Source of the DNA: Natronococcus amylolyticus DSM 10524
GTDB taxonomy: Archaea > Halobacteriota > Halobacteria > Halobacteriales > Natrialbaceae
Length of the DNA stretch: 64,000 nt
Reading direction: 5' to 3'
Assembly: GCF_000337675.1 (NCBI RefSeq)
Contig: NZ_AOIB01000028.1
Location: 86,140-150,139, forward strand
Both the position numbers and the translations under genes were made by a program. The notes beneath the pieces were generated by a model that searched no databases, was not told the DNA's origin, and saw only the letters and a list, made by a program, of their open reading frames with translations. Of the stretch, positions 1 to 64,000 are shown one piece after another. How positions within the stretch are numbered: the first letter of the stretch is position 1; each line of letters starts with the position of its first letter.

Positions 1-391
1 GCGCAAGTTGGCACACCTGAATTGTGCTTCTGAGTACTTCGTTATACGTATTATCGAAGTCATCAAGCGTGGTTTCGCTAAACGTTTTAGTGAGTGGACC
101 GCCGTGGTTTGTAATAAGTATATCTAAACCACCAAGTTCGTCTATCGCATCTTCTATCCCCATTTCAATGGATTCTGATTTAGAAAGATCGCAAACACGA
201 TATCCAATTCGGTCAGCATCACAGTTAACCTCGGTCTGGATAGACCTGACTGCATCTTCTAGGTTAGCCTGAGAACTAGAGGTGATAATCACGTCTGCTC
301 CTTCGGAAACAAGTTGCGTAGCAACTGCTCGTCCAAGACCTTTACTTCCGGCCAGTACTAATGCTGACTTCCCGGTTAAGTCCAAATCCAT
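1..391 (-). CDS. SDR family oxidoreductase, 3' end outside the window
   Basis: Short-chain dehydrogenase/reductase of which only the first 130 residues are visible. The ATG at 391 begins MDLDLTGKSALVLAGSKGLG. It shows the Rossmann glycine-rich loop (GSKGLG, about residues 15-20) and, about 95 residues in, TNHGGP at the place of the usual NAG motif. It closely resembles the complete SDR at 8082 (same MDL start, same G-G-P after the Asn/Ala motif), so the two are paralogues of one subfamily. It is divergent from the IclR regulator at 603, a layout in which the regulator often controls the neighbour. Substrate unknown; an oxidoreductase of hydroxy or keto acids or sugars is an inference from the island. 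Confidence 0.85.
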   Translation of the reverse strand, partial: MDLDLTGKSALVLAGSKGLGRAVATQLVSEGADVIITSSSQANLEDAVRSIQTEVNCDADRIGYRVCDLSKSESIEMGIEDAIDELGGLDILITNHGGPLTKTFSETTLDDFDNTYNEVLRSTIQVCQLA

Positions 392-430
392 AATCTTGAT
401 TAGTAGAGGTGATACATATTTGTACTGGTA

Positions 431-479
431 ATGATAGGATAATTTATAAATTTGGTAACTTTCACTGCTTACCTATCAT
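431..479. promoter_or_regulatory. Inverted repeat between divergent SDR and IclR genes
   Basis: ATGATAGG (431-438) and its exact reverse complement CCTATCAT (472-479) flank an AT-rich stretch in the divergent intergenic region. The position suits an operator for the IclR-type regulator or a shared control element. Function inferred only from position and symmetry. Confidence 0.35.
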
Positions 480-570
480 GCTGCGGAATTTTATATACAC
501 TCGGTGTAGAACCGATACTATGCATTCTTAATTTTTCTATAGATAACAGAGATCATTTCATCTTACGGGA

Positions 571-581
571 TTTTATATACC
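571..581 (+). promoter_or_regulatory. TATA box of the IclR gene, leaderless start
   Basis: TTTTATATACC lies about 27 nt upstream of the ATG at 603. This is the spacing expected when archaeal transcription starts at or next to the start codon. A similar element, GCGGAATTTTATATA, sits at 483-497. Confidence 0.5.
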
Positions 582-602
582 AGGATCAACTACTCCTCCA
601 CC

Positions 603-1373
603 ATGGGGAACAAACAATCCACATCAACGGTGCAAGCATCCGAAACGACATTCGCCGTCGTTGAAGCACTTCAGGCACTTGACGGGGGTAGAGTAAACGA
701 AGTAGCCGAATATCTGGACAAATCACCTAGTACTGTTCATCGGCATCTAAGCACACTCCTACGAAACGACTACGTCACAAAGAAGGGCGACATCTACCAC
801 TTAGGGATGCGCTTTCTGACAGTTGGCGGTACCGTCCAGAATCGCGATCCCGCCTTTCGGATGGCGAGAACAAAAGTTAAGGAATTAGCCGAACAAACAG
901 GCGAGCGCGCACAGTTCCTCGTCGAAGAGCATGGCTATCGAATTTACGTCCACACAGAAACAGGCAAACAAGCGGTAGAAACAGACAGTCAGATCGGAAA
1001 GCGAGGACCTCTTCATTGTAGTGCTGCAGGAAAGTCTATTCTTTCACAGCTTCCAGAAGCGTACGTTGAAGAGATCTTTCCTGATAAGGAACTATCTGCA
1101 ATTACTCCGAATACCATTACAGACTGGGAAGAGCTTATGGAAGAACTCGAAACGATTCGAGAAACAGAAATCGCCTACAATTTCGAAGAATCCACAGAAG
1201 GGTTAAACGCAATTGGGACAGCGATTACCAGTCCAAGCGAGCAAGTAATCGGCGGACTAAGTATTTCTGGACCTGCTCATCGGTTAAATGACGAACGACT
1301 AGAGACCGAATTGGAAAATTTTCTTCTTGGAGTAGCGAATGAACTCGAGCTAAATATAAAATACAATTTGTAG
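603..1373 (+). CDS. IclR family transcriptional regulator
   Basis: 256-residue regulator of the normal IclR length. Residues about 13-75 form the winged helix-turn-helix (recognition-helix region SPSTVHRHLSTL). The remainder is the IclR effector-binding domain, with the usual ELAEQTGERAQFLVEE start and the IGTAITSPSEQVIGGLSISGP strand region near the C-terminus. IclR proteins bind small acids or sugars and control catabolic genes. It sits between a divergent SDR gene and the downstream FAD/Fe-S dehydrogenase, which are likely targets. The start at 603 is supported by the TATA box 27 nt upstream. The gene is AT-richer than the rest of the window, which suggests an accessory origin. Confidence 0.9.
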   Translation: MGNKQSTSTVQASETTFAVVEALQALDGGRVNEVAEYLDKSPSTVHRHLSTLLRNDYVTKKGDIYHLGMRFLTVGGTVQNRDPAFRMARTKVKELAEQTGERAQFLVEEHGYRIYVHTETGKQAVETDSQIGKRGPLHCSAAGKSILSQLPEAYVEEIFPDKELSAITPNTITDWEELMEELETIRETEIAYNFEESTEGLNAIGTAITSPSEQVIGGLSISGPAHRLNDERLETELENFLLGVANELELNIKYNL

Positions 1374-1720
1374 ATAATGTCTTAGAGATTGCCACTGGTT
1401 ATGATTGTAGCTATAGTTGGCCCCATTTCCAGGCCCTAGTATACAATAGTACAAATGTAAAACCTATACGGCTTATAACGAGTATATCTCTTAGGAGTCC
1501 ACTACATTCGAAAATGGTAGTGTATCAGTTAATTAATTCTATCTGATAGTATCTAATAAAATAAAAGCTCATATGTGAGGTTTGTAAGGTTCATAGTTTC
1601 GCCTGGCGGAATTATATATCGGGGTGCGTTTCTACTAAGTATATCTAGTTCTAGTTGATATATTTGGAACTGGTGTCTATATCGCGGGGATTAATGTTCG
1701 TGCAATTCAAACAAGGACCA
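1374..1720. other. AT-rich intergenic region with promoter elements
   Basis: No convincing gene. It contains GCGGAATTATATA (1606-1618), nearly identical to GCGGAATTTTATATA (483-497) upstream of the IclR gene. A second TATA-like stretch at 1657-1665 is about 30 nt from an in-frame ATG at 1694. The shared element suggests co-regulation of the two genes. Confidence 0.45.
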
Positions 1721-4594
1721 ATGGCAGCAACAGCGGATCACTTACAGCATTCAGAATATTTCGAGCAAATACTCGAAGGCGATGTCGATTTCGGTGAGCC
1801 GACGCGAACATTGTATTCAACCGATGCCAGTATCTACGAGGTGAAGCCCGCTGGAATCATCTTTCCATCGGGTCTGAAGGATGCTCGTACAGTCGTTGAG
1901 TATGCCCGTGAACACTCTGTTAGTATTACGCCACGAGGAGCAGGCAGTAGTCTTACAGGAAACGCTATTGGCGAGGGAATTATCCTCGACTGTGAACGGT
2001 ACATGGACAGTGTTCTTTCAGTCGATCCTGAAGAGGAAACCGTAACAGTGGAACCGGGAGTAGTCCTCGACCAGTTGAACGACCGTCTCGCTGAAAAGGG
2101 ATTGTACTTTCCGCCGGATCCGAGCACATCGAGTAGTTGTACGATCGGGGGAATGGTCGCCAACGATGCAGCCGGTGCCCACTCCGTTCGCCATGGTACG
2201 ACCCGTGACAACGTTCGATCAGTTAAATGTGTTCTTGCCGATGGAACCGTCGCTACTTTCGATCGGCTGGAAGGAAATCAACTAGAACAGGTCTGTTCGC
2301 GAGAGGACCGTTTTGGCAAACTTGCTCGTACCGTTCGCTCAATTGGACAGGAGCATGCCATCGAGATCGATAAGCAGTATCCGGATGTTGAGCGCAATTC
2401 GAGCGGATACGATCTCGAAGAAAGCGTCGCAGCAGACGGCTCATGGCTTGATCTCTCCAAACTTATCGTTGGAAGTGAGGGGACTCTCGGAATCATCACC
2501 GAGGTCACACTCAATTTGAGTGAACTTCCTGAAACACAGGCCGGGGCACTGGTTTTCTACGAGGACGTAATTGCGGCGGCTGCTGCCGTCGAATCGACGC
2601 TTCACGCGGATCCAAGCGCGGTTGAACTCGTCGATGCCGACGTTCTGGGCTATGCTCGCGACGCATGGGGATTCGATCGCGTTCCGTCCGATGCAGGAGC
2701 CGCGTTACTCGTGGAGGTCGAAGGTGATGCGGCAGATATCAACGATCGAATTGATGAAGCCATTCACGCCGCCAAGACCGATGCTACCGTCGATGTTGAG
2801 CGGGCATCGACCGCAGAAGAACACGAAACGCTCTGGACGATTCGAAAAGCGTCGAATCCTCTCCTCAACCGCCGGCCCGGAGACAAACAGGCACTTTCGT
2901 TTATCGAGGATGCAGCCATTCCGCCGGAACAGTTGCCCGACTATCTCGAGCGTATCCGAGAGATACTTCTCGAGTACGAACTGAATGCGAGCGTTTTCGG
3001 ACATGCAGGACAGGGCGTGTTACACGTCAAACCGTTTCTTGATCTGAAAACAGAACAGGATCGAGAGCGGCTAGATGCAGTTAGCGAAGAAATTCATGAG
3101 GTCGTCCTCGAGGTCGGCGGCTGCGTCAGTGGCGAACACGGTGATGGTCGTCTCCGCTCGGAGTACCTCGAGAAGATGTACGGTGAAACGCTCTACGAGG
3201 CATTTCAGAAGGTGAAACGCGCTGCGGATCCGAACGATGTGTTCAACCCGGCGAAAGTTGTCCCTGACTCAGAGGGACAACTGGTCGAGATGGACGAGAA
3301 CCTCCGGTTTGACGGCTATGATCCCGGAACAGTCGAGACGGCGCTCAACTTTGATGCCGAGGGCGGGTTCGACTCGCTAATTGAGCAGTGCAACGGGTGT
3401 TCGAAATGCCGAACCACCGACGGTGGTGTTATGTGTCCGTCCTATCGTGCTGAAGAAGAGGAAGTGATGAGCACCCGCGGCCGAGCGAACGCGCTTCGGG
3501 CCGCCATTGACGGAAAACTCGACGAGGATGCGCTCACGAGCGACTGGTTCGAATCGGAAGTTCTCGATCTCTGTCTCGCCTGCAAAGCTTGCGAAACCGA
3601 GTGCCCAACCGGTGTCGATATGGCGAAGCTAAAGACCGAGCTAAAACATCAGAAACACCAGAAGAACGGAGTTCCGCTTCGCTCCCGCCTATTCGCGAAC
3701 GTCCGGACACTCAACCGACTCGGAAGCACGTTCGCTCCGATTGCGAACCGCCTCAGCTCTTTCCTGCCAGGGCGGGCAGTTCTCGAACGAGTCGTCGGTA
3801 TCGATCGGCGGCGCGAGTTACCTGTGTTCGCATCGGAGTCCTTCCAGGACTGGTTCGAGAGACATGATGCTCATCCGTCTGCCGGCAACCACGGCCATGT
3901 CGTGCTCTTTCCGGATTGTTACATGGCGTACAATCATCCGGAAGTCGGGCAGGCCGCGGTGAAACTGCTCGAGCGATGCGGTTACGCCGTCGAGGTACCC
4001 AACGTCTCTTGCTGTGGTCGCCCCGCGCTCTCACAGGGAATGGTCGAACACGCCCGTACGGACGCCGCTCACAACGCCGAAGCACTTGCCGAGTATACCA
4101 ATTCGGACGTCCCTATTCTTGCCGGCGAGCCCTCTTGCGTCAGCGCATTGCAAGAATACGATGACCTGATTGAGGAGACAGCAAGTGTGCCGGACGCCGC
4201 CGAAAGCGTATCGACGTTCCTGCTGAACGAGGTCCGAGAACAACTCGAAGATTTTGGACCTGTGAACGGAACCGGACGCGTCGCAGCGCATACACACTGT
4301 CACGCTACGGCAAAGGGATTCGACCACGCGTCGGTAGAATTGCTTGAATCTGCAGGCTACCAGGTCGATGTCGTCGATGCAACCTGCTGCGGGATGGCGG
4401 GTGCGTTCGGTTATGAGACCGAACATTACAACCTCTCGCGGTCACTTGGCGAGGACCTTGACGCGAAGATCGACGCGCTTGATCCGGATGCCGTGGTGAC
4501 GACGGGATCGTCGTGCAGTCAACAGCTCTCGGACCTCGGCCGTGAGACGACCCACCCACTCGTATTACTCGAAACAGGATCGAATAGCGGTTAA
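1721..4594 (+). CDS. Fused FAD-linked oxidase and Fe-S (GlpC/CCG) dehydrogenase, D-lactate/glycolate type
   Basis: About 957-residue membrane-associated-type dehydrogenase joining a GlcD-like flavin domain to a GlpC-like Fe-S domain. The N-terminal half has the FAD-binding type-4 fold (PRGAGSSLTGNAIGEG, then GGMVANDAAGAHSVRHG) and the FAD-linked oxidase C-terminal domain (FGHAGQGVLHVKPF, CVSGEHGDGR). The C-terminal half has two ferredoxin motifs (CNGCSKC...CP and CLACKACETECP) and two cysteine-rich CCG motifs (NVSCCGRP and DATCCGMAGAFG). Such proteins oxidise D-lactate, glycolate or 2-hydroxyglutarate and pass electrons to quinone or another carrier. An ATG at 1694 and a TTG at 1655 are alternative starts; 1721 (MAATADH) fits the family length best. 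Confidence 0.9.
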   Translation: MAATADHLQHSEYFEQILEGDVDFGEPTRTLYSTDASIYEVKPAGIIFPSGLKDARTVVEYAREHSVSITPRGAGSSLTGNAIGEGIILDCERYMDSVLSVDPEEETVTVEPGVVLDQLNDRLAEKGLYFPPDPSTSSSCTIGGMVANDAAGAHSVRHGTTRDNVRSVKCVLADGTVATFDRLEGNQLEQVCSREDRFGKLARTVRSIGQEHAIEIDKQYPDVERNSSGYDLEESVAADGSWLDLSKLIVGSEGTLGIITEVTLNLSELPETQAGALVFYEDVIAAAAAVESTLHADPSAVELVDADVLGYARDAWGFDRVPSDAGAALLVEVEGDAADINDRIDEAIHAAKTDATVDVERASTAEEHETLWTIRKASNPLLNRRPGDKQALSFIEDAAIPPEQLPDYLERIREILLEYELNASVFGHAGQGVLHVKPFLDLKTEQDRERLDAVSEEIHEVVLEVGGCVSGEHGDGRLRSEYLEKMYGETLYEAFQKVKRAADPNDVFNPAKVVPDSEGQLVEMDENLRFDGYDPGTVETALNFDAEGGFDSLIEQCNGCSKCRTTDGGVMCPSYRAEEEEVMSTRGRANALRAAIDGKLDEDALTSDWFESEVLDLCLACKACETECPTGVDMAKLKTELKHQKHQKNGVPLRSRLFANVRTLNRLGSTFAPIANRLSSFLPGRAVLERVVGIDRRRELPVFASESFQDWFERHDAHPSAGNHGHVVLFPDCYMAYNHPEVGQAAVKLLERCGYAVEVPNVSCCGRPALSQGMVEHARTDAAHNAEALAEYTNSDVPILAGEPSCVSALQEYDDLIEETASVPDAAESVSTFLLNEVREQLEDFGPVNGTGRVAAHTHCHATAKGFDHASVELLESAGYQVDVVDATCCGMAGAFGYETEHYNLSRSLGEDLDAKIDALDPDAVVTTGSSCSQQLSDLGRETTHPLVLLETGSNSG

Positions 4595-4647
4595 AATAAT
4601 ACGTAGCTGGTTCGGTACTCGTGTCAATATATCAATATTTAAGTTAG

Positions 4648-5610
4648 TCAGAACGTATCCCCATTGATTGCCGTCTCCGGGATGCCACCCTCATAGACAG
4701 TACGAACGTTCTCAGCCGCTTCGAGGCTGGCATCCCGCAGAGCCTCGGTCGTCTGAGCACCGACATGCGGAGTCATGACGACGTTATCGAACTCCATCAG
4801 CGGGTGATCTGTCGCGGGAGGTTCGGGCGAAAAAACGTCAATACCGGCGCCCATAAGCGTGTTATCCTCAAGGGCTACAGCGAGCGCGTCCTGATTGACG
4901 ACCTCGGCACGGGCTGTGTTGATCAGGATACCTTCGGGAGCGAGTCGTGCCAGTTCATCCGCGCCGACCGCGCCGCGGGTTTCGGGTGTCAACGGCGTAT
5001 GGATGGAGACAGCGTCGGCCTGGTCGAACAGGTCTTCGGGTGTTTCGACCGTCGAGACGCCTGCAGGAAGGTCACCTTCATTGATGTACGGATCGTACGT
5101 TATACAGTCCATCCCCAGCCCCGTCACGAGGTTCGCGACCTTGATGCCGATGTCACCACAACCGAACAGGCCGAGGGTGTCGTTCAGGACCTGGTCAGTG
5201 GCTACGTCGTGGTCGTCCCAGCGTTCTGAACGGACGGCGGCGTCGGCCTCGCGGATCCGTCGCCTGACCGTGAGCAACAGCGTGATTGCATGTTCTGCGA
5301 CAGCGCGGGAATTAACTCCTGGCGTGTTGCTGACGACTACATTGTGCTCGGTCGCTGCATTGATGTCGATGTTGTCGACACCGACGCCATGTTTCGAGAT
5401 AATCTCGAGGTTTGAGGCACGCTTGATCAATTCCCGATCAATGCGATCGGTTCGCGTGATAATTGCATTAAATCGATCAATATCTTCAAGAAGTGCGTCT
5501 CGGTCTTTGTATTTGTCGATACTTGTGATAGTCGTAAAATTTGAAATGCGTTCTGGACCTGAAGGGTTGATCTCTGCTGGGAGAAGAAGTTCCCATGTAG
5601 TCGGCGTCAT
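4648..5610 (-). CDS. D-isomer-specific 2-hydroxyacid dehydrogenase
   Basis: 320-residue NAD-dependent dehydrogenase of the SerA/LdhA superfamily. It has KHGVGVDNID at about residue 73, the NAD-binding GCGDIG at 150-155, the catalytic Arg in NTARAEVV (R234), the Glu in DVFSPEPP (E263) and the His in TPHVGAQT (H282). It has no C-terminal ACT domain, so a general 2-hydroxyacid (for example glyoxylate, hydroxypyruvate or lactate type) reductase is more likely than 3-phosphoglycerate dehydrogenase. Convergent with the FAD/Fe-S dehydrogenase. A TATA-like GAATATAAGG about 25 nt upstream of the ATG at 5610 supports a leaderless start. Confidence 0.9.
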   Translation of the reverse strand: MTPTTWELLLPAEINPSGPERISNFTTITSIDKYKDRDALLEDIDRFNAIITRTDRIDRELIKRASNLEIISKHGVGVDNIDINAATEHNVVVSNTPGVNSRAVAEHAITLLLTVRRRIREADAAVRSERWDDHDVATDQVLNDTLGLFGCGDIGIKVANLVTGLGMDCITYDPYINEGDLPAGVSTVETPEDLFDQADAVSIHTPLTPETRGAVGADELARLAPEGILINTARAEVVNQDALAVALEDNTLMGAGIDVFSPEPPATDHPLMEFDNVVMTPHVGAQTTEALRDASLEAAENVRTVYEGGIPETAINGDTF

Positions 5611-5628
5611 ATTATATGCAGGTAGCGT

Positions 5629-5856
5629 CTACCTTATATTCTCTTGGGTCGTGGTAACTGCGAGCAGCGACTTCACCGCCTCGGCGATCAGCTCCGCACC
5701 TTCATAGCCGAGCGAGTAGTCGACACCCTCGTGTCTGCTCTCGGTTTGGACGTACATGATCGCATAGTCGCGATACATGAGCGTCCTGTTCGAGAACGAA
5801 ACTGGCTCCGCCAGCGGAACCGCTACCGAGACGCTCTTAACGTATGTGACTTCCAC
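5629..5856 (-). pseudogene. N-terminal stub of an enolase-superfamily (mandelate racemase/muconate cycloisomerase) gene
   Basis: This 75-residue reading frame matches only the start of the MR_MLE capping domain. It has a conserved N-terminal strand followed by AVPLAEPVSFSNRT, RDYAIMYVQTE, HEGVDYSLGYEGAELIAEAV and LLA. Intact members continue for about 300 more residues with the catalytic barrel, none of which is present before the next gene begins at 5610. The frame ends in unrelated residues (VTTTQENIR), which suggests a deletion joined the stub to the promoter region of the 2-hydroxyacid dehydrogenase. The parent family handles sugar acids such as galactonate and mandelate, in keeping with the island. 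Probably non-functional. Confidence 0.75.
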
Positions 5857-5950
5857 AGCGAGCTTATGTGAAACGCCACCAAAAAGCTTTCAAGCTCTGG
5901 CAAGTAGCTCCCGAGGGCCCGTACGAGCGACGGGACGAACACGTCCAACA

Positions 5951-5958
5951 GTATATAC
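5951..5958 (+). promoter_or_regulatory. TATA box of the LarA-like gene
   Basis: GTATATAC about 27 nt ahead of the ATG at 5982, which fixes that ATG as the likely leaderless start in preference to the upstream in-frame ATG at 5868. Confidence 0.5.
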
Positions 5959-5981
5959 GTCAGCCGCGGATACAACCGCAT

Positions 5982-7280
5982 ATGGAGTTCCCCGCGCGGA
6001 GCGACATCGATCCGCTCATCGAACCGCAGCCGTCCCCGTCGTTCGCACGCGTCCGCTATGAACCGGGGGCGAAGACGCTGACCGATCTACTCGCAGCGAC
6101 GCGGACAGAGTTAGAGCGCCTCCCCTTCACTGACCTCGAGGACGGTGCGACCGTCGTAATCGGTGTTGGCAGCAGGGGCATTCACAGAATTGACGAGATC
6201 ACCGCCGAGGCGGTTTCGTACGTCGACGAGCGAGGGTTCGAGCCGATCGTCGTGCCGGCGATGGGCAGCCACGGCGGCGCGACCCCTACCGGCCAACGCC
6301 AGACTCTCGAGGCCCTCGGAATTACGGAGGAAGGCATCGGGGCGCCAATCGACGCACGCATGGACGTTGAGAAGCTCAGCGAAACTGACGTTGACGGCAC
6401 CGCGACGCCGGTGTACTTCTCCGCCGCGGCGCTCGAGGCGGACGCCATCTTGGTGATCAACCGGATCAAACCGCACACGAACTTTACGGGCCGGATCGAG
6501 AGCGGGCTCTGCAAGATGCTCACGGTCGGCCTCGGGAAACAACGGGGCGCACAGGCGTTTCACTCGACGGCGCTGAAACGAGGATACGTTCCGACGATCG
6601 AATCGATCGTCGAGGTTGTCAGAGAGGCCGTCCCACTGCTTGGCGGCCTCGCACTCGTCGAGAACTTTCACGAAGAGATCGGCCGCGTCGAGGCAATCCC
6701 GGCGGGCTCGTTCGAGGAACGCGAACCGGCACTCCTCGAGCGAGCACGAGCGGAGATGCCGACGCTCCCGACGGACGACCTCGATCTGCTCGTCGTCGAC
6801 GAACTCGGCAAGGAGATCTCCGGCGCTGGGATGGACACGAATGTGATCGGACGGTATCGGGTACTCAACGCTCCCGACCCGAAGAATCCCTCAGTCGACC
6901 TCATCTACGCGCGCGGACTCACCGACGAGACGAAGGGGAACGGGAATGGGATCGGGCTGGCCGACGTAACTCGTCGAGCGGCGGTCGAACAACTTGATCT
7001 CCGGAAGACGTACGCGAACGCGCTGACGAGCGGCTCGCTCGCCAAGGCGAAGATCCCGCCCGTCGCGCCGACCGACGAACTCGCGCTGCGGGTCGCGCTT
7101 AATGCGCTCGGCGGGTACGATCCTAAAACCGTCCGGATCGCCTGGATCGAAGACACGACCCACCTCGCCGAGTTCCGTGTCTCGGAGGCACTTCTCGAGG
7201 ACATCTCTAACGTTGTCTCCGTAATCGAGCGGGAACGTCTCGTCTTCGAGGACGGAACGGCGTCGTTCGAGCCGAGATAG
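5982..7280 (+). CDS. Lactate racemase (LarA/DUF2088)-like protein
   Basis: About 432 residues. The N-terminal half carries the DUF2088 pattern: VVIGVGSRGIHRID, VPAMGSHGGATPTGQ and, further on, NRIKPHTNFTGRIESGLCKMLTVGLGK. These resemble the nickel-pincer lactate racemase LarA and its relatives, although no larB, larC or larE genes for the pincer cofactor are nearby. Thus racemase or epimerase activity on a 2-hydroxyacid is an inference. The neighbours (2-hydroxyacid dehydrogenase, FAD-linked dehydrogenase, IclR regulators, FAH hydrolase) fit hydroxyacid breakdown. The start at 5982 is set by the TATA box; an earlier in-frame ATG at 5868 would add 38 residues of unlikely sequence. Confidence 0.8.
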   Translation: MEFPARSDIDPLIEPQPSPSFARVRYEPGAKTLTDLLAATRTELERLPFTDLEDGATVVIGVGSRGIHRIDEITAEAVSYVDERGFEPIVVPAMGSHGGATPTGQRQTLEALGITEEGIGAPIDARMDVEKLSETDVDGTATPVYFSAAALEADAILVINRIKPHTNFTGRIESGLCKMLTVGLGKQRGAQAFHSTALKRGYVPTIESIVEVVREAVPLLGGLALVENFHEEIGRVEAIPAGSFEEREPALLERARAEMPTLPTDDLDLLVVDELGKEISGAGMDTNVIGRYRVLNAPDPKNPSVDLIYARGLTDETKGNGNGIGLADVTRRAAVEQLDLRKTYANALTSGSLAKAKIPPVAPTDELALRVALNALGGYDPKTVRIAWIEDTTHLAEFRVSEALLEDISNVVSVIERERLVFEDGTASFEPR

Positions 7281-7281
7281 G

Positions 7282-8028
7282 TCACTCGACGATGTGATCG
7301 TCGGCACTGCCCGACGGCGAGTAGGTGAGATTTGACTCAAGTCCGTTCACGGTTGCAAGCATCATGTCCGGTAGTTCTTCCTCGAACAACTCGCTGATCG
7401 GCCGAGTGGACGGGCCCGCAACGACGAGCGTACCGAGAATGTCCCCATCACGTTTGACCGGCACCGCAGTCCCGTTGACGCCGCTGACGTGCTCCTTACG
7501 GTTGAACACGATGCCGCGCTCACGGGCAGTCTCGAGTTTATCCAGATCGATGATCGTGTTTTTGGTGAGAGTTATCAAACCCCACCGATCGATGATGTCG
7601 TCGACGTACTTCCGCGGATAGTTCTCGAGAATCGCCTTTCCGACGGAGGAGCCGTGCAGGCGGATCTGCCGGCCGGCACCGAACCCGAGGAGAACGCCCC
7701 GCTCGCTGGTTTCGGCGTGAAAATAAATGCTGTGGACGAGATCCTCAACGACGGACTGTGTGCGCTCGCCCGTCTCTTCGGCGAGGGTCTGGACATGCGG
7801 CTTGGTTATTTCGCACGCCAAATCTCTCGTCTGGGCGGCCCGTCTCAGTCGAGAGAATCGAAGTCTAATCTGGGAACGTTCGCCGTGACGGGAGATGTAC
7901 ATAAGATCCTGGAGCGTCCGGCGATGTCGGTGGGTCGTGCTCTCGTACCCTGCGTCCCGTCGTCCCCGCTGTTCGCGTTCATCGTCTGTCTGCCCCGTGG
8001 TTAGACAAACTATCGTCGTGCTCGCCAT
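7282..8028 (-). pseudogene. IclR-type regulator with eroded DNA-binding domain
   Basis: The C-terminal ~190 residues are a good IclR effector domain (ITKPHVQTLAEETGERTQSV, then GTAVPVKRDGDILGTLVVAGP). At the N-terminus only the end of the winged helix survives (ESTTHRHRRTLQDLMYISRHG). The first helices are replaced by TGQTDDEREQRGRRDAGY, which is unlike any HTH. No missing piece appears in the other frames, so the loss is not a simple frameshift. Several normally conserved glycines are also substituted (RFSRLRRAAQ). It is divergent from the SDR at 8082, which it may once have controlled. It could still be made, since an AT-rich GATAAAAAAG lies upstream, but sequence-specific DNA binding is doubtful. 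Confidence 0.6.
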
Positions 8029-8081
8029 CACTTACCGGAAAGCTAATCTTTTTTATCTTCTCGTCTGCGAATACGAATGAC

Positions 8082-8870
8082 ATGGATCTACAGATTGATG
8101 GCAACGCCGCGCTCGTAACCGCCTCCTCAAGCGGGCTGGGCAAGGCGTCTGCGAAGGCTCTCGCACGAGAAGGAGCGAATGTCGTTGTCAACGGCCGGGA
8201 CGAGGATCGTCTCGCCGAAGCAACGGCGGAACTCGAATCGGTCGCGACGGGCGAAGTCGTCGCCCAGCAGGGCGACCTCACGAATCAGGACGACATCGAG
8301 ACGCTTGTCGAGACGACCGTTGACGAGTTCGGCAGCGTCGACCATCTCGTCACGAGCGCCGGCGGCCCGCCATCGGGGCCGTTTCTCGAGACCGACGACG
8401 ATGACTGGTACCAGGCCTACGACCTCCTCGTGATGAGCGTCGTTCGTCTCGCGCGCGCGGCCGAACCGCACCTACGCGAGAGCGACGAGGGGACGATCGT
8501 CAATATCACCTCTCGAAGCGTCAAAGAAGCAATTGACAGCCTTGTCCTCTCGAATTCCGTCCGGATGAGCGTCATCGGGCTCGAGAAGACGCTCTCCCAA
8601 GAGTTCGCTCCCGAGGTGCGAGCGAACGCGGTGTTGCCTGGCCCGCACGAAACCGAACGCATTGAAGACCTCGTCAATCAGGCCGTTGACCGCGGCGACT
8701 ACGACTCCTACGAGGAGGGTCTCGACGACTGGGCGAGCAACCCCCTCGAGCGCGTCGGCGATCCGATGGAACTGGGCGATACCGTCGCATTCCTCTCCTC
8801 GCCGCGCTCGGGGTATATCAACGGCGAAAGCGTTCTGATCGACGGCGGCTCGACCGGGGCAAACCTATGA
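8082..8870 (+). CDS. SDR family oxidoreductase lacking the catalytic tyrosine
   Basis: 262 residues with the Rossmann loop TASSSGLGKASAKAL and a TSAGGPPSG segment. In place of the usual S-Y-x-x-x-K tetrad it has NITSRSVKEAIDSLVLSN followed by VRMSVIGLEKTLS, so the Tyr is absent. This matches the known subgroup of beta-ketoacyl-reductase-like SDRs that do not fit the standard tetrad. The end (GYINGESVLIDGGST) is typical SDR. The substrate is unknown. It is the first gene of an operon: its stop overlaps the cupin start by 4 nt (ATGA). TTTTTTATCTT about 28 nt upstream of the ATG supports a leaderless start. Confidence 0.9.
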   Translation: MDLQIDGNAALVTASSSGLGKASAKALAREGANVVVNGRDEDRLAEATAELESVATGEVVAQQGDLTNQDDIETLVETTVDEFGSVDHLVTSAGGPPSGPFLETDDDDWYQAYDLLVMSVVRLARAAEPHLRESDEGTIVNITSRSVKEAIDSLVLSNSVRMSVIGLEKTLSQEFAPEVRANAVLPGPHETERIEDLVNQAVDRGDYDSYEEGLDDWASNPLERVGDPMELGDTVAFLSSPRSGYINGESVLIDGGSTGANL

Positions 8871-9214
8871 AGCCGGTCGAGTTCGACGAGGCCGAGACCT
8901 ACGAACCGGACGAGGGGTGGCGACGCGTCTCGATGGCCGGCAGCGACGAGTTTTCGTTTGAGTGGTTCGAGAAGCCGCCGGGCCACAGCTCACCGATGCA
9001 CGACCACGAGAACGAGCAGGTCTGTCTCTGCCTTGAGGGCGAACTCACGGTTGCGACTGAGGACAATGAGGTCATGCTCGAGCAATACGACTCCGTGTGG
9101 CTCGACGCCTGGGAGAGCCACAAAGTCGAGAACACCGGCGACGAGCGGGCGGTCGGGCTAGACGTGTTCGCGCCCGGTCGATCATTCGACTTTTGGACGG
9201 ATCGAGAGGAATGA
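8867..9214 (+). CDS. Cupin-domain protein
   Basis: 115-residue single-domain cupin. It has the metal-binding first motif HSSPMHDHENEQ...E and the second motif (DAWESHKVENTG), giving the usual His/Glu set. Small cupins of this kind are dioxygenases, isomerases or sugar-acid-binding proteins. It is translationally coupled on both sides: ATGA overlaps with the SDR upstream and the FAH hydrolase downstream. The three gene products probably act in one pathway. Exact activity unknown. Confidence 0.85.
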   Translation: MKPVEFDEAETYEPDEGWRRVSMAGSDEFSFEWFEKPPGHSSPMHDHENEQVCLCLEGELTVATEDNEVMLEQYDSVWLDAWESHKVENTGDERAVGLDVFAPGRSFDFWTDREE

Positions 9215-10032
9215 AGTACCTCGCACGTACAACTGACGGGCGCCCGCTCCTCGGTGACGACGACGGATTCGTCCCGCTCGCGTCGGCTGCACCCGACCTA
9301 GAGCGTATTGACGACGCACTTCCTCGCGCCGCAGCCGGCACGCTGCCCGACGTGGCGGCGGCACCCGCCGAACGCATCGATCCGGAGCACGTCCAGTTCG
9401 GGCCGCCGCTCCCGGAATTCGGCAAGCTGTGGGGTATCGGCCTGAACTACGAAGAGCACGCCGGCGACCTAGACGAACAGCGACCCGACGAGCCGGCGAG
9501 TTTCATGAAGCCGGCGAGCGCTGTTACTGGTCCCGGCGGGCCAATCACGCTCCCGCCGGCCGAGCAGAGCGACGGCGTGACAGCCGAAGCCGAACTCGCG
9601 GTCCTGATCGGTCGCGAGTGTCGCGGCGTCGCCGAGGAAGCGGTCAACGATGTGGTGGCTGGCTACCTCCCAGTCATTGATATGACCGCGGAAGACATCC
9701 TCCAGCGGAATCCGCGATTTCTGACGCGCGCGAAGAGTTTCGATTCGTTCCTCGTAGTTGGCCCGACGGTCTCGGTTCCCGAAGAACCGCTGGCGCTCGA
9801 GGAGCTAACAGTCCAGACGATCGTCGACGACGAAGTCACGGCGGAAAACGAGATTAGAAACATGCTGTTCCCGCCGGAAGAGATCGTCTCGTTCCACTCC
9901 GACGTGATGACGCTACAGCCCGGCGACCTCTTCAGCACAGGGACGCCCGGCGCGGAGCCGATCGAGCCGGGCGACTATGTTTGTGCGAGGGTCGAGATGA
10001 TCGGTGCCGTCAACGCTCCCGTCGTTCGTTGA
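9211..10032 (+). CDS. Fumarylacetoacetate hydrolase (FAH) family protein
   Basis: 273 residues starting at the ATG that overlaps the cupin stop (MKYLARTTDG). The FAH catalytic fold is recognisable in GIGLNYEEHAGDLDEQRP, in the metal ligands E-A-E (TAEAELAVLIG), in VIDMTAEDILQRNPRFL with RAKSFDSFLVVGP, and in GDLFSTGTPGAEPIEPGDYV at the end. Family members hydrolyse or decarboxylate 2-keto acids such as acylpyruvates, 2-keto-3-deoxy-sugar acids and oxaloacetate. With the SDR and cupin this suggests a short route cleaving a keto acid, possibly the last step of sugar-acid breakdown in this island. Confidence 0.9.
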   Translation: MKYLARTTDGRPLLGDDDGFVPLASAAPDLERIDDALPRAAAGTLPDVAAAPAERIDPEHVQFGPPLPEFGKLWGIGLNYEEHAGDLDEQRPDEPASFMKPASAVTGPGGPITLPPAEQSDGVTAEAELAVLIGRECRGVAEEAVNDVVAGYLPVIDMTAEDILQRNPRFLTRAKSFDSFLVVGPTVSVPEEPLALEELTVQTIVDDEVTAENEIRNMLFPPEEIVSFHSDVMTLQPGDLFSTGTPGAEPIEPGDYVCARVEMIGAVNAPVVR

Positions 10033-10053
10033 CAGCGTTCCGGTACGGGTCGA

Positions 10054-10215
10054 GTGGTTTCGGTTCAGCCTCTCCTCGAGTTTCTTTACGCAATGTTCGC
10101 CCTCACAGTGGTATTCCTCCTGCAGCGAGACCAATCGATCGCACTGCTATTCGCTGTCGTTGGTAGCGTCGCGTTCGGCCTCATGATAACCCATTACGTT
10201 CTGTACCTTCGGTAA
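10054..10215 (+). CDS. Possible small membrane protein
   Basis: A 53-residue frame from a GTG at 10054, or 40 residues from the ATG at 10093. Two hydrophobic stretches are visible (MFALTVVFLL and SIALLFAVVGSVAFGLMITH), ending in YVLYLR. It lies directly downstream of, and in the same frame as, the FAH stop codon. Small two-helix membrane proteins are common in haloarchaea. Not recognised further; it could be chance. Confidence 0.4.
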   Translation: MVSVQPLLEFLYAMFALTVVFLLQRDQSIALLFAVVGSVAFGLMITHYVLYLR

Positions 10216-10252
10216 CACGCTGTTAACGGCCCTTCGATCGGCGGTGACGGAC

Positions 10253-10675
10253 CTACTCAACCGTGATGGTGACGGGCCGATCCGCCGAGAGCAACACCAA
10301 CTGGGTCACGCTCCCAAACAGCGTCTTCCCAACGAGTATGCGCTCGTGGCCGCATATAACGATGTTATCGGCATCGACGTGCGGCCACTTCGAAGAAAGT
10401 GTCCGCCGGTCGCTGTGTTCTCTTCGGGCGACGACCGTAACGCCGCTCTCTTCGAGCGTCTCAAGGGCCGACAACGCACTCTCTGGAAAATTTATTTCGT
10501 CGTAGAGACCTGCAAACCTGACTTGCCCCTCTCGTCGATAACGTCGTATTCCCGCAACACGTTCAGCGCAACGACCTCGATGTTCGTCGGGGCTGGCGAG
10601 AAAGGAATTGATCGCTGCCGTCGCTCGTTCGATCCACCGGTTCTCAGAATTGACGGGAAGCAATACGTAGTACAT
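10253..10675 (-). pseudogene. Universal stress protein with two compensating frameshifts
   Basis: UspA-type protein of about 140 residues. The start (MYYVLLPVNSENRWIERAT) and the end (ADNIVICGHERILVGKTLFG, VLLSADRPVTITVE) are normal for the family, including the G-x2-G-x9-G-type ATP loop. Between them, about residues 28-50 read as ASPDEHRGRCAERVAGIRRY, which is foreign to the family. The adjacent frame there reads PTNIEVVALNVLREYDVIDE, which is the expected second strand and linker. One shift enters near 10590 and another restores the frame near 10525. The protein would be full-length but with a scrambled segment. A sequencing error pair is possible. Adenosine-nucleotide binding and stress roles are family knowledge. 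Confidence 0.7.
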
Positions 10676-10771
10676 ATCTGCGCATCTCGGAAGAGTCACT
10701 TAAGCGTCGTGCCGGTAGCACGACCGAGCCGAACAAAGCGTTTTATCGGCTCGGCGAGACGACTGTGACGA

Positions 10772-11950
10772 ATGACCCGGCAGGTTCGATGTTACGACTG
10801 CGCAGAAACGTACGGGATCGACGACCGTAAACGCTGTACGTGTGGGGAACCGCTCTGGTTCGAGACCGATTCGAGCAGTTTCGAGTGGCCCGACGAAGAG
10901 TGGACCACCGGAATGTGGCGATACGCCGACGTCCTTCCGGTAACTGACCCTGTCGGTGTTCCCCCCGGAACGACGCCGCTCGTCCGCGCGGCTAGGATTG
11001 ACGAGTACGCCGGCTGTCGGCTTCATGTGAAGAATGAAGCCCAGAACCCGACGGGCAGTTTCAAGGATCGTGGGACAGCGGTCGGCGTCGGCTACGCTGT
11101 ACAGACCGATCGCGATTGGATCGGGACGGTCTCCCACGGCAATATGGCGCTCAGCACGAGTGCATATGCTGCGAGCGCCGGACTCGAGTGTGCGGTCTTC
11201 GTACCGGCAGATACACCCGTAGAGCGACTCGAACTCATCGACCGCCACGATCCGCACATTTTTCGCGTTGAGGGAGACTACGGCCGGCTGTACGCAGAGA
11301 CACTCGCGCTCGAGACCGGTGTCTGGTTCATCAACTCGGATACGCCACTTCGAGTCGCTGGGCAGAAAACGGTTGCCTACGAGATCTTTGAGCAGCTACA
11401 CCCCGCCGAACCCGACGCCCTCGTCCTCCCGATCAGCAGCGGTGGGCAGGCGAGCGCTGTCTGGAAAGCGGTTCGTGAACTCGAGTCTGCCGGTCTGATC
11501 GACGACGTCCCTCGACTCTACTTCGTCCAAGCAGCAGCGTGTGATCCGATCGCAACGGCCTATCGGAACGGTGAGTCAGTGGTAACGCCGGTGGTCGCGG
11601 ACGAAACCATCGCGATCTCGATCGCCAACAGCGATCCGCCGAGTGGTACCCGAGCGCTCGTAGCAGCGCGCGACACCGGTGGCACGGTCATCTCTGTGCC
11701 CGACAACGAGATCCGCGACGCGATGGCACGCGTCGCGACGAGTGTGGGAACTGACGTCGAACCCTCGAGCGCCGTGGCAGTGGCCGGCGTACGCCGTCTG
11801 TCGCGTTCGGGCGACGTCGGAGCGGACGACGACGTGGCTGCGATCCTGACCGGATCGGGGTACAAAGAGCGATACGATGCCGAGGTCGACAGTCGAACGA
11901 TCGATCTTGACGACCTCGAACAGGATCTCGCGAGCGTCGTCGGCCGCTGA
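10772..11950 (+). CDS. thrC: Threonine synthase
   Basis: 392 residues, PLP-dependent fold II enzyme that converts O-phosphohomoserine to threonine. The N-terminus has a haloarchaeal-type zinc ribbon (CYDC, then CTCG at residues 7-24). The PLP lysine lies in QNPTGSFKDRG (K98), and the phosphate-binding loop is LPISSGGQASAVWK. The C-terminus, ILTGSGYKERYD, is typical. The family also includes cysteate synthase and diaminobutyrate-forming relatives, so the call rests on overall similarity. Confidence 0.85.
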   Translation: MTRQVRCYDCAETYGIDDRKRCTCGEPLWFETDSSSFEWPDEEWTTGMWRYADVLPVTDPVGVPPGTTPLVRAARIDEYAGCRLHVKNEAQNPTGSFKDRGTAVGVGYAVQTDRDWIGTVSHGNMALSTSAYAASAGLECAVFVPADTPVERLELIDRHDPHIFRVEGDYGRLYAETLALETGVWFINSDTPLRVAGQKTVAYEIFEQLHPAEPDALVLPISSGGQASAVWKAVRELESAGLIDDVPRLYFVQAAACDPIATAYRNGESVVTPVVADETIAISIANSDPPSGTRALVAARDTGGTVISVPDNEIRDAMARVATSVGTDVEPSSAVAVAGVRRLSRSGDVGADDDVAAILTGSGYKERYDAEVDSRTIDLDDLEQDLASVVGR

Positions 11951-12300
11951 CGATCGTTCAAACCGCGGTATTCGATCGGCGGGCGCTCGGCGGACGTGCC
12001 GCCGGAATCAGGGCTCGAGTTCTCTTCGAGAGTGCTCTCGAGCAAGCACGGATTACACGGGCATCGGAAGGGGAACGCGACCAATCACCCGTAGACGAGA
12101 CGAGATTAAAGTACCCTGTCGAATAGCTTTTCTACAACATCTCAAGGGAAGAAAACTGTAGCGTAGGCCAGTTCGTTTAGCAGTCATGGACCGCATACTT
12201 ATCCGGCTTGGTGGCAAGAACGAAGATTAATTTCTGAGATGTTGTCTTTCGACCACTCGTTCGTAGCTGTAGCACACCCACCCCGACGCTGTGCCCCTAT
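11951..12300. other. Intergenic region downstream of thrC and the integrase
   Basis: Two convergent genes end here and no gene is seen inside. It contains an 11-bp inverted repeat: ACAACATCTCA at 12134-12144 and TGAGATGTTGT at 12235-12245, about 90 nt apart. This could be a structural element or a recombination remnant beside the integrase. Confidence 0.4.
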
Positions 12301-13527
12301 TCAACAGAGCACATCAAATATGTCTGCTAATCGCTCACGCATGAATTCACGTCGGTACTCCCGGCGCTCCGCTTCCGAGAGGTAGTTTTCCAGTACAACG
12401 CCCGCATCGGAACTACCCTGATCATCTGCGATCATATCAAGATTCTCGAGCAGTTGTTTCTGGGCATCCATGTACGTCGTATACCAGAACCGTCGCCCCA
12501 TCTTCGAGGTCGGCGTTTTGCCACGAACGGTGACACCGGCACGGTTCGAGAGTCGCTGAAAACGCGATTGGACAGTTTCACCAACGATATGGCCACTCGA
12601 GGATGCCGTCGAAGGAAACAGATACCCGTTCCACTCGTCATCTCGAGCACCGAGTGCCCCGATACGATCCGATAGTTGCTCGCGGCCATAAACCAGCGCA
12701 ACCGTTCCTGGACCGTTCTTTCGTTCCTCAAAGTAGACGTGGGGATCTTCGCTTCCAAGTACTACTTGGGAGACGTGCAATGACGCGACCTCGTTCCGTC
12801 GCAGCCCCCATGCACACAGAGCGAGCACGAGAAGTTCTTCCTCGGGACTCTTGGCAGCCTTATACAGCCGCTGGACATCTTCGGTCGATAGGGGTTGGTT
12901 ATCTTTCTCCCCACGGTTCCAGTTGTACTCCTCACTGATTCTCGAGGCCGGGTTGAACGCGGCGATCGCCCGCCGCTCGAGATGACTATAGAACTGGTTG
13001 ACGTCGCTCAGATACCGTTGCTTCGAGGCGTCAGTCCTGAGATCGGCGTCGAGTTCGTCAAACACCGCCAGGACGCGTCGAATCTCAGTAGCCCGTTCGG
13101 AAGTATCAACGACACGGTCCACGAGATTGGCCTGGCCGTGGAGTTCATCGTACAGTTGCGCATAAGTCGCAAGCCGAGACCGCTTCGTAGCGACCGTGGT
13201 GTCCGCGAGGCCTTGCCGGCGCTCGAGCGTCCGTATGAACGACTCAAGTTCCTCGATAGTAGTTTCGTCGTCGATACCCCACGGATACCCCTCCACAGAC
13301 TCCTCGACATAGCCTACAGACTCGAGAAACTCCGAGAGAGTCATTCCGTGGTGTTCTCGGAGCGTGTAGGTGAGTCCACCGTAACTGACGTCGAGTAGGT
13401 CCTGGTAGGAAGGCTTGTCCTCGAGATCGTGGCCAGCACGTCGCAGCTCGAGTTCGATTTCGGTATTCCAGAACTCGCGGAGTTCCTCGAGGGACTTGTG
13501 CGACCACTGGATCTGCTCGCTACTCAC
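12301..13527 (-). CDS. Tyrosine-type site-specific integrase
   Basis: 408 residues. After an N-terminal extension there is a core-binding domain (about residues 100-200) and a catalytic domain (about 205-400). The first catalytic Arg is in LCAWGLRRNEVASL; the second box is KMGRRFWYTTYMDA; the nucleophile Tyr is in VVLENYLSEAERREYRREF. The usual H-x-x-R and L-G-H histidines are replaced, as seen in a haloarchaeal integrase branch (RRFWY, then DQGSS and NYL). It likely integrated or excised a plasmid- or virus-derived element. The gene-poor, AT-rich DNA upstream is consistent with an old insertion. Confidence 0.85.
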   Translation of the reverse strand: MSSEQIQWSHKSLEELREFWNTEIELELRRAGHDLEDKPSYQDLLDVSYGGLTYTLREHHGMTLSEFLESVGYVEESVEGYPWGIDDETTIEELESFIRTLERRQGLADTTVATKRSRLATYAQLYDELHGQANLVDRVVDTSERATEIRRVLAVFDELDADLRTDASKQRYLSDVNQFYSHLERRAIAAFNPASRISEEYNWNRGEKDNQPLSTEDVQRLYKAAKSPEEELLVLALCAWGLRRNEVASLHVSQVVLGSEDPHVYFEERKNGPGTVALVYGREQLSDRIGALGARDDEWNGYLFPSTASSSGHIVGETVQSRFQRLSNRAGVTVRGKTPTSKMGRRFWYTTYMDAQKQLLENLDMIADDQGSSDAGVVLENYLSEAERREYRREFMRERLADIFDVLC

Positions 13528-13628
13528 GCGAGATCCCCCCGAGTAACCCGTTACCTCCGGATTGAGGTGTTTTTGAGAGTGTCATTTTCGTACGGTTCGC
13601 TACTCGTGACACTCACTAAAAACTATCG

Positions 13629-13665
13629 TGTATTTGGTTGTCGTCGGTCAGACAACCAAGATACA
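13629..13665. repeat. Hyphenated palindrome upstream of the integrase gene
   Basis: TGTATTTGGTTGTC is followed, after an 8-nt spacer, by its near-exact reverse complement (GACAACCAAGATACA). The inner arms TTGGTTGTC (13634-13642) and GACAACCAA (13651-13659) pair perfectly. It lies about 100 nt upstream of the integrase start, where an operator or an integrase core site would be expected. Confidence 0.6.
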
Positions 13666-14097
13666 CAATACGGATAACGATTGGCTCTGTACAGATATAA
13701 ACTGCATAGTGCCATATCATTTTGAAAGCAACTCTCGAGGATTCGAGTTTGCTGGAACGAGCGGCTGGTATGTTCTAGCTGCCGGATAGAGGAACAATAG
13801 ACAGCAAGCGAGCTTCGCGACCAGACGTACTTGTAGCAAGCCCATACACCCTGAACAAGTACACAGGCCTACGTCGATCACCAGGCGGGCAGGCCTGCCA
13901 CCGTAACTGTACTCGAACAATTCGTTACCGAGCGAGAAGCACGCTAAGAGCGGTGGTTCGGTTCAGCATTCAGTTCTACTTCAGGAAGTGTCTCTTTTGA
14001 GTACTACTCATATTTTATATACTTGTAGTCGAACGATCGCGAACATCTACAGCCTAACGTAATCTATATATAGTCCGGTTTCGGCCGGGTCCGAGCT

Positions 14098-14355
14098 ATG
14101 TCACAGCCGTCGAAACCGAATTGCGACTTGAAACCGGACACGTTAACTGGTGCTACAGCCAACCCGCGAGAATCTGGTCGCGGAGTACATAGCTCGAGTA
14201 GAATCGAACGAGTAGCAATCCGCTCTATAGACCGACGAAAGAAAACCGAGGTCGACACCACAGTGCTTCTTGACGGTGATTGGAAGGTACCAAACCACGT
14301 CCCCTCCCCCCGCAGCAAAGCTCCGATATCGGGCACGGATACCACGAGAAAGTAA
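14098..14355 (+). CDS. Possible short leaderless gene, function unknown
   Basis: 85 residues, beginning MSQPSKPNCDLKPD, with no recognised domain. In its favour is a clean TATA box (TATATATA at 14065-14072) centred 30 nt ahead of the ATG. Against it are the low-complexity composition and the location in a gene-poor zone. A 10-bp inverted repeat spans its start (14073-14082 and 14130-14139). Confidence 0.25.
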   Translation: MSQPSKPNCDLKPDTLTGATANPRESGRGVHSSSRIERVAIRSIDRRKKTEVDTTVLLDGDWKVPNHVPSPRSKAPISGTDTTRK

Positions 14356-15004
14356 CCAGTATCTAATGTGTGATTTCATAGATGATGTCGTTTTTGTCAT
14401 CCTTGAGTACTGTAATCGAACATGTGAGGAAATCAAACTGATATTTCGGATCGTTCCACATACGCACGGGAAACGTGCTTGAGCACGGCGCGAGCCGTGA
14501 CGGTTGCGTGTACAAAAGGTGCGAAACCTCGCTGTTCACCGCGTAAGTGTGTTGCCGTCGTCCGAATTACGACACATCCCTCGTACTAAGACAGATTTTC
14601 GGACGTTCTGCTGGCAAAGGCTCCCCGTTTCGGTGTAGAAGTACACCCGTCTCGGTGCTGGAGACAGGGTGTAACGAGAAAGATATCCCTGTAACTCACT
14701 ACACGAGAGCGCAGTAGTCGGTTACTGCGGCAGTAGTTGATCACCCCGGTAGCCATGCATCCCAAAATCTCCCGATTTAACGGCGCTCCATGTGGTGTGA
14801 ATTCGTACGCTTCGGACCGGTGTGAGTGTCGAGGAAACGAGGGTCCCGTACAGGCCCCTGGTCATGAATCTGACACGGATACGACGGGAGGTTACCGTCG
14901 GAAGGAGCAACGGGTTCGGTTCTCCCACGACGGGCTACAACGTAGGGTCAATCCTCGGTGTCATGAGACTCGCCCGACAAGGGACGAGATCCGGCGGTTG
15001 CGTT

Positions 15005-15253
15005 CTAATCCTCCTCCCAGTAGTACAGTTCTTCTTTCGGGCTTTCGCACTCGGGACACGCCTCCGGAAGACTCTCGCTAAATCGTCCCATCTCGCCACA
15101 CTCCCGACACCGCCACATGTTGTGACCTCGGTTCTCGGGCTCTCGCGGTTCGCCGATCGGAATCTCCGTCTCCTCTTTGTTCCGAAGTTCGCTGTCGGCG
15201 AGTGGGGAATCTTGGTCGGGGCTCATTCCAAACGTCGGTACGTCTCGAGTCAT
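15005..15253 (-). CDS. Rubredoxin-like zinc-ribbon protein (DUF7130-type)
   Basis: 82 residues from the ATG at 15253 (MTRDVPTFGMSPDQ). The C-terminal half has two CxxC knuckles (MWRCRECGEMG and EACPECESPKEEL), a rubredoxin-like metal site, followed by an aromatic-acidic tail (YYWEED). Proteins of this shape are widespread in haloarchaea and may bind iron or zinc. Function is not known. An upstream in-frame extension to 15400 is unlikely coding. Confidence 0.75.
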   Translation of the reverse strand: MTRDVPTFGMSPDQDSPLADSELRNKEETEIPIGEPREPENRGHNMWRCRECGEMGRFSESLPEACPECESPKEELYYWEED

Positions 15254-15296
15254 GTTAAAACGTACCACTAGTGAAATTCGTCCGAAGGGTCTTCGA

Positions 15297-16634
15297 TCAG
15301 TGACCGTTGCGTCGCATCGTCCAGAGGTCGTCGAAGTCGATAACCTCGAGCGCGTCGCCTTTGCTATCGATGTGTTCGAGCAGCGTTTCGTACTCGTCAA
15401 CGTCGATCGTGTTGTCCAGGTCGAACGCGTGGAAGTTCAAGATCGTACACTGACGGTTCCGTGCGGCGAGGTCGATACACCGCGTTGCGACGCCGAGGTC
15501 GTGACCGATCGTTCGCGGGAGAACGAGCGGATCGAAGCCGTGAACGCCGGTGAGGTTAGCGTCGCCGGCCTGGTTGAACCCGCCGGCGTAGTAGTACTCC
15601 GAGACGACGTCCAGAACCGTCTGATCGAAGCTGTTGTGCGGGTAGACGAGATAGTGTCCGCCCTGGAACTCGTTCTGGACCGCCCAGTTCTTGTCTCGTC
15701 GAAGGCTGTCCCGAAGCGACTCCTCGTCCATCTGCGCGAGGTGGGTGTGAGTCCCGTAAGCGACGATCTGGTCGCCGGCCTCCTGGCACTCGCGGAGCTG
15801 TTCGGCCGTCATGATCCCGTCGCGCTGCCCCCTCGTCCACTGGCGAACCGCGGCCTGCACCGCGTTGACACCGTACTCGTCATGGAGCGGACTCGCCACG
15901 TCGTAGTAGTCGTCGAAGCCGTCGTCCCAGCAGAGCACGACGTACCCCTTCTCGGGCTTGTCGTGGATGCGAAGATCGTCGACCCACACCTCCGCCTCGT
16001 CGGTGTTGTAGACGATAATCTGGATCTCGTCGACGACGTCGCGCTCGAGTGGGGTCGTACTCTCCTCGAAGACACCGGGATTCGTCCGAAACCAGCCGAT
16101 ATCCGGCGTTCGGTAGGTGACGCTCCGAAGCTGGTGGTGGGCGTACCCTCCATAGATGTCGATGAGACGAATGTCGACCGCTACGTTTCCGGGGGTGGAC
16201 GTTCGCACGGCGAGTGAGAACTCCCGGTCGGTCAGGTCGGTCGTCTCGATGCTCCGTTCGACGATGACGTTCTCGCCGTCCTCGGCGGTGAGTTTGAGGC
16301 TCTGGGAGCCCTCGAAGGCGACGTCCTCGTCGGCCTCCGCGGATCCCTGAACCGTCTCTCAAACGTCGAGCTCTTCGAAGTCGTCAAACGCCTCCCCGGG
16401 TTGGCCGAACTCCTCGCGGCTATTATACTCCGTCTCGACCGTCAGTGCCGGCGGTTCGTAGCTGTTCGTCTCTCCCTGACCGGTCGTATCGGACGTCGAT
16501 TCGTTCGACGATCCGCTACCGTTTTCCTCGGACGTTTCCGAACTGAATCGGTCCGTACACCCGGCAAGCCCCACGAGCGTCGCCGACCCCGACAGTGCGA
16601 GAAACCGTCGACGCGTGTTGTTGTCTTCCGTCAT
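15297..16634 (-). pseudogene. Polysaccharide deacetylase lipoprotein split by an in-frame TGA
   Basis: One continuous reading frame of about 445 codons interrupted by a single TGA at 16359-16361. The first part (MTEDNNTRRRFLALSGSATL, lipobox VGLAGC) is a Tat lipoprotein signal with a Ser/Thr/Gly-rich linker and ends FDDFEELDV. The frame resumes at once with ETVQGSAEADEDVAFEGSQS. This is a carbohydrate-binding-like jelly-roll domain, followed by a NodB-type deacetylase domain (VLCWDDGFDDYYDV, GTHTHLAQMD). The junction suggests a Trp codon (TGG) mutated to TGA. If translated at all, the product is a 91-residue exported stub. It would normally act outside the cell on N-acetylated glycans. Confidence 0.85.
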
Positions 16635-16826
16635 CGGTAGTCTATAGGAGATATAGTAATAAAAATATTACAGTCATAAAATAGAACTTGTTAGTGAGGA
16701 TATCATCAGACGGTGGCTAGTAAACCACGCACCGACAGAGGGACCAGGCACTGATAGAGGGACAGAATCGAAACTGTCGATGACCAATCGAACGACTGAT
16801 ACCACGGGCATTCCTCCGTCTGGACG

Positions 16827-17699
16827 ATGGACGCCGGACTCGGGTTTGCGATCGTCGCCGCTTTCGTCTGGGGATTTTACATTTGCGTGTTGAAACGTTC
16901 GTTCTCGGGATATCCGCCCGCCGCGCTGACGGTCCTCATCAACACCTTCGCTATCGCGTGGTATCTTCCGGTCTCGCTCACGCGAACTGATCGCTCCGCA
17001 GTGGCGTTCGGCGGGTTCGGCCTTCTCGAGGTCAGCGTGGTCGTCCTGACGATCGTGTCGACCGCCGCCGCGTTCGTCCTCTTTCTGCGAGCGATCGCAC
17101 AGGGGGACGTCTCGTACGTGACACCGATCAACAAGATCGTCCCGATGTTCGTCCTTCCGCTCGAGATCCTGTTTCTCGGGCAGCTGCTGACACCGTTGCA
17201 GGTCACCGGAGTCGTCGTCGCGACGCTCGCAGTGTACGTGGCGAACTACGATCCCGGCGGGTTCTTCCGGCCGTTCGTCAAGGCTGCGCGATCGCGGCCC
17301 GCACAGCTCGCGCTGGTGAGCGCGATGTGTTACGCGGTCAGTGATCTCGGGAAGCGCGTTTCGTTGCAGGAACTCGCTATCCCGGAGACGCTCTGGGTCC
17401 CGCTGTTGCTATCCGGAGTTGCTGTCGTTCTCCTTCCGAGTGCGATCCGAAACCCACCGACCGAGATCCGAGCGGATCTCCCCAAATTAGCTATCGGAGG
17501 AGCAATGGTCGCGCTTGGAGAGCACCTCACGACGCTGGCGTTCGCCCTATTGCCGGCGAGCATCGCTTCTCCCGTGATCAACACGCAGGCGATTATCGCC
17601 GTCGTTCTCGGCGGGATCCTCCTCGGAGAGCGCTACTTCCGGATTCGACTCGTCGCGGCCGTACTGGCAGTTATCGGCGTCACGCTCATCGCGGTTTGA
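16827..17699 (+). CDS. EamA/DMT-family transporter
   Basis: 290 residues with about ten hydrophobic segments arranged as two EamA repeats (about residues 1-135 and 150-290). Family features are GFGLLEVSVVVLTIVSTAAAF, ITPINK-like VTPINKIVPMFVLPLE and, in the second half, SPVINTQAIIAVVLGGILLGER. Inner-membrane exporter of small metabolites, substrate not predictable. It runs towards the convergent TFB gene. Confidence 0.85.
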   Translation: MDAGLGFAIVAAFVWGFYICVLKRSFSGYPPAALTVLINTFAIAWYLPVSLTRTDRSAVAFGGFGLLEVSVVVLTIVSTAAAFVLFLRAIAQGDVSYVTPINKIVPMFVLPLEILFLGQLLTPLQVTGVVVATLAVYVANYDPGGFFRPFVKAARSRPAQLALVSAMCYAVSDLGKRVSLQELAIPETLWVPLLLSGVAVVLLPSAIRNPPTEIRADLPKLAIGGAMVALGEHLTTLAFALLPASIASPVINTQAIIAVVLGGILLGERYFRIRLVAAVLAVIGVTLIAV

Positions 17700-17748
17700 G
17701 TCCCCTGCTACCCCGATGTTCCGGGAATTCCCGCCGTCGTCGATCGCT

Positions 17749-17770
17749 CTGCAGAGAGATCGTTCTGCAG
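17749..17770. terminator. Hairpin between convergent genes
   Basis: CTGCAGA and TCTGCAG, 8 nt apart, form a 7-bp stem between two convergent genes. No strong T-run follows, so a terminator role is only a suggestion. Confidence 0.3.
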
Positions 17771-17984
17771 GGCGAGGCCAAAGTCTCCCGCGTGCGCGGG
17801 AAAGACAAGTCGGTCGACAAACGAAGTATCGAAGCGGTCTCGAGGGGGGATTGAGGAAGATTCGAGACTCGAGGGGTTCGAGGGACTCGACGAATAACGA
17901 GATGCTGGGCTCTCGAGTTTGCTCAAATATTGACAGAGAGAGCTGAGGGCGCCGAGTCATTCGGCGACGTGATGGTCGTCGTCC

Positions 17985-18950
17985 CTAGTCGTGAATGCCC
18001 ATCGCGCTGATCTGTTCCTGATACCGGTTCCGGATCGTGACCTCGGTCACCTGGGCGACGTCGGCGACCTCCCGTTGGGTCTTCTTCTCGTTACAGAGGA
18101 GCGCGCTCGCGTAGATCGCGGCTGCAGCGTACCCGGTCGGCGATTTACCCGACAGCATCCCCTGTTCGGCCGTCGTGTTGATGATCTCGTTGGCCTTGAG
18201 CTGGACCTCCTCGGGAAGGTCGAGCTCCGAGCAAAACCGTGGGACGTACTTTTTCGGATCGACGGGCTCCATCTCGAGGCCGAGCTCCTGGGAGATGTAG
18301 CGGTACGTCCGGCCGATCTCCATACGATCGACCCGTGAGACGGCTGCGACCTCGTCCAGCGAGCGCGGAATGCCCTCCATTCGACAGGCAGCGTACAGGG
18401 TACTCGTGGCGACGCCCTCGATCGATCGGCCCCGGATGAGGTCCTCGTCGAGCGCGCGCCGGTAGAGGACGCTGGCTACCTCCCGAACCGAACGGGGGAC
18501 GCCCAGCGCGGATGCCATTCGGTCGGTTTCGGAGAGGGCGAACTGCAGGTTCCGTTCGCCGGCGTCCTTCGTTCGGATGCGCTCCTGCCACTTCCGGAGC
18601 CGGCTCATCTGGTTTCGCTTCTCCGAGGACAGCGACCGACCGTAGGCGTCCTTGTTCTTCCAGTCGATCGTCGTGGTCAACCCCTTGTCGTGCATCGTCT
18701 GGGTCGTCGGCGCCCCGACCCGGGACTTGCTGTCCCGTTCCGACTGGTTGAACGCCCGCCACTCGGGTCCGTGATCGATGCCGCCCTCCTCGAGAATGAG
18801 CCCGCAGTCCTCACAGCTGACCTCGCTTCCGTCCGAACTTCGGACGAGTGCCGTCGAATCGCACTCCGGACACGCCCGAACGCCCTCCTGCTCAGTCGTG
18901 TTGTTCTTCGTCTGCTCGTCACGTTGTTTCTGACGGGTCGGGCGTTTCAT
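17985..18950 (-). CDS. tfb: Transcription initiation factor IIB (TFB)
   Basis: 321 residues, the full TFB length. An N-terminal zinc ribbon uses C27, C30, C46 and C49 (ACPECD and SCEDCG). The B-finger/linker follows (DHGPEWRAF, then KSRVGAPTTQTMHDKGLTT), then two cyclin-like repeats (about 125-210 and 220-305), the second ending in a helix-turn-helix that reads the BRE (REVADVAQVTEVTIRNRYQE). It recruits RNA polymerase to TATA/TBP promoters. Haloarchaea carry many TFB paralogues with distinct regulons; which one this is cannot be told. Confidence 0.95.
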   Translation of the reverse strand: MKRPTRQKQRDEQTKNNTTEQEGVRACPECDSTALVRSSDGSEVSCEDCGLILEEGGIDHGPEWRAFNQSERDSKSRVGAPTTQTMHDKGLTTTIDWKNKDAYGRSLSSEKRNQMSRLRKWQERIRTKDAGERNLQFALSETDRMASALGVPRSVREVASVLYRRALDEDLIRGRSIEGVATSTLYAACRMEGIPRSLDEVAAVSRVDRMEIGRTYRYISQELGLEMEPVDPKKYVPRFCSELDLPEEVQLKANEIINTTAEQGMLSGKSPTGYAAAAIYASALLCNEKKTQREVADVAQVTEVTIRNRYQEQISAMGIHD

Positions 18951-19088
18951 CAGTCGAGTAGAGAGAGTGACCCGAGAAGGTTAAACGCTGGGAGTGATCG
19001 GAGCGAAACGATCTGAAAAGAAGTCCGAAAAATTAACCGGTTTTGCTCATCGTACCTCTTGATAAGACATGCGTCCGTCGCCGTTTGC

Positions 19089-20573
19089 ATGAAAGCACTC
19101 GTCGGGATAGACGCCGGGACGACCGCTATCACGGCTGTCGCGTACGATACAAGCGGATCAGCTCTCGCGACCGCGACGGAAACGCAGTCCGTCGACCGTC
19201 CGGACACCGGTCAGGCCGAACTGGGTATGGGGACAGTCTGGGACCGCACCAGGGAAGCAATCGCGCGAGTGGTCGCGAGGCTAGACGAACACGTCGAGAT
19301 CGCTGGCGTCGGCATTGCGGGCCAGGGTGACGGCTGCTGGCTGATCGATACGAGCGGAAAGCCCGTTCGGAACGCCGTCCTGTGGTCGGACAGTCGGGCG
19401 GCACCGATCCTCGAGAACTGGACGGCGGACGGAACGATGGACGCGCTGGTCGAAACGTGTGGCTCACCCGTGTATCCGGGAATGTGCCTGCCGATTTTGA
19501 CGTGGCTCGCCGAGCACGAGCCGAAAACGCTCGACCGAGCGGCGACCGCGTTCTCGTGTAAGGACTGGCTCAGCTACAACCTGACCGGAACTCGAGTGAC
19601 CGATTATACTGAGGCGACGGTGCCGTTTCTCGATCGCGAAACGGGTGAGTTCGAGCCGGCGGTGTTCGAGCGCGCTGGTATTCCGGAGCAAAGTGACCTC
19701 ATCCCAGACGTTCGTACTGGGACTGACGTAATCGGGACGGTAACGAGCGACGCCGCCTCGGAGACAGGACTCCCCGAAGGAACGCCGGTGGTGGCCGGAA
19801 CGATCGACGTCGTCGCTTCGGCAGTCGGCGCCGGTGCGGTCGCGCCGGGCGACGGGGCGGTTTCGCTCGGAACGTCACTGTTTGCCCAGACGATTACCGA
19901 GGGTCCGGGAGCCGACGATCGTGGGATCGGGATGGCGTTCGGAATCGACGATCGCTGGACGACGGCGATCGGATCGAACGCGGGGACGCCGAGCCTCGAG
20001 TGGGTGTGCGAGGAACTGCTCGAGAAGGAGGGGATCGAGGCCCTCGAACCGATCGCCGCGGCGGCGGCGGCAGGGTCGGAAGGAGTACTGTTTCTCCCCT
20101 ACCTCAGCACGACCGGGGAGCGAGGACCGTTCACCGATCCGAACGCTCGAGCCGGATTCCTCGGACTGACGCCGGAGCACACTCAGGCGCACGTCGTTCG
20201 CAGCGTCTACGAGGGGCTCAGCCTCGCGGTCCGGGATTGTATCGAACACCTACCCGCAACGCCGACTCGAGTATATGTCACGGGTGGGGGGACCCGATCG
20301 GCGTTCTGGTGTGACCTTCTCGCGGACTGTCTCGGGATCGAGTTACTCGTTCCGGAGGCGGAGTACCCCGCGGCGAAGGGTGCGGCGACGCTGCTGGCGG
20401 TCGGACTCGGGGTCGAACCGTCTCTCGAGCAGGCCGGTTCCCGACTCGGAGAAACGGAACGGCGTTACGAGCCCGACGAGGACATCGCGGAAACGTACGA
20501 CGAACTGTACGAACACTACCGTCGAACGCGCCACGACATGCAGCCGATCTGGGAACGACAGGCCAAGCTGTGA
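19089..20573 (+). CDS. FGGY-family carbohydrate kinase (xylulokinase/glycerol-kinase-like)
   Basis: 494 residues from the ATG at 19089 (MKALVGIDAGTTAITAVAYD). The N-terminal phosphate-1 loop is GIDAGTT. Further FGGY features are GIAGQGDGCWLID, LWSDSRA, the DYTEATVPFLDRETGEF region and the C-terminal VTGGGTRSAFWCDLLADCLG adenosine loop. It phosphorylates a sugar or polyol with ATP. Substrate undetermined; xylulose, gluconate, glycerol and erythritol kinases all belong here. It stands alone, with no sugar-catabolic gene next to it. Confidence 0.88.
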   Translation: MKALVGIDAGTTAITAVAYDTSGSALATATETQSVDRPDTGQAELGMGTVWDRTREAIARVVARLDEHVEIAGVGIAGQGDGCWLIDTSGKPVRNAVLWSDSRAAPILENWTADGTMDALVETCGSPVYPGMCLPILTWLAEHEPKTLDRAATAFSCKDWLSYNLTGTRVTDYTEATVPFLDRETGEFEPAVFERAGIPEQSDLIPDVRTGTDVIGTVTSDAASETGLPEGTPVVAGTIDVVASAVGAGAVAPGDGAVSLGTSLFAQTITEGPGADDRGIGMAFGIDDRWTTAIGSNAGTPSLEWVCEELLEKEGIEALEPIAAAAAAGSEGVLFLPYLSTTGERGPFTDPNARAGFLGLTPEHTQAHVVRSVYEGLSLAVRDCIEHLPATPTRVYVTGGGTRSAFWCDLLADCLGIELLVPEAEYPAAKGAATLLAVGLGVEPSLEQAGSRLGETERRYEPDEDIAETYDELYEHYRRTRHDMQPIWERQAKL

Positions 20574-20720
20574 CGCGTCTACGATAACGAGTAATAGGCA
20601 ACCAGGTCGGCGACAGGAGATCCGAACGCGGCCGACTTCGTCGCTTCGAGTCCGACTTCGGTCGGGATTCGAAAACGGACGAGCGGCACGCTTTTGAGAG
20701 ACGGCAGCGACGATGGCGAT

Positions 20721-21047
20721 GTGGGACGATATCAGCCGGGACGACACGATTCGTTCATCAAGTGTGACGCACCTCGATGCGGAGCGAGCAACGCCCCGGA
20801 AGGATCCGCGGAGTACGACGCCGAATGTTGGCGATGCGGGGAGCCCCTCGGCGGAAAGCCCGAACCTGGCGACGAGGTGACCGTCGACATTGTCGACGAG
20901 AAAGCCGACGGGACTCTCGTCTGTAAGACCGAGGACGGGTTCGTGCTCTTTCTCGAGGCGGATATCGCGGCGATCGAGGCGACGGTCCGGGTCACGAGCG
21001 TTGACGAGACCTACGGCGAGGCGGAACTCGTCGAAGCGAACCCGTGA
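20721..21047 (+). CDS. Zinc-ribbon and TRAM-domain protein
   Basis: About 108 residues. An N-terminal ribbon (KCDAPRCGASN and ECWRCGEPLGG) is followed by a TRAM/OB-type RNA-binding domain (PEPGDEVTVDIVDEKADGTL, then VRVTSVDETYGEAELVE). Small TRAM proteins in archaea are proposed RNA chaperones or tRNA-modification helpers. No ATG is available in frame; GTG at 20721 or TTG at 20694 are the possible starts. Confidence 0.75.
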   Translation: MGRYQPGRHDSFIKCDAPRCGASNAPEGSAEYDAECWRCGEPLGGKPEPGDEVTVDIVDEKADGTLVCKTEDGFVLFLEADIAAIEATVRVTSVDETYGEAELVEANP

Positions 21048-21167
21048 CTGAACTGATCGGTCTACCGCTGATCGGGTTCGGTCTGTCGTAACTTGCGATA
21101 AACTTGCAGCATCGAAAGGCGAGATATCGGAAAGATTCCAGCTCTGGTTTGGACGGTCTTAGCAGGA

Positions 21168-21192
21168 GCCGTCCTGGCAGGGACGGCCTTTT
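21168..21192 (+). terminator. Candidate terminator after the TRAM gene
   Basis: GCCGTCC (21168-21174) and GGACGGC (21181-21187) form a 7-bp GC stem with a 6-nt loop, closely followed by a TTTT run. It lies about 120 nt beyond the TRAM stop and before the origin region. Confidence 0.5.
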
Positions 21193-21245
21193 CGAGGGCG
21201 GGTTTAGCATTATAGCGAGTACGAAGACGGTTTTCCAACAAAGGG

Positions 21246-21287
21246 GTGCCGAGAGAGTGTTTTCGACAGAAGAGTGCTGAGAGAGTG
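21246..21287. repeat. Direct repeat at the left edge of the origin region
   Basis: GTGCCGAGAGAGTG (21246-21259) recurs as GTGCTGAGAGAGTG (21274-21287), spaced 28 bp. Its role is unknown. Confidence 0.5.
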
Positions 21288-21390
21288 GATGATTAGTAGG
21301 AGAAAGAGTCGGAAGAGCTGTTGCAAACCACGGATCGGGTAGAGAGGCCCAGACGGAGACGGCTGAATGCCGAGAAGTCGATCGCACACA

Positions 21391-21816
21391 CACACCACGT
21401 TTCCGGTGAAACGGCTCGAGAGGGTAGAGGGTACGGACGAATTTGACGACGGTTGTCAGACATTTCTAGTTCGCTTCCCTACAGTTCCTAGACTGTACTT
21501 CTAGTGGTTTTATTAACTATTAGTGCGTAGAGCCCATTGACTAGATCACATTTTAATAGAGGTGACTATAGTCACCAAACAGATCGCCCTCTCGAGCCGA
21601 GTCCACTATCTCTTGCGTTCGAATCAACAGCTCGGAACTAACCGCGTCTCGAGTTATCTGCCGGGATAACTGGGTATCGATTCCTGGAAAACCCCCGTTT
21701 CCCCTCCACCCCACCCACCCTCGGAGCCGATTTCACCGGAAACGTGGTGTGTGTGTGCGGCCGGCGGATCCCACTCGTCGAAACCCTCAAGTTGATTCAC
21801 CGGAAACACGGTGTCT
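21391..21816. other. oriC: Candidate replication origin with inverted ORB elements and AT-rich unwinding region
   Basis: Three copies of an origin-recognition-box-like motif, TTCACCGGAAACRYGGTGT, occur here. One is in minus orientation at 21391-21412; two are in plus orientation at 21731-21752 and 21795-21815. The outer pair faces opposite ways around an AT-rich stretch (about 21440-21570), the usual layout of an archaeal origin: inverted ORBs flanking a DNA unwinding element. The last copy abuts or overlaps the start of the orc1/cdc6 gene, so the protein may also control its own transcription. The motif agrees with the Orc1/Cdc6 binding site known in haloarchaea (GGAAAC core). Whether this is the main chromosomal origin or that of a second replicon is not visible. 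Confidence 0.8.
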
Positions 21817-21822
21817 GAATCA

Positions 21823-23037
21823 ATGCCCGAGTCCGATGACCTGTTCGTCCGGGAGGATCCGATCTTCGTCAACAAGGAACTCCTCGAGATCAGTCACCTC
21901 CCGGACGAGGGTCGTATCGTCGGTCGGGACGAGGAGATCAGCCATCTCGCTAACGCGGTCAATCCGGCGATCTTCGGCCAGAGTCCGAGTAACGTCCTCA
22001 TCTATGGAAAGACGGGAACCGGAAAATCCCTCTGTGCGAAGTATATCTCCAGGCGACTCGTCGAAACCGCGAAGGAAGAAGACATCAACGCAGTCTTCGC
22101 GTACGTCGACTGTGCGCAGGATACCACCGAGACCCAGGCCGTCCAGACGATCGCGAGCTCGGTCAACACCGAGGAGACGGATATCTACATTCCGGATAAG
22201 GGGATCAGCACGGCGACGTACTACAAGCGACTCTGGCGTCTGCTCAACGAGGAGTACGACGTTGCGCTCATCATCCTCGACGAGATCGACAAACTCGAGG
22301 ACGATGCGATCCTGATGCAGCTCTCCCGAGCGGGCGAGGCGGGAAAGGTCAGAGACTGCAAGATCGGTGTCATGGGGATCAGTAACAAGATCAAGTACAA
22401 GGATCGGATGGACGAGCGGGTCAAATCGAGCCTCTGCGAACGGGAGTTCGTCTTCCCACCGTACAACGCGAGTCAGCTCAACAAGATCATGACCGCCAGA
22501 AGCGATGCGTTCCGAAAGGGGGTGCTGGAGGACGCGGTAATTCCACGGGCCGCCGCGCTGGCGGCCCGCGAGCACGGCGACGCGCGCAAGGCGATTGACA
22601 TCCTCCGGTATGCTGGCGAGATCGCCCAGACTCGGGGTACGGAGACCGTTCGCGAGGAGTTCGTCGTTCAGGCACGGGAACGCGCGGAGGTCGACCGATT
22701 CCGCGAACTCATCCGCGGCTCGACCCCTCACTCCCGGTACGTCCTGCAGGCGTTGACGGTGCTCTCGCTCGACCAACAGCGGGAGGACGAAGGCGTCGAG
22801 AACAGCGGGTTCAGAACCACGCGCATCTACGACGTCTACGAACAGATCTGCCGACAGGAGGGAACCGAGGCGCTCTCGCTTCGCCGCGTCCGCGACCTCC
22901 TGAAGGAACACGCCTTCCTCGACATCCTCGAGCAGACCCGCCACAGCGGGGGGAGTGCGGAAGGCAGTTACACCGAACACACGCTCCTCGAGGATCCCAA
23001 AGTGGTCAAAAACGTCCTCGAGGACACCGTTGAGTAG
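21823..23037 (+). CDS. orc1: Orc1/Cdc6 replication initiator
   Basis: About 404 residues, AAA+ initiator. Walker A is YGKTGTGKS, Walker B is LIILDEIDKL, followed by the ORC/CDC6 lid region (REHGDARKAIDILRYAGEIA). The C-terminal ~100 residues form the winged helix that binds ORB DNA (RVRDLLKEHAFLDILEQTRH). An upstream GTG at 21811 lies within an ORB and would add four residues; the ATG at 21823 (MPESDDLFVRED) is preferred. It binds the ORB repeats on either side, melts the origin and recruits MCM. The gene sits between three upstream and five downstream ORBs. Confidence 0.93.
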   Translation: MPESDDLFVREDPIFVNKELLEISHLPDEGRIVGRDEEISHLANAVNPAIFGQSPSNVLIYGKTGTGKSLCAKYISRRLVETAKEEDINAVFAYVDCAQDTTETQAVQTIASSVNTEETDIYIPDKGISTATYYKRLWRLLNEEYDVALIILDEIDKLEDDAILMQLSRAGEAGKVRDCKIGVMGISNKIKYKDRMDERVKSSLCEREFVFPPYNASQLNKIMTARSDAFRKGVLEDAVIPRAAALAAREHGDARKAIDILRYAGEIAQTRGTETVREEFVVQARERAEVDRFRELIRGSTPHSRYVLQALTVLSLDQQREDEGVENSGFRTTRIYDVYEQICRQEGTEALSLRRVRDLLKEHAFLDILEQTRHSGGSAEGSYTEHTLLEDPKVVKNVLEDTVE

Positions 23038-23101
23038 TTCCCGAACGACCGTTTCGATCGATCGTGATGGAACCATCCGTTTGTGGAAAGAAAACGGCCT
23101 G

Positions 23102-23404
23102 ATTCACCGGAAACATGGTGTGCTCTTCCACCGGAAATTCGGTGTGACTTCGCCCGCCGTACAAGTCCGATTCGACCGACCGCACTTCTGTTGATTCTCG
23201 GTTCTGAAATCCCCGGCTACAGCGCACTTGTTTCCAATTTAACCACCCTGTTCAGCTTTCCACCGGAAAGATGGTGTCTCCGCCGACGACAGCATCCGCC
23301 CGTCGGCACACCGGGGTTCCGGTGAAAGCCCGCCCAACCGGGGGTTTCTGGTACCTTCGATAACTGGCCTTCGCGCAGGTCCATTTCACCGGAAACGAGG
23401 TGTG
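23102..23404. repeat. Downstream cluster of five ORB elements
   Basis: Five motifs of the type TTYCACCGGAAA, about four bases, GGTGT. Plus orientation: 23102-23122, 23126-23146, 23258-23278 and 23384-23404. Minus orientation: 23307-23328. The first two are only 24 bp apart. No gene is seen between the orc1 stop (23037) and 23606. This cluster may be a second half of the origin or an initiator-titration site. Confidence 0.8.
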
Positions 23405-23503
23405 TCTGACTAGTGTTCTTGGATTGACTGCTTCTCAGTAGTGCAACCCTTTCGGTGACGGTCCGTAGCGAGAGCGAGACGATTCCCCGAACGGGTTCAA
23501 TAT

Positions 23504-23533
23504 GCATATCGCGATATGCGATATACGATATAC
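23504..23533. repeat. 16-bp perfect palindrome followed by a 7-bp tandem repeat
   Basis: GCATATCGCGATATGC (23504-23519) is a perfect palindrome. Overlapping its right arm are three tandem copies of CGATATR (23512-23532). It lies between the ORB cluster and the end of the parA-partner gene. Possible roles are DNA unwinding site, operator or transcription-convergence element. Confidence 0.6.
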
Positions 23534-23605
23534 TGGTTCTCGGCTCGGATCACTGCTCTGACTGCTACTCCATCGAACTCCGAGCCGGTCTCTGTCCGAG
23601 AGCGG

Positions 23606-24055
23606 TTACTCGAAGTCGTAGCCCCAGTCGCGTAGTACGTCGGCGACCTCGTCGACGCGAGTCATTCCGACGAGAAGGGCGGCCTCTCGGAGGTCGGCCT
23701 TCTTGACGGACTCGCCGAGTTCGCCCTCGAGAGTTCGGCGGGTCTCGCGCTGGCGGTCGAGCGTCGACTCCTGAAGGTGGAGCTGGACCGTCTTCGGTCG
23801 GTCGTCGGAAATGCTATCGCGTCTGTAGATCCACGGCAATCCCCCGACCGACGAGCCACCAGCCGACTCACCGACGCTCGAGTCGCCTTCTGTTGAGTCT
23901 GGGTTCTGAAGATCGGTGTCCGACCCACCTACCGACTGGGCGGATGATCGTTCGGCGCCGGATCCGGTACTGCCTGACTCGCTCTCTTCGTCGTCGCTCT
24001 CGTCCTCGCTGCCGAACGGATCGTCGCTGCTCGCGCCGCTTTTGAATCCGCTCAT
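23606..24055 (-). CDS. Small ParA-partner protein, candidate centromere-binding factor
   Basis: 149 residues, starting at an ATG that overlaps the parA stop (ATGA), so it is translationally coupled. The first ~85 residues are a disordered, acidic Ser/Asp/Gly-rich segment. The C-terminal ~60 residues (DRPKTVQLHLQESTLDRQRE, then EGELGESVKKADLREAALL and GMTRVDEVADVLRDWGYDFE) look like a compact helical or ribbon-helix domain. No family name is recognised. Position after ParA is that of ParB-type adaptors, so DNA binding at the TCTAAGA repeats upstream of parA is a reasonable inference. Confidence 0.7.
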   Translation of the reverse strand: MSGFKSGASSDDPFGSEDESDDEESESGSTGSGAERSSAQSVGGSDTDLQNPDSTEGDSSVGESAGGSSVGGLPWIYRRDSISDDRPKTVQLHLQESTLDRQRETRRTLEGELGESVKKADLREAALLVGMTRVDEVADVLRDWGYDFE

Positions 24056-24927
24056 GCCGTCGGCACCTCCTCGAGCACGCCCGGCTCCGGCGGGTTCGGT
24101 GCGTCGATCCCGGCCTGGTCCTCGAGGTAGCGGGCGAGGCGATCGAACTGCGCCAGCGTCTCGAGTTCGTAGTCGCGACGACGGTCGCGGTGTTCGCGAA
24201 CGAACTCGAACGCGGAGCACTGCTCCTTCCAACAGCCCTCCATCAGGGAGGTTCGGTCGGGGAGCACCTCCGGAGTAGGGAACTCGATCTCCTCGATCAG
24301 CGCTGTCTGGTCGTTCGTCCGCTTGAATCCGTTCGGAACAGCCGCCAGGACGCCGACCTCGATTCCCATCTGGTCGGCGAAATTGCTCGCGAGTTCCTCG
24401 AGGCCGTCGACGGAGGCTCGTCCCTTCGCGCTCGGCTCGACCGGGAGCACGAGGTTTCGGGTCGCGTAGATCGCGTTGTAGAGGTGGTCGGACTCGGTTG
24501 CCGGTGGATCACAGATCAATACGTCGTACTCCTCGGCGACGCCGCCCTCTCGAAGCACTCGCTGGAGCTGTGCGTAGATGTTGTACGCGTCGCCGAGCTC
24601 CTCGGCTTTCCGTTTCTCGCGCGCGAGGTGGTTCGATAGATCCGAGAGCATGTTATGCTCGGGGACGATGTCGACGCCCTCCGCCGATCGGATCAGTCCG
24701 TCGAACGACCCTTTTCCGCTGTCGACGAGGTGACGAACGAGGTTGTCGACGTCCTGATCCGCGCGCTCCTCGTCGACGCCGAGCAGTCGACTGAGGTCGC
24801 CGTCCTGTGGGTCGAGCGGGACGACGAGCACGTCGAGTCCCGCTCGAGCGTGCGCGACGGCGAGGTTCGCCGCCAGCGACGATTTCCCGACACCCCCCGC
24901 CTCGGAGTAAACCGTATACGAGAGCAT
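24052..24927 (-). CDS. parA: ParA/Soj-family partition ATPase
   Basis: 291 residues. The deviant Walker A is SEAGGVGKSSLAANLA near the start (KGG variant EAGG, with the signature lysine replaced by Glu). Walker B is VLICDPPATESDH and the switch region VLPVEPSAKGRASVDGLEEL. It segregates DNA by forming ATP-dependent gradients on the nucleoid, together with a DNA-binding partner. Its close link with orc1 and ORBs defines a replication-partition locus. The upstream region carries 13-bp-phased repeats that may be its partition site or operator. Confidence 0.9.
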   Translation of the reverse strand: MLSYTVYSEAGGVGKSSLAANLAVAHARAGLDVLVVPLDPQDGDLSRLLGVDEERADQDVDNLVRHLVDSGKGSFDGLIRSAEGVDIVPEHNMLSDLSNHLAREKRKAEELGDAYNIYAQLQRVLREGGVAEEYDVLICDPPATESDHLYNAIYATRNLVLPVEPSAKGRASVDGLEELASNFADQMGIEVGVLAAVPNGFKRTNDQTALIEEIEFPTPEVLPDRTSLMEGCWKEQCSAFEFVREHRDRRRDYELETLAQFDRLARYLEDQAGIDAPNPPEPGVLEEVPTA

Positions 24928-25014
24928 ACTTTCTGAAACTCACTACTCAGATATGAAAGTACGTCAGACAACTAATCTACGACTGACAGGTAAGTCACAT
25001 ACCTTTCGAGCCTA

Positions 25015-25253
25015 TCTATGGGACTAATCTAAGACTATAATCTAAGATATTTAGAAACCACCCCGGAAGTAGGGAAACGGGTTAGATATCGCTATACGTC
25101 TTTGATTGCGACGATATCCACGGATCAACGTTGTCGAACGTCGCTTCGATTTCGATCTTGCCTCCGTAGCTCACCTGTGATGGAACTCTAAGACAAGAGC
25201 CTAAGATAGTTTTCTAAGACACTCGTCTATGAACATCTTCTATGGATCTAAGA
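25015..25253. repeat. 13-bp-phased TCTAAGA iterons upstream of parA
   Basis: A 7-bp motif, TCTAAGA or TCTATGR, recurs at exact 13-bp steps in two blocks. Block A starts at 25015, 25028 and 25041. Block B starts at 25187, 25200 (CCTAAGA), 25213, 25226 and 25239. One further TCTAAGA is at 25247, off phase. A related TCTACGA is at 24976. The stretch is AT-rich and has no gene. Regular iterons of this sort next to parA are typical of partition sites or of operators for the ParA partner. Confidence 0.75.
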
Positions 25254-25350
25254 TACATCTTCGATAGCGAACTACGGAAAGCACGTCTTCGTAGGTAGTT
25301 TCCCGGCGGGATCTCCTGCGGCGCTATCGGCGGTCCGGGGTGATGGTCCG

Positions 25351-25974
25351 CTACGACGTCTCGTTCGCTTCGGCGAGATTCGGATACGACTGGGTTCCGC
25401 CGCTCGAGTTTCGCGCAATCAGCGTTACGACCGCCGCGGTTCCGTCGGTGACGGTCCGCACGCGCTCCTCGTAGTGAAGGATCGTCAGATCGAGACACGC
25501 GCGGAGCAGGTCGTTCGAACGGTACCGGTGGCGCTTGCTCGAGGGGCCGATCTCGACGTCGTCGGTCGAGCGCAGGTGATGTTCGTAGACCAGGACTCCG
25601 CCCGGCGCGAGCGCCTCCTTCAGATCGGGGAGGTACTCCAGGGCGGCGAAGAAACTCACAGTGATCACGTCGTAGGTGTCGCGTTCGGGATCGAACTCCT
25701 CGAGATCAGCCCGGATCCAGTCGACGTCGATGCCCCGCTCCACGGCTCGCTTCCGTGCCAGCTCGAGGGCTTCGTCGGAGACGTCGACCGCGTCGACCTC
25801 GTACCCCTGCTCGGCGAGATAGAGCGCGTTTCGACCGGTGCCGGTCGCGACGTCGAGGGCGCGACCGTTCGGCAGCGTCTCGATCCAGCGCTCGAGTTCG
25901 GGGATCGGATCCTCGGGCAGTTCGAACTCGGGATCGCCGTACTTCTCGTTCCAGCGACTGCGGTCGTCGGTCAT
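25351..25974 (-). CDS. Class I SAM-dependent methyltransferase (TehB-like)
   Basis: 207 residues from the ATG at 25974 (MTDDRSRWNEKYGDPEFEL). Motif I is ALDVATGTGRNALYLAEQGY, followed by AVDVSDEALELA and the acidic motif WIRADLEEFD, then DVITVSFFAAL and LAPGGVLVYEHH. The W-N-E-K-Y start is common in TehB/tellurite-type and related methyltransferases. Substrate unknown. It lies 124 nt downstream of the VOC gene on the same strand and may be the last gene of that transcript. Confidence 0.85.
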   Translation of the reverse strand: MTDDRSRWNEKYGDPEFELPEDPIPELERWIETLPNGRALDVATGTGRNALYLAEQGYEVDAVDVSDEALELARKRAVERGIDVDWIRADLEEFDPERDTYDVITVSFFAALEYLPDLKEALAPGGVLVYEHHLRSTDDVEIGPSSKRHRYRSNDLLRACLDLTILHYEERVRTVTDGTAAVVTLIARNSSGGTQSYPNLAEANETS

Positions 25975-25998
25975 ACGGATCCAGTCGAAACGGACCTT

Positions 25999-26083
25999 CT
26001 TGGAGGTCCCGGTCGCAGTCGGTATTCGCGTCACCTTGGAGGCCCAGTCGCGGTCGGTGCCCGCGCCACCTTGGTGATCCCGT
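25999..26083. repeat. Tandem ~35-bp imperfect repeat
   Basis: Two imperfect units starting with CTTGGAGG (25999-26033 and 26035-26069), both containing GGTCG and ending CGCGYCAC, are followed by a third truncated copy (CTTGGTGATCCCG from 26070). They lie in the gap between the methyltransferase and VOC genes. Confidence 0.5.
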
Positions 26084-26097
26084 CCCGAAGCGAGTAC

Positions 26098-26526
26098 TCA
26101 CGTCACGTCGTCGTGTGTGAGCAGCTCCCGACCGCGTCCGTCCGCCGGGGAGTCGTACGTGATCACCTCGAGCAGGTTCCCGTCCGGATCCAGGAAGTAG
26201 AACCCCTCGAACTCGCCCCAGTCGTAGGGACCCTGATTGGGGAACTGACCGTCCAGATCGTCGACGTACTCGTCGTAGCTCGCCCGATCGGTCTCGAACG
26301 CGAGGTGGGCCTTGTCCAGCGGGTGTTCGAGATCCGACCGGTTCCAGCCGTCGGCTCGTCCGGTCTCGGCGAGCGTGACGACGGTATCGCCGACTTCGAA
26401 CATGGCGTGCTCGCCGTCGAAGTCTTCGGGTGGCCGTCGAACCGACAGCCCAAGTTCGTCCCGGTAGAAGGGGTACGTCGTCTCGAGGTCGTCGACGTCG
26501 ACGTTGATGTGATCGATGGCCCGCAT
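26098..26526 (-). CDS. VOC (glyoxalase/bleomycin-resistance/dioxygenase) family protein
   Basis: 142 residues from the ATG at 26526 (MRAIDHINVDVDDLETTYPF). Paired beta-alpha-beta-beta-beta units give metal-site residues at H6 (IDHINVDV), a histidine in DKAHLAFET and a glutamate in DPDGNLLEVITYD. Family members are lyases, isomerases or ring-cleavage dioxygenases. It starts 3 nt after the third substrate-binding gene and is clearly co-transcribed. The reaction is unknown. Confidence 0.85.
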   Translation of the reverse strand: MRAIDHINVDVDDLETTYPFYRDELGLSVRRPPEDFDGEHAMFEVGDTVVTLAETGRADGWNRSDLEHPLDKAHLAFETDRASYDEYVDDLDGQFPNQGPYDWGEFEGFYFLDPDGNLLEVITYDSPADGRGRELLTHDDVT

Positions 26527-26528
26527 CG

Positions 26529-27494
26529 TTACCGCCCCACCCGTTCGGCGTACTCCCGGACGACCGGAGTCTCGGTATCGAGGTAGTCGTTCGTCCACGC
26601 GGCGTCGGGATCGATATCGCCCTCGAGCAGATCGGTCTCGGCGAGCGCGCTCGCGAGGCGTCGCCAGCGCTCCCCGTCGTGGTCCCCCCACCCGGCCTCC
26701 TCGACGTGCGGACTGAACTGGAGGTCCCGCGCGGCCGTCTCGAACTTCTCGCGTTCGATCCGCCGGCGTCGCTCGAGGGTCGCGTTCCGGGCGACCAGGG
26801 CGTCGATCGCGGCCTCGGGATCGGCCGTCGCCTCGGCCCAGCCGCGGGCGGTCGCCCGGAGGAACGCGCTCACGGTCTCGGACTCCTCGGCGGCGAATGC
26901 GGGGTTCGTAACCAGCATCATCCCGTAGACGGGCAGGTGGTTCCCGATCGGCAGTTCGTCGGCGACCCGGTCGTGTTCGTCCTCGAGTTCGTACCCGTTA
27001 GTGACGACGCCGACGGCCGCGTCGACGCTGCCGTCGAGCACCTGGTGCTGGACGCGGTGGTGGGTGTGGGGATCGACCTCGAGCAGGTCGACCTCCTCGC
27101 GGATACCGACGTCCTCGAGGAGCTGAGCGGTCAGAATCCTTGTTTTCGTCGCGGACGGAGCGACGGTGCGTCCGGCCAGCTGTTCGGGCTCCTCGAGCGG
27201 TTCGCCGAAGACGTCCCGGAGCGTGTAGATCGCCGCCGGCGTTTTCGCGGTCACCGCCGCGACGGCCAGAGGGTCGTAGCCCTGGCTCTGAATCGAGAGG
27301 ACGGCGCTGGCACCGGCGAGGGCGATATCTGCCTGTCCCTCGGCCGCCTGCTCGGCGGCGAACGGCGAGCCGTGGCCCTCGAGGAAGGCGACGTCGACGC
27401 CCTCCTCCTCGTAGAACCCGCGCTCGCGGGCGAGGAAGTACGGCGCCTGGAACCCGTTCGGTTCCCAGTTGAGCTGGAAGGTGAGTGACTCCAT
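26529..27494 (-). CDS. NMT1/THI5-like substrate-binding-fold protein (third of three)
   Basis: 321 residues. The N-terminus, LTFQLNWEPNGFQAPYFLAR then ERGFYEEEGVDVAF, is the NMT1/THI5 signature. Next come DIALAGASAVLSIQSQGYDP and LAGRTVAPSATKTRIL, and the domain runs to the C-terminus. No signal peptide or lipobox is present, so it would stay in the cytoplasm. The THI5 iron-site cysteine motif CCCFC is absent. A GTG at 27500 would overlap the preceding stop by 4 nt. It could bind a pyrimidine, sulfonate or similar ligand, or have enzymatic activity like yeast THI5. Confidence 0.8.
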   Translation of the reverse strand: MESLTFQLNWEPNGFQAPYFLARERGFYEEEGVDVAFLEGHGSPFAAEQAAEGQADIALAGASAVLSIQSQGYDPLAVAAVTAKTPAAIYTLRDVFGEPLEEPEQLAGRTVAPSATKTRILTAQLLEDVGIREEVDLLEVDPHTHHRVQHQVLDGSVDAAVGVVTNGYELEDEHDRVADELPIGNHLPVYGMMLVTNPAFAAEESETVSAFLRATARGWAEATADPEAAIDALVARNATLERRRRIEREKFETAARDLQFSPHVEEAGWGDHDGERWRRLASALAETDLLEGDIDPDAAWTNDYLDTETPVVREYAERVGR

Positions 27495-27496
27495 TC

Positions 27497-28498
27497 TCAC
27501 TCCTCCAGGCGGAACATATCGTCGGGTACGTGATCGACGCCGAGCGCGTCGTCGCCCGCGACCTCGAGTAAGTGGTCGAACAGCCGATCCATCCCGTCGA
27601 TCGTCTCCTCGTCCCAGTCGGCGACGACCATGTCCCGCCAGCCGTCCCGGACGGCCCGGACGATTTCGGGGTCGTCCTCGTACATCAGGCGCTGGCCGAT
27701 GTCCGCCCAGAGTTCGTCGTCGGTCGTCAGTCGGTCGACGGCGTCCCGGTAGGCACCTTTGAACCCCCGCACCGCGTCGGGGTTCTCCGAGAGGTACTGT
27801 TCGCTGGTCAGGAACGTCGAGATCGGCAGCTTCCGATCAGTCTCGGAGAGGTCCTGAACAAGCTCGGACATGGGGAGCACCTCACGATACGGCCCGGTCT
27901 CGGTGATCTCGGGGACGATCGGCCAGAACTGGAGGATACCCTCGACCTCGCCGTCGCGGAGCATCCGCGTGAGCTCGACCTTCGAGCCTGCCTCGACGGG
28001 GGTCGCTTCCTCGTCGGGGTCGAACCCGTGGCGCTCCCGACAGGCGGCCCGCACGAGGATCCAGTTCTTGTCGAGGCGGCGAACGACGCCGATTCGACGG
28101 CCCCGGAGGTCGGTCAGATCTTCGATCGTGGAGTCCTCGGGGGTGACGAGCCCGCCGACGGTCCGTCCGTACGGGTGGATCGCCACGATCGGCGCCCCGC
28201 CGGCGCGCTCGCGGGCCGTCGAGATGTAGTCGATGTCGATGAGATCGGCGTCGCCCTCTTGCAGTTTCGCCTCGACGGTCTCGACGCCGCCCTCGAGGGA
28301 ATCCGAAACGAGCTGTACGTCGAGGTGAAAGCCGTGCTCGTGATCGAGCCCGAGCCGCTTGATCGTGTACAGCATGTACCGCGGGCTCCCGTTGTGCTCG
28401 AAGCGAGCCCGCAGGACGGGTCGATCGCCCGGCTCGTCGTGGTAAGCGTCGAGCTCGGCCTGCTGGCTCTCGATGTCGACGGTAGTTGATTCCGCCAT
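27497..28498 (-). CDS. Substrate-binding-fold protein (second of three)
   Basis: 333 residues from the ATG at 28498 (MAESTTVDIESQQAELD). Type-2 periplasmic-binding-protein fold of the NMT1/SsuA group: TIKRLGLDHEHGFHLDVQLV, DADLIDIDYISTARERAG, LRGRRIGVVRRLDKNWILVR. It lacks a signal peptide and lipobox. A GTG at 28507 overlapping the previous stop is an alternative start. It is sandwiched between two related genes with gaps of a few bases. No permease or ATPase of an ABC transporter is nearby. Confidence 0.8.
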   Translation of the reverse strand: MAESTTVDIESQQAELDAYHDEPGDRPVLRARFEHNGSPRYMLYTIKRLGLDHEHGFHLDVQLVSDSLEGGVETVEAKLQEGDADLIDIDYISTARERAGGAPIVAIHPYGRTVGGLVTPEDSTIEDLTDLRGRRIGVVRRLDKNWILVRAACRERHGFDPDEEATPVEAGSKVELTRMLRDGEVEGILQFWPIVPEITETGPYREVLPMSELVQDLSETDRKLPISTFLTSEQYLSENPDAVRGFKGAYRDAVDRLTTDDELWADIGQRLMYEDDPEIVRAVRDGWRDMVVADWDEETIDGMDRLFDHLLEVAGDDALGVDHVPDDMFRLEE

Positions 28499-28503
28499 CC
28501 CGA

Positions 28504-29400
28504 TCACCCTAGCGAGGCGACGATGGCGTCGATCTCGGCCTCGTCGTCGATCAGCTCGCGCTCTTTCATCCACTCGAGCTGGGCGCCGAGATCGTCCCGG
28601 TCGGCAAGCTCCGGCACCTCGTAGCGCGGCACCGTCACCCGCTTTCGAAGGGCGTCCATGTCGACGTCCTCGAAGAGGTCGGGCGCGACGCGGGCGTCCT
28701 TTTCGAGCATCTCGAGGTACTCCTCGCGGAACGCTTCCGGATTCTCGTTGATGTCGCGGACGGCCCGGCCATAGGCGGTGACGTACGCCTCGAGCAGGTC
28801 GGAGTCGACGCCGTCGCCGCCGACGATCCCCATGTGGTTCTCGAACTCGAGGACGGGCTCGAACCCCAGCTGCTCGGCCAGCGTGGACTGGGGATCCAGC
28901 AGCGTGACGGCGTCGACCTCGCCGTCCCGTAGCGCTCGTAGTCGATCGGTCGGCATCCCGTAGTGGACGAGCGAGACGTCCTCGGGGGCGACGTGCTCCT
29001 CGAGGGCCCGCATCGCCGTGTATTCCTGTCCGGTCCGGCGGTTGACGGCGACCTCGACCCCGGCCAGATCGGCCGGCGACTCGATCGCGGTTTCCGGTCG
29101 GGTGAACACGGTGTAGGGCTGGTCGGCGAAGGTGCCGTTCGCGACGACCTCGCCGTCGCCCATCCCCCACGTTCGCTTCAGACTCTCCCACTTACAGACG
29201 GGGTAGAGGTCGACTCCGTAGTCGCCTGTCAGCGTCTCCTCCGCGGGGATATACTTGATCTCGACGGACCCGCGGTCGCGCTCGATCAGGTCGACGTCGA
29301 GTCCCTCGTCCTCGAAGTACCCCCGTTCGACCGCCACCCGCTGTGGCAATACGAACGAGAACGGGAGGTGGAACAGTTTGAGTGTGTTATTGTCTGCCAT
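28504..29400 (-). CDS. Substrate-binding-fold protein (first of three)
   Basis: 298 residues, with N-terminus MADNNTLKLFHLPFSFVLPQ, VAVERGYFEDEGLDVDLIER and the family pattern LAGVEVAVNRRTGQEYTAMR, plus GEVDAVTLLDPQSTLAEQLG. Type-2 substrate-binding fold without export signal. It heads the three-gene set, and the next ATG is 5 nt away. A promoter is expected in the divergent gap before the cupin gene at 29491. Ligand unknown. Confidence 0.8.
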   Translation of the reverse strand: MADNNTLKLFHLPFSFVLPQRVAVERGYFEDEGLDVDLIERDRGSVEIKYIPAEETLTGDYGVDLYPVCKWESLKRTWGMGDGEVVANGTFADQPYTVFTRPETAIESPADLAGVEVAVNRRTGQEYTAMRALEEHVAPEDVSLVHYGMPTDRLRALRDGEVDAVTLLDPQSTLAEQLGFEPVLEFENHMGIVGGDGVDSDLLEAYVTAYGRAVRDINENPEAFREEYLEMLEKDARVAPDLFEDVDMDALRKRVTVPRYEVPELADRDDLGAQLEWMKERELIDDEAEIDAIVASLG

Positions 29401-29490
29401 GCAGTCACAATGATCACGAATTCACTGATAAACCTTTCTCGTCAACTTTTATAAGAGGCGTTGTGGATGTGTATCGTGGGACTTACTATC

Positions 29491-29832
29491 ATGGAGAAGG
29501 TACACACCGGCGACGCGGGGTTCGAGGAGGTCAGCGACGGCGTCTACCTCGCCGATCTCGCGACCGGACGAGAGGCGAGCGTGAAGTACTGGCGCATCGA
29601 TCCGGGAGCGACCCTCCCGGTTCACGAACACGACAACGAACAGATCGGCTACATGCTCGAGGGAACGCTGGTCGCGATAGCCGACGGCGAGGAGGTACGG
29701 CTCGAGCCCGGGGACTGCTATCACTTTCGGAGCCGGGAACGTCACGGCGCCGAGAACCGATCGTCCGACCCCGCTGTCGGAATCGGCGTTCTCGCTCCGC
29801 CGCGGGAACGGCCCGACTGGGGTAATGGGTGA
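29491..29832 (+). CDS. Cupin-domain protein
   Basis: 113 residues from the ATG at 29491 (MEKVHTGDAGFEEV). Cupin motif 1 is PVHEHDNEQIGYMLEG and motif 2 is GDCYHFRSRERHGAENR, giving a likely 3-His/1-Glu metal site. It is divergent from the three substrate-binding genes and may belong to the same regulon. Similar in size and motif to the cupin at 8867. Activity unknown. Confidence 0.8.
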   Translation: MEKVHTGDAGFEEVSDGVYLADLATGREASVKYWRIDPGATLPVHEHDNEQIGYMLEGTLVAIADGEEVRLEPGDCYHFRSRERHGAENRSSDPAVGIGVLAPPRERPDWGNG

Positions 29833-29915
29833 CCGCGTCCGACGGCCACCGGACCGTCACCGCCGTCCTCGAAACCCGGTTCCACGTCGGAACCCGCGCC
29901 GAAACGTCCGGTAGC

Positions 29916-30062
29916 TCACCACTCGTACCGAGCGATCTCGTTCGACTCACATCGGGGACACTCGGTCGTCTCCGTCGAGAACGTCGTCCCGCACCTGCGA
30001 CACTCGTACAGGACGACGTCGTCGCCGTCGAGTAGCTCCCGAAGCGACTCGAGTACGTTCAT
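29916..30062 (-). CDS. Small zinc-ribbon protein, 48 residues
   Basis: The ATG at 30062 opens MNVLESLRELLDGDDVVL, followed by two CxxC knuckles (YECRRCGTTF and ECPRCESNEIARYEW) and a stop. This is the pattern of the very small zinc-finger proteins that are abundant in haloarchaea, some of which affect swarming, biofilm or stress. It starts 9 nt downstream of the large repeat-protein gene and may be its co-transcribed partner. Confidence 0.75.
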   Translation of the reverse strand: MNVLESLRELLDGDDVVLYECRRCGTTFSTETTECPRCESNEIARYEW

Positions 30063-30071
30063 TCTGCGCGT

Positions 30072-32522
30072 TTACGCCGACGAGTCTTCGGGCAGGTCGT
30101 CCTCCGGTTCCGCGCCGTCTCCGATCCCCGACCCGATATCTTCGCCGTCGACGGATGCGTCGTCACTACCTTCGTCTTCGGGCCCCGCGCCGTCGTCCGG
30201 GAGATCGTCCGTTTCGCTCGGCGGTCCCTCGTCTGGCTCCTCGGGCTCGCTGTCATCGGGGGTGGGATCGTCGTCGTCCTCCTCGGGTGGATCATCGTCG
30301 TCGGTTGGTAGGTCATCGTCGTCCTCATCGGTCGGCGGCTCCTCGATCGGTTCCTCTTCGGTCGGTGGGTCATCGTCGTCCTCGTCGACCGGCGGCTCCT
30401 CGGATGGTTCGCCTTCATCCTCGAGGGGATCCTCATCCGTGTCGTCGGCGGGAGGCTCCTCGTCCTCCTCGACCCCGGACACCGGCACGGTTCGTTCGTC
30501 GACGTCGTCCTCGCTCTCGACCCGGATCGCGAGCTCTCGATCGTCCTCTGCAGGCTCGGTCTCGTGCTCGAAGTCGACCGTCTCCACCTCGTCGCCGGGA
30601 AGCGACACTGACTCGGTGTTCTCGAGCGCATCGTCTACGAAGAACTCGAGTTCCTGGGTCGCGTCCTCGTCGCCGACGTTCTCGACCTCGACGACCACCG
30701 CGAGGGTGCCGCCGGCCTCGAGCGGTTCGCCAGTGTCGACGATCTCGACCGTGAACTCCGCGGGTGCGTCGTCGTCGCTCACTTCGACGGTCGCCCTCGC
30801 TTCGTCGTCGTCGGTCCGGGCCGCAACCTCGAGATCGCCGAGGTCGTCGTCGCTCGTCTCGTAGGCGAACTCGACGGTCTCCTCGCTCTCGGCATCGACT
30901 TCCACCGATTCGGTCTCGATCTCCTCCCCGTCGATCTCCAGGACGACGTCCTCGGTGACCGTCTCGTCGCCGAGGTTCCGGAGCCCGACGGTCACCTCAA
31001 GCTCCTCGCCGACTGCGACAGCGTCGTCGACGTCGAACGCGGCGATCTCGAGCCTTTCCGTTTCCGCGGGCTCCTCGAACTCCTCCTCGTCCTCGAGTTC
31101 GTCGGGCTCTTCCGGCCGGTCCTCGGGCTCCTCGAGCCCTTCGGGATCGTCGAACCCCTCCTCGGCCGACTCGCTCGCCCGCTGCTCGAGTTCGCCCTCG
31201 TCGTCGGTCTCGGTCTCGACGGCGTGTTCTACCGTCTCCCCCGCGGTGTGGGCCGCGATCGCTTGCAGCTCCTCGTCGGAGACGGGCCGATCGCGGACGA
31301 GTTCGCCGACCGTCCGATCCGTCACCAGGGCGGCCGATCTGAGCTGTTCGGGCGTCGCGTCGCCCGCGCGCGAGACGACGCCGCTCGAGGTGCCGAAGGC
31401 CATCGACTGAATCTGGCGTACGTCGACCTCTTGGATCTGTACCGCGCCCTGTGCAGCCCCCTGCGCGGCATACTGGACCTGCCGCACGTCGACCGTCTGG
31501 CGCTGGACAACGCCGCTGGCGGCTCCCTGAGTCGTCCCCGCTGCGGCGTACTGGAGCTGTTCGACGGTCACTTCCTGATGCTGGACAACACCCGTGAGAC
31601 AACCCCACGCGGCACCACCGGTCAGATACTGGACCTGCTCGACGCTGACTTCCTGGTACTGGAAGGCGGCCGAGATCCCACCCTGCGCGACGCCGGAGGC
31701 GACGGCCTGAACCTGTCGAACGGTCACCCGCTGGTGCTGGACGACCCCGGTAAGACAACCCTGTACGGCGCCGTCAGCGACGTACTGAATCTGCTCGACG
31801 GTCACCTCCTGGTACTGGACGATCGAGCGGACGCAGCCTCGCGCGGCGCCGAACGCGGCTACCTGTACCTGCCGGACGGTTACGCGCTGTCGCTGGACGA
31901 CCGCGCCGCCACAGACGCCCCTCGTCACGTACTGGAGCTGTTCGACGGTCACCTCCTGGTACTGGGAGAGCCCGCCCGCCACGGCGCCGGTTACGGCCGG
32001 TCTGATCGCCTCGGCGGGCGTCGCGGTTCGGGACTGAACCGAGCCGCGAGCCGTCGAAAGCGTCGTCAGCAGTGTTTCGTCGCCGTCGTTCTCGAGCGGC
32101 TCAGACGGGAGCAACGCGCCCTCCGCCGCGCCGGCCGTCGCCGCCCGGATCGCGTCGAGATCCGCGTCCGGGTACCGAGCCGCCGCCTCGAGGGCGCTCT
32201 CCTCGAGTGCGGTCTCCTGTTCCGGGCTCGCGTCGACGCCCTCCGCTTGCGCGGCCTCGATCCCCTCCGCGACGCCGTCCTCGATCGCGGCTACCGCATC
32301 GGCGGGAACCCCCTCGCTTCCGCCGGGTGCGTCGCTCTCACCGGGTTCGTCGTCCGCCTGCGCGAGCGCGGACGGGAGCTGTGCGGCCGCGACCGTTCCA
32401 GCGCCCAACCGGAGTACCGCCCGTCTCCCCACCGCCAGGGTCCGGCCGTCCGCAGGTCTCATTCGATCCTTCGGGAGCCCGTTTCGGCGTGACTTGCTCC
32501 CCGCGTAGTCGTTATCTGTCAT
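30072..32522 (-). CDS. Large secreted repeat protein with CARDB-like domains and acidic tail
   Basis: 816 residues from the ATG at 32522. A Tat signal (GRRAVLRLGAGTVAAAQLPS) is followed by an acidic Ala/Glu-rich helical region. Next are about eight repeats of mostly 26 residues (last two 22), each starting Q-x-Q-[ERT]-V-[TSD]-V-[ER]-Q-[LIV]-Q and ending in a Gly/Ala-rich half, several with one Cys. After an acidic linker come two CARDB-like beta domains (about residues 460-650), then a highly acidic Pro/Glu/Asp tail of about 150 residues. The protein would be exported and could form a surface filament, adhesin or scaffold. The repeat family is not one I can name. Confidence 0.8.
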   Translation of the reverse strand: MTDNDYAGSKSRRNGLPKDRMRPADGRTLAVGRRAVLRLGAGTVAAAQLPSALAQADDEPGESDAPGGSEGVPADAVAAIEDGVAEGIEAAQAEGVDASPEQETALEESALEAAARYPDADLDAIRAATAGAAEGALLPSEPLENDGDETLLTTLSTARGSVQSRTATPAEAIRPAVTGAVAGGLSQYQEVTVEQLQYVTRGVCGGAVVQRQRVTVRQVQVAAFGAARGCVRSIVQYQEVTVEQIQYVADGAVQGCLTGVVQHQRVTVRQVQAVASGVAQGGISAAFQYQEVSVEQVQYLTGGAAWGCLTGVVQHQEVTVEQLQYAAAGTTQGAASGVVQRQTVDVRQVQYAAQGAAQGAVQIQEVDVRQIQSMAFGTSSGVVSRAGDATPEQLRSAALVTDRTVGELVRDRPVSDEELQAIAAHTAGETVEHAVETETDDEGELEQRASESAEEGFDDPEGLEEPEDRPEEPDELEDEEEFEEPAETERLEIAAFDVDDAVAVGEELEVTVGLRNLGDETVTEDVVLEIDGEEIETESVEVDAESEETVEFAYETSDDDLGDLEVAARTDDDEARATVEVSDDDAPAEFTVEIVDTGEPLEAGGTLAVVVEVENVGDEDATQELEFFVDDALENTESVSLPGDEVETVDFEHETEPAEDDRELAIRVESEDDVDERTVPVSGVEEDEEPPADDTDEDPLEDEGEPSEEPPVDEDDDDPPTEEEPIEEPPTDEDDDDLPTDDDDPPEEDDDDPTPDDSEPEEPDEGPPSETDDLPDDGAGPEDEGSDDASVDGEDIGSGIGDGAEPEDDLPEDSSA

Positions 32523-32790
32523 CGTGATCGCTCCCGGTGTGTCTCCTCGAGCGAGCATCCCGCGGCGTTGTCTCGTCGCTTGCTGTCCGCCGTCGAGGAA
32601 CCTGCCACCCGATCCGCTGGGGGGCCGTCCGTCCGGGCCGTACGCTCCCTCCTTTGACAAAGCATGGTATTTGCTATCTCACAACACACAAAAGTTGTAT
32701 TCGGTGTTCCGCGAACACCCCCTGATCGAAGAACGGGGGATATTCGGTGCGTCTTTCGCCCGGTGGCTCAGAGGGTGGTCGGCGTATGGT

Positions 32791-33579
32791 TCAGGGCATC
32801 AAGGGATCGGCTCGCGTTCGGTAGCGGTCGTAGGTTCGTTCGGCCCACTCGCGAACTTCCTCGGCGTCGGTCTCGACGAGAGCCCGAGGAACGCCGTCGT
32901 CGTTCTCGACGCCGAGCTGGACGCCGTCCTCGAAGAGGCCGAGATAGAACTCGAGCCCGCGGTCCGCGACGTACAGTTCGCAGTTACGGGACTCGAGCAT
33001 CTCGTCGATCAGCCGTTCGTACTCCGGCTGGCTCCGAACCGTCACGGCGATCTCGCGACCGTAGATCAGCTCGTGCTCGCTTCCGCCGTCGACGACGCGG
33101 TCGCGTGCCACCGTCATCGCCGGTAGGCCGACGGCTGGAAGTAGACACCGGAACCGATCGGCGTGCTCCATCGCCTCGATGTGGCGGTTTACGGGCGCGT
33201 ACGGATCGCTCGAGGACGCAGCGATAACCGTCGCGTCCTCGAGCGCCCGGAGATCGAACTCGAGTTCGTCGTCGGGAAACCACCGCACGAACGGCCGCAG
33301 CCGTTCGACGACGTCGACCAGCGACAGCGCGGGAAGCACGTCCTCGACCACGAGCTCCCCGAGAGGAGTGATCTCGCAGGTCCGTCCCGTTACCGCGACC
33401 AGGTCCCGCTCCTCGAGCGCGGCGACGTTGCGCCGAACCGTCACGCGGGAGGCGTCGAACCGTCCTCGCAACTCCCGCTTCCGGAGCCGCTGCTCGTCGT
33501 ACAGCGTCTCGAGCAGCCGGATCCGAACGGACGATTGCGTCAGAAAGCACATTCCGTCGACCCCCGTCGTAGTGGACAT
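32791..33579 (-). CDS. Winged-helix transcriptional regulator with DUF1724/FilR1-like sensor domain
   Basis: 262 residues from the ATG at 33579. The N-terminal winged helix (VRIRLLETLYDEQRLRKREL, then FDASRVTVRRNVAALEERDL) is followed by a conserved haloarchaeal sensor domain of about 170 residues (CLLPAVGLPAMTV, RNCELYVADRGLEFYLGLFE). This architecture resembles archaeal FilR1-type regulators. Ligand and targets are unknown. It lies upstream of, and on the same strand as, the large repeat-protein gene. Confidence 0.8.
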   Translation of the reverse strand: MSTTTGVDGMCFLTQSSVRIRLLETLYDEQRLRKRELRGRFDASRVTVRRNVAALEERDLVAVTGRTCEITPLGELVVEDVLPALSLVDVVERLRPFVRWFPDDELEFDLRALEDATVIAASSSDPYAPVNRHIEAMEHADRFRCLLPAVGLPAMTVARDRVVDGGSEHELIYGREIAVTVRSQPEYERLIDEMLESRNCELYVADRGLEFYLGLFEDGVQLGVENDDGVPRALVETDAEEVREWAERTYDRYRTRADPLMP

Positions 33580-33755
33580 GTGTGAACTCACCCCGACACT
33601 GATAGCTTTGCCGGGAACACAGTTTACTCTAGTCAACACGATCCGAACCGAATCGGCTGAAAAATTGTCCTATCGGCGACGAGGGGACGCGATCGCTCGC
33701 GACGCCGGACCGAGTGGAGCTGTGTGGAAGGCCGGGTGAGTTGTCTGGTGAGGTC

Positions 33756-34181
33756 TCACCCGCGGTGTGCGATCCCGATGTTGAGCGCGGAACTCGAACA
33801 GGAGAGCCCCACGATTCGACCGGTGAACCAGAGGGTGCCGCGCTGGCCAGCCGACACGAACAGCGTCTCGCTCGAGGGCAACAGTCGCGGGTCCCGTACG
33901 TGGCGGTCCGTCGAGACATTGCCGGTAACCTCGAGGGTCACCTCGCCGCCGCTTCCCTCGCAGGCGCGAACGGTCATCGCGCCGGTCGACCAATCCTCAG
34001 GTGTGAGGTCCTCGTCGCCGCAGCCTCGAGTCTCGACCCGACCGCCGTCCTGTTGTGCCATTACCGTTCCGGAGCCGATCGCAGTTGCCCCCGTCAGCGC
34101 GCTCAGCGCCGTGAGTACCGTTCGCCGGCGCGGTGCCGCCGTCTCCGAATCGCCGTCCGTAACCGAATCCGCCGTGTGCAT
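33756..34181 (-). CDS. Tat-exported small protein, unknown function
   Basis: 141 residues with a clear Tat signal (PRRRTVLTALSALTGATAIG, cleavage near VMA-Q). The mature part is about 95 residues of mostly beta character with two cysteines in the N-terminal half (ETRGCGDEDL, VRACEGSGG) and one near the end (LSCSSS). No domain recognised. Haloarchaeal genomes carry many such exported small proteins. Confidence 0.7.
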   Translation of the reverse strand: MHTADSVTDGDSETAAPRRRTVLTALSALTGATAIGSGTVMAQQDGGRVETRGCGDEDLTPEDWSTGAMTVRACEGSGGEVTLEVTGNVSTDRHVRDPRLLPSSETLFVSAGQRGTLWFTGRIVGLSCSSSALNIGIAHRG

Positions 34182-34396
34182 GGCTGGATACCTCCGGCGG
34201 GTCGTACCGTCGGCGTCGCCATCAAACTAACACGCGATCGCCGAACACCCCTCGCCGATCGAACGGCCCCCATTTGCCGGGTCATCCCTTCGGCACGTTC
34301 GTCATCATCCTCGCTCAAGACCCGCCTTTGGTTGCGTTGCTGAAGGGAAGCGGATCCCGTCAGAGCCGGTTCCCACGACGGGTCCGAAACCACTGC

Positions 34397-34615
34397 TCAG
34401 TCGTCGGCGGCAGCCTCTGTCGAGTCGACGACCTCGAACGACGTTTCGCCGCACTTACACCCCGTTCGCTGTCCGATCGGTCGGATAGTTCCGTCGGCTC
34501 GCTGTTCGGAGGCGTAGGCTTTTCCGCAGGTAGTACAGACCGCTGCGACTTTCCGCGTCGTCTCCGCGTCGGCGTCCGAATCGGCCGCCGAGTCGCGGCC
34601 GGAACGATCGTTCAT
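34397..34615 (-). CDS. Small zinc-ribbon protein, 72 residues
   Basis: Starts at the ATG at 34615 (MNDRSGRDSAADSDAD) with an acidic N-terminus. Zinc-ribbon cysteines are in AAVCTTCGKAY and TGCKCGETSFEVVDS, four in all. The C-terminus ends in an Ala/Asp tail. Function unknown. Confidence 0.7.
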   Translation of the reverse strand: MNDRSGRDSAADSDADAETTRKVAAVCTTCGKAYASEQRADGTIRPIGQRTGCKCGETSFEVVDSTEAAADD

Positions 34616-34693
34616 CTGTCGGACCCAAGACAGCCCTGGTCGAAACCTACTCTGCATTGAAGTCGAGGGTATTTATACCGGGGCTGGTACACC

Positions 34694-35365
34694 TCAGTTC
34701 GCGTCGGGCAGCCCGCTCGGGGTCGAGACGGTGAGAGTGTTCCTGACGAGGTTGTCCGTCGCCCGACGCAGTCGTTGGGAGACCGAGTTCGTCGAGATGT
34801 CGAGCTCTGCGGCCAGCTCTTCGATCTGCGTCTCGCGGGGGACCTCGAAGTAGCCCATCTCCTGGGCGGTCGTGAGCACCTCCCGCTGTTCGGGCGTGAG
34901 GTCGTATCGCCGTTCCTTCGGCTCGATCCCTCGGTACAGTCGCTGGAGTTCGAACGTGCGATTCTGCCGGCGAAAGTATGCCTGAAACTCCTCGAGAACG
35001 CTCTCGCTGACGAACTTCAACTTGAGGTACCAACGTCCGTCCTTCGCTTCCGCCTCCTGTACGATCCCGTGCTGGTCGACGACCTCGTCGATCAGTTGCT
35101 GGACCTCCTCGCTCCAGCGGACGTTGAAGTAGCCGATGTCGTCGGTGACGTTGAGCGTTCGGACCTCCTCGACGTCGGGGTCGGCCTCGAGGGCGCGCTC
35201 GACGACCTCGAGGTCGTCGCTCGTCACCCACAGGAACGGCATCACCCACTCGCGGCTATGGGTCGCGAGCCGTTCGATCTCGACCGTCGCGTCGGGCGCG
35301 GTCTCGAACGTGTGTTCCAGCGCGAAGGCGTCGGCGGGAATCGTGAACTCGGCGACGACGCTCAT
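34694..35365 (-). CDS. HTH-10 (bacterio-opsin activator-like) transcriptional regulator
   Basis: 223 residues with an N-terminal sensor domain (EFTIPADAFALEHTFE, with a strand-rich 160-residue region) and the C-terminal HTH-10 domain (LTPEQREVLTTAQEMGYFEV, then RETQIEELAAELDISTNSVS and QRLRRATDNLV). This is the Bat-type architecture common in haloarchaea. Targets are unknown. It is a separate transcription unit near genes for a ferritin-like protein and secreted proteins. Confidence 0.9.
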   Translation of the reverse strand: MSVVAEFTIPADAFALEHTFETAPDATVEIERLATHSREWVMPFLWVTSDDLEVVERALEADPDVEEVRTLNVTDDIGYFNVRWSEEVQQLIDEVVDQHGIVQEAEAKDGRWYLKLKFVSESVLEEFQAYFRRQNRTFELQRLYRGIEPKERRYDLTPEQREVLTTAQEMGYFEVPRETQIEELAAELDISTNSVSQRLRRATDNLVRNTLTVSTPSGLPDAN

Positions 35366-35554
35366 GCACCGTTCTTTCGGCTCGAGACACTGAAAACCGG
35401 CACCTGACCCTGCAACAGTGTGATCCGAGTTTCCGACCCCGATTGCGGGTGACTATTCCATCGTTCAATTCATAAATGGAGTTGTAGACATACTGTCGAT
35501 CAGTACCGGATGTACGGCCGTTGGCGACGATTTCTTACCGCTGGCACGTCCGTC

Positions 35555-36037
35555 TCAGCTCTCCCGCCTTCGCTCCCGGAACTCCTGCATCTTCCGCAGC
35601 GCGGATTCGGCTTCGGACCGATTCTGCTCGAGCCGATTCACCACCGCTTCGGGGTGGTCGAGGCTCTCGGCCAGCAGAACCAGCCGATCAAGCAGCGTGA
35701 TCTCGATCCGCTCGTTGATCGTGCCGACCCCGATCGCGTCGAGATCGCGCAGCTCGTCGCTCTCGACCTCGTTGACGAACTCGTCTTTCTCCGCGAGCAA
35801 CCCCTCCATGATTGGACTGCCCCGTTCCTCGAGGGGAAGCTCGGCCAGTTCGAAGATCTCCTCGATCCGGGTGATCTGTGCGACCGTATCCTCCCTGTGG
35901 CCAGCGAACAGCTCCCGGATCTCCTCGCTGGCGGCCGCCTCCGCGAGGTCGCCGTTCAGATCGAGGATCTCGAGTTCCGCGTGGTACAGCTTCTGTAGCT
36001 CCCGCTCGAACATGTCCGCTTCAGTTTTGATACTCAT
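35555..36037 (-). CDS. YciE/YciF ferritin-like family protein (DUF892)
   Basis: 160 residues forming a four-helix ferritin-like fold: FERELQKLYHAELEILDLNG, then SEEIRELFAGHREDTVAQIT, ERIEITLLDRLVLLAESLDH. Acidic and His residues (E, H, E in the first two helices and E, H in the last) are placed for a di-metal centre. The family responds to osmotic or oxidative stress in bacteria, and function in archaea is untested. It precedes the unknown gene at 36101 on the same strand. Confidence 0.85.
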   Translation of the reverse strand: MSIKTEADMFERELQKLYHAELEILDLNGDLAEAAASEEIRELFAGHREDTVAQITRIEEIFELAELPLEERGSPIMEGLLAEKDEFVNEVESDELRDLDAIGVGTINERIEITLLDRLVLLAESLDHPEAVVNRLEQNRSEAESALRKMQEFRERRRES

Positions 36038-36100
36038 GATCGTTTCTCGCGTGGCGTGTACGGATATCGGTCGGATAGCTCTGCCCGCCGTCCCAGTCGC

Positions 36101-36667
36101 TCACTCCGCATCGAGAACCAGCTCCCTGATACAGTTTCGGGCGTCCTCGGTGTCGACCGCCTCGCTCTCCAGCAGGAGACACAGCTCCGCGGTCGACACC
36201 TCGTTTCCCGCCCGCAGCTCCTCTAGGATCGACGCGATCGGTGCACGGGTCGCGTCGATCGTGAGGTCGACGTTCTCGACGAGGATCTCGTCTCGCTTCC
36301 CGGCCGCGTACACGGCCTCCCGGAGGAGCCGTTCCGCCGTCGACTCGGTTCCGGCCGCGCGCTCTTCGAGCATCGCCTCCGTGATCCCCGCGTTGTACAG
36401 GATGAAGGCCAGCCCGTCTCGGAGCCCCGCCGTGAACTCGTCGTCCTCGTCGCCGTCCGCGAGGCGCTCGAAGAGCTTCTCCCGTTCGGCCTCCTCGAGG
36501 TGCTCGAACAGGATCGTGAAATCGAGAATCGTGTTGTGGACCCGCTTGCGGATGTCGCGTCGGCGCTGGTAGCGTTGCTGTTTGGCGTGCTCACCCTCGT
36601 AGGACTTCTCCCCGGTGAGCCACCGACGATCCTCGGTCGTCAACATCGCGTTCTTTCGGTCCGTCAT
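36101..36667 (-). CDS. Conserved haloarchaeal protein, unknown function
   Basis: 188 residues, strongly helical. It begins MTDRKNAMLTTEDRRWLTGE, a start I associate with a haloarchaeal protein family containing the KQQRYQRRRDIRKRV basic segment. No enzymatic motif is seen. It is divergent from the transporter at 36865 and upstream of the ferritin-like gene. The intergenic DNA between them contains a palindromic TATA-like CCTATAAATAGG at 36725-36736. Confidence 0.65.
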   Translation of the reverse strand: MTDRKNAMLTTEDRRWLTGEKSYEGEHAKQQRYQRRRDIRKRVHNTILDFTILFEHLEEAEREKLFERLADGDEDDEFTAGLRDGLAFILYNAGITEAMLEERAAGTESTAERLLREAVYAAGKRDEILVENVDLTIDATRAPIASILEELRAGNEVSTAELCLLLESEAVDTEDARNCIRELVLDAE

Positions 36668-36724
36668 GGTTGCGTCGTGTTCGTTCGGCTCCGGTCCGCC
36701 AGCAATGATACTATATTCAGTATA

Positions 36725-36750
36725 CCCTATAAATAGGAATATATTTACCC
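36725..36750. promoter_or_regulatory. Divergent promoter with palindromic TATA elements
   Basis: CCTATAAATAGG (36725-36736) is a perfect palindrome, followed by GAATATATTTACC (about 36738-36750). The second is 27 nt from the short leader frame at 36771. Both strands could be served. Confidence 0.5.
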
Positions 36751-36770
36751 GAACATCGTGACGTTATCTC

Positions 36771-36872
36771 ATGCGTCGAGATGACACCCCGATCGGCATG
36801 AAGATTGTGCCATCCACGAGCGCAAGACGGCTGCCCGACGGCGATCGATCGACCGCCGAGAGCGATGGCTGA
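36771..36872 (+). CDS. Possible 33-residue leader ORF coupled to chrA
   Basis: The ATG at 36771 is 27 nt from a TATA box, and the frame (MRRDDTPIGMKIVPSTSARR) runs to a TGA at 36870-36872. Its end overlaps the first codons of the transporter (ATG at 36865). Overlapping stop and start suggests translational coupling or regulation. Low certainty without protein evidence. Confidence 0.35.
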   Translation: MRRDDTPIGMKIVPSTSARRLPDGDRSTAESDG

Positions 36873-38265
36873 CGCGACGGCCGACGCGGCGCAGACGGAG
36901 TACCGCGGCCGCGCCACCCCTGCCAAACTCCTCGAGGTCGCCAGATACTACCTCTTTATCGGGATCGTCGGCTTCGGCGGTCCGATGGTCCACATCGCGA
37001 TGATGGAGGACGACCTCGTCGGCGAGGACAGCAAAGAGTGGACCGATCAGTCGGTGTTCATGGAGGGGCTCGCGATCTGTAACATGCTTCCGGGACCGGC
37101 CTCGACCCAGCTCGGAATCTTCATGGGCTGGATCTACGCCGGGACGAAGGGCGCGCTCGTCGCCGGCTTCTTCTTCATGCTGCCGACGTTCGTTCTCGTC
37201 GTCTTCTTCTCGTGGCTCTACTTCGCCTACCAGCAGGTTCCCGCGGTCGAGGCGGTGTTCTACGGGATTAACCCCGTCGTCATCGGCCTCATCGTCGGCG
37301 CCTGCTACTCGATGACTCGAAGCGCCTTCGAGGAGGGGCGAACGGACACCGAGTTCGAGGTCCGGGGTGAATCGTGGACCGTCGACTACCTGCTCGTCGT
37401 CCTGCTTGTCGCGACCACAGTCGTTCAGGCCGCCCTCGGTCCGAACCCGGTGTTGTTGTTCATCGCGTCCGGGCTCGTCGGCGTCGCGGTCTACCGTTCC
37501 GACTGGGTCCGGGCGAACGCGCGCCGACTGGCGCCGTGGGCGATCCTCGGCGCCGTCGCTGGACTCCTGTTCGTCCTCCGCGATCGGGTCCTCGAGGCTC
37601 TCGGTCCCGCCGTTCGCGGCGCGCTCGAGACCAGTCCGATCTGGGGTGCGTTGATCGCGCTCTGGGCCAACCCCTGGATCCAGCTGTTCGCGTTCATGAT
37701 CTACACCGGCTCGTTCATCTACGGCGGCGGGCTCGTGTTGATCCCCTTCATCGAGACCTACGTGGTCAGTGAGTTCGGCTGGATGACCGGACGCGAGTTC
37801 GTCGACGGGATCGCGATCGGACAGCTCTCGCCCGGTCCGGTCGTGATGACGACGGCGTTCGTCGGCTACAAGCTCATGCTCGACGTCTCCGGTGGAGTCG
37901 TCGCCGTCGCCGTGATCGGCGCGCTCGTGGCGACGATCGGCGCGTTCGGTCCCTCCTTCGCGTTCATCATCGGCTTCTTTCCCTACTTCGCGAGGGTCCG
38001 CGAGAACGAACTCGTCCAGACCGCTCTGGTCGCCGTCAACGCCGCCGTCATCGGGGCGATCCTCGGCGCGACGGTCATCCTCGCCGAGGAGTCGTTTTTC
38101 GTCGAGCAGCCGACCGTTCCGATCCCGGCCGCCGGAGCGGTCCTCGACCTGTTCGCCGTGTTGCTGGCGCTCGTCACCTACTGGCTGTTCGTCCGGGGCG
38201 TCCACGCCGCGTACCTCATCGCCGCCGGCGGCGCGATCGGTGTCGGCGCCTTCTTCCTCGCTTGA
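36865..38265 (+). CDS. chrA: Chromate transporter (ChrA family)
   Basis: 466 residues, a two-domain ChrA membrane protein. The first half has VGFGGPMVHIAMMEDDLV and NMLPGPASTQLGIFMGW; the second half has YGGGLVLIPFIETYVVSEFG and IGQLSPGPVVMTTAFVGYKL. About ten to twelve hydrophobic segments. Family members export chromate (some take up sulfate), usually in a symport or antiport. It stands alone, with no chrB regulator nearby. Confidence 0.9.
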   Translation: MADATADAAQTEYRGRATPAKLLEVARYYLFIGIVGFGGPMVHIAMMEDDLVGEDSKEWTDQSVFMEGLAICNMLPGPASTQLGIFMGWIYAGTKGALVAGFFFMLPTFVLVVFFSWLYFAYQQVPAVEAVFYGINPVVIGLIVGACYSMTRSAFEEGRTDTEFEVRGESWTVDYLLVVLLVATTVVQAALGPNPVLLFIASGLVGVAVYRSDWVRANARRLAPWAILGAVAGLLFVLRDRVLEALGPAVRGALETSPIWGALIALWANPWIQLFAFMIYTGSFIYGGGLVLIPFIETYVVSEFGWMTGREFVDGIAIGQLSPGPVVMTTAFVGYKLMLDVSGGVVAVAVIGALVATIGAFGPSFAFIIGFFPYFARVRENELVQTALVAVNAAVIGAILGATVILAEESFFVEQPTVPIPAAGAVLDLFAVLLALVTYWLFVRGVHAAYLIAAGGAIGVGAFFLA

Positions 38266-38372
38266 CTCCGTCGCTGGGTAATTTCCCCTCGGTTCGGAAC
38301 CGTCGGCGCTCTCGAGACTAACTATCTGGTATAGTAAAATGTATTTACCACGCTGTTCAATACGATCTGTAG

Positions 38373-39704
38373 ATGAGCACGGAACGCGAAACCGCCGACC
38401 TCTTCGGACCGTTTCGCCAGTTCTTCTCGCTGCAGCGGGACGTGCTGGTGCTCTCGCTGGCGATGTTCGCGTTCAGTCTCGGGTTCCAGATGACAAACCG
38501 GTTCCTGCCGGATTATCTGGTCTACCTCGGCGCGGGCGGGTTCGTCGTCGGCCTGTTCGCCACGTTGGGCAACGTCATCGGCGCCGTCTACCCCTACTAC
38601 GGTGGAATTATCTCCGACCGAGTGGGATCACGGTACGCGCTGACCGTCTTCGGCTTCCTCTCGACGTTCGGTTTCGCGATCTGGCTCGGTTCCGCGTACA
38701 TCCCGGCGATCGACCTCGGCGCCGTCGTCCTCGAGCCGTGGGTGTGGGTGTTCGTCGGTCTACTATTGGCGCAGTGCTGGAAGTCCTTCGGCATCGGCGG
38801 CCACTACGCCATCGTCAAACAGGCGACCGAACCGAGCCGACTAGCGCAGGGCTTCGCCAGCACGGAGACGTTCCGTCGGACCGCGTTCCTGATCGCGCCG
38901 CTGATCGTCGCCGTTCTCGTCGCCGACGAGCTCATGCCCGACTTCCTCTGGGTGCTCGCCATCGGAATCGTCTTCGCCGTCCTCGGAACGATCGCCCAGC
39001 ACCTGCTGTACGAGGCCGATGAGGACTCGGTGGGCAAGGAGTTCGAGGGCGTCGGTCAGATCGTCGACGACCTGCGGGCGCTCCCGGATCCGCTGCGACC
39101 GCTGCTGGTCGCCGACACGTTCGTCCGCTTTGCCAACGGGATGGTGTATGCCTTCTTCATCCTCGTGATCACCCAGCTGCTCGAGATCGGACTGACGCTC
39201 TCCCTTCCCGTCGTCGGTACGATCGACCTCTCGCCCGCGGCCTTCTTCGGCCTTCTCTTGAGCATCGAGATGCTGGTCGCGCTGCTGACGATGGCGCCGG
39301 CGGCAAAGATCGCCGAGTACGTCGGCCTCAAACCGGTCGTCGGGCTGGGATTCTTCGTCTACGCGATCTTCCCGGTACTGTTGATCTTCGGTCCCCAGTA
39401 CGTCGGCGGAATCGACGAAACGTGGCTCTTGATCGCGCTGTTTGCCTTCTCGGGGCTGCGATTTGCCGGCCTGCCCGCTCACAAGGCGCTCGTGGTCGGG
39501 CCCGCCGAGCAGGGCGCAGGCGGTCGCGTAACGGGATCGTACTACCTGATCCGCGGCGCAATCGTAATTCCCAGCGGCGCGCTGGGCGGATTCCTCTGGC
39601 AGTTTGTCGATCCCGAACTCTCCTTTACGATCGCAACGGTCATCGGCATGATCGGCGTCGTCTACTTCGCGCTCTTCGGCCAGGAGTTCGAGGCCTATCG
39701 GTAG
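38373..39704 (+). CDS. MFS transporter
   Basis: 443 residues with about twelve hydrophobic segments. It is a major-facilitator member with an early YPYYGGIISDRVGSRYALTV loop and a central hydrophilic loop of about 50 residues. It lies between chrA and the convergent nosL. A nitrate or nitrite carrier role is possible given the nearby denitrification genes, but no specific nitrate-porter signature is evident, so the substrate is unassigned. Confidence 0.85.
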   Translation: MSTERETADLFGPFRQFFSLQRDVLVLSLAMFAFSLGFQMTNRFLPDYLVYLGAGGFVVGLFATLGNVIGAVYPYYGGIISDRVGSRYALTVFGFLSTFGFAIWLGSAYIPAIDLGAVVLEPWVWVFVGLLLAQCWKSFGIGGHYAIVKQATEPSRLAQGFASTETFRRTAFLIAPLIVAVLVADELMPDFLWVLAIGIVFAVLGTIAQHLLYEADEDSVGKEFEGVGQIVDDLRALPDPLRPLLVADTFVRFANGMVYAFFILVITQLLEIGLTLSLPVVGTIDLSPAAFFGLLLSIEMLVALLTMAPAAKIAEYVGLKPVVGLGFFVYAIFPVLLIFGPQYVGGIDETWLLIALFAFSGLRFAGLPAHKALVVGPAEQGAGGRVTGSYYLIRGAIVIPSGALGGFLWQFVDPELSFTIATVIGMIGVVYFALFGQEFEAYR

Positions 39705-39785
39705 CCCGTGCGCTGCATTCGCGCTGTTCCGAGGACCTCGAGCCCGCGCCCTCGACGGGTCCCGCTCGAGACACGGGTGCGGATT

Positions 39786-40349
39786 TCACTCGATGGCTCC
39801 CAGTTCCTCCCACGCACTGACCTCGCCGCCGTGCTCGTCGGCGAACGCCGACGCCTCTTCCCGATCGGAGAACGGCACGAACTCCTCGCCCATCGCCCCC
39901 TTGACCCTGCTGTCGACGACGTAGACCAGTTCGGTCGCGTCGACGAAGGTGTCGGCCGCGACGTGCGTCGAGATATACTGCACTCCCTCCCGCTCTTCGA
40001 GGCGGTAGTCGACGCTCGAGTAGTCGGTGGCGAAGGCTGCACGGAGCTCGTCACCTCGAGTGCGGCGTTCCTCGTAGACGGTGACGAGTTCGGTGAGGCT
40101 GTCGAACCGGGCGGGTCCATCACTGCTCTCCGGGCCGCCGTCTGCGTAAAAGAGCTGGCCGGCCGGGCCGTAGTGCTCCTCGATCACCATTCCGCAGGCG
40201 TCACACGTCGCCCCGCCGTCGAGGGCGATCGGTTCGGCCGACTCCTCGGTGGTCGCCTCGCCATCCCCGAGACAGCCGGCCAGCCCGACCGCCGCTGCCG
40301 TCGCGATCGTTCCGGCACCGACGAGGACGCGGCGTCGCGGACAGCTCAT
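39786..40349 (-). CDS. nosL: NosL-type copper chaperone lipoprotein
   Basis: 187 residues. N-terminal signal MSCPRRRVLVGAGTIATAAA with lipobox LAGC (lipid Cys C26). NosL motif TCDACGMVIEEHYGPAGQLF (C49, C52, M54) binds Cu(I), which is delivered to nitrous oxide reductase. The rest (LVYVVDSRVKGAMGEEFVPF) matches NosL. Last gene of the nos operon; its start overlaps the nosY stop by 4 nt. Confidence 0.88.
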   Translation of the reverse strand: MSCPRRRVLVGAGTIATAAAVGLAGCLGDGEATTEESAEPIALDGGATCDACGMVIEEHYGPAGQLFYADGGPESSDGPARFDSLTELVTVYEERRTRGDELRAAFATDYSSVDYRLEEREGVQYISTHVAADTFVDATELVYVVDSRVKGAMGEEFVPFSDREEASAFADEHGGEVSAWEELGAIE

Positions 40350-41278
40350 AGCCGTCGCCTCCGTATCGCGAGCGCCGCGAGAACGGTCGGAACGACGATC
40401 CAGACGACGAGCGCTCCCAGCAGCACCCCCGTCGAGAGACCGGACTCGGCCAGCACGGTGGCGAAGCCGGCGTCACCGGCGGCCCCCAGCGAGCCGAGGA
40501 CGAGCGCGCGGAAGATCCCCGTCGGGTTCGCGAGCAACATCGCCGAGACGGCGGTCCCCGAGAGGTCGAACGCCGCAACGATGCCGAGTCCGAGCAGGTC
40601 GTGGACGAGGACGAACCACGCCCAGATCAGCAGGGCGATCCCGAGCGCGTGGGTCTTCTCCCGGGCGAGCGCCGAGACGAGGACCCCGACCGCGAGGAAG
40701 ACGAGCCCGAGCCCAACGGCCGCCAGCAGGAACTGGACGTAGGCGTCGAACCCGCCGAGGCCGAACTCGAGCAGCAGGAAGCCGCCGGCGACCCCGAACC
40801 CGAGAATCGTCGCGCTCGCGAGGACGACCGCCCGCCCGATCAGGGTTCCGACGACGATCCAGGCCCGTTCGACGGGGAGCGCGAACAGCGTCCGGAGCCA
40901 GCCGCTCTCCTCGCGGCCGACGACGGCGTCGTAACCGAACGCGAGCGCGACCAGGGGAACGAGGTAGACCGCGAGCACGGCGAGGCTCGCGACGGTTCGC
41001 TCGAACCCCTCGGGGCTGACGCTCGAGCCGCTGAACGTCGTCAGCCCGAGCGCGAACGCGGCGAAGACCGCGGTGAGCGCGATCGCCCACCGGCCCCGCA
41101 CCGCGAGCCGGTACTCGGTTTCGGCGACGGCCCGTAGCTGTCGGTACCAGTCGCCCGACTCGCTCGCTCGCCCGATCTCGGCGTCCGCCACCGTCCCGTA
41201 GCCGCCGTCGGCTCTCGGTCGCGGCTCGTCGTTCCCGGCTGTCGACTGCTGCGGGTTCGACCGCCTCGGATCGGTCAT
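40346..41278 (-). CDS. nosY: NosY-type ABC transporter permease
   Basis: 310 residues with a long N-terminal cytoplasmic segment and about six transmembrane helices (AVRGRWAIALTAVFAAFALG, AVYLVPLVALAFGYDAVVGR, through LLGALVVWIVVPTVLAALAI). It is the membrane part of the NosDFY complex that supports maturation of the copper site of nitrous oxide reductase. Start overlaps the nosF stop by 4 nt. Confidence 0.88.
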   Translation of the reverse strand: MTDPRRSNPQQSTAGNDEPRPRADGGYGTVADAEIGRASESGDWYRQLRAVAETEYRLAVRGRWAIALTAVFAAFALGLTTFSGSSVSPEGFERTVASLAVLAVYLVPLVALAFGYDAVVGREESGWLRTLFALPVERAWIVVGTLIGRAVVLASATILGFGVAGGFLLLEFGLGGFDAYVQFLLAAVGLGLVFLAVGVLVSALAREKTHALGIALLIWAWFVLVHDLLGLGIVAAFDLSGTAVSAMLLANPTGIFRALVLGSLGAAGDAGFATVLAESGLSTGVLLGALVVWIVVPTVLAALAIRRRRL

Positions 41279-42246
41279 CGCGCGCTCACCTCCGTTTCAC
41301 CGACGACCTCGTCGTCGACAGCCCCCTCACTCGATCCGCTCTCTGTTCCCGCGAGCGCCTCGTGAAACGCCGCCTCGAGCCCGGGCTCGCGAACCTCGAA
41401 GCGATCGACCAAGTCGGCCTCGAGCGCGCCCGAGAGCTCGAGGGCGGCCTCGCGCCCGCAGGCGACCGCGAACTCCCCGCCCGAGTCGGTTACTTCACCG
41501 TACCGCTGAATCGTCTCGAGGACCCGCGACCGATCCCGTTCGTTCGCAGGCCGGACGGCGACGGTGACGCGCCCGTCGCCCGCCGCCCGCAGCTCGTCGA
41601 CGGCGCCGACCGCGCGAAGCTGGCCGTCCTCGAGGACGGCGACGGCGTCGCAGAGTCGTTCGACCTCGCTCAGGACGTGCGAGGAGAGCACGACCGTCGC
41701 GTCGGTCTCACGATCGATCCGCTCGATGATCTCGTGGAACGTCGCGACGCCGCGGGGGTCGAGCCCCGCCGTCGGCTCGTCGAGCACGAGAACGGGCGGC
41801 TCGGCCAGCAGCGCCGACGCGAGTCCGAGCCGTCGTCCCATCCCGTTGGAGTAGCCCTCCACCGCCCGGTCGGCCGCGTCGGCCAGGCCGACCGTCTCGA
41901 GGGCGTCGTCGATGCGCTCCGTGCGCGCGCCGAGCCCTCTGATGCGGGCGTGGACGTCGAGCACCTCTCGCCCGGTCATCGCCGGCGGGAAGCCGGCGTG
42001 TTCGGGGAGGAAGGCGACTCGCTCGCGGACGCGGTGGCCGGCCTGCTCGACGTCGATCCCGCCGACTTCGATCCGCCCCGCGTCGGGGCTGTCGTGGCCG
42101 ACCAGCAGCTCGAAGAGCGTCGTCTTTCCCGCGCCGTTCGTCCCGAGGACGCCGAACGTCGACCCGGACGGGATCTCGAACGTCGGCCCGTCGAGGGCGA
42201 CGACGTCGCCGTAGCGTTTGTGAACGTCAGTGATCGTGATTTGCAT
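41275..42246 (-). CDS. nosF: NosF-type ABC transporter ATPase
   Basis: 323 residues. Walker A is GTNGAGKTT (35-43), the ABC signature region is EGYSNGMGRRLGLASALL (LSGGQ variant), Walker B is PVLVLDEPTAGLD and the switch His is VVLSSHVLSEVERL. It powers the NosDFY complex. The last 60 residues are a less conserved acidic tail. The start overlaps the nosD stop by 20 nt. Confidence 0.92.
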   Translation of the reverse strand: MQITITDVHKRYGDVVALDGPTFEIPSGSTFGVLGTNGAGKTTLFELLVGHDSPDAGRIEVGGIDVEQAGHRVRERVAFLPEHAGFPPAMTGREVLDVHARIRGLGARTERIDDALETVGLADAADRAVEGYSNGMGRRLGLASALLAEPPVLVLDEPTAGLDPRGVATFHEIIERIDRETDATVVLSSHVLSEVERLCDAVAVLEDGQLRAVGAVDELRAAGDGRVTVAVRPANERDRSRVLETIQRYGEVTDSGGEFAVACGREAALELSGALEADLVDRFEVREPGLEAAFHEALAGTESGSSEGAVDDEVVGETEVSAR

Positions 42247-43627
42247 AGTACTCCCTCCAGTCGTCGTGTGGCGGTTCGGCGAGCGGCCGGTGGTCGACCA
42301 CGCCGGGCGATTCGATCACGGGGAACGAGCTTTCGGCCATCCGGACCGCGTCGAACGCCGGGCTCTCGGCGAAGACGGCGGCCTGGGGCTGCTCGCGGAC
42401 GATGCTCTCGACGGCCCCCGCGGGCTGGTGGCGGGTTTCGCTGATGCCGTCGCCGTCGAGGTCGACCGCTCGAGCGTCGGACCAGTAGTTGCCCCGCTCG
42501 GAGTCGTTCCAGGTGACTTGTGCGGTCGTCGGCGCGTACGCCGACTGGCCGTTCGCGACGAAGCTGTTGCCGATGACCAGCTCGTCGGAGCTGCCAGCCG
42601 TGAACTGGACTCCGACCTCGTTCTCGAGGATCAGGTTGTCGGTTAGCTCGTTGCCGTGGGCGTTGTAGACGTAGAACCCGTTGCGGTTGGCGACAACCGC
42701 GTTGTCCCGTATTTCGGTGCGGTCGACGTCCTTGACGAGGATCCCCTGACCGCTCGGGCCGTCGTTGTTCACCGCGACGTTGTCGACGACCGTCAGGTTC
42801 TCCGAGACCATGATCGCGAAGCCGACGTCGTTGTCGAAGGCGACGTTGCCCGCGAGTCGGTTGTCGTCGGAGTACATGTAGTGGACGCCGTAGCGCAGCT
42901 CCCACATCGTGTTCTCGGTGGCGTCGACGCCGTCGGACCACGAGAAGTAGATCCCGTCCCGGACGGTCGTGATCTCGTTGTCCCGGAGCTCGGCGCGGTC
43001 GGCCCGGTCGAGGTGGATCCCGTTGCCCCGCTCGGCCTCGGAGACGTCCTCGCGGCCGGCGATCGTCGCGTCCGCGACGGTGACGTCCTCGGCCTCGCCG
43101 ATCCAGACGCCGTAGGTGACGTCCGTGATCCGGACGTCCTCGAGGGTCGACTCCGACCCGTTGACGAGGACGCCAGCGTCCTCGCTACTCCGATCGTGGC
43201 CCGACTCGCGGATCCACAGCTCCTCGAGGGTCACGTTCTCGGCCGCAACGTGGACGACCGTCTCCTCGCCGCCGCCGTCGATCAGCGCTCCCTCGCCCGT
43301 GGCCTCGAGCGTGAGTCCTTCCGTCTCGACCGTCACGCGCTCCTCAAAGACTCCCTCGAGGACGACGGTGTCGCCGGGCTCGGCGGCGTCGACGGCGTCC
43401 TGGACGGAGTCGAACTCCTGGCCGTCGACGGTCGCGACGCCGGACTCGCCGGGCGCCTCCGCGTCGCGGGGGTCCGAGACGTCGGGCGTCCAGCCCTCGA
43501 CGGTCGCCTCGCGGTCGTCGGAGCCGTCCGTCGCCGCGACGGCGGCCGCCGCCAGCAAGACGACGAGCACCGCGACGGCGACGACGACGAACCACGTTTC
43601 GCGGTCAGCCGCGACGCGGTCAGCCAT
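42227..43627 (-). CDS. nosD: NosD-type copper-site maturation protein
   Basis: 466 residues with an N-terminal signal or membrane anchor (VVVAVAVLVVLLAAAAVAAT) and a right-handed beta-helix of carbohydrate-binding/CASH repeats. The repeats show regular N-x-V and N-x-I turns (AELRDNEITTVRDGIYFS, ENTMWELRYGVHYMYSDDNR, NVAFDNDVGF). In bacteria NosD is the extracytoplasmic partner of NosFY in assembly of the CuZ centre. Part of the nos operon. Confidence 0.88.
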   Translation of the reverse strand: MADRVAADRETWFVVVAVAVLVVLLAAAAVAATDGSDDREATVEGWTPDVSDPRDAEAPGESGVATVDGQEFDSVQDAVDAAEPGDTVVLEGVFEERVTVETEGLTLEATGEGALIDGGGEETVVHVAAENVTLEELWIRESGHDRSSEDAGVLVNGSESTLEDVRITDVTYGVWIGEAEDVTVADATIAGREDVSEAERGNGIHLDRADRAELRDNEITTVRDGIYFSWSDGVDATENTMWELRYGVHYMYSDDNRLAGNVAFDNDVGFAIMVSENLTVVDNVAVNNDGPSGQGILVKDVDRTEIRDNAVVANRNGFYVYNAHGNELTDNLILENEVGVQFTAGSSDELVIGNSFVANGQSAYAPTTAQVTWNDSERGNYWSDARAVDLDGDGISETRHQPAGAVESIVREQPQAAVFAESPAFDAVRMAESSFPVIESPGVVDHRPLAEPPHDDWREYYANHDH

Positions 43628-44387
43628 CGCGGCTCACCTCCGCGTCGGCGTCGTCCGCGGCGGTCGGCCGGGGCGAATCGCTCCGGTCGCGTCGGTTTCG
43701 GATCCACGTCCGGGTCCGCTCGAGGCGGTCCGAGACGATCGTCGGCACGTCGCCGACGGTCGCCGTCGAGTCCCGGAACGCGTAGGCTGCGACCAGCAAC
43801 GCGATCGCGACCAGCGCGAGGTAGCCGCCGGAACCGAACCAGGCGAGCCCGCTGATGTTGGCGATCTCGTAGGTGCCCAGCAGCGGCGGCGTGAACGACT
43901 CGATGCCGCGCATCGGCGCGTCGGGATCGAGCGCGTGGCCGGCCTGGTGGAGCCGGTACTGGATCAGCGCGAACATCGCGACGAACACCGTTATCGTTCC
44001 AGCGAGCTGGCAGGTCAGCCCGAGCTTCAGCTTGCGGACCGTCGGCGCGAGCGCGACGAACACGCCCGCTGCGGCGACCGCGACGAACGCGAGCGGGCCG
44101 ACCGACCACTCGGGGACCGCGATCGCGTTCGGATTGACGTCGTAGTTGGGATCGAGGTAGACGGGATCCGGGTAGTAGAACCCGACGTACCGGTTGAGTC
44201 CCTGCGTTTCGGCGACGTCGCCCTCGAGGCGGGGGTAGGCGTACAGTTCGACGAACAATCCGTCGGGGTACTGCGGCGCCTCGAGCGTGATCCGCCACAT
44301 CGGGAGCGCGATCGCGACGAGCAACAGCGCCGCCGCTGCGAGCGGGAGCACGCGACGGAGTTCGGACAGGTCGTTGAGTTTTGACAT
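43620..44387 (-). CDS. nos-cluster integral membrane protein
   Basis: 255 residues. A first hydrophobic helix (RVLPLAAAALLLVAIALPMW) is followed by a ~70-residue extracytoplasmic loop rich in Tyr and Pro (YAYPRLEGDVAETQGLNRYV). Three more helices follow around 95-205, then a basic-acidic cytoplasmic tail. It sits between nosZ and nosD with an 8-bp overlap onto nosD, so it is very likely part of nitrous oxide respiration. It is not a standard NosR, NosX or NosY. Membrane proteins of this position are known in other nos clusters but their role is unassigned. Confidence 0.75.
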   Translation of the reverse strand: MSKLNDLSELRRVLPLAAAALLLVAIALPMWRITLEAPQYPDGLFVELYAYPRLEGDVAETQGLNRYVGFYYPDPVYLDPNYDVNPNAIAVPEWSVGPLAFVAVAAAGVFVALAPTVRKLKLGLTCQLAGTITVFVAMFALIQYRLHQAGHALDPDAPMRGIESFTPPLLGTYEIANISGLAWFGSGGYLALVAIALLVAAYAFRDSTATVGDVPTIVSDRLERTRTWIRNRRDRSDSPRPTAADDADAEVSRDG

Positions 44388-44407
44388 GGCGGATGGGTGG
44401 GGTGTGG

Positions 44408-46315
44408 TCAGTCGGCCGGTTCGACCAGCAGCCGCGAGCGCATCTCGAGGTGGAGCGCACTACAGAAGTACGCGCAGTAGATCCAGTAGACGCCCGGCTC
44501 GTCGGCCGTAAACGTCACCTCGCGGGTTTCCTGGGGGGCGAGCTTGACGTTGACGTCGTGTTGCGGGATCGCCAGCGAGTGGATGATGTCCTCCTCGCTC
44601 TCGATGTTGGTCGACCTGATGGTGACCTCGTCGCCCTCCCGGACGGTGATGTCCTCGAAGCCGAAGTGGTTGCGCTGGTTGTACATCTCGACGCGGACCT
44701 GGTCGCCGTCGCGCTCGATGAAGTTCTCCTCGTCGTCGGCCGAGATGAAATCCAGCTCGAGGTCGTCGGGGTCGTACACTGAGGCGGGATCGAGCCGGTC
44801 GGCCCGGACGATCGAGGCGTCGTGGGGCTCGGGGTAGGTGGGGGTGTCCTTGACCAGCTCCATCCCGGCGTCGTCGTCGCCGATGTAGAACAGCTGGTCG
44901 TTCTCGGGGAACACCGGGCCTACCGGGAGGAACCGATCCTTCGAGAGTTTGTTCAGCACGATCAGCCAGTCGCCCTGCGGATCGCCGGTGTAGGATTCGG
45001 CGGCGATCAGGTGGCCGGGGCTGTAGTGGACGTCGTGTTTCTCGATGACGGGGTCCTCAGACCCCTTCTCGGCCTCGACGGCGGCTTCGATGTCCCACTT
45101 GACGACCTGGGAGTCGACGAACAGCGTCGTGTAGGCGTGGCCGCGGCCGTCGTAGGCGGTGTGCAGCGGGCCGTTCCCGACGTTGACGCGACCGACGATC
45201 GCGTCGTTGGGGTCGTCGACCTCGTTCAGCCGATCGATCTCGATGACCGTACACGTCGGGTCGAGCTTGCCGGAGGCAATCGCGTACCGTCCGTCCGGCG
45301 TGACGCTGACGCCGTGGGGGTTTGTCGGGACGTCGATGTACCGGACCAGGGGTTCATCGCCGTCGTTGAGGGAGCTGTCCTCGGTGCCGTCGACGACCGG
45401 GACGCCGTTTATCTCCTCGTACTCGCCGGCGTCGATCGCGTCCTCGATGCGGGGAATGTTGAAGGCGACCACGTAGTCGGTGTCGGCCGCCGTCATCTCC
45501 CGTTCGGTGACGCCCTCCTCGCTGTTGTAGCTGGTCGTGAAGAACCACTCGCCGTCCTTGCCCGAGTCGCCGTTGTCGAGGTTACAGTCGACGCGAACGT
45601 CCCACTCGTGGTCGAACGGGTCCGGCGACATCGCCGAGAGCGTCGACCCGTACTCGCTGGGATCGTCGAGGTCGCGGCCGTCGTTCGGAATCGGGACGCG
45701 GAGTTCGCCGACGCCGAAGACGTACCGGCTGTCGGGCATCAGCATACATGCGCCGTGGGTTCCCTGGTGGTTCGGCAGGTCGATGATCGCGTCCGTCTCG
45801 AAGTACTTCAGGTCGATCCGGGCCATCCGACCGTTGGCCTTGTCGTTGACGAACAGCCACTCGCCGTCGTACTCGTTGTCGGTCTGACTGACGCGGGGGT
45901 GGTGGGTGTCACCCCACGTGTAGCCGCCGGACTCCTGGAGCATCTCGTGGGTTTCGTCGTCGAACCCGTACCCTCGAGCGCTCTCGACGTTGAACACGGG
46001 GATGCGCATGAGCTGGCGCATCGAGGGAACCCCGTAGACGCGGATGTCGCCGGAGTGGCCGCCCGAGAGGAACGCGTAGTAGTCGTCGTGTTCGCCCGGC
46101 GGGACCTCCGTGTCGACGTCGGCCGCCGAGACCTGCTCGTCGTCGCTGAGCAGTCCGGTACAGCCCGCGAGCGATCCCATCATCCCGGTGGCGGCGCCCG
46201 CGATCATGAAGTCACGCCGCGGAATTCGTGCGAAGAGCGGATCTCTGTCGTCTACCGCGGTCGTGCTGGTCGGTTCCTCGGGGGTTGTCGGTTCGGACGC
46301 ATGTGATTTTGTCAT
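44408..46315 (-). CDS. nosZ: Nitrous oxide reductase
   Basis: 635 residues, reducing N2O to N2 on the outside of the cell. A Tat signal (RIPRRDFMIAGAATGMMGSL, lipobox LAGC) directs export. The N-terminal seven-bladed propeller carries the histidines of the CuZ cluster (SGGHSGDIRVYG, GDTHHPRVSQ, HQGTHGACM, NPHGVSV, LHTAYDG, HYSPGHLIA, EPHDASIV). The C-terminal cupredoxin has the complete CuA set C614, C618, H622 and M625 in YCAYFCSALHLEM. First gene of the nos operon, 20 nt upstream of the membrane-protein gene. The mature protein is acidic, as expected for a halophile. Confidence 0.96.
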   Translation of the reverse strand: MTKSHASEPTTPEEPTSTTAVDDRDPLFARIPRRDFMIAGAATGMMGSLAGCTGLLSDDEQVSAADVDTEVPPGEHDDYYAFLSGGHSGDIRVYGVPSMRQLMRIPVFNVESARGYGFDDETHEMLQESGGYTWGDTHHPRVSQTDNEYDGEWLFVNDKANGRMARIDLKYFETDAIIDLPNHQGTHGACMLMPDSRYVFGVGELRVPIPNDGRDLDDPSEYGSTLSAMSPDPFDHEWDVRVDCNLDNGDSGKDGEWFFTTSYNSEEGVTEREMTAADTDYVVAFNIPRIEDAIDAGEYEEINGVPVVDGTEDSSLNDGDEPLVRYIDVPTNPHGVSVTPDGRYAIASGKLDPTCTVIEIDRLNEVDDPNDAIVGRVNVGNGPLHTAYDGRGHAYTTLFVDSQVVKWDIEAAVEAEKGSEDPVIEKHDVHYSPGHLIAAESYTGDPQGDWLIVLNKLSKDRFLPVGPVFPENDQLFYIGDDDAGMELVKDTPTYPEPHDASIVRADRLDPASVYDPDDLELDFISADDEENFIERDGDQVRVEMYNQRNHFGFEDITVREGDEVTIRSTNIESEEDIIHSLAIPQHDVNVKLAPQETREVTFTADEPGVYWIYCAYFCSALHLEMRSRLLVEPAD

Positions 46316-46347
46316 CGTCTTGGGGTTGTCGCGGTGGACGTTCCTGC

Positions 46348-46414
46348 ACCTGTACAGGTCACACTCCGTCGGACACGACGTTATGGCTGTTTCAGATTCC
46401 CGTCACTTGGGAAT
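46348..46414. promoter_or_regulatory. Palindromes in the nosZ promoter region
   Basis: ACCTGTACAGGT (46348-46359) is a perfect 12-bp palindrome. ATTCCC and GGGAAT (46396-46401 and 46409-46414, 7-nt spacer) form an inverted repeat. The second overlaps a TATA-like element for the minus-strand operon, CCCTATATTC (46410-46419). They are good candidates for binding of an anaerobic or NO-responsive regulator. Confidence 0.5.
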
Positions 46415-46419
46415 ATAGG

Positions 46420-47157
46420 GGGGAACTGGTTCGGCCGAAAGAACACGTATCCTGGCGGTGTAGTTCCTCTACCGCTCACTCCTATTCTCCAGAGGCGTAG
46501 GTAGGAAATATTATGAAACTGGGGTAGCACCACTCACGTTCGTCAGCAGTAGCGGACGCCTGCTCGAGCGAGCACCGTGCGATCGGCGTCCGAACCGTTC
46601 GAACCCGCTCGTTTCGCGTTCATCTCCGACCGTTCCGGCGGATTGCGGCATCGATCGACCGGGTGTCGGGAGATCGGCTCCCTGTCGACACTCGTCTGGG
46701 TCCGCTCGCCGGTCGGCTTCTCGAAGACCCGCTCGGTGCGATCGGTCCCGATGATCCCGTCCTCGAGAAGCACGGCGACGTTCCGCCGCCGAACGGCCGA
46801 CTACCGGGAGCGAACGGGTGCCTCGGAGTGTTCGATGCCTCGTCCTCGAGGCGTTCCGCCGGTGACGTGTTGTGGATCGGTTCCCGTCAGCGCATCGTGT
46901 CCCCCCGTCGGGACTGAGCGTCCGGCCCGTGTAGTAGTCGCCGCCGAGCAAGACTACTATTGACGGTGTCACTCGCATGGCTACCGCTCGCGTGATACGC
47001 CCCACAGCAGGAGATCTCTCCGCTCGCGAGCAGGTGCCGAGGTACCATCCGTCGGACTCGGCGGTTTTCGGGGTACGCTTCCGCGCGAACCCGTAACTGG
47101 CACGCGCTCGGACCAGCCAGGGACAAACACTAAGCCACAGCTACCGAATGGTGGCGG
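46420..47157. other. Region without recognised gene
   Basis: About 740 nt between nosZ and a small membrane-protein gene. Frames up to 160 codons exist but none shows a protein-like composition or a known motif. Possibly the upstream part of the nos promoter plus decayed DNA. Confidence 0.4.
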
Positions 47158-47349
47158 ATGGTAACCGTGCTCGACACGCTGGGTTCCACTCAGGTTGTCA
47201 CGGGTGTCCTGCTCGCCGCTGCCGCCGCAGCTTCGCTCGTACTGCTCGATGTCCTCCCGACCACCGTTCTCTGGGTCTCGCTGCTCGCCGCGCTGTTCAT
47301 GATCGTCGTGGAGTTCTCCCTGCTGGTTCGTACGAAACTCGCGGCTTGA
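47158..47349 (+). CDS. Small two-helix membrane protein
   Basis: 63 residues with two strong hydrophobic segments (VVTGVLLAAAAAASLVLLDV and TVLWVSLLAALFMIVVEFSL) and a short basic end (RTKLAA). The composition is clearly that of a membrane protein. No family recognised. Confidence 0.6.
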   Translation: MVTVLDTLGSTQVVTGVLLAAAAAASLVLLDVLPTTVLWVSLLAALFMIVVEFSLLVRTKLAA

Positions 47350-47914
47350 ACGCCCCGTCGCGAAACACGATTCGACGGTTCTGGAGAATTCCTCCAGATA
47401 TGGCATTTCACGAGCGACACCGGATACGCGACGCGAACTCGGTGTTCCCTTCCCTCTGGCGGGGCGACTACGAGGAGCGAACGCAGGTTCGACGATGGAT
47501 CTCACGGAACGCAGTCCTTCCGACCGACTGTCCGTCCGGAGCAGGTGCTCCACCGCATTTCGTAACGGCTACCGAGAACGTCGAGGTCGTTTCCTGACGG
47601 AGACGAGTGTGGTCTTTGCCGCTGTTCGCTCCTCTCGAAGCGGCGCCGCCACAGGCGGTCGTCACCGCTCCCTCGCTCGAGATGGGGGCTTCGCACAGCA
47701 ACTCAATCGGTCGAACAGCGATCTTCCACGTCTCGTCGTTCCTCCGGTGACAGAAACGGTTCGTTGCTCACCAGCAAAGCGACTATTACTTGGTACGAGT
47801 ATCGAACCCGTACCCTCTCGACTCCAGTTGCGAACAACGGACATTCACCGAGAAACTAGTAGCCACTCAAGCGGAAATTATACGGTAATTGTCCTCCCAG
47901 TTCGAACCGGGATT
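47350..47914. other. Intergenic region with promoter of the next gene
   Basis: No gene recognised in about 560 nt. CTGGAG and CTCCAG form an inverted repeat at about 47383-47399, past the small gene. A TATA-like AAATTATACGG at about 47876-47886 lies about 30 nt before the next ATG. Confidence 0.4.
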
Positions 47915-48901
47915 ATGGTTTCACCAGGGGAGCTTCGACTGATCGATACGCTGCTCGAGGACGACGCCTTCGAGCCCGACATCTCCGACGACGGGTCGGT
48001 GAACTACTCGGCCGCCGCCGACCTGCTCGACGAGATCGACGACGATCCGACCGTCGTCCTCGAGCGGTTCGCCACTCGAGGGGTACTGGCCGACGGGTTC
48101 GTCTCGAAGGTGTACGTCTGCCCCGAGTGTACGAGCGAGGGGTTACAGTACACGACCGTCTGTCCGGCCTGCGGGGATCCACAGGCTATCGAGACGACCG
48201 TGCTCGAGCACGTCTGTGGCTACGCGGGTCCCGAATCGGAGTTCGAGTCCGAGGCCGGCTACCGCTGTCCCGACTGCGAGCAGGACCTCGAGTCCGTCGA
48301 CATCGAGAAGAAACTCCGCTACAGCTGCCAGGAGTGTACCGAGTCGTTCGACGTGCCGGACGACCGACTTCGGTGCCGGGAGTGCTCGTCGATGTTCCCC
48401 CCGCTGGAGACGATCGAACGGGTCCTGTACCGGTACACGCTCACTCCCGAGGGCGAGACGTGGCTTGCCCGTCAGAAGGCGGCCCGTCGGACGGCCGCGG
48501 AGGCGCTAGAGGAGCGTCGCTTCGAGACCGAGATCGACACCACCGTCGGCGACGACGGGTCCCGACGCGTTCACGTCCTCGCCGAGGACGGGCTGATGGG
48601 CGAACGACGGATCGTCAGCGTCCACGAGACGCCCGACGCCGAGAGCGTCGACGAGTTCTGTGCGTTCGCGGAATCGGTCGGCGCACACCCGGTCGTCGTG
48701 ACGACCTCGGGAACCGTCGAGACCGACGTCGCGAAGCGAGCGGAGGGCTCGGAGCTGACGGTGCTGACGTTCGACGAGGACGGGGAGAGCACGCTCGAGC
48801 CCGAGTACGACACGACCGAGAGCGTCGGTGCCTATCGACCCGGACTGTTCGAACGCCTCACCGCTGCGCTCGAGGTTCCCGGCCGAAACGGTCGTCAGTG
48901 A
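47915..48901 (+). CDS. Multi-zinc-ribbon protein, TackOD1-like output domain
   Basis: 328 residues from the leaderless ATG at 47915 (MVSPGELRLIDTLLEDDAFE). The central part has many paired cysteines (YVCPECTSEG, TTVCPACGDP, HVCGYAGPE, YRCPDCEQD, YSCQECTESF, LRCRECSSMF), typical of the TackOD1-type metal-binding output domain. The last ~140 residues form an alpha/beta domain (VHVLAEDGLMGERRIVSV, HPVVVTTSGTVETDVAKR) that could be a receiver-like or nuclease-like fold. Probably a regulator. The upstream reading frame is not used. Confidence 0.65.
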   Translation: MVSPGELRLIDTLLEDDAFEPDISDDGSVNYSAAADLLDEIDDDPTVVLERFATRGVLADGFVSKVYVCPECTSEGLQYTTVCPACGDPQAIETTVLEHVCGYAGPESEFESEAGYRCPDCEQDLESVDIEKKLRYSCQECTESFDVPDDRLRCRECSSMFPPLETIERVLYRYTLTPEGETWLARQKAARRTAAEALEERRFETEIDTTVGDDGSRRVHVLAEDGLMGERRIVSVHETPDAESVDEFCAFAESVGAHPVVVTTSGTVETDVAKRAEGSELTVLTFDEDGESTLEPEYDTTESVGAYRPGLFERLTAALEVPGRNGRQ

Positions 48902-49390
48902 GGGCAGCCAACACGAGCGTTTTCGGAGTGTCGAAAGGGACGTCGGTCGGTCCCTTCGAGGAGCCGTTTCGGTCCCGATCGTTCGTCTCTGCGGCGGCAG
49001 CGCCGGTTCCGACGGTCACGCCACGTCTCACGTCTCGCCGGTTTCGTCACAGTCTCGAGGACGCAGACTCGATTCGGTTCGTTACCTTCGTCTTCGCCGC
49101 CGGAATTGGCGGGCAGGACGAACCGAACAGCGACTGACTCTGGCCGCCTGAAACCGTTCACGGAACCGCAGATTTCCCCACCTCAATCTTCCTCCCAGGT
49201 ACGTTACAGTATGACTGTCAGAACTACCACACGGGGGTTGCTTTTCTGATAGTCCGTAACCTGAAAGGAACGCCACAGGTTTATAAGCGTGGCTCGCTAG
49301 AATATAGATAGTTACTCGAGGTGTGTCGGGAACGATTTCCGGCCCGCTGCGCCAACAGCGGACCTCGTGTCCTCCGGGATCTCAGAGAAC
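48902..49390. other. Intergenic region, nothing recognised
   Basis: About 490 nt with no convincing gene. It includes TTTATAAGC at about 49279 and GAATATAGATAG at about 49299, possible promoter elements for the gene at 49391. Confidence 0.4.
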
Positions 49391-49792
49391 ATGAATACGA
49401 AAACGAGAGACGGTAATAAACGTACCGCCGGTAGCGCCCCCGCCCGAGACGTCGCGCTGATCGACGAGCAGACGATCCACCGGCTCGAGGACGACGATAC
49501 CGAACGATCGGGGTGTCGGTTCGCCGCCGTCGCCCGCTCGCTCGAGGAGGTTTCGATTCCGAACGTACGATTCGACCTCCCGGTGACTCGCGTCGCCTAC
49601 GTCGACGAGAACGGCCGGTACGGGATCGAGCGGGAGCTCTTCGGCCACCGCGAGGACTGGCAGGGAGTTCCGCGAACGATCGTCGTTTCGGAGGACAGCT
49701 ACGACATCGTCCGGGAGCTTCCAGACAGTCACCGCGACCGGTACCGTCCGATTCTGGACGTGTACGAGCGTGTCCTCGAGGACGAACGGTAG
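49391..49792 (+). CDS. Conserved hypothetical protein
   Basis: 133 residues from the ATG at 49391 (MNTKTRDGNKRTAGSAPARD). Mixed alpha/beta. The first 40 residues are polar, followed by a compact region (FAAVARSLEEVSIPNVRFDL, VTRVAYVDENGRYGIERELF, IVVSEDSYDIVRELPDSHRD). No domain recognised. Codon usage is typical of the window. Confidence 0.55.
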   Translation: MNTKTRDGNKRTAGSAPARDVALIDEQTIHRLEDDDTERSGCRFAAVARSLEEVSIPNVRFDLPVTRVAYVDENGRYGIERELFGHREDWQGVPRTIVVSEDSYDIVRELPDSHRDRYRPILDVYERVLEDER

Positions 49793-49849
49793 CGACGGCG
49801 GAGCGCGGTCCGACGGCACCGCTTCGACGGGTCCCCGAAACGGAACCCC

Positions 49850-51178
49850 TCACTCCTCGAGCGACTCATCGATCCGGCCGCCGTACCTGCTGGCGACGTC
49901 GATCCGGAACTCGGCGAGCACATCGCGACCGAGCAGGATCGGATACTGTTCTCCGGCTCGGTCCTCGACGATCGCGTCGACGGTTCGTTCGGTTCCTGCG
50001 ACGCCGACAACGACGTCCACGACGGGTCGCCGACGACGGCCGTTCTCGACGGAGTCGGTCGTTCCGACCTGGATCGGACCGGCGCCGATCGCGGCCGCGA
50101 GCTGCAGATCGATCCGAGTTCGCGCGTTGACCGGTTCGGCCCGGCCAGCCACCGACTTCGTGTCGGTCGTGCCGCTGACGACGACGCGTTCGGTGAGCCC
50201 GACGACCGGTGCGTCGCTCCCGATCGGCTCGGCCTCGCTCGGGACACACGACGGAACCGAATCGTCGAGCGTCGCCCGCAACTGCTCGACTAGCTCGTCG
50301 TCGACCGACCCTCCAACGCGCTCGACCGCGACTTTCGCGATGACGGGCGCCGGACTCCGCCCCGTCGCGCGGAACAGTCCCCTGAATCCGGCGGTCGGGT
50401 TGACCTCGAGAACGTACCAGCCGTCCTCGCCCTCGATGAGGTCCACGCCGGCGCAGTCCAGTCCGACCGCGGACGCCGCGGTCGTCGCGGTGTCTTCGAC
50501 AGTGGCGGGTAGCGCGTCGGTCGCGTCCTCGACGGACCCGCCGCGTGCGACGTTCGTCCGCCACTCCTCCTCGTCGGCGTAGCGGTACATCGCGCCGACG
50601 ACGGTTCCGTCGACGACGTAGACGCGGAGATCCCGGGTTCGCTCGCGGTCCGCGCGAACGAGTTCCTGCAGGAACGCGCGCCGCGTCCCGACGGTTCCGG
50701 TGAGCAGGTCGTTCTGGCGGACCTTCCACGCGCCGCCGCCGTGGGTTCCGACGATCGTCTTGTAGACGAACTCCTCGCCGAACGTCGGGCCGACCCGCCC
50801 GACTGTCGTCGTTCCCATCGCCAGCGCCGTCTCCGGAATCGGCACACCCGCTGCGACCATCGTCGCGGCGGCGGCGATCTTGTGGGAGGCGAGCGCCGCG
50901 GCGTTAGGATCGTTCACTATCGGCCGAAATCGAGCGATCGCGTTCGCGATTCCGACGGCCTCGACGGGCTGGGTCGCCGTCGACAGCAGCAGGCGGTTGA
51001 TCACTACGTCCACGTCCGGCTCGAGAACGAACGTACCGTCCGTAAATCGCAGGAGGACGTTGTTTTCGCGGAGCCAGACGGGCTCGTGGCCGAGCTCCTC
51101 GACGGCGTTGCAGATCGCCTTCGACTCCTTGCTATCGTGAAAACTCAAAACGCCGACCCGAACCGAATTGTCGTCCAT
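49850..51178 (-). CDS. RimK-type ATP-grasp protein fused to a retropepsin-like (RimB/DUF785) domain
   Basis: 442 residues. Residues 1-300 are an ATP-grasp ligase of the RimK/LysX type (VGVLSFHDSKESKAICNAVE, RLLLSTATQPVEAVGIANAI, FVYKTIVGTHGGGAWKVRQN, YVLEVNPTAGFRGLFRAT). Residues ~325-442 resemble the ATP-dependent zinc protease/RimB-like aspartyl-protease domain, but the D-T-G motif is changed to ARTRIDLQLAAAIGAG, and QYPILLGRDVLAEFRIDVAS follows. Such ligases add amino acids or glutamate to proteins or small carriers. The fusion suggests linked addition and removal or a substrate-binding role. Confidence 0.8.
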   Translation of the reverse strand: MDDNSVRVGVLSFHDSKESKAICNAVEELGHEPVWLRENNVLLRFTDGTFVLEPDVDVVINRLLLSTATQPVEAVGIANAIARFRPIVNDPNAAALASHKIAAAATMVAAGVPIPETALAMGTTTVGRVGPTFGEEFVYKTIVGTHGGGAWKVRQNDLLTGTVGTRRAFLQELVRADRERTRDLRVYVVDGTVVGAMYRYADEEEWRTNVARGGSVEDATDALPATVEDTATTAASAVGLDCAGVDLIEGEDGWYVLEVNPTAGFRGLFRATGRSPAPVIAKVAVERVGGSVDDELVEQLRATLDDSVPSCVPSEAEPIGSDAPVVGLTERVVVSGTTDTKSVAGRAEPVNARTRIDLQLAAAIGAGPIQVGTTDSVENGRRRRPVVDVVVGVAGTERTVDAIVEDRAGEQYPILLGRDVLAEFRIDVASRYGGRIDESLEE

Positions 51179-51352
51179 GTGCCGCTCTACGGCGTGCGAA
51201 TCGGTAAAACCGTAGCCCGAAAGCTGACTCGAGCGGGCGGATTCAGGTGAGTGTCCGTCCTCGAGCCGAGGTGACCATTTCGCTCATCCCGGTGTGAATG
51301 TCTCGTTTCCGTACAGCAAGGTACTTTCACCTCTCCCGTTCTCCATACCGGT

Positions 51353-51802
51353 ATGCAAGGGCTTCGCTGGCTTCAGCTGAGCGCCGACGAGATGAGCGAA
51401 TTCCTCGGTCGAGGCGGGGTCGGGGTTATCTCCTTCGCGACGGGCGCGGACGACCCTCCGGTCTCGGTTCCCGTTTCCTACGGGTACAACCCGGACGAGG
51501 GAGCGCTCTACTACCGACTCTCGATGCCGAAGGACGGCCGGAAGGCTGAGCTCGTCGACCGATCCGTCTCGTTCGTCACGCATCGGAACACCGACGACGG
51601 CTGGCGGAGCGTCGTCGCCAGCGGCGAACTCGAGGAAATCTCCGACGATCCGTTCGATCCAGGCGCGCTCCACGGGATGTGGGCCGTCGAGATCCCGCTC
51701 GTCGACGTCTTCGAACGACCGCCGAAGGAGGTGGCGTTTCGCTTCTTCCGCCTCGAGCCCGAGACGATGACGGGGCGGAAGGAGGTTCGAACCGACTCCT
51801 GA
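51353..51802 (+). CDS. Pyridoxamine 5'-phosphate oxidase-family protein
   Basis: 149 residues with the split-barrel FMN fold (GLRWLQLSADEMSEFLGRGG, GVISFATGADDPPVSVPVSY, RGG-type DGRKAELVDRSVSFVTHRNT). Typical haloarchaeal PPOX-like protein, which may bind FMN or F420. Substrate unknown. A second family member is at 55621. Confidence 0.8.
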   Translation: MQGLRWLQLSADEMSEFLGRGGVGVISFATGADDPPVSVPVSYGYNPDEGALYYRLSMPKDGRKAELVDRSVSFVTHRNTDDGWRSVVASGELEEISDDPFDPGALHGMWAVEIPLVDVFERPPKEVAFRFFRLEPETMTGRKEVRTDS

Positions 51803-51888
51803 TACCGGCGGATCGAGCGCGTCCCGGTCGCCGAGTCGGGCTGGTATCCTGCCGAGCGGGACGAGTTCCGCCAGCGAGCCAGACGCCG

Positions 51889-52620
51889 TCACTCGAGCCG
51901 AGCGTCGGTGATCCGCAGCCGGCCCCACTCCCCGTTCCACTCCCGTTCGAACTCGAGTGCAATGGAGCGCGTCATATGCGGACCGTCGATCACGATTGTC
52001 TCGAACTCCCCGTCCTCGCCCAGGAGATGAGTTCCGTGCTCGCGACGGATCGCCTCTAGATCGGCCAGGGCGTCCCGGTCCAGCCGCCGACCGAGCCAGT
52101 CCGCGTCGAACCCGGGAGCCGACACTTCTACGATCACGATCCCGAGGCCGCCGTCGATCATCGCCGTCGCGAGCTCCCGCGGCTCCGCTCGCCACAGCGG
52201 CGCGAGAAAGTCACAGCCGAGTCCGTCACAGAGCGATCGCAGGCGGTCGGCCTGGAACTCGCTTTCGACGACGCCGGCGACGACACCCTCGAGCCCGCCG
52301 TCGAACGCGTCGTCGAGACGCTCGAGTGCGACCTCCAGCGGCTCGAGATCCTCGACTCCGTTCGCCGGGGTCGGTCGTAGATCGGGCGGTTCGATATCGG
52401 TCGTGGGAAGCCCCGCATCGGCGGTGGGGATCCCGATACTTCGTGCTGCCAGCCGGGCGACCGACGTCGCCGGGGCGTGATAGGTGTGACTCCCCTCCGG
52501 AGGGCGAACGGCGACGAGCCGGCGAACGTCGCGGCCTGCCTCCAGCGCCCGGTACAGCGCCCACGAGGAATCCTTTCCGCCGGAAAACAGCGCGACCCAG
52601 CCGCCATCGGATGCGACCAT
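51889..52620 (-). CDS. dph6: Diphthine-ammonia ligase (Dph6-type ATP pyrophosphatase)
   Basis: 243 residues. The PP-loop is ALFSGGKDSSWALYRALEAG (residues 13-18 SGGKDS), followed by VRPPEGSHTYHAP and FLAPLWRAEPRELATAMIDG. The domain order matches the archaeal Dph6 family, which amidates diphthine on elongation factor 2. An upstream in-frame start adds ten residues and is less likely. Confidence 0.85.
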   Translation of the reverse strand: MVASDGGWVALFSGGKDSSWALYRALEAGRDVRRLVAVRPPEGSHTYHAPATSVARLAARSIGIPTADAGLPTTDIEPPDLRPTPANGVEDLEPLEVALERLDDAFDGGLEGVVAGVVESEFQADRLRSLCDGLGCDFLAPLWRAEPRELATAMIDGGLGIVIVEVSAPGFDADWLGRRLDRDALADLEAIRREHGTHLLGEDGEFETIVIDGPHMTRSIALEFEREWNGEWGRLRITDARLE

Positions 52621-52724
52621 AGGTACACTTCGTTCCCGCTCGATAAACATCCGGGGGCAGACGGGGCTCGAGCGCGGCTGTTCGCAGCGCCAGGCCTATC
52701 ACGGAGTCGGTCGTCGAGTCGTCC

Positions 52725-53117
52725 ATGCAGATCGACGTTCGGACGAACGAGCGGGTCGATATCGTCGACGTCACCGCCGACGTCGCCGATGCAGTCCCGA
52801 CCGATCTCGAGAGCGGGCTCTGCACCGCGTACGTCCCGCACACGACGGCCGGCGTGATCGTCAACGAGCGCGAGGACCGGCTCCTCTCGGATCTCGAGGA
52901 TGCGCTCGAGCGCCTCGTCCCGCGCGGCGAGGGGTACGCCCACGACGCGATCGACGACAACGCGGACGCCCACCTGCGGTCGACCCTGCTCGGCGAGAGC
53001 GTCACGGTTCCCGTCGTCGACGGCGACCTCGCGCTCGGGACCTGGCAGGCGATCCTGTTCGTCGACTGCGACGGCCCGAGGCAGCGTCGGCTTCGGGTGA
53101 CGACCGTCTCGGCGTAG
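52725..53117 (+). CDS. YjbQ/UPF0047 family protein (secondary thiamine-phosphate synthase type)
   Basis: 130 residues with the family signatures CTAYVPHTTAGVIVNERED, AIDDNADAHLRSTLLGESVT and GTWQAILFVDCDGPRQRRLR. YjbQ proteins show thiamine-phosphate synthase side activity and bind metals through conserved His and Glu. Physiological role uncertain. Divergent from dph6. Confidence 0.88.
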   Translation: MQIDVRTNERVDIVDVTADVADAVPTDLESGLCTAYVPHTTAGVIVNEREDRLLSDLEDALERLVPRGEGYAHDAIDDNADAHLRSTLLGESVTVPVVDGDLALGTWQAILFVDCDGPRQRRLRVTTVSA

Positions 53118-53238
53118 CGCGTCCCGTCCGTACCCGGCGCGAAATCTTCGGCCGCCCGCTCGAGGTGGGTGGTGTCGTGAACGCGGAGCGACACCCGTCA
53201 GCGGACGTCGACTGAGGAGTCGCACCTCGGGCCCGCCG

Positions 53239-54132
53239 TCAGTTCGATCGCTCGAGGACTCCCGCGGTCGGCTTCGGAACGCCCCACCCGCGGAGCGATT
53301 TGGGTCCCCAGACGATCACGAGACAGACCGCGACGAGCACCGTTCCGAGGTGGACGACGGGATACATCTCGCTCGCGAATCCCATCGTCTCGCCGGTCAG
53401 ATTGCCGACGAAGTGGAGACCGATCACCGCGAGGACGCTTCGCCGAGTGTTGTTGTACACCCACGTCCCGACGATCGCGGTGAGGACGATACTCGGGAGC
53501 CACCACCACAGTTCCGGCTGGAACGTCGTCTCGTCGTAGTAGCCGACCATGTAGACCAGCGGCACGTGCCACGCCGCCCAGACGACTCCGAGGATCAGAC
53601 TCGCCGCGAGCGCGCTCCAGCGCGCCTGCAGCTGATCGAACCAGTAGCCGCGCAGCCCGATCTCTTCGACTACGGGAAAGACGAGCGCAACGGCCAGTAG
53701 CAGGGCGAGGGATCCCGGCTCGAGGAGTCGCCGCGGCTCGGCGATCTCGAGCGGAGAAGACGTGTACCCGATCGCGATCGCGACCGCAGCCGCCACCAGA
53801 GTGAACGTCGGGTACAGCAGCGCGATTACCAGCCACCAGCGGCGCCGAATACGGTCGGTTTCGGTCAGTCGACGCCGAAGGTCGCGGTAGCCGTCCCGAC
53901 CGCTCGTCAGCCACAGCAGGGAGAGCCCCGCCACCAGCGGGCTCGAGCCGCCCACGAGGAGGAAGGCGACGTTCGGGAACGTCCAGACGGAGTCGCCCGA
54001 GAGCACGATCGGGAGCCACCAGAGGTACGCCCAGCCGAGGTAGCAAATGGGGAACCCCCACGGTGCGAGGCGACGCCCGAAAGCTGGGATGCGGCTCCTC
54101 GGTCGTCGTTCTCTCGGATTCACGTTCCCCAT
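53239..54132 (-). CDS. CPBP-family intramembrane metalloprotease
   Basis: 297 residues from the ATG at 54132 ([20 protein letters not shown]), with about eight hydrophobic segments. The CAAX-protease motif is [20 protein letters not shown] (E156, E157, R161), with H189 in [16 protein letters not shown] and a further His in [14 protein letters not shown]. Homologues process prenylated or leader peptides. Substrate here unknown. Confidence 0.85.
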
Positions 54133-54300
54133 TCGCGGAGCCGACGGATGGACCTGTCGCGGCTCGTGGCAGCCGCGAGCCGTTCTCGAGAGCGGACAGA
54201 TACGCCGTCGTGTCAGTGCAGTCGTCGTGCAAAACCGGTTTACGTCGCTCGCCGTAGCCAGCCCACCCGATGCGAACCGCTCTCTTGACCGATCCGATCG

Positions 54301-54850
54301 GTGTCCCACGACGGAACCGAACCCCATCTCAACGGCCCCGACCCGCTTCGAGGAGCGTCTCTCGCTCGCCGATCCGTTTTCAGGGAACCGGTGCGGGTGC
54401 GGACGTCGGACGCTGCTGGGGATTCTCGCCGCTGTCGGCGGAACGGTCGCTCTCGGAGGGTGTACCGAGCCGGCAGCCGTTCACGACGCGTGAGGCGGCG
54501 TCGAGGAGATCGTCCTCGAGGGCGACGTCGACGGATGGCGGGGCCTCGAGCCCGACGCTATCGCCGGCGAGTGGAGTCCAACGCTCGTCCTCTACGAGGG
54601 CCGGGAGTACGGGATCACCGTCAGAAACGGTAACGGCGAATCGCACGCCATCGTACTCCGTGACGGTGACGGAGCGATCACCGAGCGACATCTGACGGAG
54701 TCGATCGAAACGCGAGGGGAGACACGAACGCTTCGGGTTCGGGCGGACTTGGGACTCGCCGAATACGCCTGCGGGGCTCACCCCGACCCGATGGCTGGCA
54801 GGATCGAGGTTCGTACGGAGAACGATACCGACGTCGACCACGACGAATAG
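54301..54850 (+). pseudogene. Cupredoxin (halocyanin-like) lipoprotein interrupted by TGA
   Basis: In one frame a lipoprotein signal ([20 protein letters not shown], lipobox GGC) is followed by TEPAAVHDA and then a TGA at 54491-54493. Beyond it the same frame continues as GGVEEIVLEGDVDGWRGLEP, LVLYEGREYGITVRNGNGES, HAIVLRDGDG and the copper-site end EYACGAHPDPMAGRIEVR, with Cys, His and Met ligands in place. The N-terminus also lacks a good start in this frame; a GTG at 54301 lies in another frame, so a second lesion is possible. It resembles blue-copper halocyanins but is now probably not made whole. Confidence 0.75.
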
Positions 54851-55163
54851 CTGGGTCTCGACTCGCCTCCCTGCTGGCAGCGCGGACCGCAGCGCTCGTC
54901 GTGGGGCGCTCGAAGCGGCTGTAGTCCGATTTTCCAGTCGGGACGTAAATTACGCAGGTACATATGTAATCAGAACGGGGAATTCTCCCTCGAGAGACGG
55001 TGACTGCGGCCAACTGGACGAGCGATCGAACGGCCGGACTCGAGAGCCAAGCGGGTTCGGTTGGCACTCGTCTCGAGAACGGCTCCCAGTCCCGATATTA
55101 TCACGTCGTGGGAACTCTTGCGGGAGACTTTACGCCCACCGCCCGTCGTAGAACCAACTGATC
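54851..55163. other. Intergenic region with a palindromic element
   Basis: About 310 nt without a gene. Near 54950-54972 is an inverted ATTAC / GTAAT pair around TACATATGTA (itself a 10-bp palindrome). Confidence 0.35.
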
Positions 55164-55517
55164 ATGAGTGAGTGTCCGATCCTCGACGAGAACGGGATCG
55201 TGTACCGGACCTGCGAGGCGGACGGGGTCCTTCGCGTGCTCGCCAGCGCGCGTCGTCGGGAGATCGTCTCAGAGCTGGAGGCGTCCGACGAGAACTGGAT
55301 TACGGTCGACGAACTGGCTCGAGCCATCTCCGCGACAGGTGACGAAACGGACGACGACGGGTGGGCGGGAGAGCTGCACCACGTCCATCTACCGATGCTC
55401 CGAGATATCGGTCTCGTCGACTACGACCGCCACGGGAGGACGGTTCGCTACTACCGCTGTGACCTCGTCTCGAGCGTGCTCGAGGCGGTCGATTCGGAGG
55501 TCCCGTCGGCTCGGTAG
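55164..55517 (+). CDS. Winged-helix DUF7344 family protein
   Basis: 117 residues with a winged-helix fold (VLRVLASARRREIVSELEAS, TVDELARAISATGDETDDDG, HHVHLPMLRDIGLVDYDRHG). It matches the haloarchaeal DUF7344 family of small transcriptional regulators. A cysteine pair at the N-terminus (ECPI and RTCE) could sense redox. Targets unknown. Confidence 0.82.
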   Translation: MSECPILDENGIVYRTCEADGVLRVLASARRREIVSELEASDENWITVDELARAISATGDETDDDGWAGELHHVHLPMLRDIGLVDYDRHGRTVRYYRCDLVSSVLEAVDSEVPSAR

Positions 55518-55620
55518 CGACCGAACCCCACTGTCAGCCGGGGACGCGTATCCCGTAGCCGATCCTCACCACCCGGGGATCGTGGGTGGGTTTTTGGTAG
55601 TAGTCCGTGACTAGGCGCAT

Positions 55621-56097
55621 ATGTCAGTCGACGAACTGCGGGAGTACGGATTGGTCGAAATGGACGACAGTGAGATTCGAAACTTCCTCTCGACCCGGAA
55701 GACGGGTGTTCTCGGGCTTCCCAACGAAGGTGCACCTTACCTCCTTCCGCTGTCGTTCGGCTACGACGGCGACTCTCGCCTGTACTTTACGTACCTCCTC
55801 GGTTCGAACAGCCGAAAGGAAGCGCTAACCGAACGGGCCGAGAGCGCGAGCTTTCTGGCGTTCTCGATCGACACGGCGTACAGCTGGGAGAGCGTCCTCC
55901 TGTCGGGACGGATCTCCACCGTCTCGGAATCGTCGTGGGACGAACTCGAGGACGTTCTGGCCGACGCGTGGCGGCCGAGCCTCCTCGAGTCGGCGTCACA
56001 CTCCGGGAAGGTCGCCGTCTACGAGTTCCGGGTCGACGAGCAGACGGGGATCAAACACCAGGGGCTCCCGCCCGCCTTCGAGCCGGCGGACGAGTAG
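55621..56097 (+). CDS. Pyridoxamine 5'-phosphate oxidase-family protein
   Basis: 158 residues: EIRNFLSTRKTGVLGLPNEG, PYLLPLSFGYDGDSRLYFTY, SWESVLLSGRISTVSESSWD. A split beta-barrel flavin-binding family with a C-terminal tail that differs from the other PPOX gene at 51353. Likely FMN- or F420-dependent; substrate unknown. Confidence 0.82.
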   Translation: MSVDELREYGLVEMDDSEIRNFLSTRKTGVLGLPNEGAPYLLPLSFGYDGDSRLYFTYLLGSNSRKEALTERAESASFLAFSIDTAYSWESVLLSGRISTVSESSWDELEDVLADAWRPSLLESASHSGKVAVYEFRVDEQTGIKHQGLPPAFEPADE

Positions 56098-56261
56098 CGA
56101 TCGACGGCTCTCGCGCTTCCGTCGCGAGCCGACGAGCCCCGACCGATTCGCTCCCCGACGCTCGAGCGGAAGTCGACCGGCCGATCGCAGTCGTCGCGCT
56201 CCTTCTGTCAGGAGGTCTGGTGTTACTTATTTGAGTCCCTCCGGTGTGGAGTCCGACGCCG

Positions 56262-56681
56262 ATGTACGACACGATTCTCGTGCCGACCGACGGAAGCGAG
56301 CCGGCCGACCGGGCGGTGGAGCACGCGCTCACGCTCGCGGATCGATACGGCGCGGATATCCACGCCCTGTACTGCGTCGAAACCCACCGGTATGGCGAAC
56401 CCGCGCTGAGCAGCACCGAACTCGTCCTCGACGACCTCGAGGACCGCGGCGCGGCGATGCTCGAGGGGGTCGGCGATCGGGCGGCCAACGCTGGCGTCGA
56501 GTGTCGCTGGACCGTCTGTCACGGCCGCCCCTGGGAGGAGGCCCGCGAGAAGGCGGCGGAACTCGACGCCGACCTGATCGTGATCGGCTACCAGGGCCAG
56601 AGTCACACGCGGACGGATCGGATCGGGAGCGTCGCCGAGCGGATCGTCCGAACCGCCGACCGACCGGTGTTGACGGTCTGA
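56262..56681 (+). CDS. Universal stress protein (UspA family)
   Basis: 139 residues from the ATG at 56262 (MYDTILVPTDGSEPADRAVE). It has ALTLADRYGADIHALYCVET and the ATP-loop IVIGYQGQSHTRTDRIGSVA followed by RTADRPVLTV. Intact, unlike the USP at 10253. Binds adenine nucleotides; induced in stress by family knowledge. Confidence 0.92.
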   Translation: MYDTILVPTDGSEPADRAVEHALTLADRYGADIHALYCVETHRYGEPALSSTELVLDDLEDRGAAMLEGVGDRAANAGVECRWTVCHGRPWEEAREKAAELDADLIVIGYQGQSHTRTDRIGSVAERIVRTADRPVLTV

Positions 56682-56776
56682 TCCCGCGGAGTTTCGACGC
56701 GGCGGCAAACTGGCCGGATGGGGCCCGCCGTCCCCGCAACTGATACCAGCACGGTCGTCGTACCGAGACCGACGAG

Positions 56777-58021
56777 ATGCACGCTCCATCGCTCCCGGAT
56801 CGGTCGATCGAGGCGTACGCCGAGGTCACCCCCGGCGATCGGCTCGAGCGGCTCCGAGCGCTCGCCGAGACGCTGGACGGCGTCAGGGTGCTCCACGTCA
56901 GCTCGACGTCGACCGGCGGCGGCGTCGCGGAGCTTCTCCGGTCGATCGTCCCGGTGTGTGTCGATCTCGGCGTCGACACCGACTGGCTCGTCATGGACGC
57001 CGACGACGAGTTCTTCGAGGTGACGAAGGCGCTCCACAACGGGCTTCAGGGGAGCGGGACCGAGCTGACCGAGGCGATGAAGGCGACCTATCGTGCGGTA
57101 ACCGAGCGAAACGCGACCGAGATCGAGGGCGAGTACGACGTCGTCGTGCTCCACGACCCCCAGCCCCTCGGGACGATCGATCGGCTCGAGGAGGCGATGC
57201 CGAACGCGACGTTCGTCTGGCGCTGCCACGTCGATCTCACCGCTCCCGCCGAGGAGCACCTCGCGTTTGTTTCCGAGTACGCAAAGCGGGTCGATCACGC
57301 GGTCTTCAGCCGGGCGGCGTACGGCGGCTCGATCGACGTTCCGGGAGCGAGCGTCGTCCATCCCTCGATCGATCCGCTCTCCGAGAAGAACCGGTCGCTC
57401 GAGGAGGCGACGGTCGCCGCCGAACGCGATCGGCTCGAGCCCCTCTCGTTCGACGCTCCGGTCGTCGCGCAGGTCTCCCGGTTCGACCCGTGGAAGGACC
57501 AGTTCGGGACGCTCGAGGCGTCCCGCCGAGCCCGCGAGGCGGTGCCGGACCTCCAGCTAGCGCTCGTCGGTGGGATGGCCGGCGACGATCCGGAGGGAGC
57601 GGAGCTGTACGAGCGGGTCGCCGAGGAGGCGGCCGCCGACCCGGACGTCCACGTGTTGACCGATCTCCCGGACACGACGGTGAACGTCCTGCAACGGGAG
57701 TCCGACGTCGTCGTCCAGAAGTCGCTTCGTGAGGGGTTCTGGCTGGTCGTCTCGGAGGCGCTCTGGAAGCGCACGCCCGTCGTCGGGTCGAACGTCGGCG
57801 GCATCCCACTACAGGTCGAGGACGGTCACGACGGTTACCTCGTCGAGCCGAACGACGTTCCGGGCGTTACCGACGGCGTCGTCGCGCTGCTCGAGGACGA
57901 GCGCCTGCGAACGAGCTTCGGTGCGAACGGCCGAGACCGCGTCCGCGAACGTTTCTTGCTTCCTCGCCAGCTCGCGGACCTCCTCGGTGTCCTCGCGACG
58001 GTGCTGGATCTCGAGTGCTGA
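56777..58021 (+). CDS. GT4-family glycosyltransferase, trehalose synthase (TreT)-like
   Basis: 414 residues. The N-terminal Rossmann domain has VLHVSSTSTGGGVAELLRSI and YDVVVLHDPQPLGTIDRLEE. The C-terminal nucleotide-sugar domain has PVVAQVSRFDPWKDQFGTLE, EAVPDLQLALVGGMAGDDPE, and VQKSLREGFWLVVSEALWKR with the E-x7-E type glutamates. The family (TreT) makes trehalose from NDP-glucose and glucose, but sequence alone does not fix the acceptor. Trehalose would fit osmotic or stress protection. Confidence 0.8.
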   Translation: MHAPSLPDRSIEAYAEVTPGDRLERLRALAETLDGVRVLHVSSTSTGGGVAELLRSIVPVCVDLGVDTDWLVMDADDEFFEVTKALHNGLQGSGTELTEAMKATYRAVTERNATEIEGEYDVVVLHDPQPLGTIDRLEEAMPNATFVWRCHVDLTAPAEEHLAFVSEYAKRVDHAVFSRAAYGGSIDVPGASVVHPSIDPLSEKNRSLEEATVAAERDRLEPLSFDAPVVAQVSRFDPWKDQFGTLEASRRAREAVPDLQLALVGGMAGDDPEGAELYERVAEEAAADPDVHVLTDLPDTTVNVLQRESDVVVQKSLREGFWLVVSEALWKRTPVVGSNVGGIPLQVEDGHDGYLVEPNDVPGVTDGVVALLEDERLRTSFGANGRDRVRERFLLPRQLADLLGVLATVLDLEC

Positions 58022-58079
58022 CGGAGACGCTGACGACCACGCCACGGGCGAAACACGGCGCTGACGGCTGCCGATCCGC

Positions 58080-60890
<2,811 letters not shown>

Positions 60891-61032
60891 GTGTGGAGTA
60901 TGACTTTCAGTAGGGTAATGAGTAGTCGCGATCCCCGAAGGTTGGGAATACGAGCCAATCGTCGCGTCCTATTCGGGTTACGGCGGCCGATCAGCCGTCG
61001 GCGAGCGACTCGGAGCCAACTGCCGAGGCGGT

Positions 61033-61704
61033 TCACCGATCACGCGCCTGCTCCCGTCTCCCCACGATATCCGGCAGCAGTTTCCGCTGGGCCGACGCGA
61101 GATGTTCCGCGAACGTCGCCCGGTTGATCTCGAGCGCCGCGGCGACCTCGCCGGCCGTGGCGTCCCGCGGTCGCTCGAAGTACCCCATCTCGAGGGCCGT
61201 CCGGAGCACCTCGATCTGGCGGTCCGTGAGGACGTCCCGGTCGATACACAGCAGGTTCGACTCGTCTCGGTTAGTCTCGGAGCGAATGAGCCGTTCGACC
61301 GAAAGCCCGTCGTACCGCGAGCGAAGCTCCGTGAGCAGGGGCCGGATCTCGTCCATCTCGGCGACGTGAAAGGTGACGAACAGCGCGTCATCGCTCGCCT
61401 CGACGTTCGCGATCGGACAGCCGAACCGTTCGATCGAGACGCAGGGACAGTCCCGGTTGGCATCCCGGTCGAACCGGTAGATCTCGCTCGAGGCGTCACT
61501 GAACACCGTCTCGACGGGGAGCTCGAGGGTATCAGAACCGTCCGCGTCCGATTCGAGGACGAACTCCTCGACCGTCCGTCCCGTCTCCGGATCGGCAGAC
61601 CAGGCGATCGATCGCCCGGTCCCGCCGGTCGCCGCGGCGACGTCCACGACCGGACACTCCGCGGGGGACTCGATCCGTAGCTCGACGCGAGCGCCACCTC
61701 CCAT
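61033..61704 (-). CDS. narO: NarO-like HTH-10 transcriptional regulator
   Basis: 223 residues. The N-terminal domain has the cysteine pattern CXnCXCX7C, with C17, C86, C88 and C96 (RDCPCVSIERFGCPI). This motif is known from NarO of haloarchaea, the regulator of nitrate and nitrite reductase genes in oxygen limitation. The C-terminal HTH-10 domain is LTDRQIEVLRTALEMGYFER, then EVAAALEINRATFAEHL. The cysteines may hold a redox- or iron-sulfur-sensing site. A TTATATAA box sits about 27 nt before the ATG. It is divergent from mrp and close to a molybdoenzyme gene, and the nos operon lies on the same window. Confidence 0.85.
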   Translation of the reverse strand: MGGGARVELRIESPAECPVVDVAAATGGTGRSIAWSADPETGRTVEEFVLESDADGSDTLELPVETVFSDASSEIYRFDRDANRDCPCVSIERFGCPIANVEASDDALFVTFHVAEMDEIRPLLTELRSRYDGLSVERLIRSETNRDESNLLCIDRDVLTDRQIEVLRTALEMGYFERPRDATAGEVAAALEINRATFAEHLASAQRKLLPDIVGRREQARDR

Positions 61705-61725
61705 GCGGTGCGGTACCAGAACACA

Positions 61726-61850
61726 TTATATAAGTGGGGTCCATGAGAGTTCCTGGTTCCGATATCGGACGCTGTAGCCGACGGTCCACGACCCTCTCGC
61801 CGTCGATCGCGAGACGCACCGAGTATATAAACCACCACAGCGTTGTGGGG
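61726..61850. promoter_or_regulatory. Divergent promoter region of narO-like and mrp genes
   Basis: TTATATAA (about 61728-61737) serves the minus-strand regulator with leaderless spacing. GTATATAAACC (about 61822) serves mrp. Just past the latter is CCACA-GCGT-TGTGG, a 5-bp inverted repeat that could be an operator. Confidence 0.5.
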
Positions 61851-61885
61851 GCGATCGTTTGTCGCCGCGTCACACAGTACCGGCC

Positions 61886-63097
61886 ATGAGCACCGATTCG
61901 TCGACGCAGGAACGGAACCCGTTTCGAGCGATTGAACTTCCCGACGGCATCGATCCGATCTCGAAGGGGATCGTTCGTTCGTTCGAGCGGACCGACGGAA
62001 CGGTGACGGTCGAGGTCGCCGTCGACGGGCTCGGCGACGACCTCGCGGAACGGATCGTCGAGCAGATCCGCGGCGCCGCGCTCGCGGTGCCGGAGACCGA
62101 ACGCGTCCGCGTGTTGCCGGCGCGCCACGAGGACAAGGACGTCGAGCTTCCCGCCGTCGATCACGTGATCGCCGTCGCGAGCGCGAAAGGCGGCGTCGGG
62201 AAGACGACCGTCTCGGTCGCGCTCGCGCGGACGCTGTCGGCCAGGGGGTATGACGTCGGGCTCTTCGACGCGGATATCTACGGACCGAACGTCCCCCATC
62301 TCCTCGAGGACGTCGAGGGACCGGTCCTGACGAACGACAGCGGCCAGCCGGTCCCCCTCGAGGGCGAGGACGGACTGCAGGTCCTCAGCCCCGGCGTCGT
62401 CGGTGGCGACCCGCCGACGGCCCGCCGCGGCGCGATCGCGTACGGCGCCGTCGAGAACCTGCTCGGCCAGGGTGCCTGGTCCGAGCGGGACGTGCTGATC
62501 ATCGATATGCCGGCGGGCTCCGACGATGTCGTCGGCGCCGTGGTCGAACACGTCCCGGTCGACGGCGCCGTCTTCGTGACGACGCCGTTCGACGCGAGCG
62601 TCGACGACACCCGCCGCACGATCGAGCTGTTCGACGAGCGTGGCGTCGCCGCCGTCGCGGGGGTCGTCAACATGAACAGCTTCGCGTGTGAGTGTTGCGG
62701 GGAGCGAAACGTCCTGTTCGAGGACGCCGTCGAACTGGACGTCCCGATCGTCCACGGTGTTCCCTTCGACCGCGAGCTCCAGCGCAACCCCGGGGGTCGC
62801 CGCGAGTACGACGCGTTCGACGACCTCGCGGGGACGGTCGGCGAGTTCCTGGAGGCGATCCTCGGCGCCGTCCCAGACGACGCCCTCGAGCTGCGGGGGC
62901 TGCCCCGCGAGAGCCAGGTGCGACAGTTGAGCGACGAGCTGGGTGCGATCGCGCCTGGCGATCGCGTCCGAGCCGTCGTCGAGGATCCGGGGGCGGTCGA
63001 CGACGCGCTTCGGGCCGACGTCGGTCGCGTCCTCGCTACGACCGAGCGCTCGCCGATCGGGGCGACCGGGGCCCTGCTCGAGCTGACGCGGGGCTGA
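61886..63097 (+). CDS. Mrp/NBP35 family Fe-S cluster carrier ATPase
   Basis: 403 residues from the ATG at 61886 (MSTDSSTQERNPFRAIELPD). An N-terminal DUF59-like region of about 85 residues is followed by the P-loop ATPase with deviant Walker A ASAKGGVGKTTVSVALA (101-108) and DADIYGPNVPHLLEDV. The cluster-binding CxxC is ACECCGERN. It is used to load 4Fe-4S proteins. Position beside the NarO-like gene and a molybdoenzyme suggests delivery of clusters to anaerobic respiratory enzymes. C-terminal extension (about residues 340-403) is unusual. Confidence 0.9.
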   Translation: MSTDSSTQERNPFRAIELPDGIDPISKGIVRSFERTDGTVTVEVAVDGLGDDLAERIVEQIRGAALAVPETERVRVLPARHEDKDVELPAVDHVIAVASAKGGVGKTTVSVALARTLSARGYDVGLFDADIYGPNVPHLLEDVEGPVLTNDSGQPVPLEGEDGLQVLSPGVVGGDPPTARRGAIAYGAVENLLGQGAWSERDVLIIDMPAGSDDVVGAVVEHVPVDGAVFVTTPFDASVDDTRRTIELFDERGVAAVAGVVNMNSFACECCGERNVLFEDAVELDVPIVHGVPFDRELQRNPGGRREYDAFDDLAGTVGEFLEAILGAVPDDALELRGLPRESQVRQLSDELGAIAPGDRVRAVVEDPGAVDDALRADVGRVLATTERSPIGATGALLELTRG

Positions 63098-63234
63098 TCG
63101 TCGCTTACTGCCCGTCGCTCGTTACTCGCGCTCGTGGTTCGCCGTTCGTCACTGCCCCCTGTTTCTATCCCCGTTAAAAACTCCCATAGTGCGGTGGATG
63201 TACGCTGTTCGGCGGGGCCGTAAGAGATAGGGAT

Positions 63235-63360
63235 ATGCGCACTGATCGCACGACGACCGCGCTCGACGGCACGATCGGCGTTTCGACTCCGACGCCGGCC
63301 TCCGGCGGGGTGAACCGACCCGACGTCCTCGTTCCGGATCGGAGGTGGGACGATGGCTAG
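63235..63360 (+). CDS. Possible 41-residue leader ORF overlapping the molybdoenzyme start
   Basis: The frame MRTDRTTTALDGTIGVSTPT runs to a TAG at 63358-63360, past the ATG at 63353 of the next gene, so the two overlap by 8 nt. The arrangement mirrors that of the leader frame before chrA. Coding status uncertain. Confidence 0.3.
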   Translation: MRTDRTTTALDGTIGVSTPTPASGGVNRPDVLVPDRRWDDG

Positions 63361-64000
63361 CGACGAGTTCGATCCTGCGTCGGAGACGCCCCTCGCGGAC
63401 GGCCCGTCGCGTCGTTCGGTCCTCAAGGCGGGCGCCGTCGCGGCCTCGACCGCGCTCGCGGGCTGTACGCTTCCGGGTGCCGGTGACGACGAGGAGCCGG
63501 ACGAGCCGTTCAACGTCTTCGAGGAGTACCCGGACCGCGACTGGGAGGAGTTCTACCGCGACATCTGGGCGGTCGACGACACGTTCATGCTGACGTGTAC
63601 GCCCAACGACACCCACAACTGCTACCTCGAGGCCCAGGTCACCAACGGAACGATCACGCGCCTCCAGCCCTCGATGGGCTACGGCGAGGCGACTGACCTC
63701 CAGGGGAACCAGGCGTCCTCGCGCTGGGATCCCCGCGTCTGCCAGAAGGGGCTGGCGATGATCGAACGCTTCTACGGCGATCGCCGCGTCCACGCGCCGA
63801 TGGTTCGGGAGGGGTTCCTCGAGTGGGTCGAGGACGGCTTCCCCCGCGAGGACGACGGCTCGATGCCCGAGGAGTACGCCCAGCGCGGCGAGGACGGCTG
63901 GGAGGAAGTCTCCTTCGAGGAGGCCTACGAACTGGCCGCGGAGACGATCCTCGAGCTCGCCGACCACTACAGCGGCGACGACGGCCAGCAGTCGCTGCTC
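63353..64000 (+). CDS. Molybdopterin-dependent oxidoreductase, N-terminal part
   Basis: The first 216 residues of a large enzyme that continues past the window. A Tat lipoprotein signal (SRRSVLKAGAVAASTALAGC) marks export. The following part (EEYPDRDWEEFYRDIWAVDD, LTCTPNDTHNCYLEAQVTNG, RWDPRVCQKGLAMIERFYGD) resembles the catalytic subunit of type II DMSO-reductase-family enzymes (nitrate, selenate, chlorate, dimethyl sulfide, ethylbenzene). Cysteines C-x(7)-C and a third further on could hold the FS0 cluster. Substrate cannot be assigned from this fragment. Its place after the NarO-like and Mrp genes supports an anaerobic respiratory role. Confidence 0.8.
   Translation, partial: MASDEFDPASETPLADGPSRRSVLKAGAVAASTALAGCTLPGAGDDEEPDEPFNVFEEYPDRDWEEFYRDIWAVDDTFMLTCTPNDTHNCYLEAQVTNGTITRLQPSMGYGEATDLQGNQASSRWDPRVCQKGLAMIERFYGDRRVHAPMVREGFLEWVEDGFPREDDGSMPEEYAQRGEDGWEEVSFEEAYELAAETILELADHYSGDDGQQSLL

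Follow-up and report, generated by a model that had tools for sequence, protein, structure and literature searches.

Copies of a 7-bp word stand at 13-bp steps upstream of a parA gene in the haloarchaeon Natronococcus amylolyticus. Are they the site on which a partition machinery acts, or do they serve gene control, replication or nothing at all? Among the open questions listed in a 2016 review are the joint segregation of chromosome and megaplasmids in halophilic archaea and the nature of archaeal centromeres, which may be clustered or dispersed (PMC5120986). A sequence-only reading of the locus had suggested a novel archaeal partition site. We found no report of these arrays in open-access papers, preprints not included, and since a description elsewhere is not excluded the claim of novelty stands only to that extent.

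The parA operon and its upstream repeats

The stretch of DNA analysed, 64,000 nucleotides in length and called the window below, belongs to contig C28 (408,583 bases) in a 4.4-Mb haloarchaeal genome. No tRNA genes were found in the 408 kb of C28, and we therefore infer that it is probably a megaplasmid or a secondary chromosome. Between 21.4 and 25.3 kb, the window contains in order an origin with TTTCACCGGAAACnnGGTGTGTG boxes, orc1/cdc6, further boxes, the partner gene and parA on the minus strand, and the phased repeats (Table 1). The ParA product has a P-loop motif (EAGGVGKSS) that starts at residue 9 and no N-terminal DNA-binding domain. Its Pfam matches are of the ParA type only, the closest solved chain is Thermus Soj (1wcv, E 4e-8), and no SegA chain is named among its best 60 solved-structure matches.

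Table 1. Features of the locus and of its replicon. Positions refer to the window unless C28 is given.
Feature	Position	Strand	Remarks
Origin upstream of orc1	21383..21817		boxes TTTCACCGGAAACnnGGTGTGTG at 21389-21411 (inverted), 21731-21753 and 21796-21817, flanking an A+T-rich stretch
orc1/cdc6 replication initiator	21811..23037	+	TIGR02928, E 1e-126
Five further TTTCACCGGAAACnnGGTGTGTG-type boxes downstream of orc1	23102..23407		23102, 23126, 23258, 23306 (inverted), 23384
Partner gene, 149 aa	23606..24055	-	4-bp overlap (ATGA) with parA; from alignments, models and homologue searches
parA, Walker-type ParA ATPase, 291 aa	24052..24927	-	Pfam AAA_31 E 2.4e-16, CbiA E 3.9e-12
Promoter-like segment GTCTGACGTACTTTCATA	24952..24969	-	25-42 bp ahead of the parA start; same sequence in five Natronococcus orthologues
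Promoter-proximal iteron TCTACGA	24976..24982		-49 to -55 from the parA start; 39 bp before 25015, in phase with block 1
Block 1	25015..25047		TCTATGG 25015, TCTAAGA 25028, TCTAAGA 25041; 13-bp steps
Block 2	25187..25253		TCTAAGA 25187, CCTAAGA 25200, TCTAAGA 25213, TCTATGA 25226, TCTATGG 25239; 13-bp steps; plus TCTAAGA 25247, shifted 8 bp
Distant sites	C28:162188-162246; 261249 (cluster from 261231); 381548		three sites besides the parA array

The repeats had been placed upstream of parA and of an overlapping gene for a 149-residue partner; this position and the 4-bp overlap were confirmed, and the overlap is common to nearly all homologues that we translated. The small partner gene lies directly downstream of parA. 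Its product has a conserved N-terminal tail (MSGFKSGASSDDPF), a variable acidic linker and a conserved C-terminal domain in which a predicted strand, TVQLHLQ, is followed by helices. Alignments and a model agree that the conserved tail motif M-x-G-F-K-S-G precedes a disordered acidic linker. Since tail and linker diverge, the gene is easily missed, and several public records leave it unannotated or annotate it too short (NC_019976 of N. occultus, 287623-287937; loci L160, L162 and L163).

The partner could not be assigned to a named family by Pfam, NCBIfam, PHROGs or solved-structure searches. Family searches gave no ParB domain match, partner profile searches, which can miss distant relatives, gave no resembling solved chain, and a partner profile aligned to an omega repressor sequence gave no match. 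Prediction of the full-length structure was poor. The model of the C-terminal domain (mean pLDDT 74) places three helices after a low-confidence strand region, a strand-helix-helix order being likely, and no structural neighbour of this model was found. The weak strand is compatible with a ribbon-helix-helix fold because the strand of such proteins forms only in the dimer. We infer that the partner is probably a ribbon-helix-helix protein, for which the model is no proof, and we propose it as the centromere-binding protein in the absence of binding data.

The sequence-only reading had listed eight copies of TCTAAGA. All eight positions do fall on the 13-bp lattice in two blocks, but only four hold the exact word (25028, 25041, 25187 and 25213); 25200 and 25226 have one mismatch each, and 25015 and 25239 have two. 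Two copies had been overlooked, the in-phase TCTACGA at 24976 and the exact TCTAAGA at 25247, which is 8 bp out of phase. The array follows the rule TCTWAGA at 13-bp steps with 8-bp shifts at its turns. Blocks 1 and 2 are 146 bp apart (11 x 13 + 3) and therefore not in phase with one another. At the place of the promoter-proximal iteron, -55 from the parA start, TCNTAGA is kept in 5/5 Natronococcus orthologues. The neighbouring segment GTCTGACGTACTTTCATA may be the parA promoter, an inference from its sequence. A 35-bp tandem repeat (2.4 copies, 25999-26082) spans the upstream DNA and the beginning of the methyltransferase gene that adjoins the array.

Singly, TCTAAGA is not rare (six copies in the window, 3.0 expected), and five of the six fall inside 226 bp. 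The phased pairs are not explained by chance: four were observed against about 0.00 expected, and 0/500 shuffles reached this. Replicon-wide scans relied on pattern searches and on sequence fetched in stretches. Over the whole of C28, eight pairs have a spacing of 13 bp when the two words together may contain no more than one mismatch. In the range from 5 to 30 bp, the only other spacings with such pairs are 18 and 26 bp, with two, and 11 and 21 bp, with one. With 10.5 bp per turn, a 13-bp step corresponds to about +86 degrees and an 8-bp step to about -86 degrees, and 8 + 13 = 21 bp would make exactly two turns. The 13-bp phase makes the sites rotate around the helix, as had been noted earlier; wrapping is geometrically sensible and remains an inference.

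The 13-bp step in close and distant relatives

Absence of phasing from orthologous loci had been named as an outcome that would refute the partition idea, which survives this comparison: phasing is near-universal in the orthologues. Natrialbaceae plus Halorubrum, Haloarcula, Halovenus and Halopenitus have close homologues of the partner, at about 45% identity or above; a scan of viral contigs returned only one. At least one phased TCTWAGA pair stands upstream of parA in 54 of 55 close-relative loci from several haloarchaeal families, and one fails. The 55 loci are those with at least 200 bases upstream; some were fetched twice, and they hold 49 distinct ParA sequences. Arrays reach more than 300 bp upstream, and more than 500 bp in some relatives.

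TCTWAGA words in these relatives are spaced by 13, 26 and 39 bp or by 8, 21 and 34 bp and almost nothing else, with 9, 22 and 35 bp instead of the latter series in Halorubrum. Pooled pair counts were 88, 51 and 33 at 13, 26 and 39 bp and 26, 35 and 13 at 8, 21 and 34 bp, with at most five at any other spacing; another pooled count gave 143, 87 and 58 pairs at 13, 26 and 39 bp. The 8-bp shifts are typically inverted pairs, TCTAAGAnTCTTAGA. When 125 genomes of the family were compared, TCTWAGA-N6-TCTWAGA with no more than one mismatch was present in 27 of the 28 that have a close partner (E at most 1e-30), against 16 of the 97 others. The six members of the same genus with a close partner have four to eight matches to the pattern, and the three without it have none. 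One locus, L100, bears a Halorubrum-like haloarchaeal partition module, yet its contig is assigned to a Mollicutes metagenome bin; this is binning contamination.

A search for TCTAAGA at 13-bp steps near other haloarchaeal parA genes had also been suggested; 13-bp phasing was found even in distant modules with other words. In these distant homologues the partner is about 30-45% identical, and gene order and the 4-bp overlap are the same. Their upstream periodicity was scored without an assumed motif: summed scores were 306, 175 and 100 at 13, 26 and 39 bp, compared with at most 16 at other spacings and at most 14 in the shuffled control. Four word groups could be distinguished (A, TCTWAGA; B, TTAGnCTAA; C, TGTTCA; D, CAGTAnTACTG), each of which forms a single, strongly supported clade in the ParA tree. 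As a caveat, part of the data on which the groups were compared had also served to derive words B to D, whereas the motif-free periodicity is independent of that step. Group C includes Halobacterium pNRC200, Haloferax mediterranei pHME132 and Haloquadratum PL100.

The word is linked one-to-one with the ParA/partner subfamily, and no 13-bp pair of another group's word was detected at any locus examined. For 11 held-out named plasmids under strict mismatch rules, the predicted word was found in a 13-bp pair in seven and a wrong word in none. The other four fail the strict test; their arrays are visibly degenerate and were not counted as successes. All partner groups have the N-terminal K-x-G...PF tail and a helix region around V-x-K-x-D-x-R-E-A in common. 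The clearest difference among their C-terminal domains is the predicted strand (TVQLHLQ in A, VQFYLR in B, VPLFLQ in C, VHQLFVY in D). A strand that differs between groups with a common tail and common helices is what would be expected if the strand reads the word. Since the step is kept in relatives despite the change of word, the arrays are likely centromeres.

Weak 13-bp repeats with the words CTATAC/GTATAG or TGACTTAG-like accompany other partner subfamilies at four loci (L155, L156, L158 and L159, on pHH400, pNG700, pBNX82-4 and PL131), which are maybe further code groups. The 323-kb plasmid of Halomontanus rarus (NZ_CP119799.1) combines a module of group A with one of group D (1350-1760 and 45821-46249) and is perhaps a fused replicon.

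Copies far from parA

All eight strong pairs of this genome lie on C28, the parA contig, four of them at parA. Two of the three distant sites keep their position in other Natronococcus: G090, G091, G092 and N. occultus have the 162-kb site at the corresponding place, and the 261-kb site is syntenic in G092. At the 162-kb site, identity is 78% in the iteron columns (anchor left out), against 64% in the spacers and 38% in the 3' flank. On pHTUR01, where parA is at 224 kb, distant candidates lie at about 97, 168 and 600 kb, that at 168 kb only when two mismatches are allowed. No distant sites were found on the three group C plasmids searched. Satellites are therefore not universal, and for the group C plasmids searched we rejected distant sites as a general rule.

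In N. occultus SP4 (loci L171-L190) the orc1-parA segment of the C28 type is in the 4.0-Mb chromosome (about 1.174-1.193 Mb), and the 288-kb plasmid NC_019976 has a further C28-like portion of about 112 kb that includes three TCTWAGA satellites. This plasmid has no cognate parA and has gained a group D partition module with its own partner. Either its satellites are still read in trans by the chromosomal proteins, or they have another use, or they have not yet decayed.

A further sequence, GCTCAGAGATGTGTATAAGA, occurs at contig starts and inside contigs of assembly G000 (C5:81251, C9:2, C13:90299 and 275561, C14:25250, C16:6, C18:8 and 11829, C21:4 and C26:31300). We take it to be Nextera adapter sequence left in the assembly, possibly with false joins.

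A candidate centromere and its alternatives

The locus resembles type Ib systems (ParF/ParG of TP228, delta/omega of pSM19035) in its ParA without an extra N-terminal domain, its small downstream adaptor with a putatively flexible N-terminal tail, and its direct and inverted repeats upstream of the operon (PMC5016525). The last likeness concerns the site only, centromere function being inferred. Omega of pSM19035 reads 7-bp words and wraps DNA (PMC5016525). Unlike type Ib, the haloarchaeal arrays have a 13-bp step, inverted joints of 8 or 9 bp and distant satellites, their word is exchanged among subfamilies at constant step, and the sequence of the adaptor does not identify it as ParG or omega. 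Membership of type Ib is unsettled because the fold of the adaptor is unproven.

With SegAB of Sulfolobales the locus shares an archaeal ParA-type ATPase, an overlapping downstream partner (whose DNA binding is inferred here) and sites both before segA, here parA, and elsewhere on the replicon. The SegB site, TCTAGA-S-TCTAGA with the core AGA-S-TCT (PMC12284271), is strikingly close to the haloarchaeal inverted pair TCTAAGAnTCTTAGA. However, each SegB site is one 13-bp palindrome, in most cases intragenic, whereas the haloarchaeal sites are tandem 13-bp-phased arrays, mostly intergenic near parA, in which only the inverted joint resembles a SegB site. SegAB identity was rejected on this site architecture alone. 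The AspA-ParB-ParA system of pNOB8 is likewise an archaeal plasmid partition system with a ParA and an upstream site (PMC5120986), but it has three proteins, with the winged-helix AspA on a 23-bp palindrome, where here there are two genes and phased 7-bp words. Type Ia or chromosomal ParABS was rejected on the lack of a ParB domain match in the partner. The repeats of TubRC and ParRC (types III and II) have steps of about 10-12 bp, against 13 bp in the haloarchaeal arrays. They too are short and lie upstream of the operon, and a small protein binds them and assembles into a helical complex (PMC5016525); the motor here is a ParA ATPase, not an actin- or tubulin-like protein.

A chance or compositional artefact of the A+T-rich gap, conceivable for a short word in such a region, was rejected on the shuffles and the spacing spectrum; the control pattern, the orthologues and synteny also contradict it, conservation refutes it, and we give it practically no weight. 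It is scarcely more tenable that the repeats are replication iterons for the neighbouring Orc1/Cdc6 initiator. The orc1 gene is only 1.9 kb away and also nearby in several relatives, and plasmid origins often have iterons. Yet Orc1 has boxes of its own on both sides of its gene, of a kind described for haloarchaeal origins (PMC3528665). They differ in sequence from TCTWAGA, which lacks their G-string, and are not part of the array. The TCTWAGA arrays also stay with parA where no orc1 lies inside 5 kb (pHTUR01), and the iteron reading was rejected once Orc1's own boxes had been found.

There are two other readings, neither of which we think probable. The array could be an operator only, at which the partner or another regulator represses parA, with the true centromere elsewhere: the iterons closest to parA border directly on its inferred promoter region, and type Ib adaptors are repressors (PMC5016525). 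Against this unlikely case stand the reach of the arrays, beyond 300 and in some relatives 500 bp, the conserved copies far from parA, and the fact that in type Ib operator and centromere are the same repeats. It seems to us a shade less credible still that the partner mainly organises DNA across the replicon, a role proposed for SegB in Sulfolobales, with the arrays as loading sites and segregation as an indirect effect. SegB sites are scattered over the chromosome (PMC12284271), and distant arrays do occur, conserved on the parA contig and, in N. occultus, on a plasmid without cognate parA. However, there are three distant sites in 408 kb here against 46 SegB motif sites in S. solfataricus (PMC12284271), none on the group C plasmids searched, and the array is densest at parA.

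We consider it very likely that a type-Ib-like ParA system on a haloarchaeal secondary replicon has its main centromere in this array, and probably its operator too, the function of the array being inferred. The earlier suggestion of an archaeal partition site is supported because phasing is near-universal in orthologues, and the dispersed copies on the same contig and the match between word and partner add support. The arrays, their phase and conservation, the dispersed conserved sites and the link between word and subfamily were observed directly. We counted against the centromere reading the lack of binding or stability data, the unrecognised partner family, the inconclusive models, the group C plasmids without distant sites, the N. 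occultus sites on a plasmid without cognate parA, and the strict failures (1/55 and 4/11).

As a mechanism we propose that partner dimers would read TCTWAGA through the two-stranded ribbon of the C-terminal domain. At the fixed 13-bp step adjacent dimers would touch and wind along the DNA, each superhelical turn taking up about four sites. The N-terminal K-x-G...PF tail, which is conserved, would contact nucleoid-bound ParA and trigger its ATPase, so that the replicon would be moved by a ParA gradient. Bound beside the parA promoter, the partner would also repress the operon, and the extra short arrays, tens to hundreds of kilobases off, would act as satellite sites. Replicon families with the same step and different words would be kept from interfering when co-resident. 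Binding, wrapping, repression, ATPase stimulation and partition are inferred only.

A wider reading is possible, and we hold it with more doubt than conviction: haloarchaea may have their own class of partition system, with the 13-bp step as an invariant of its structure and the word as a code open to exchange, and at least four coexisting code groups would prevent cross-talk among the many replicons of one cell. Satellites on a replicon without its former parA, as on the N. occultus plasmid, would then be read in trans by machinery now chromosomal, which would tie two replicons together.

Judged from sequence, the arrays appear to form a haloarchaeal centromere class that is defined by its 13-bp step and resembles known ParA partition in kind. 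They give an entire class of haloarchaeal replicons a concrete centromere candidate defined by sequence, and plasmids of genetically workable species (Halobacterium pNRC200, Haloferax mediterranei pHME132) belong to this class. With words, step and gene pair supplied, incompatibility groups would become predictable from sequence. A step held at 13 bp across changing words would also be a clear example of conserved geometry with drifting sequence specificity.
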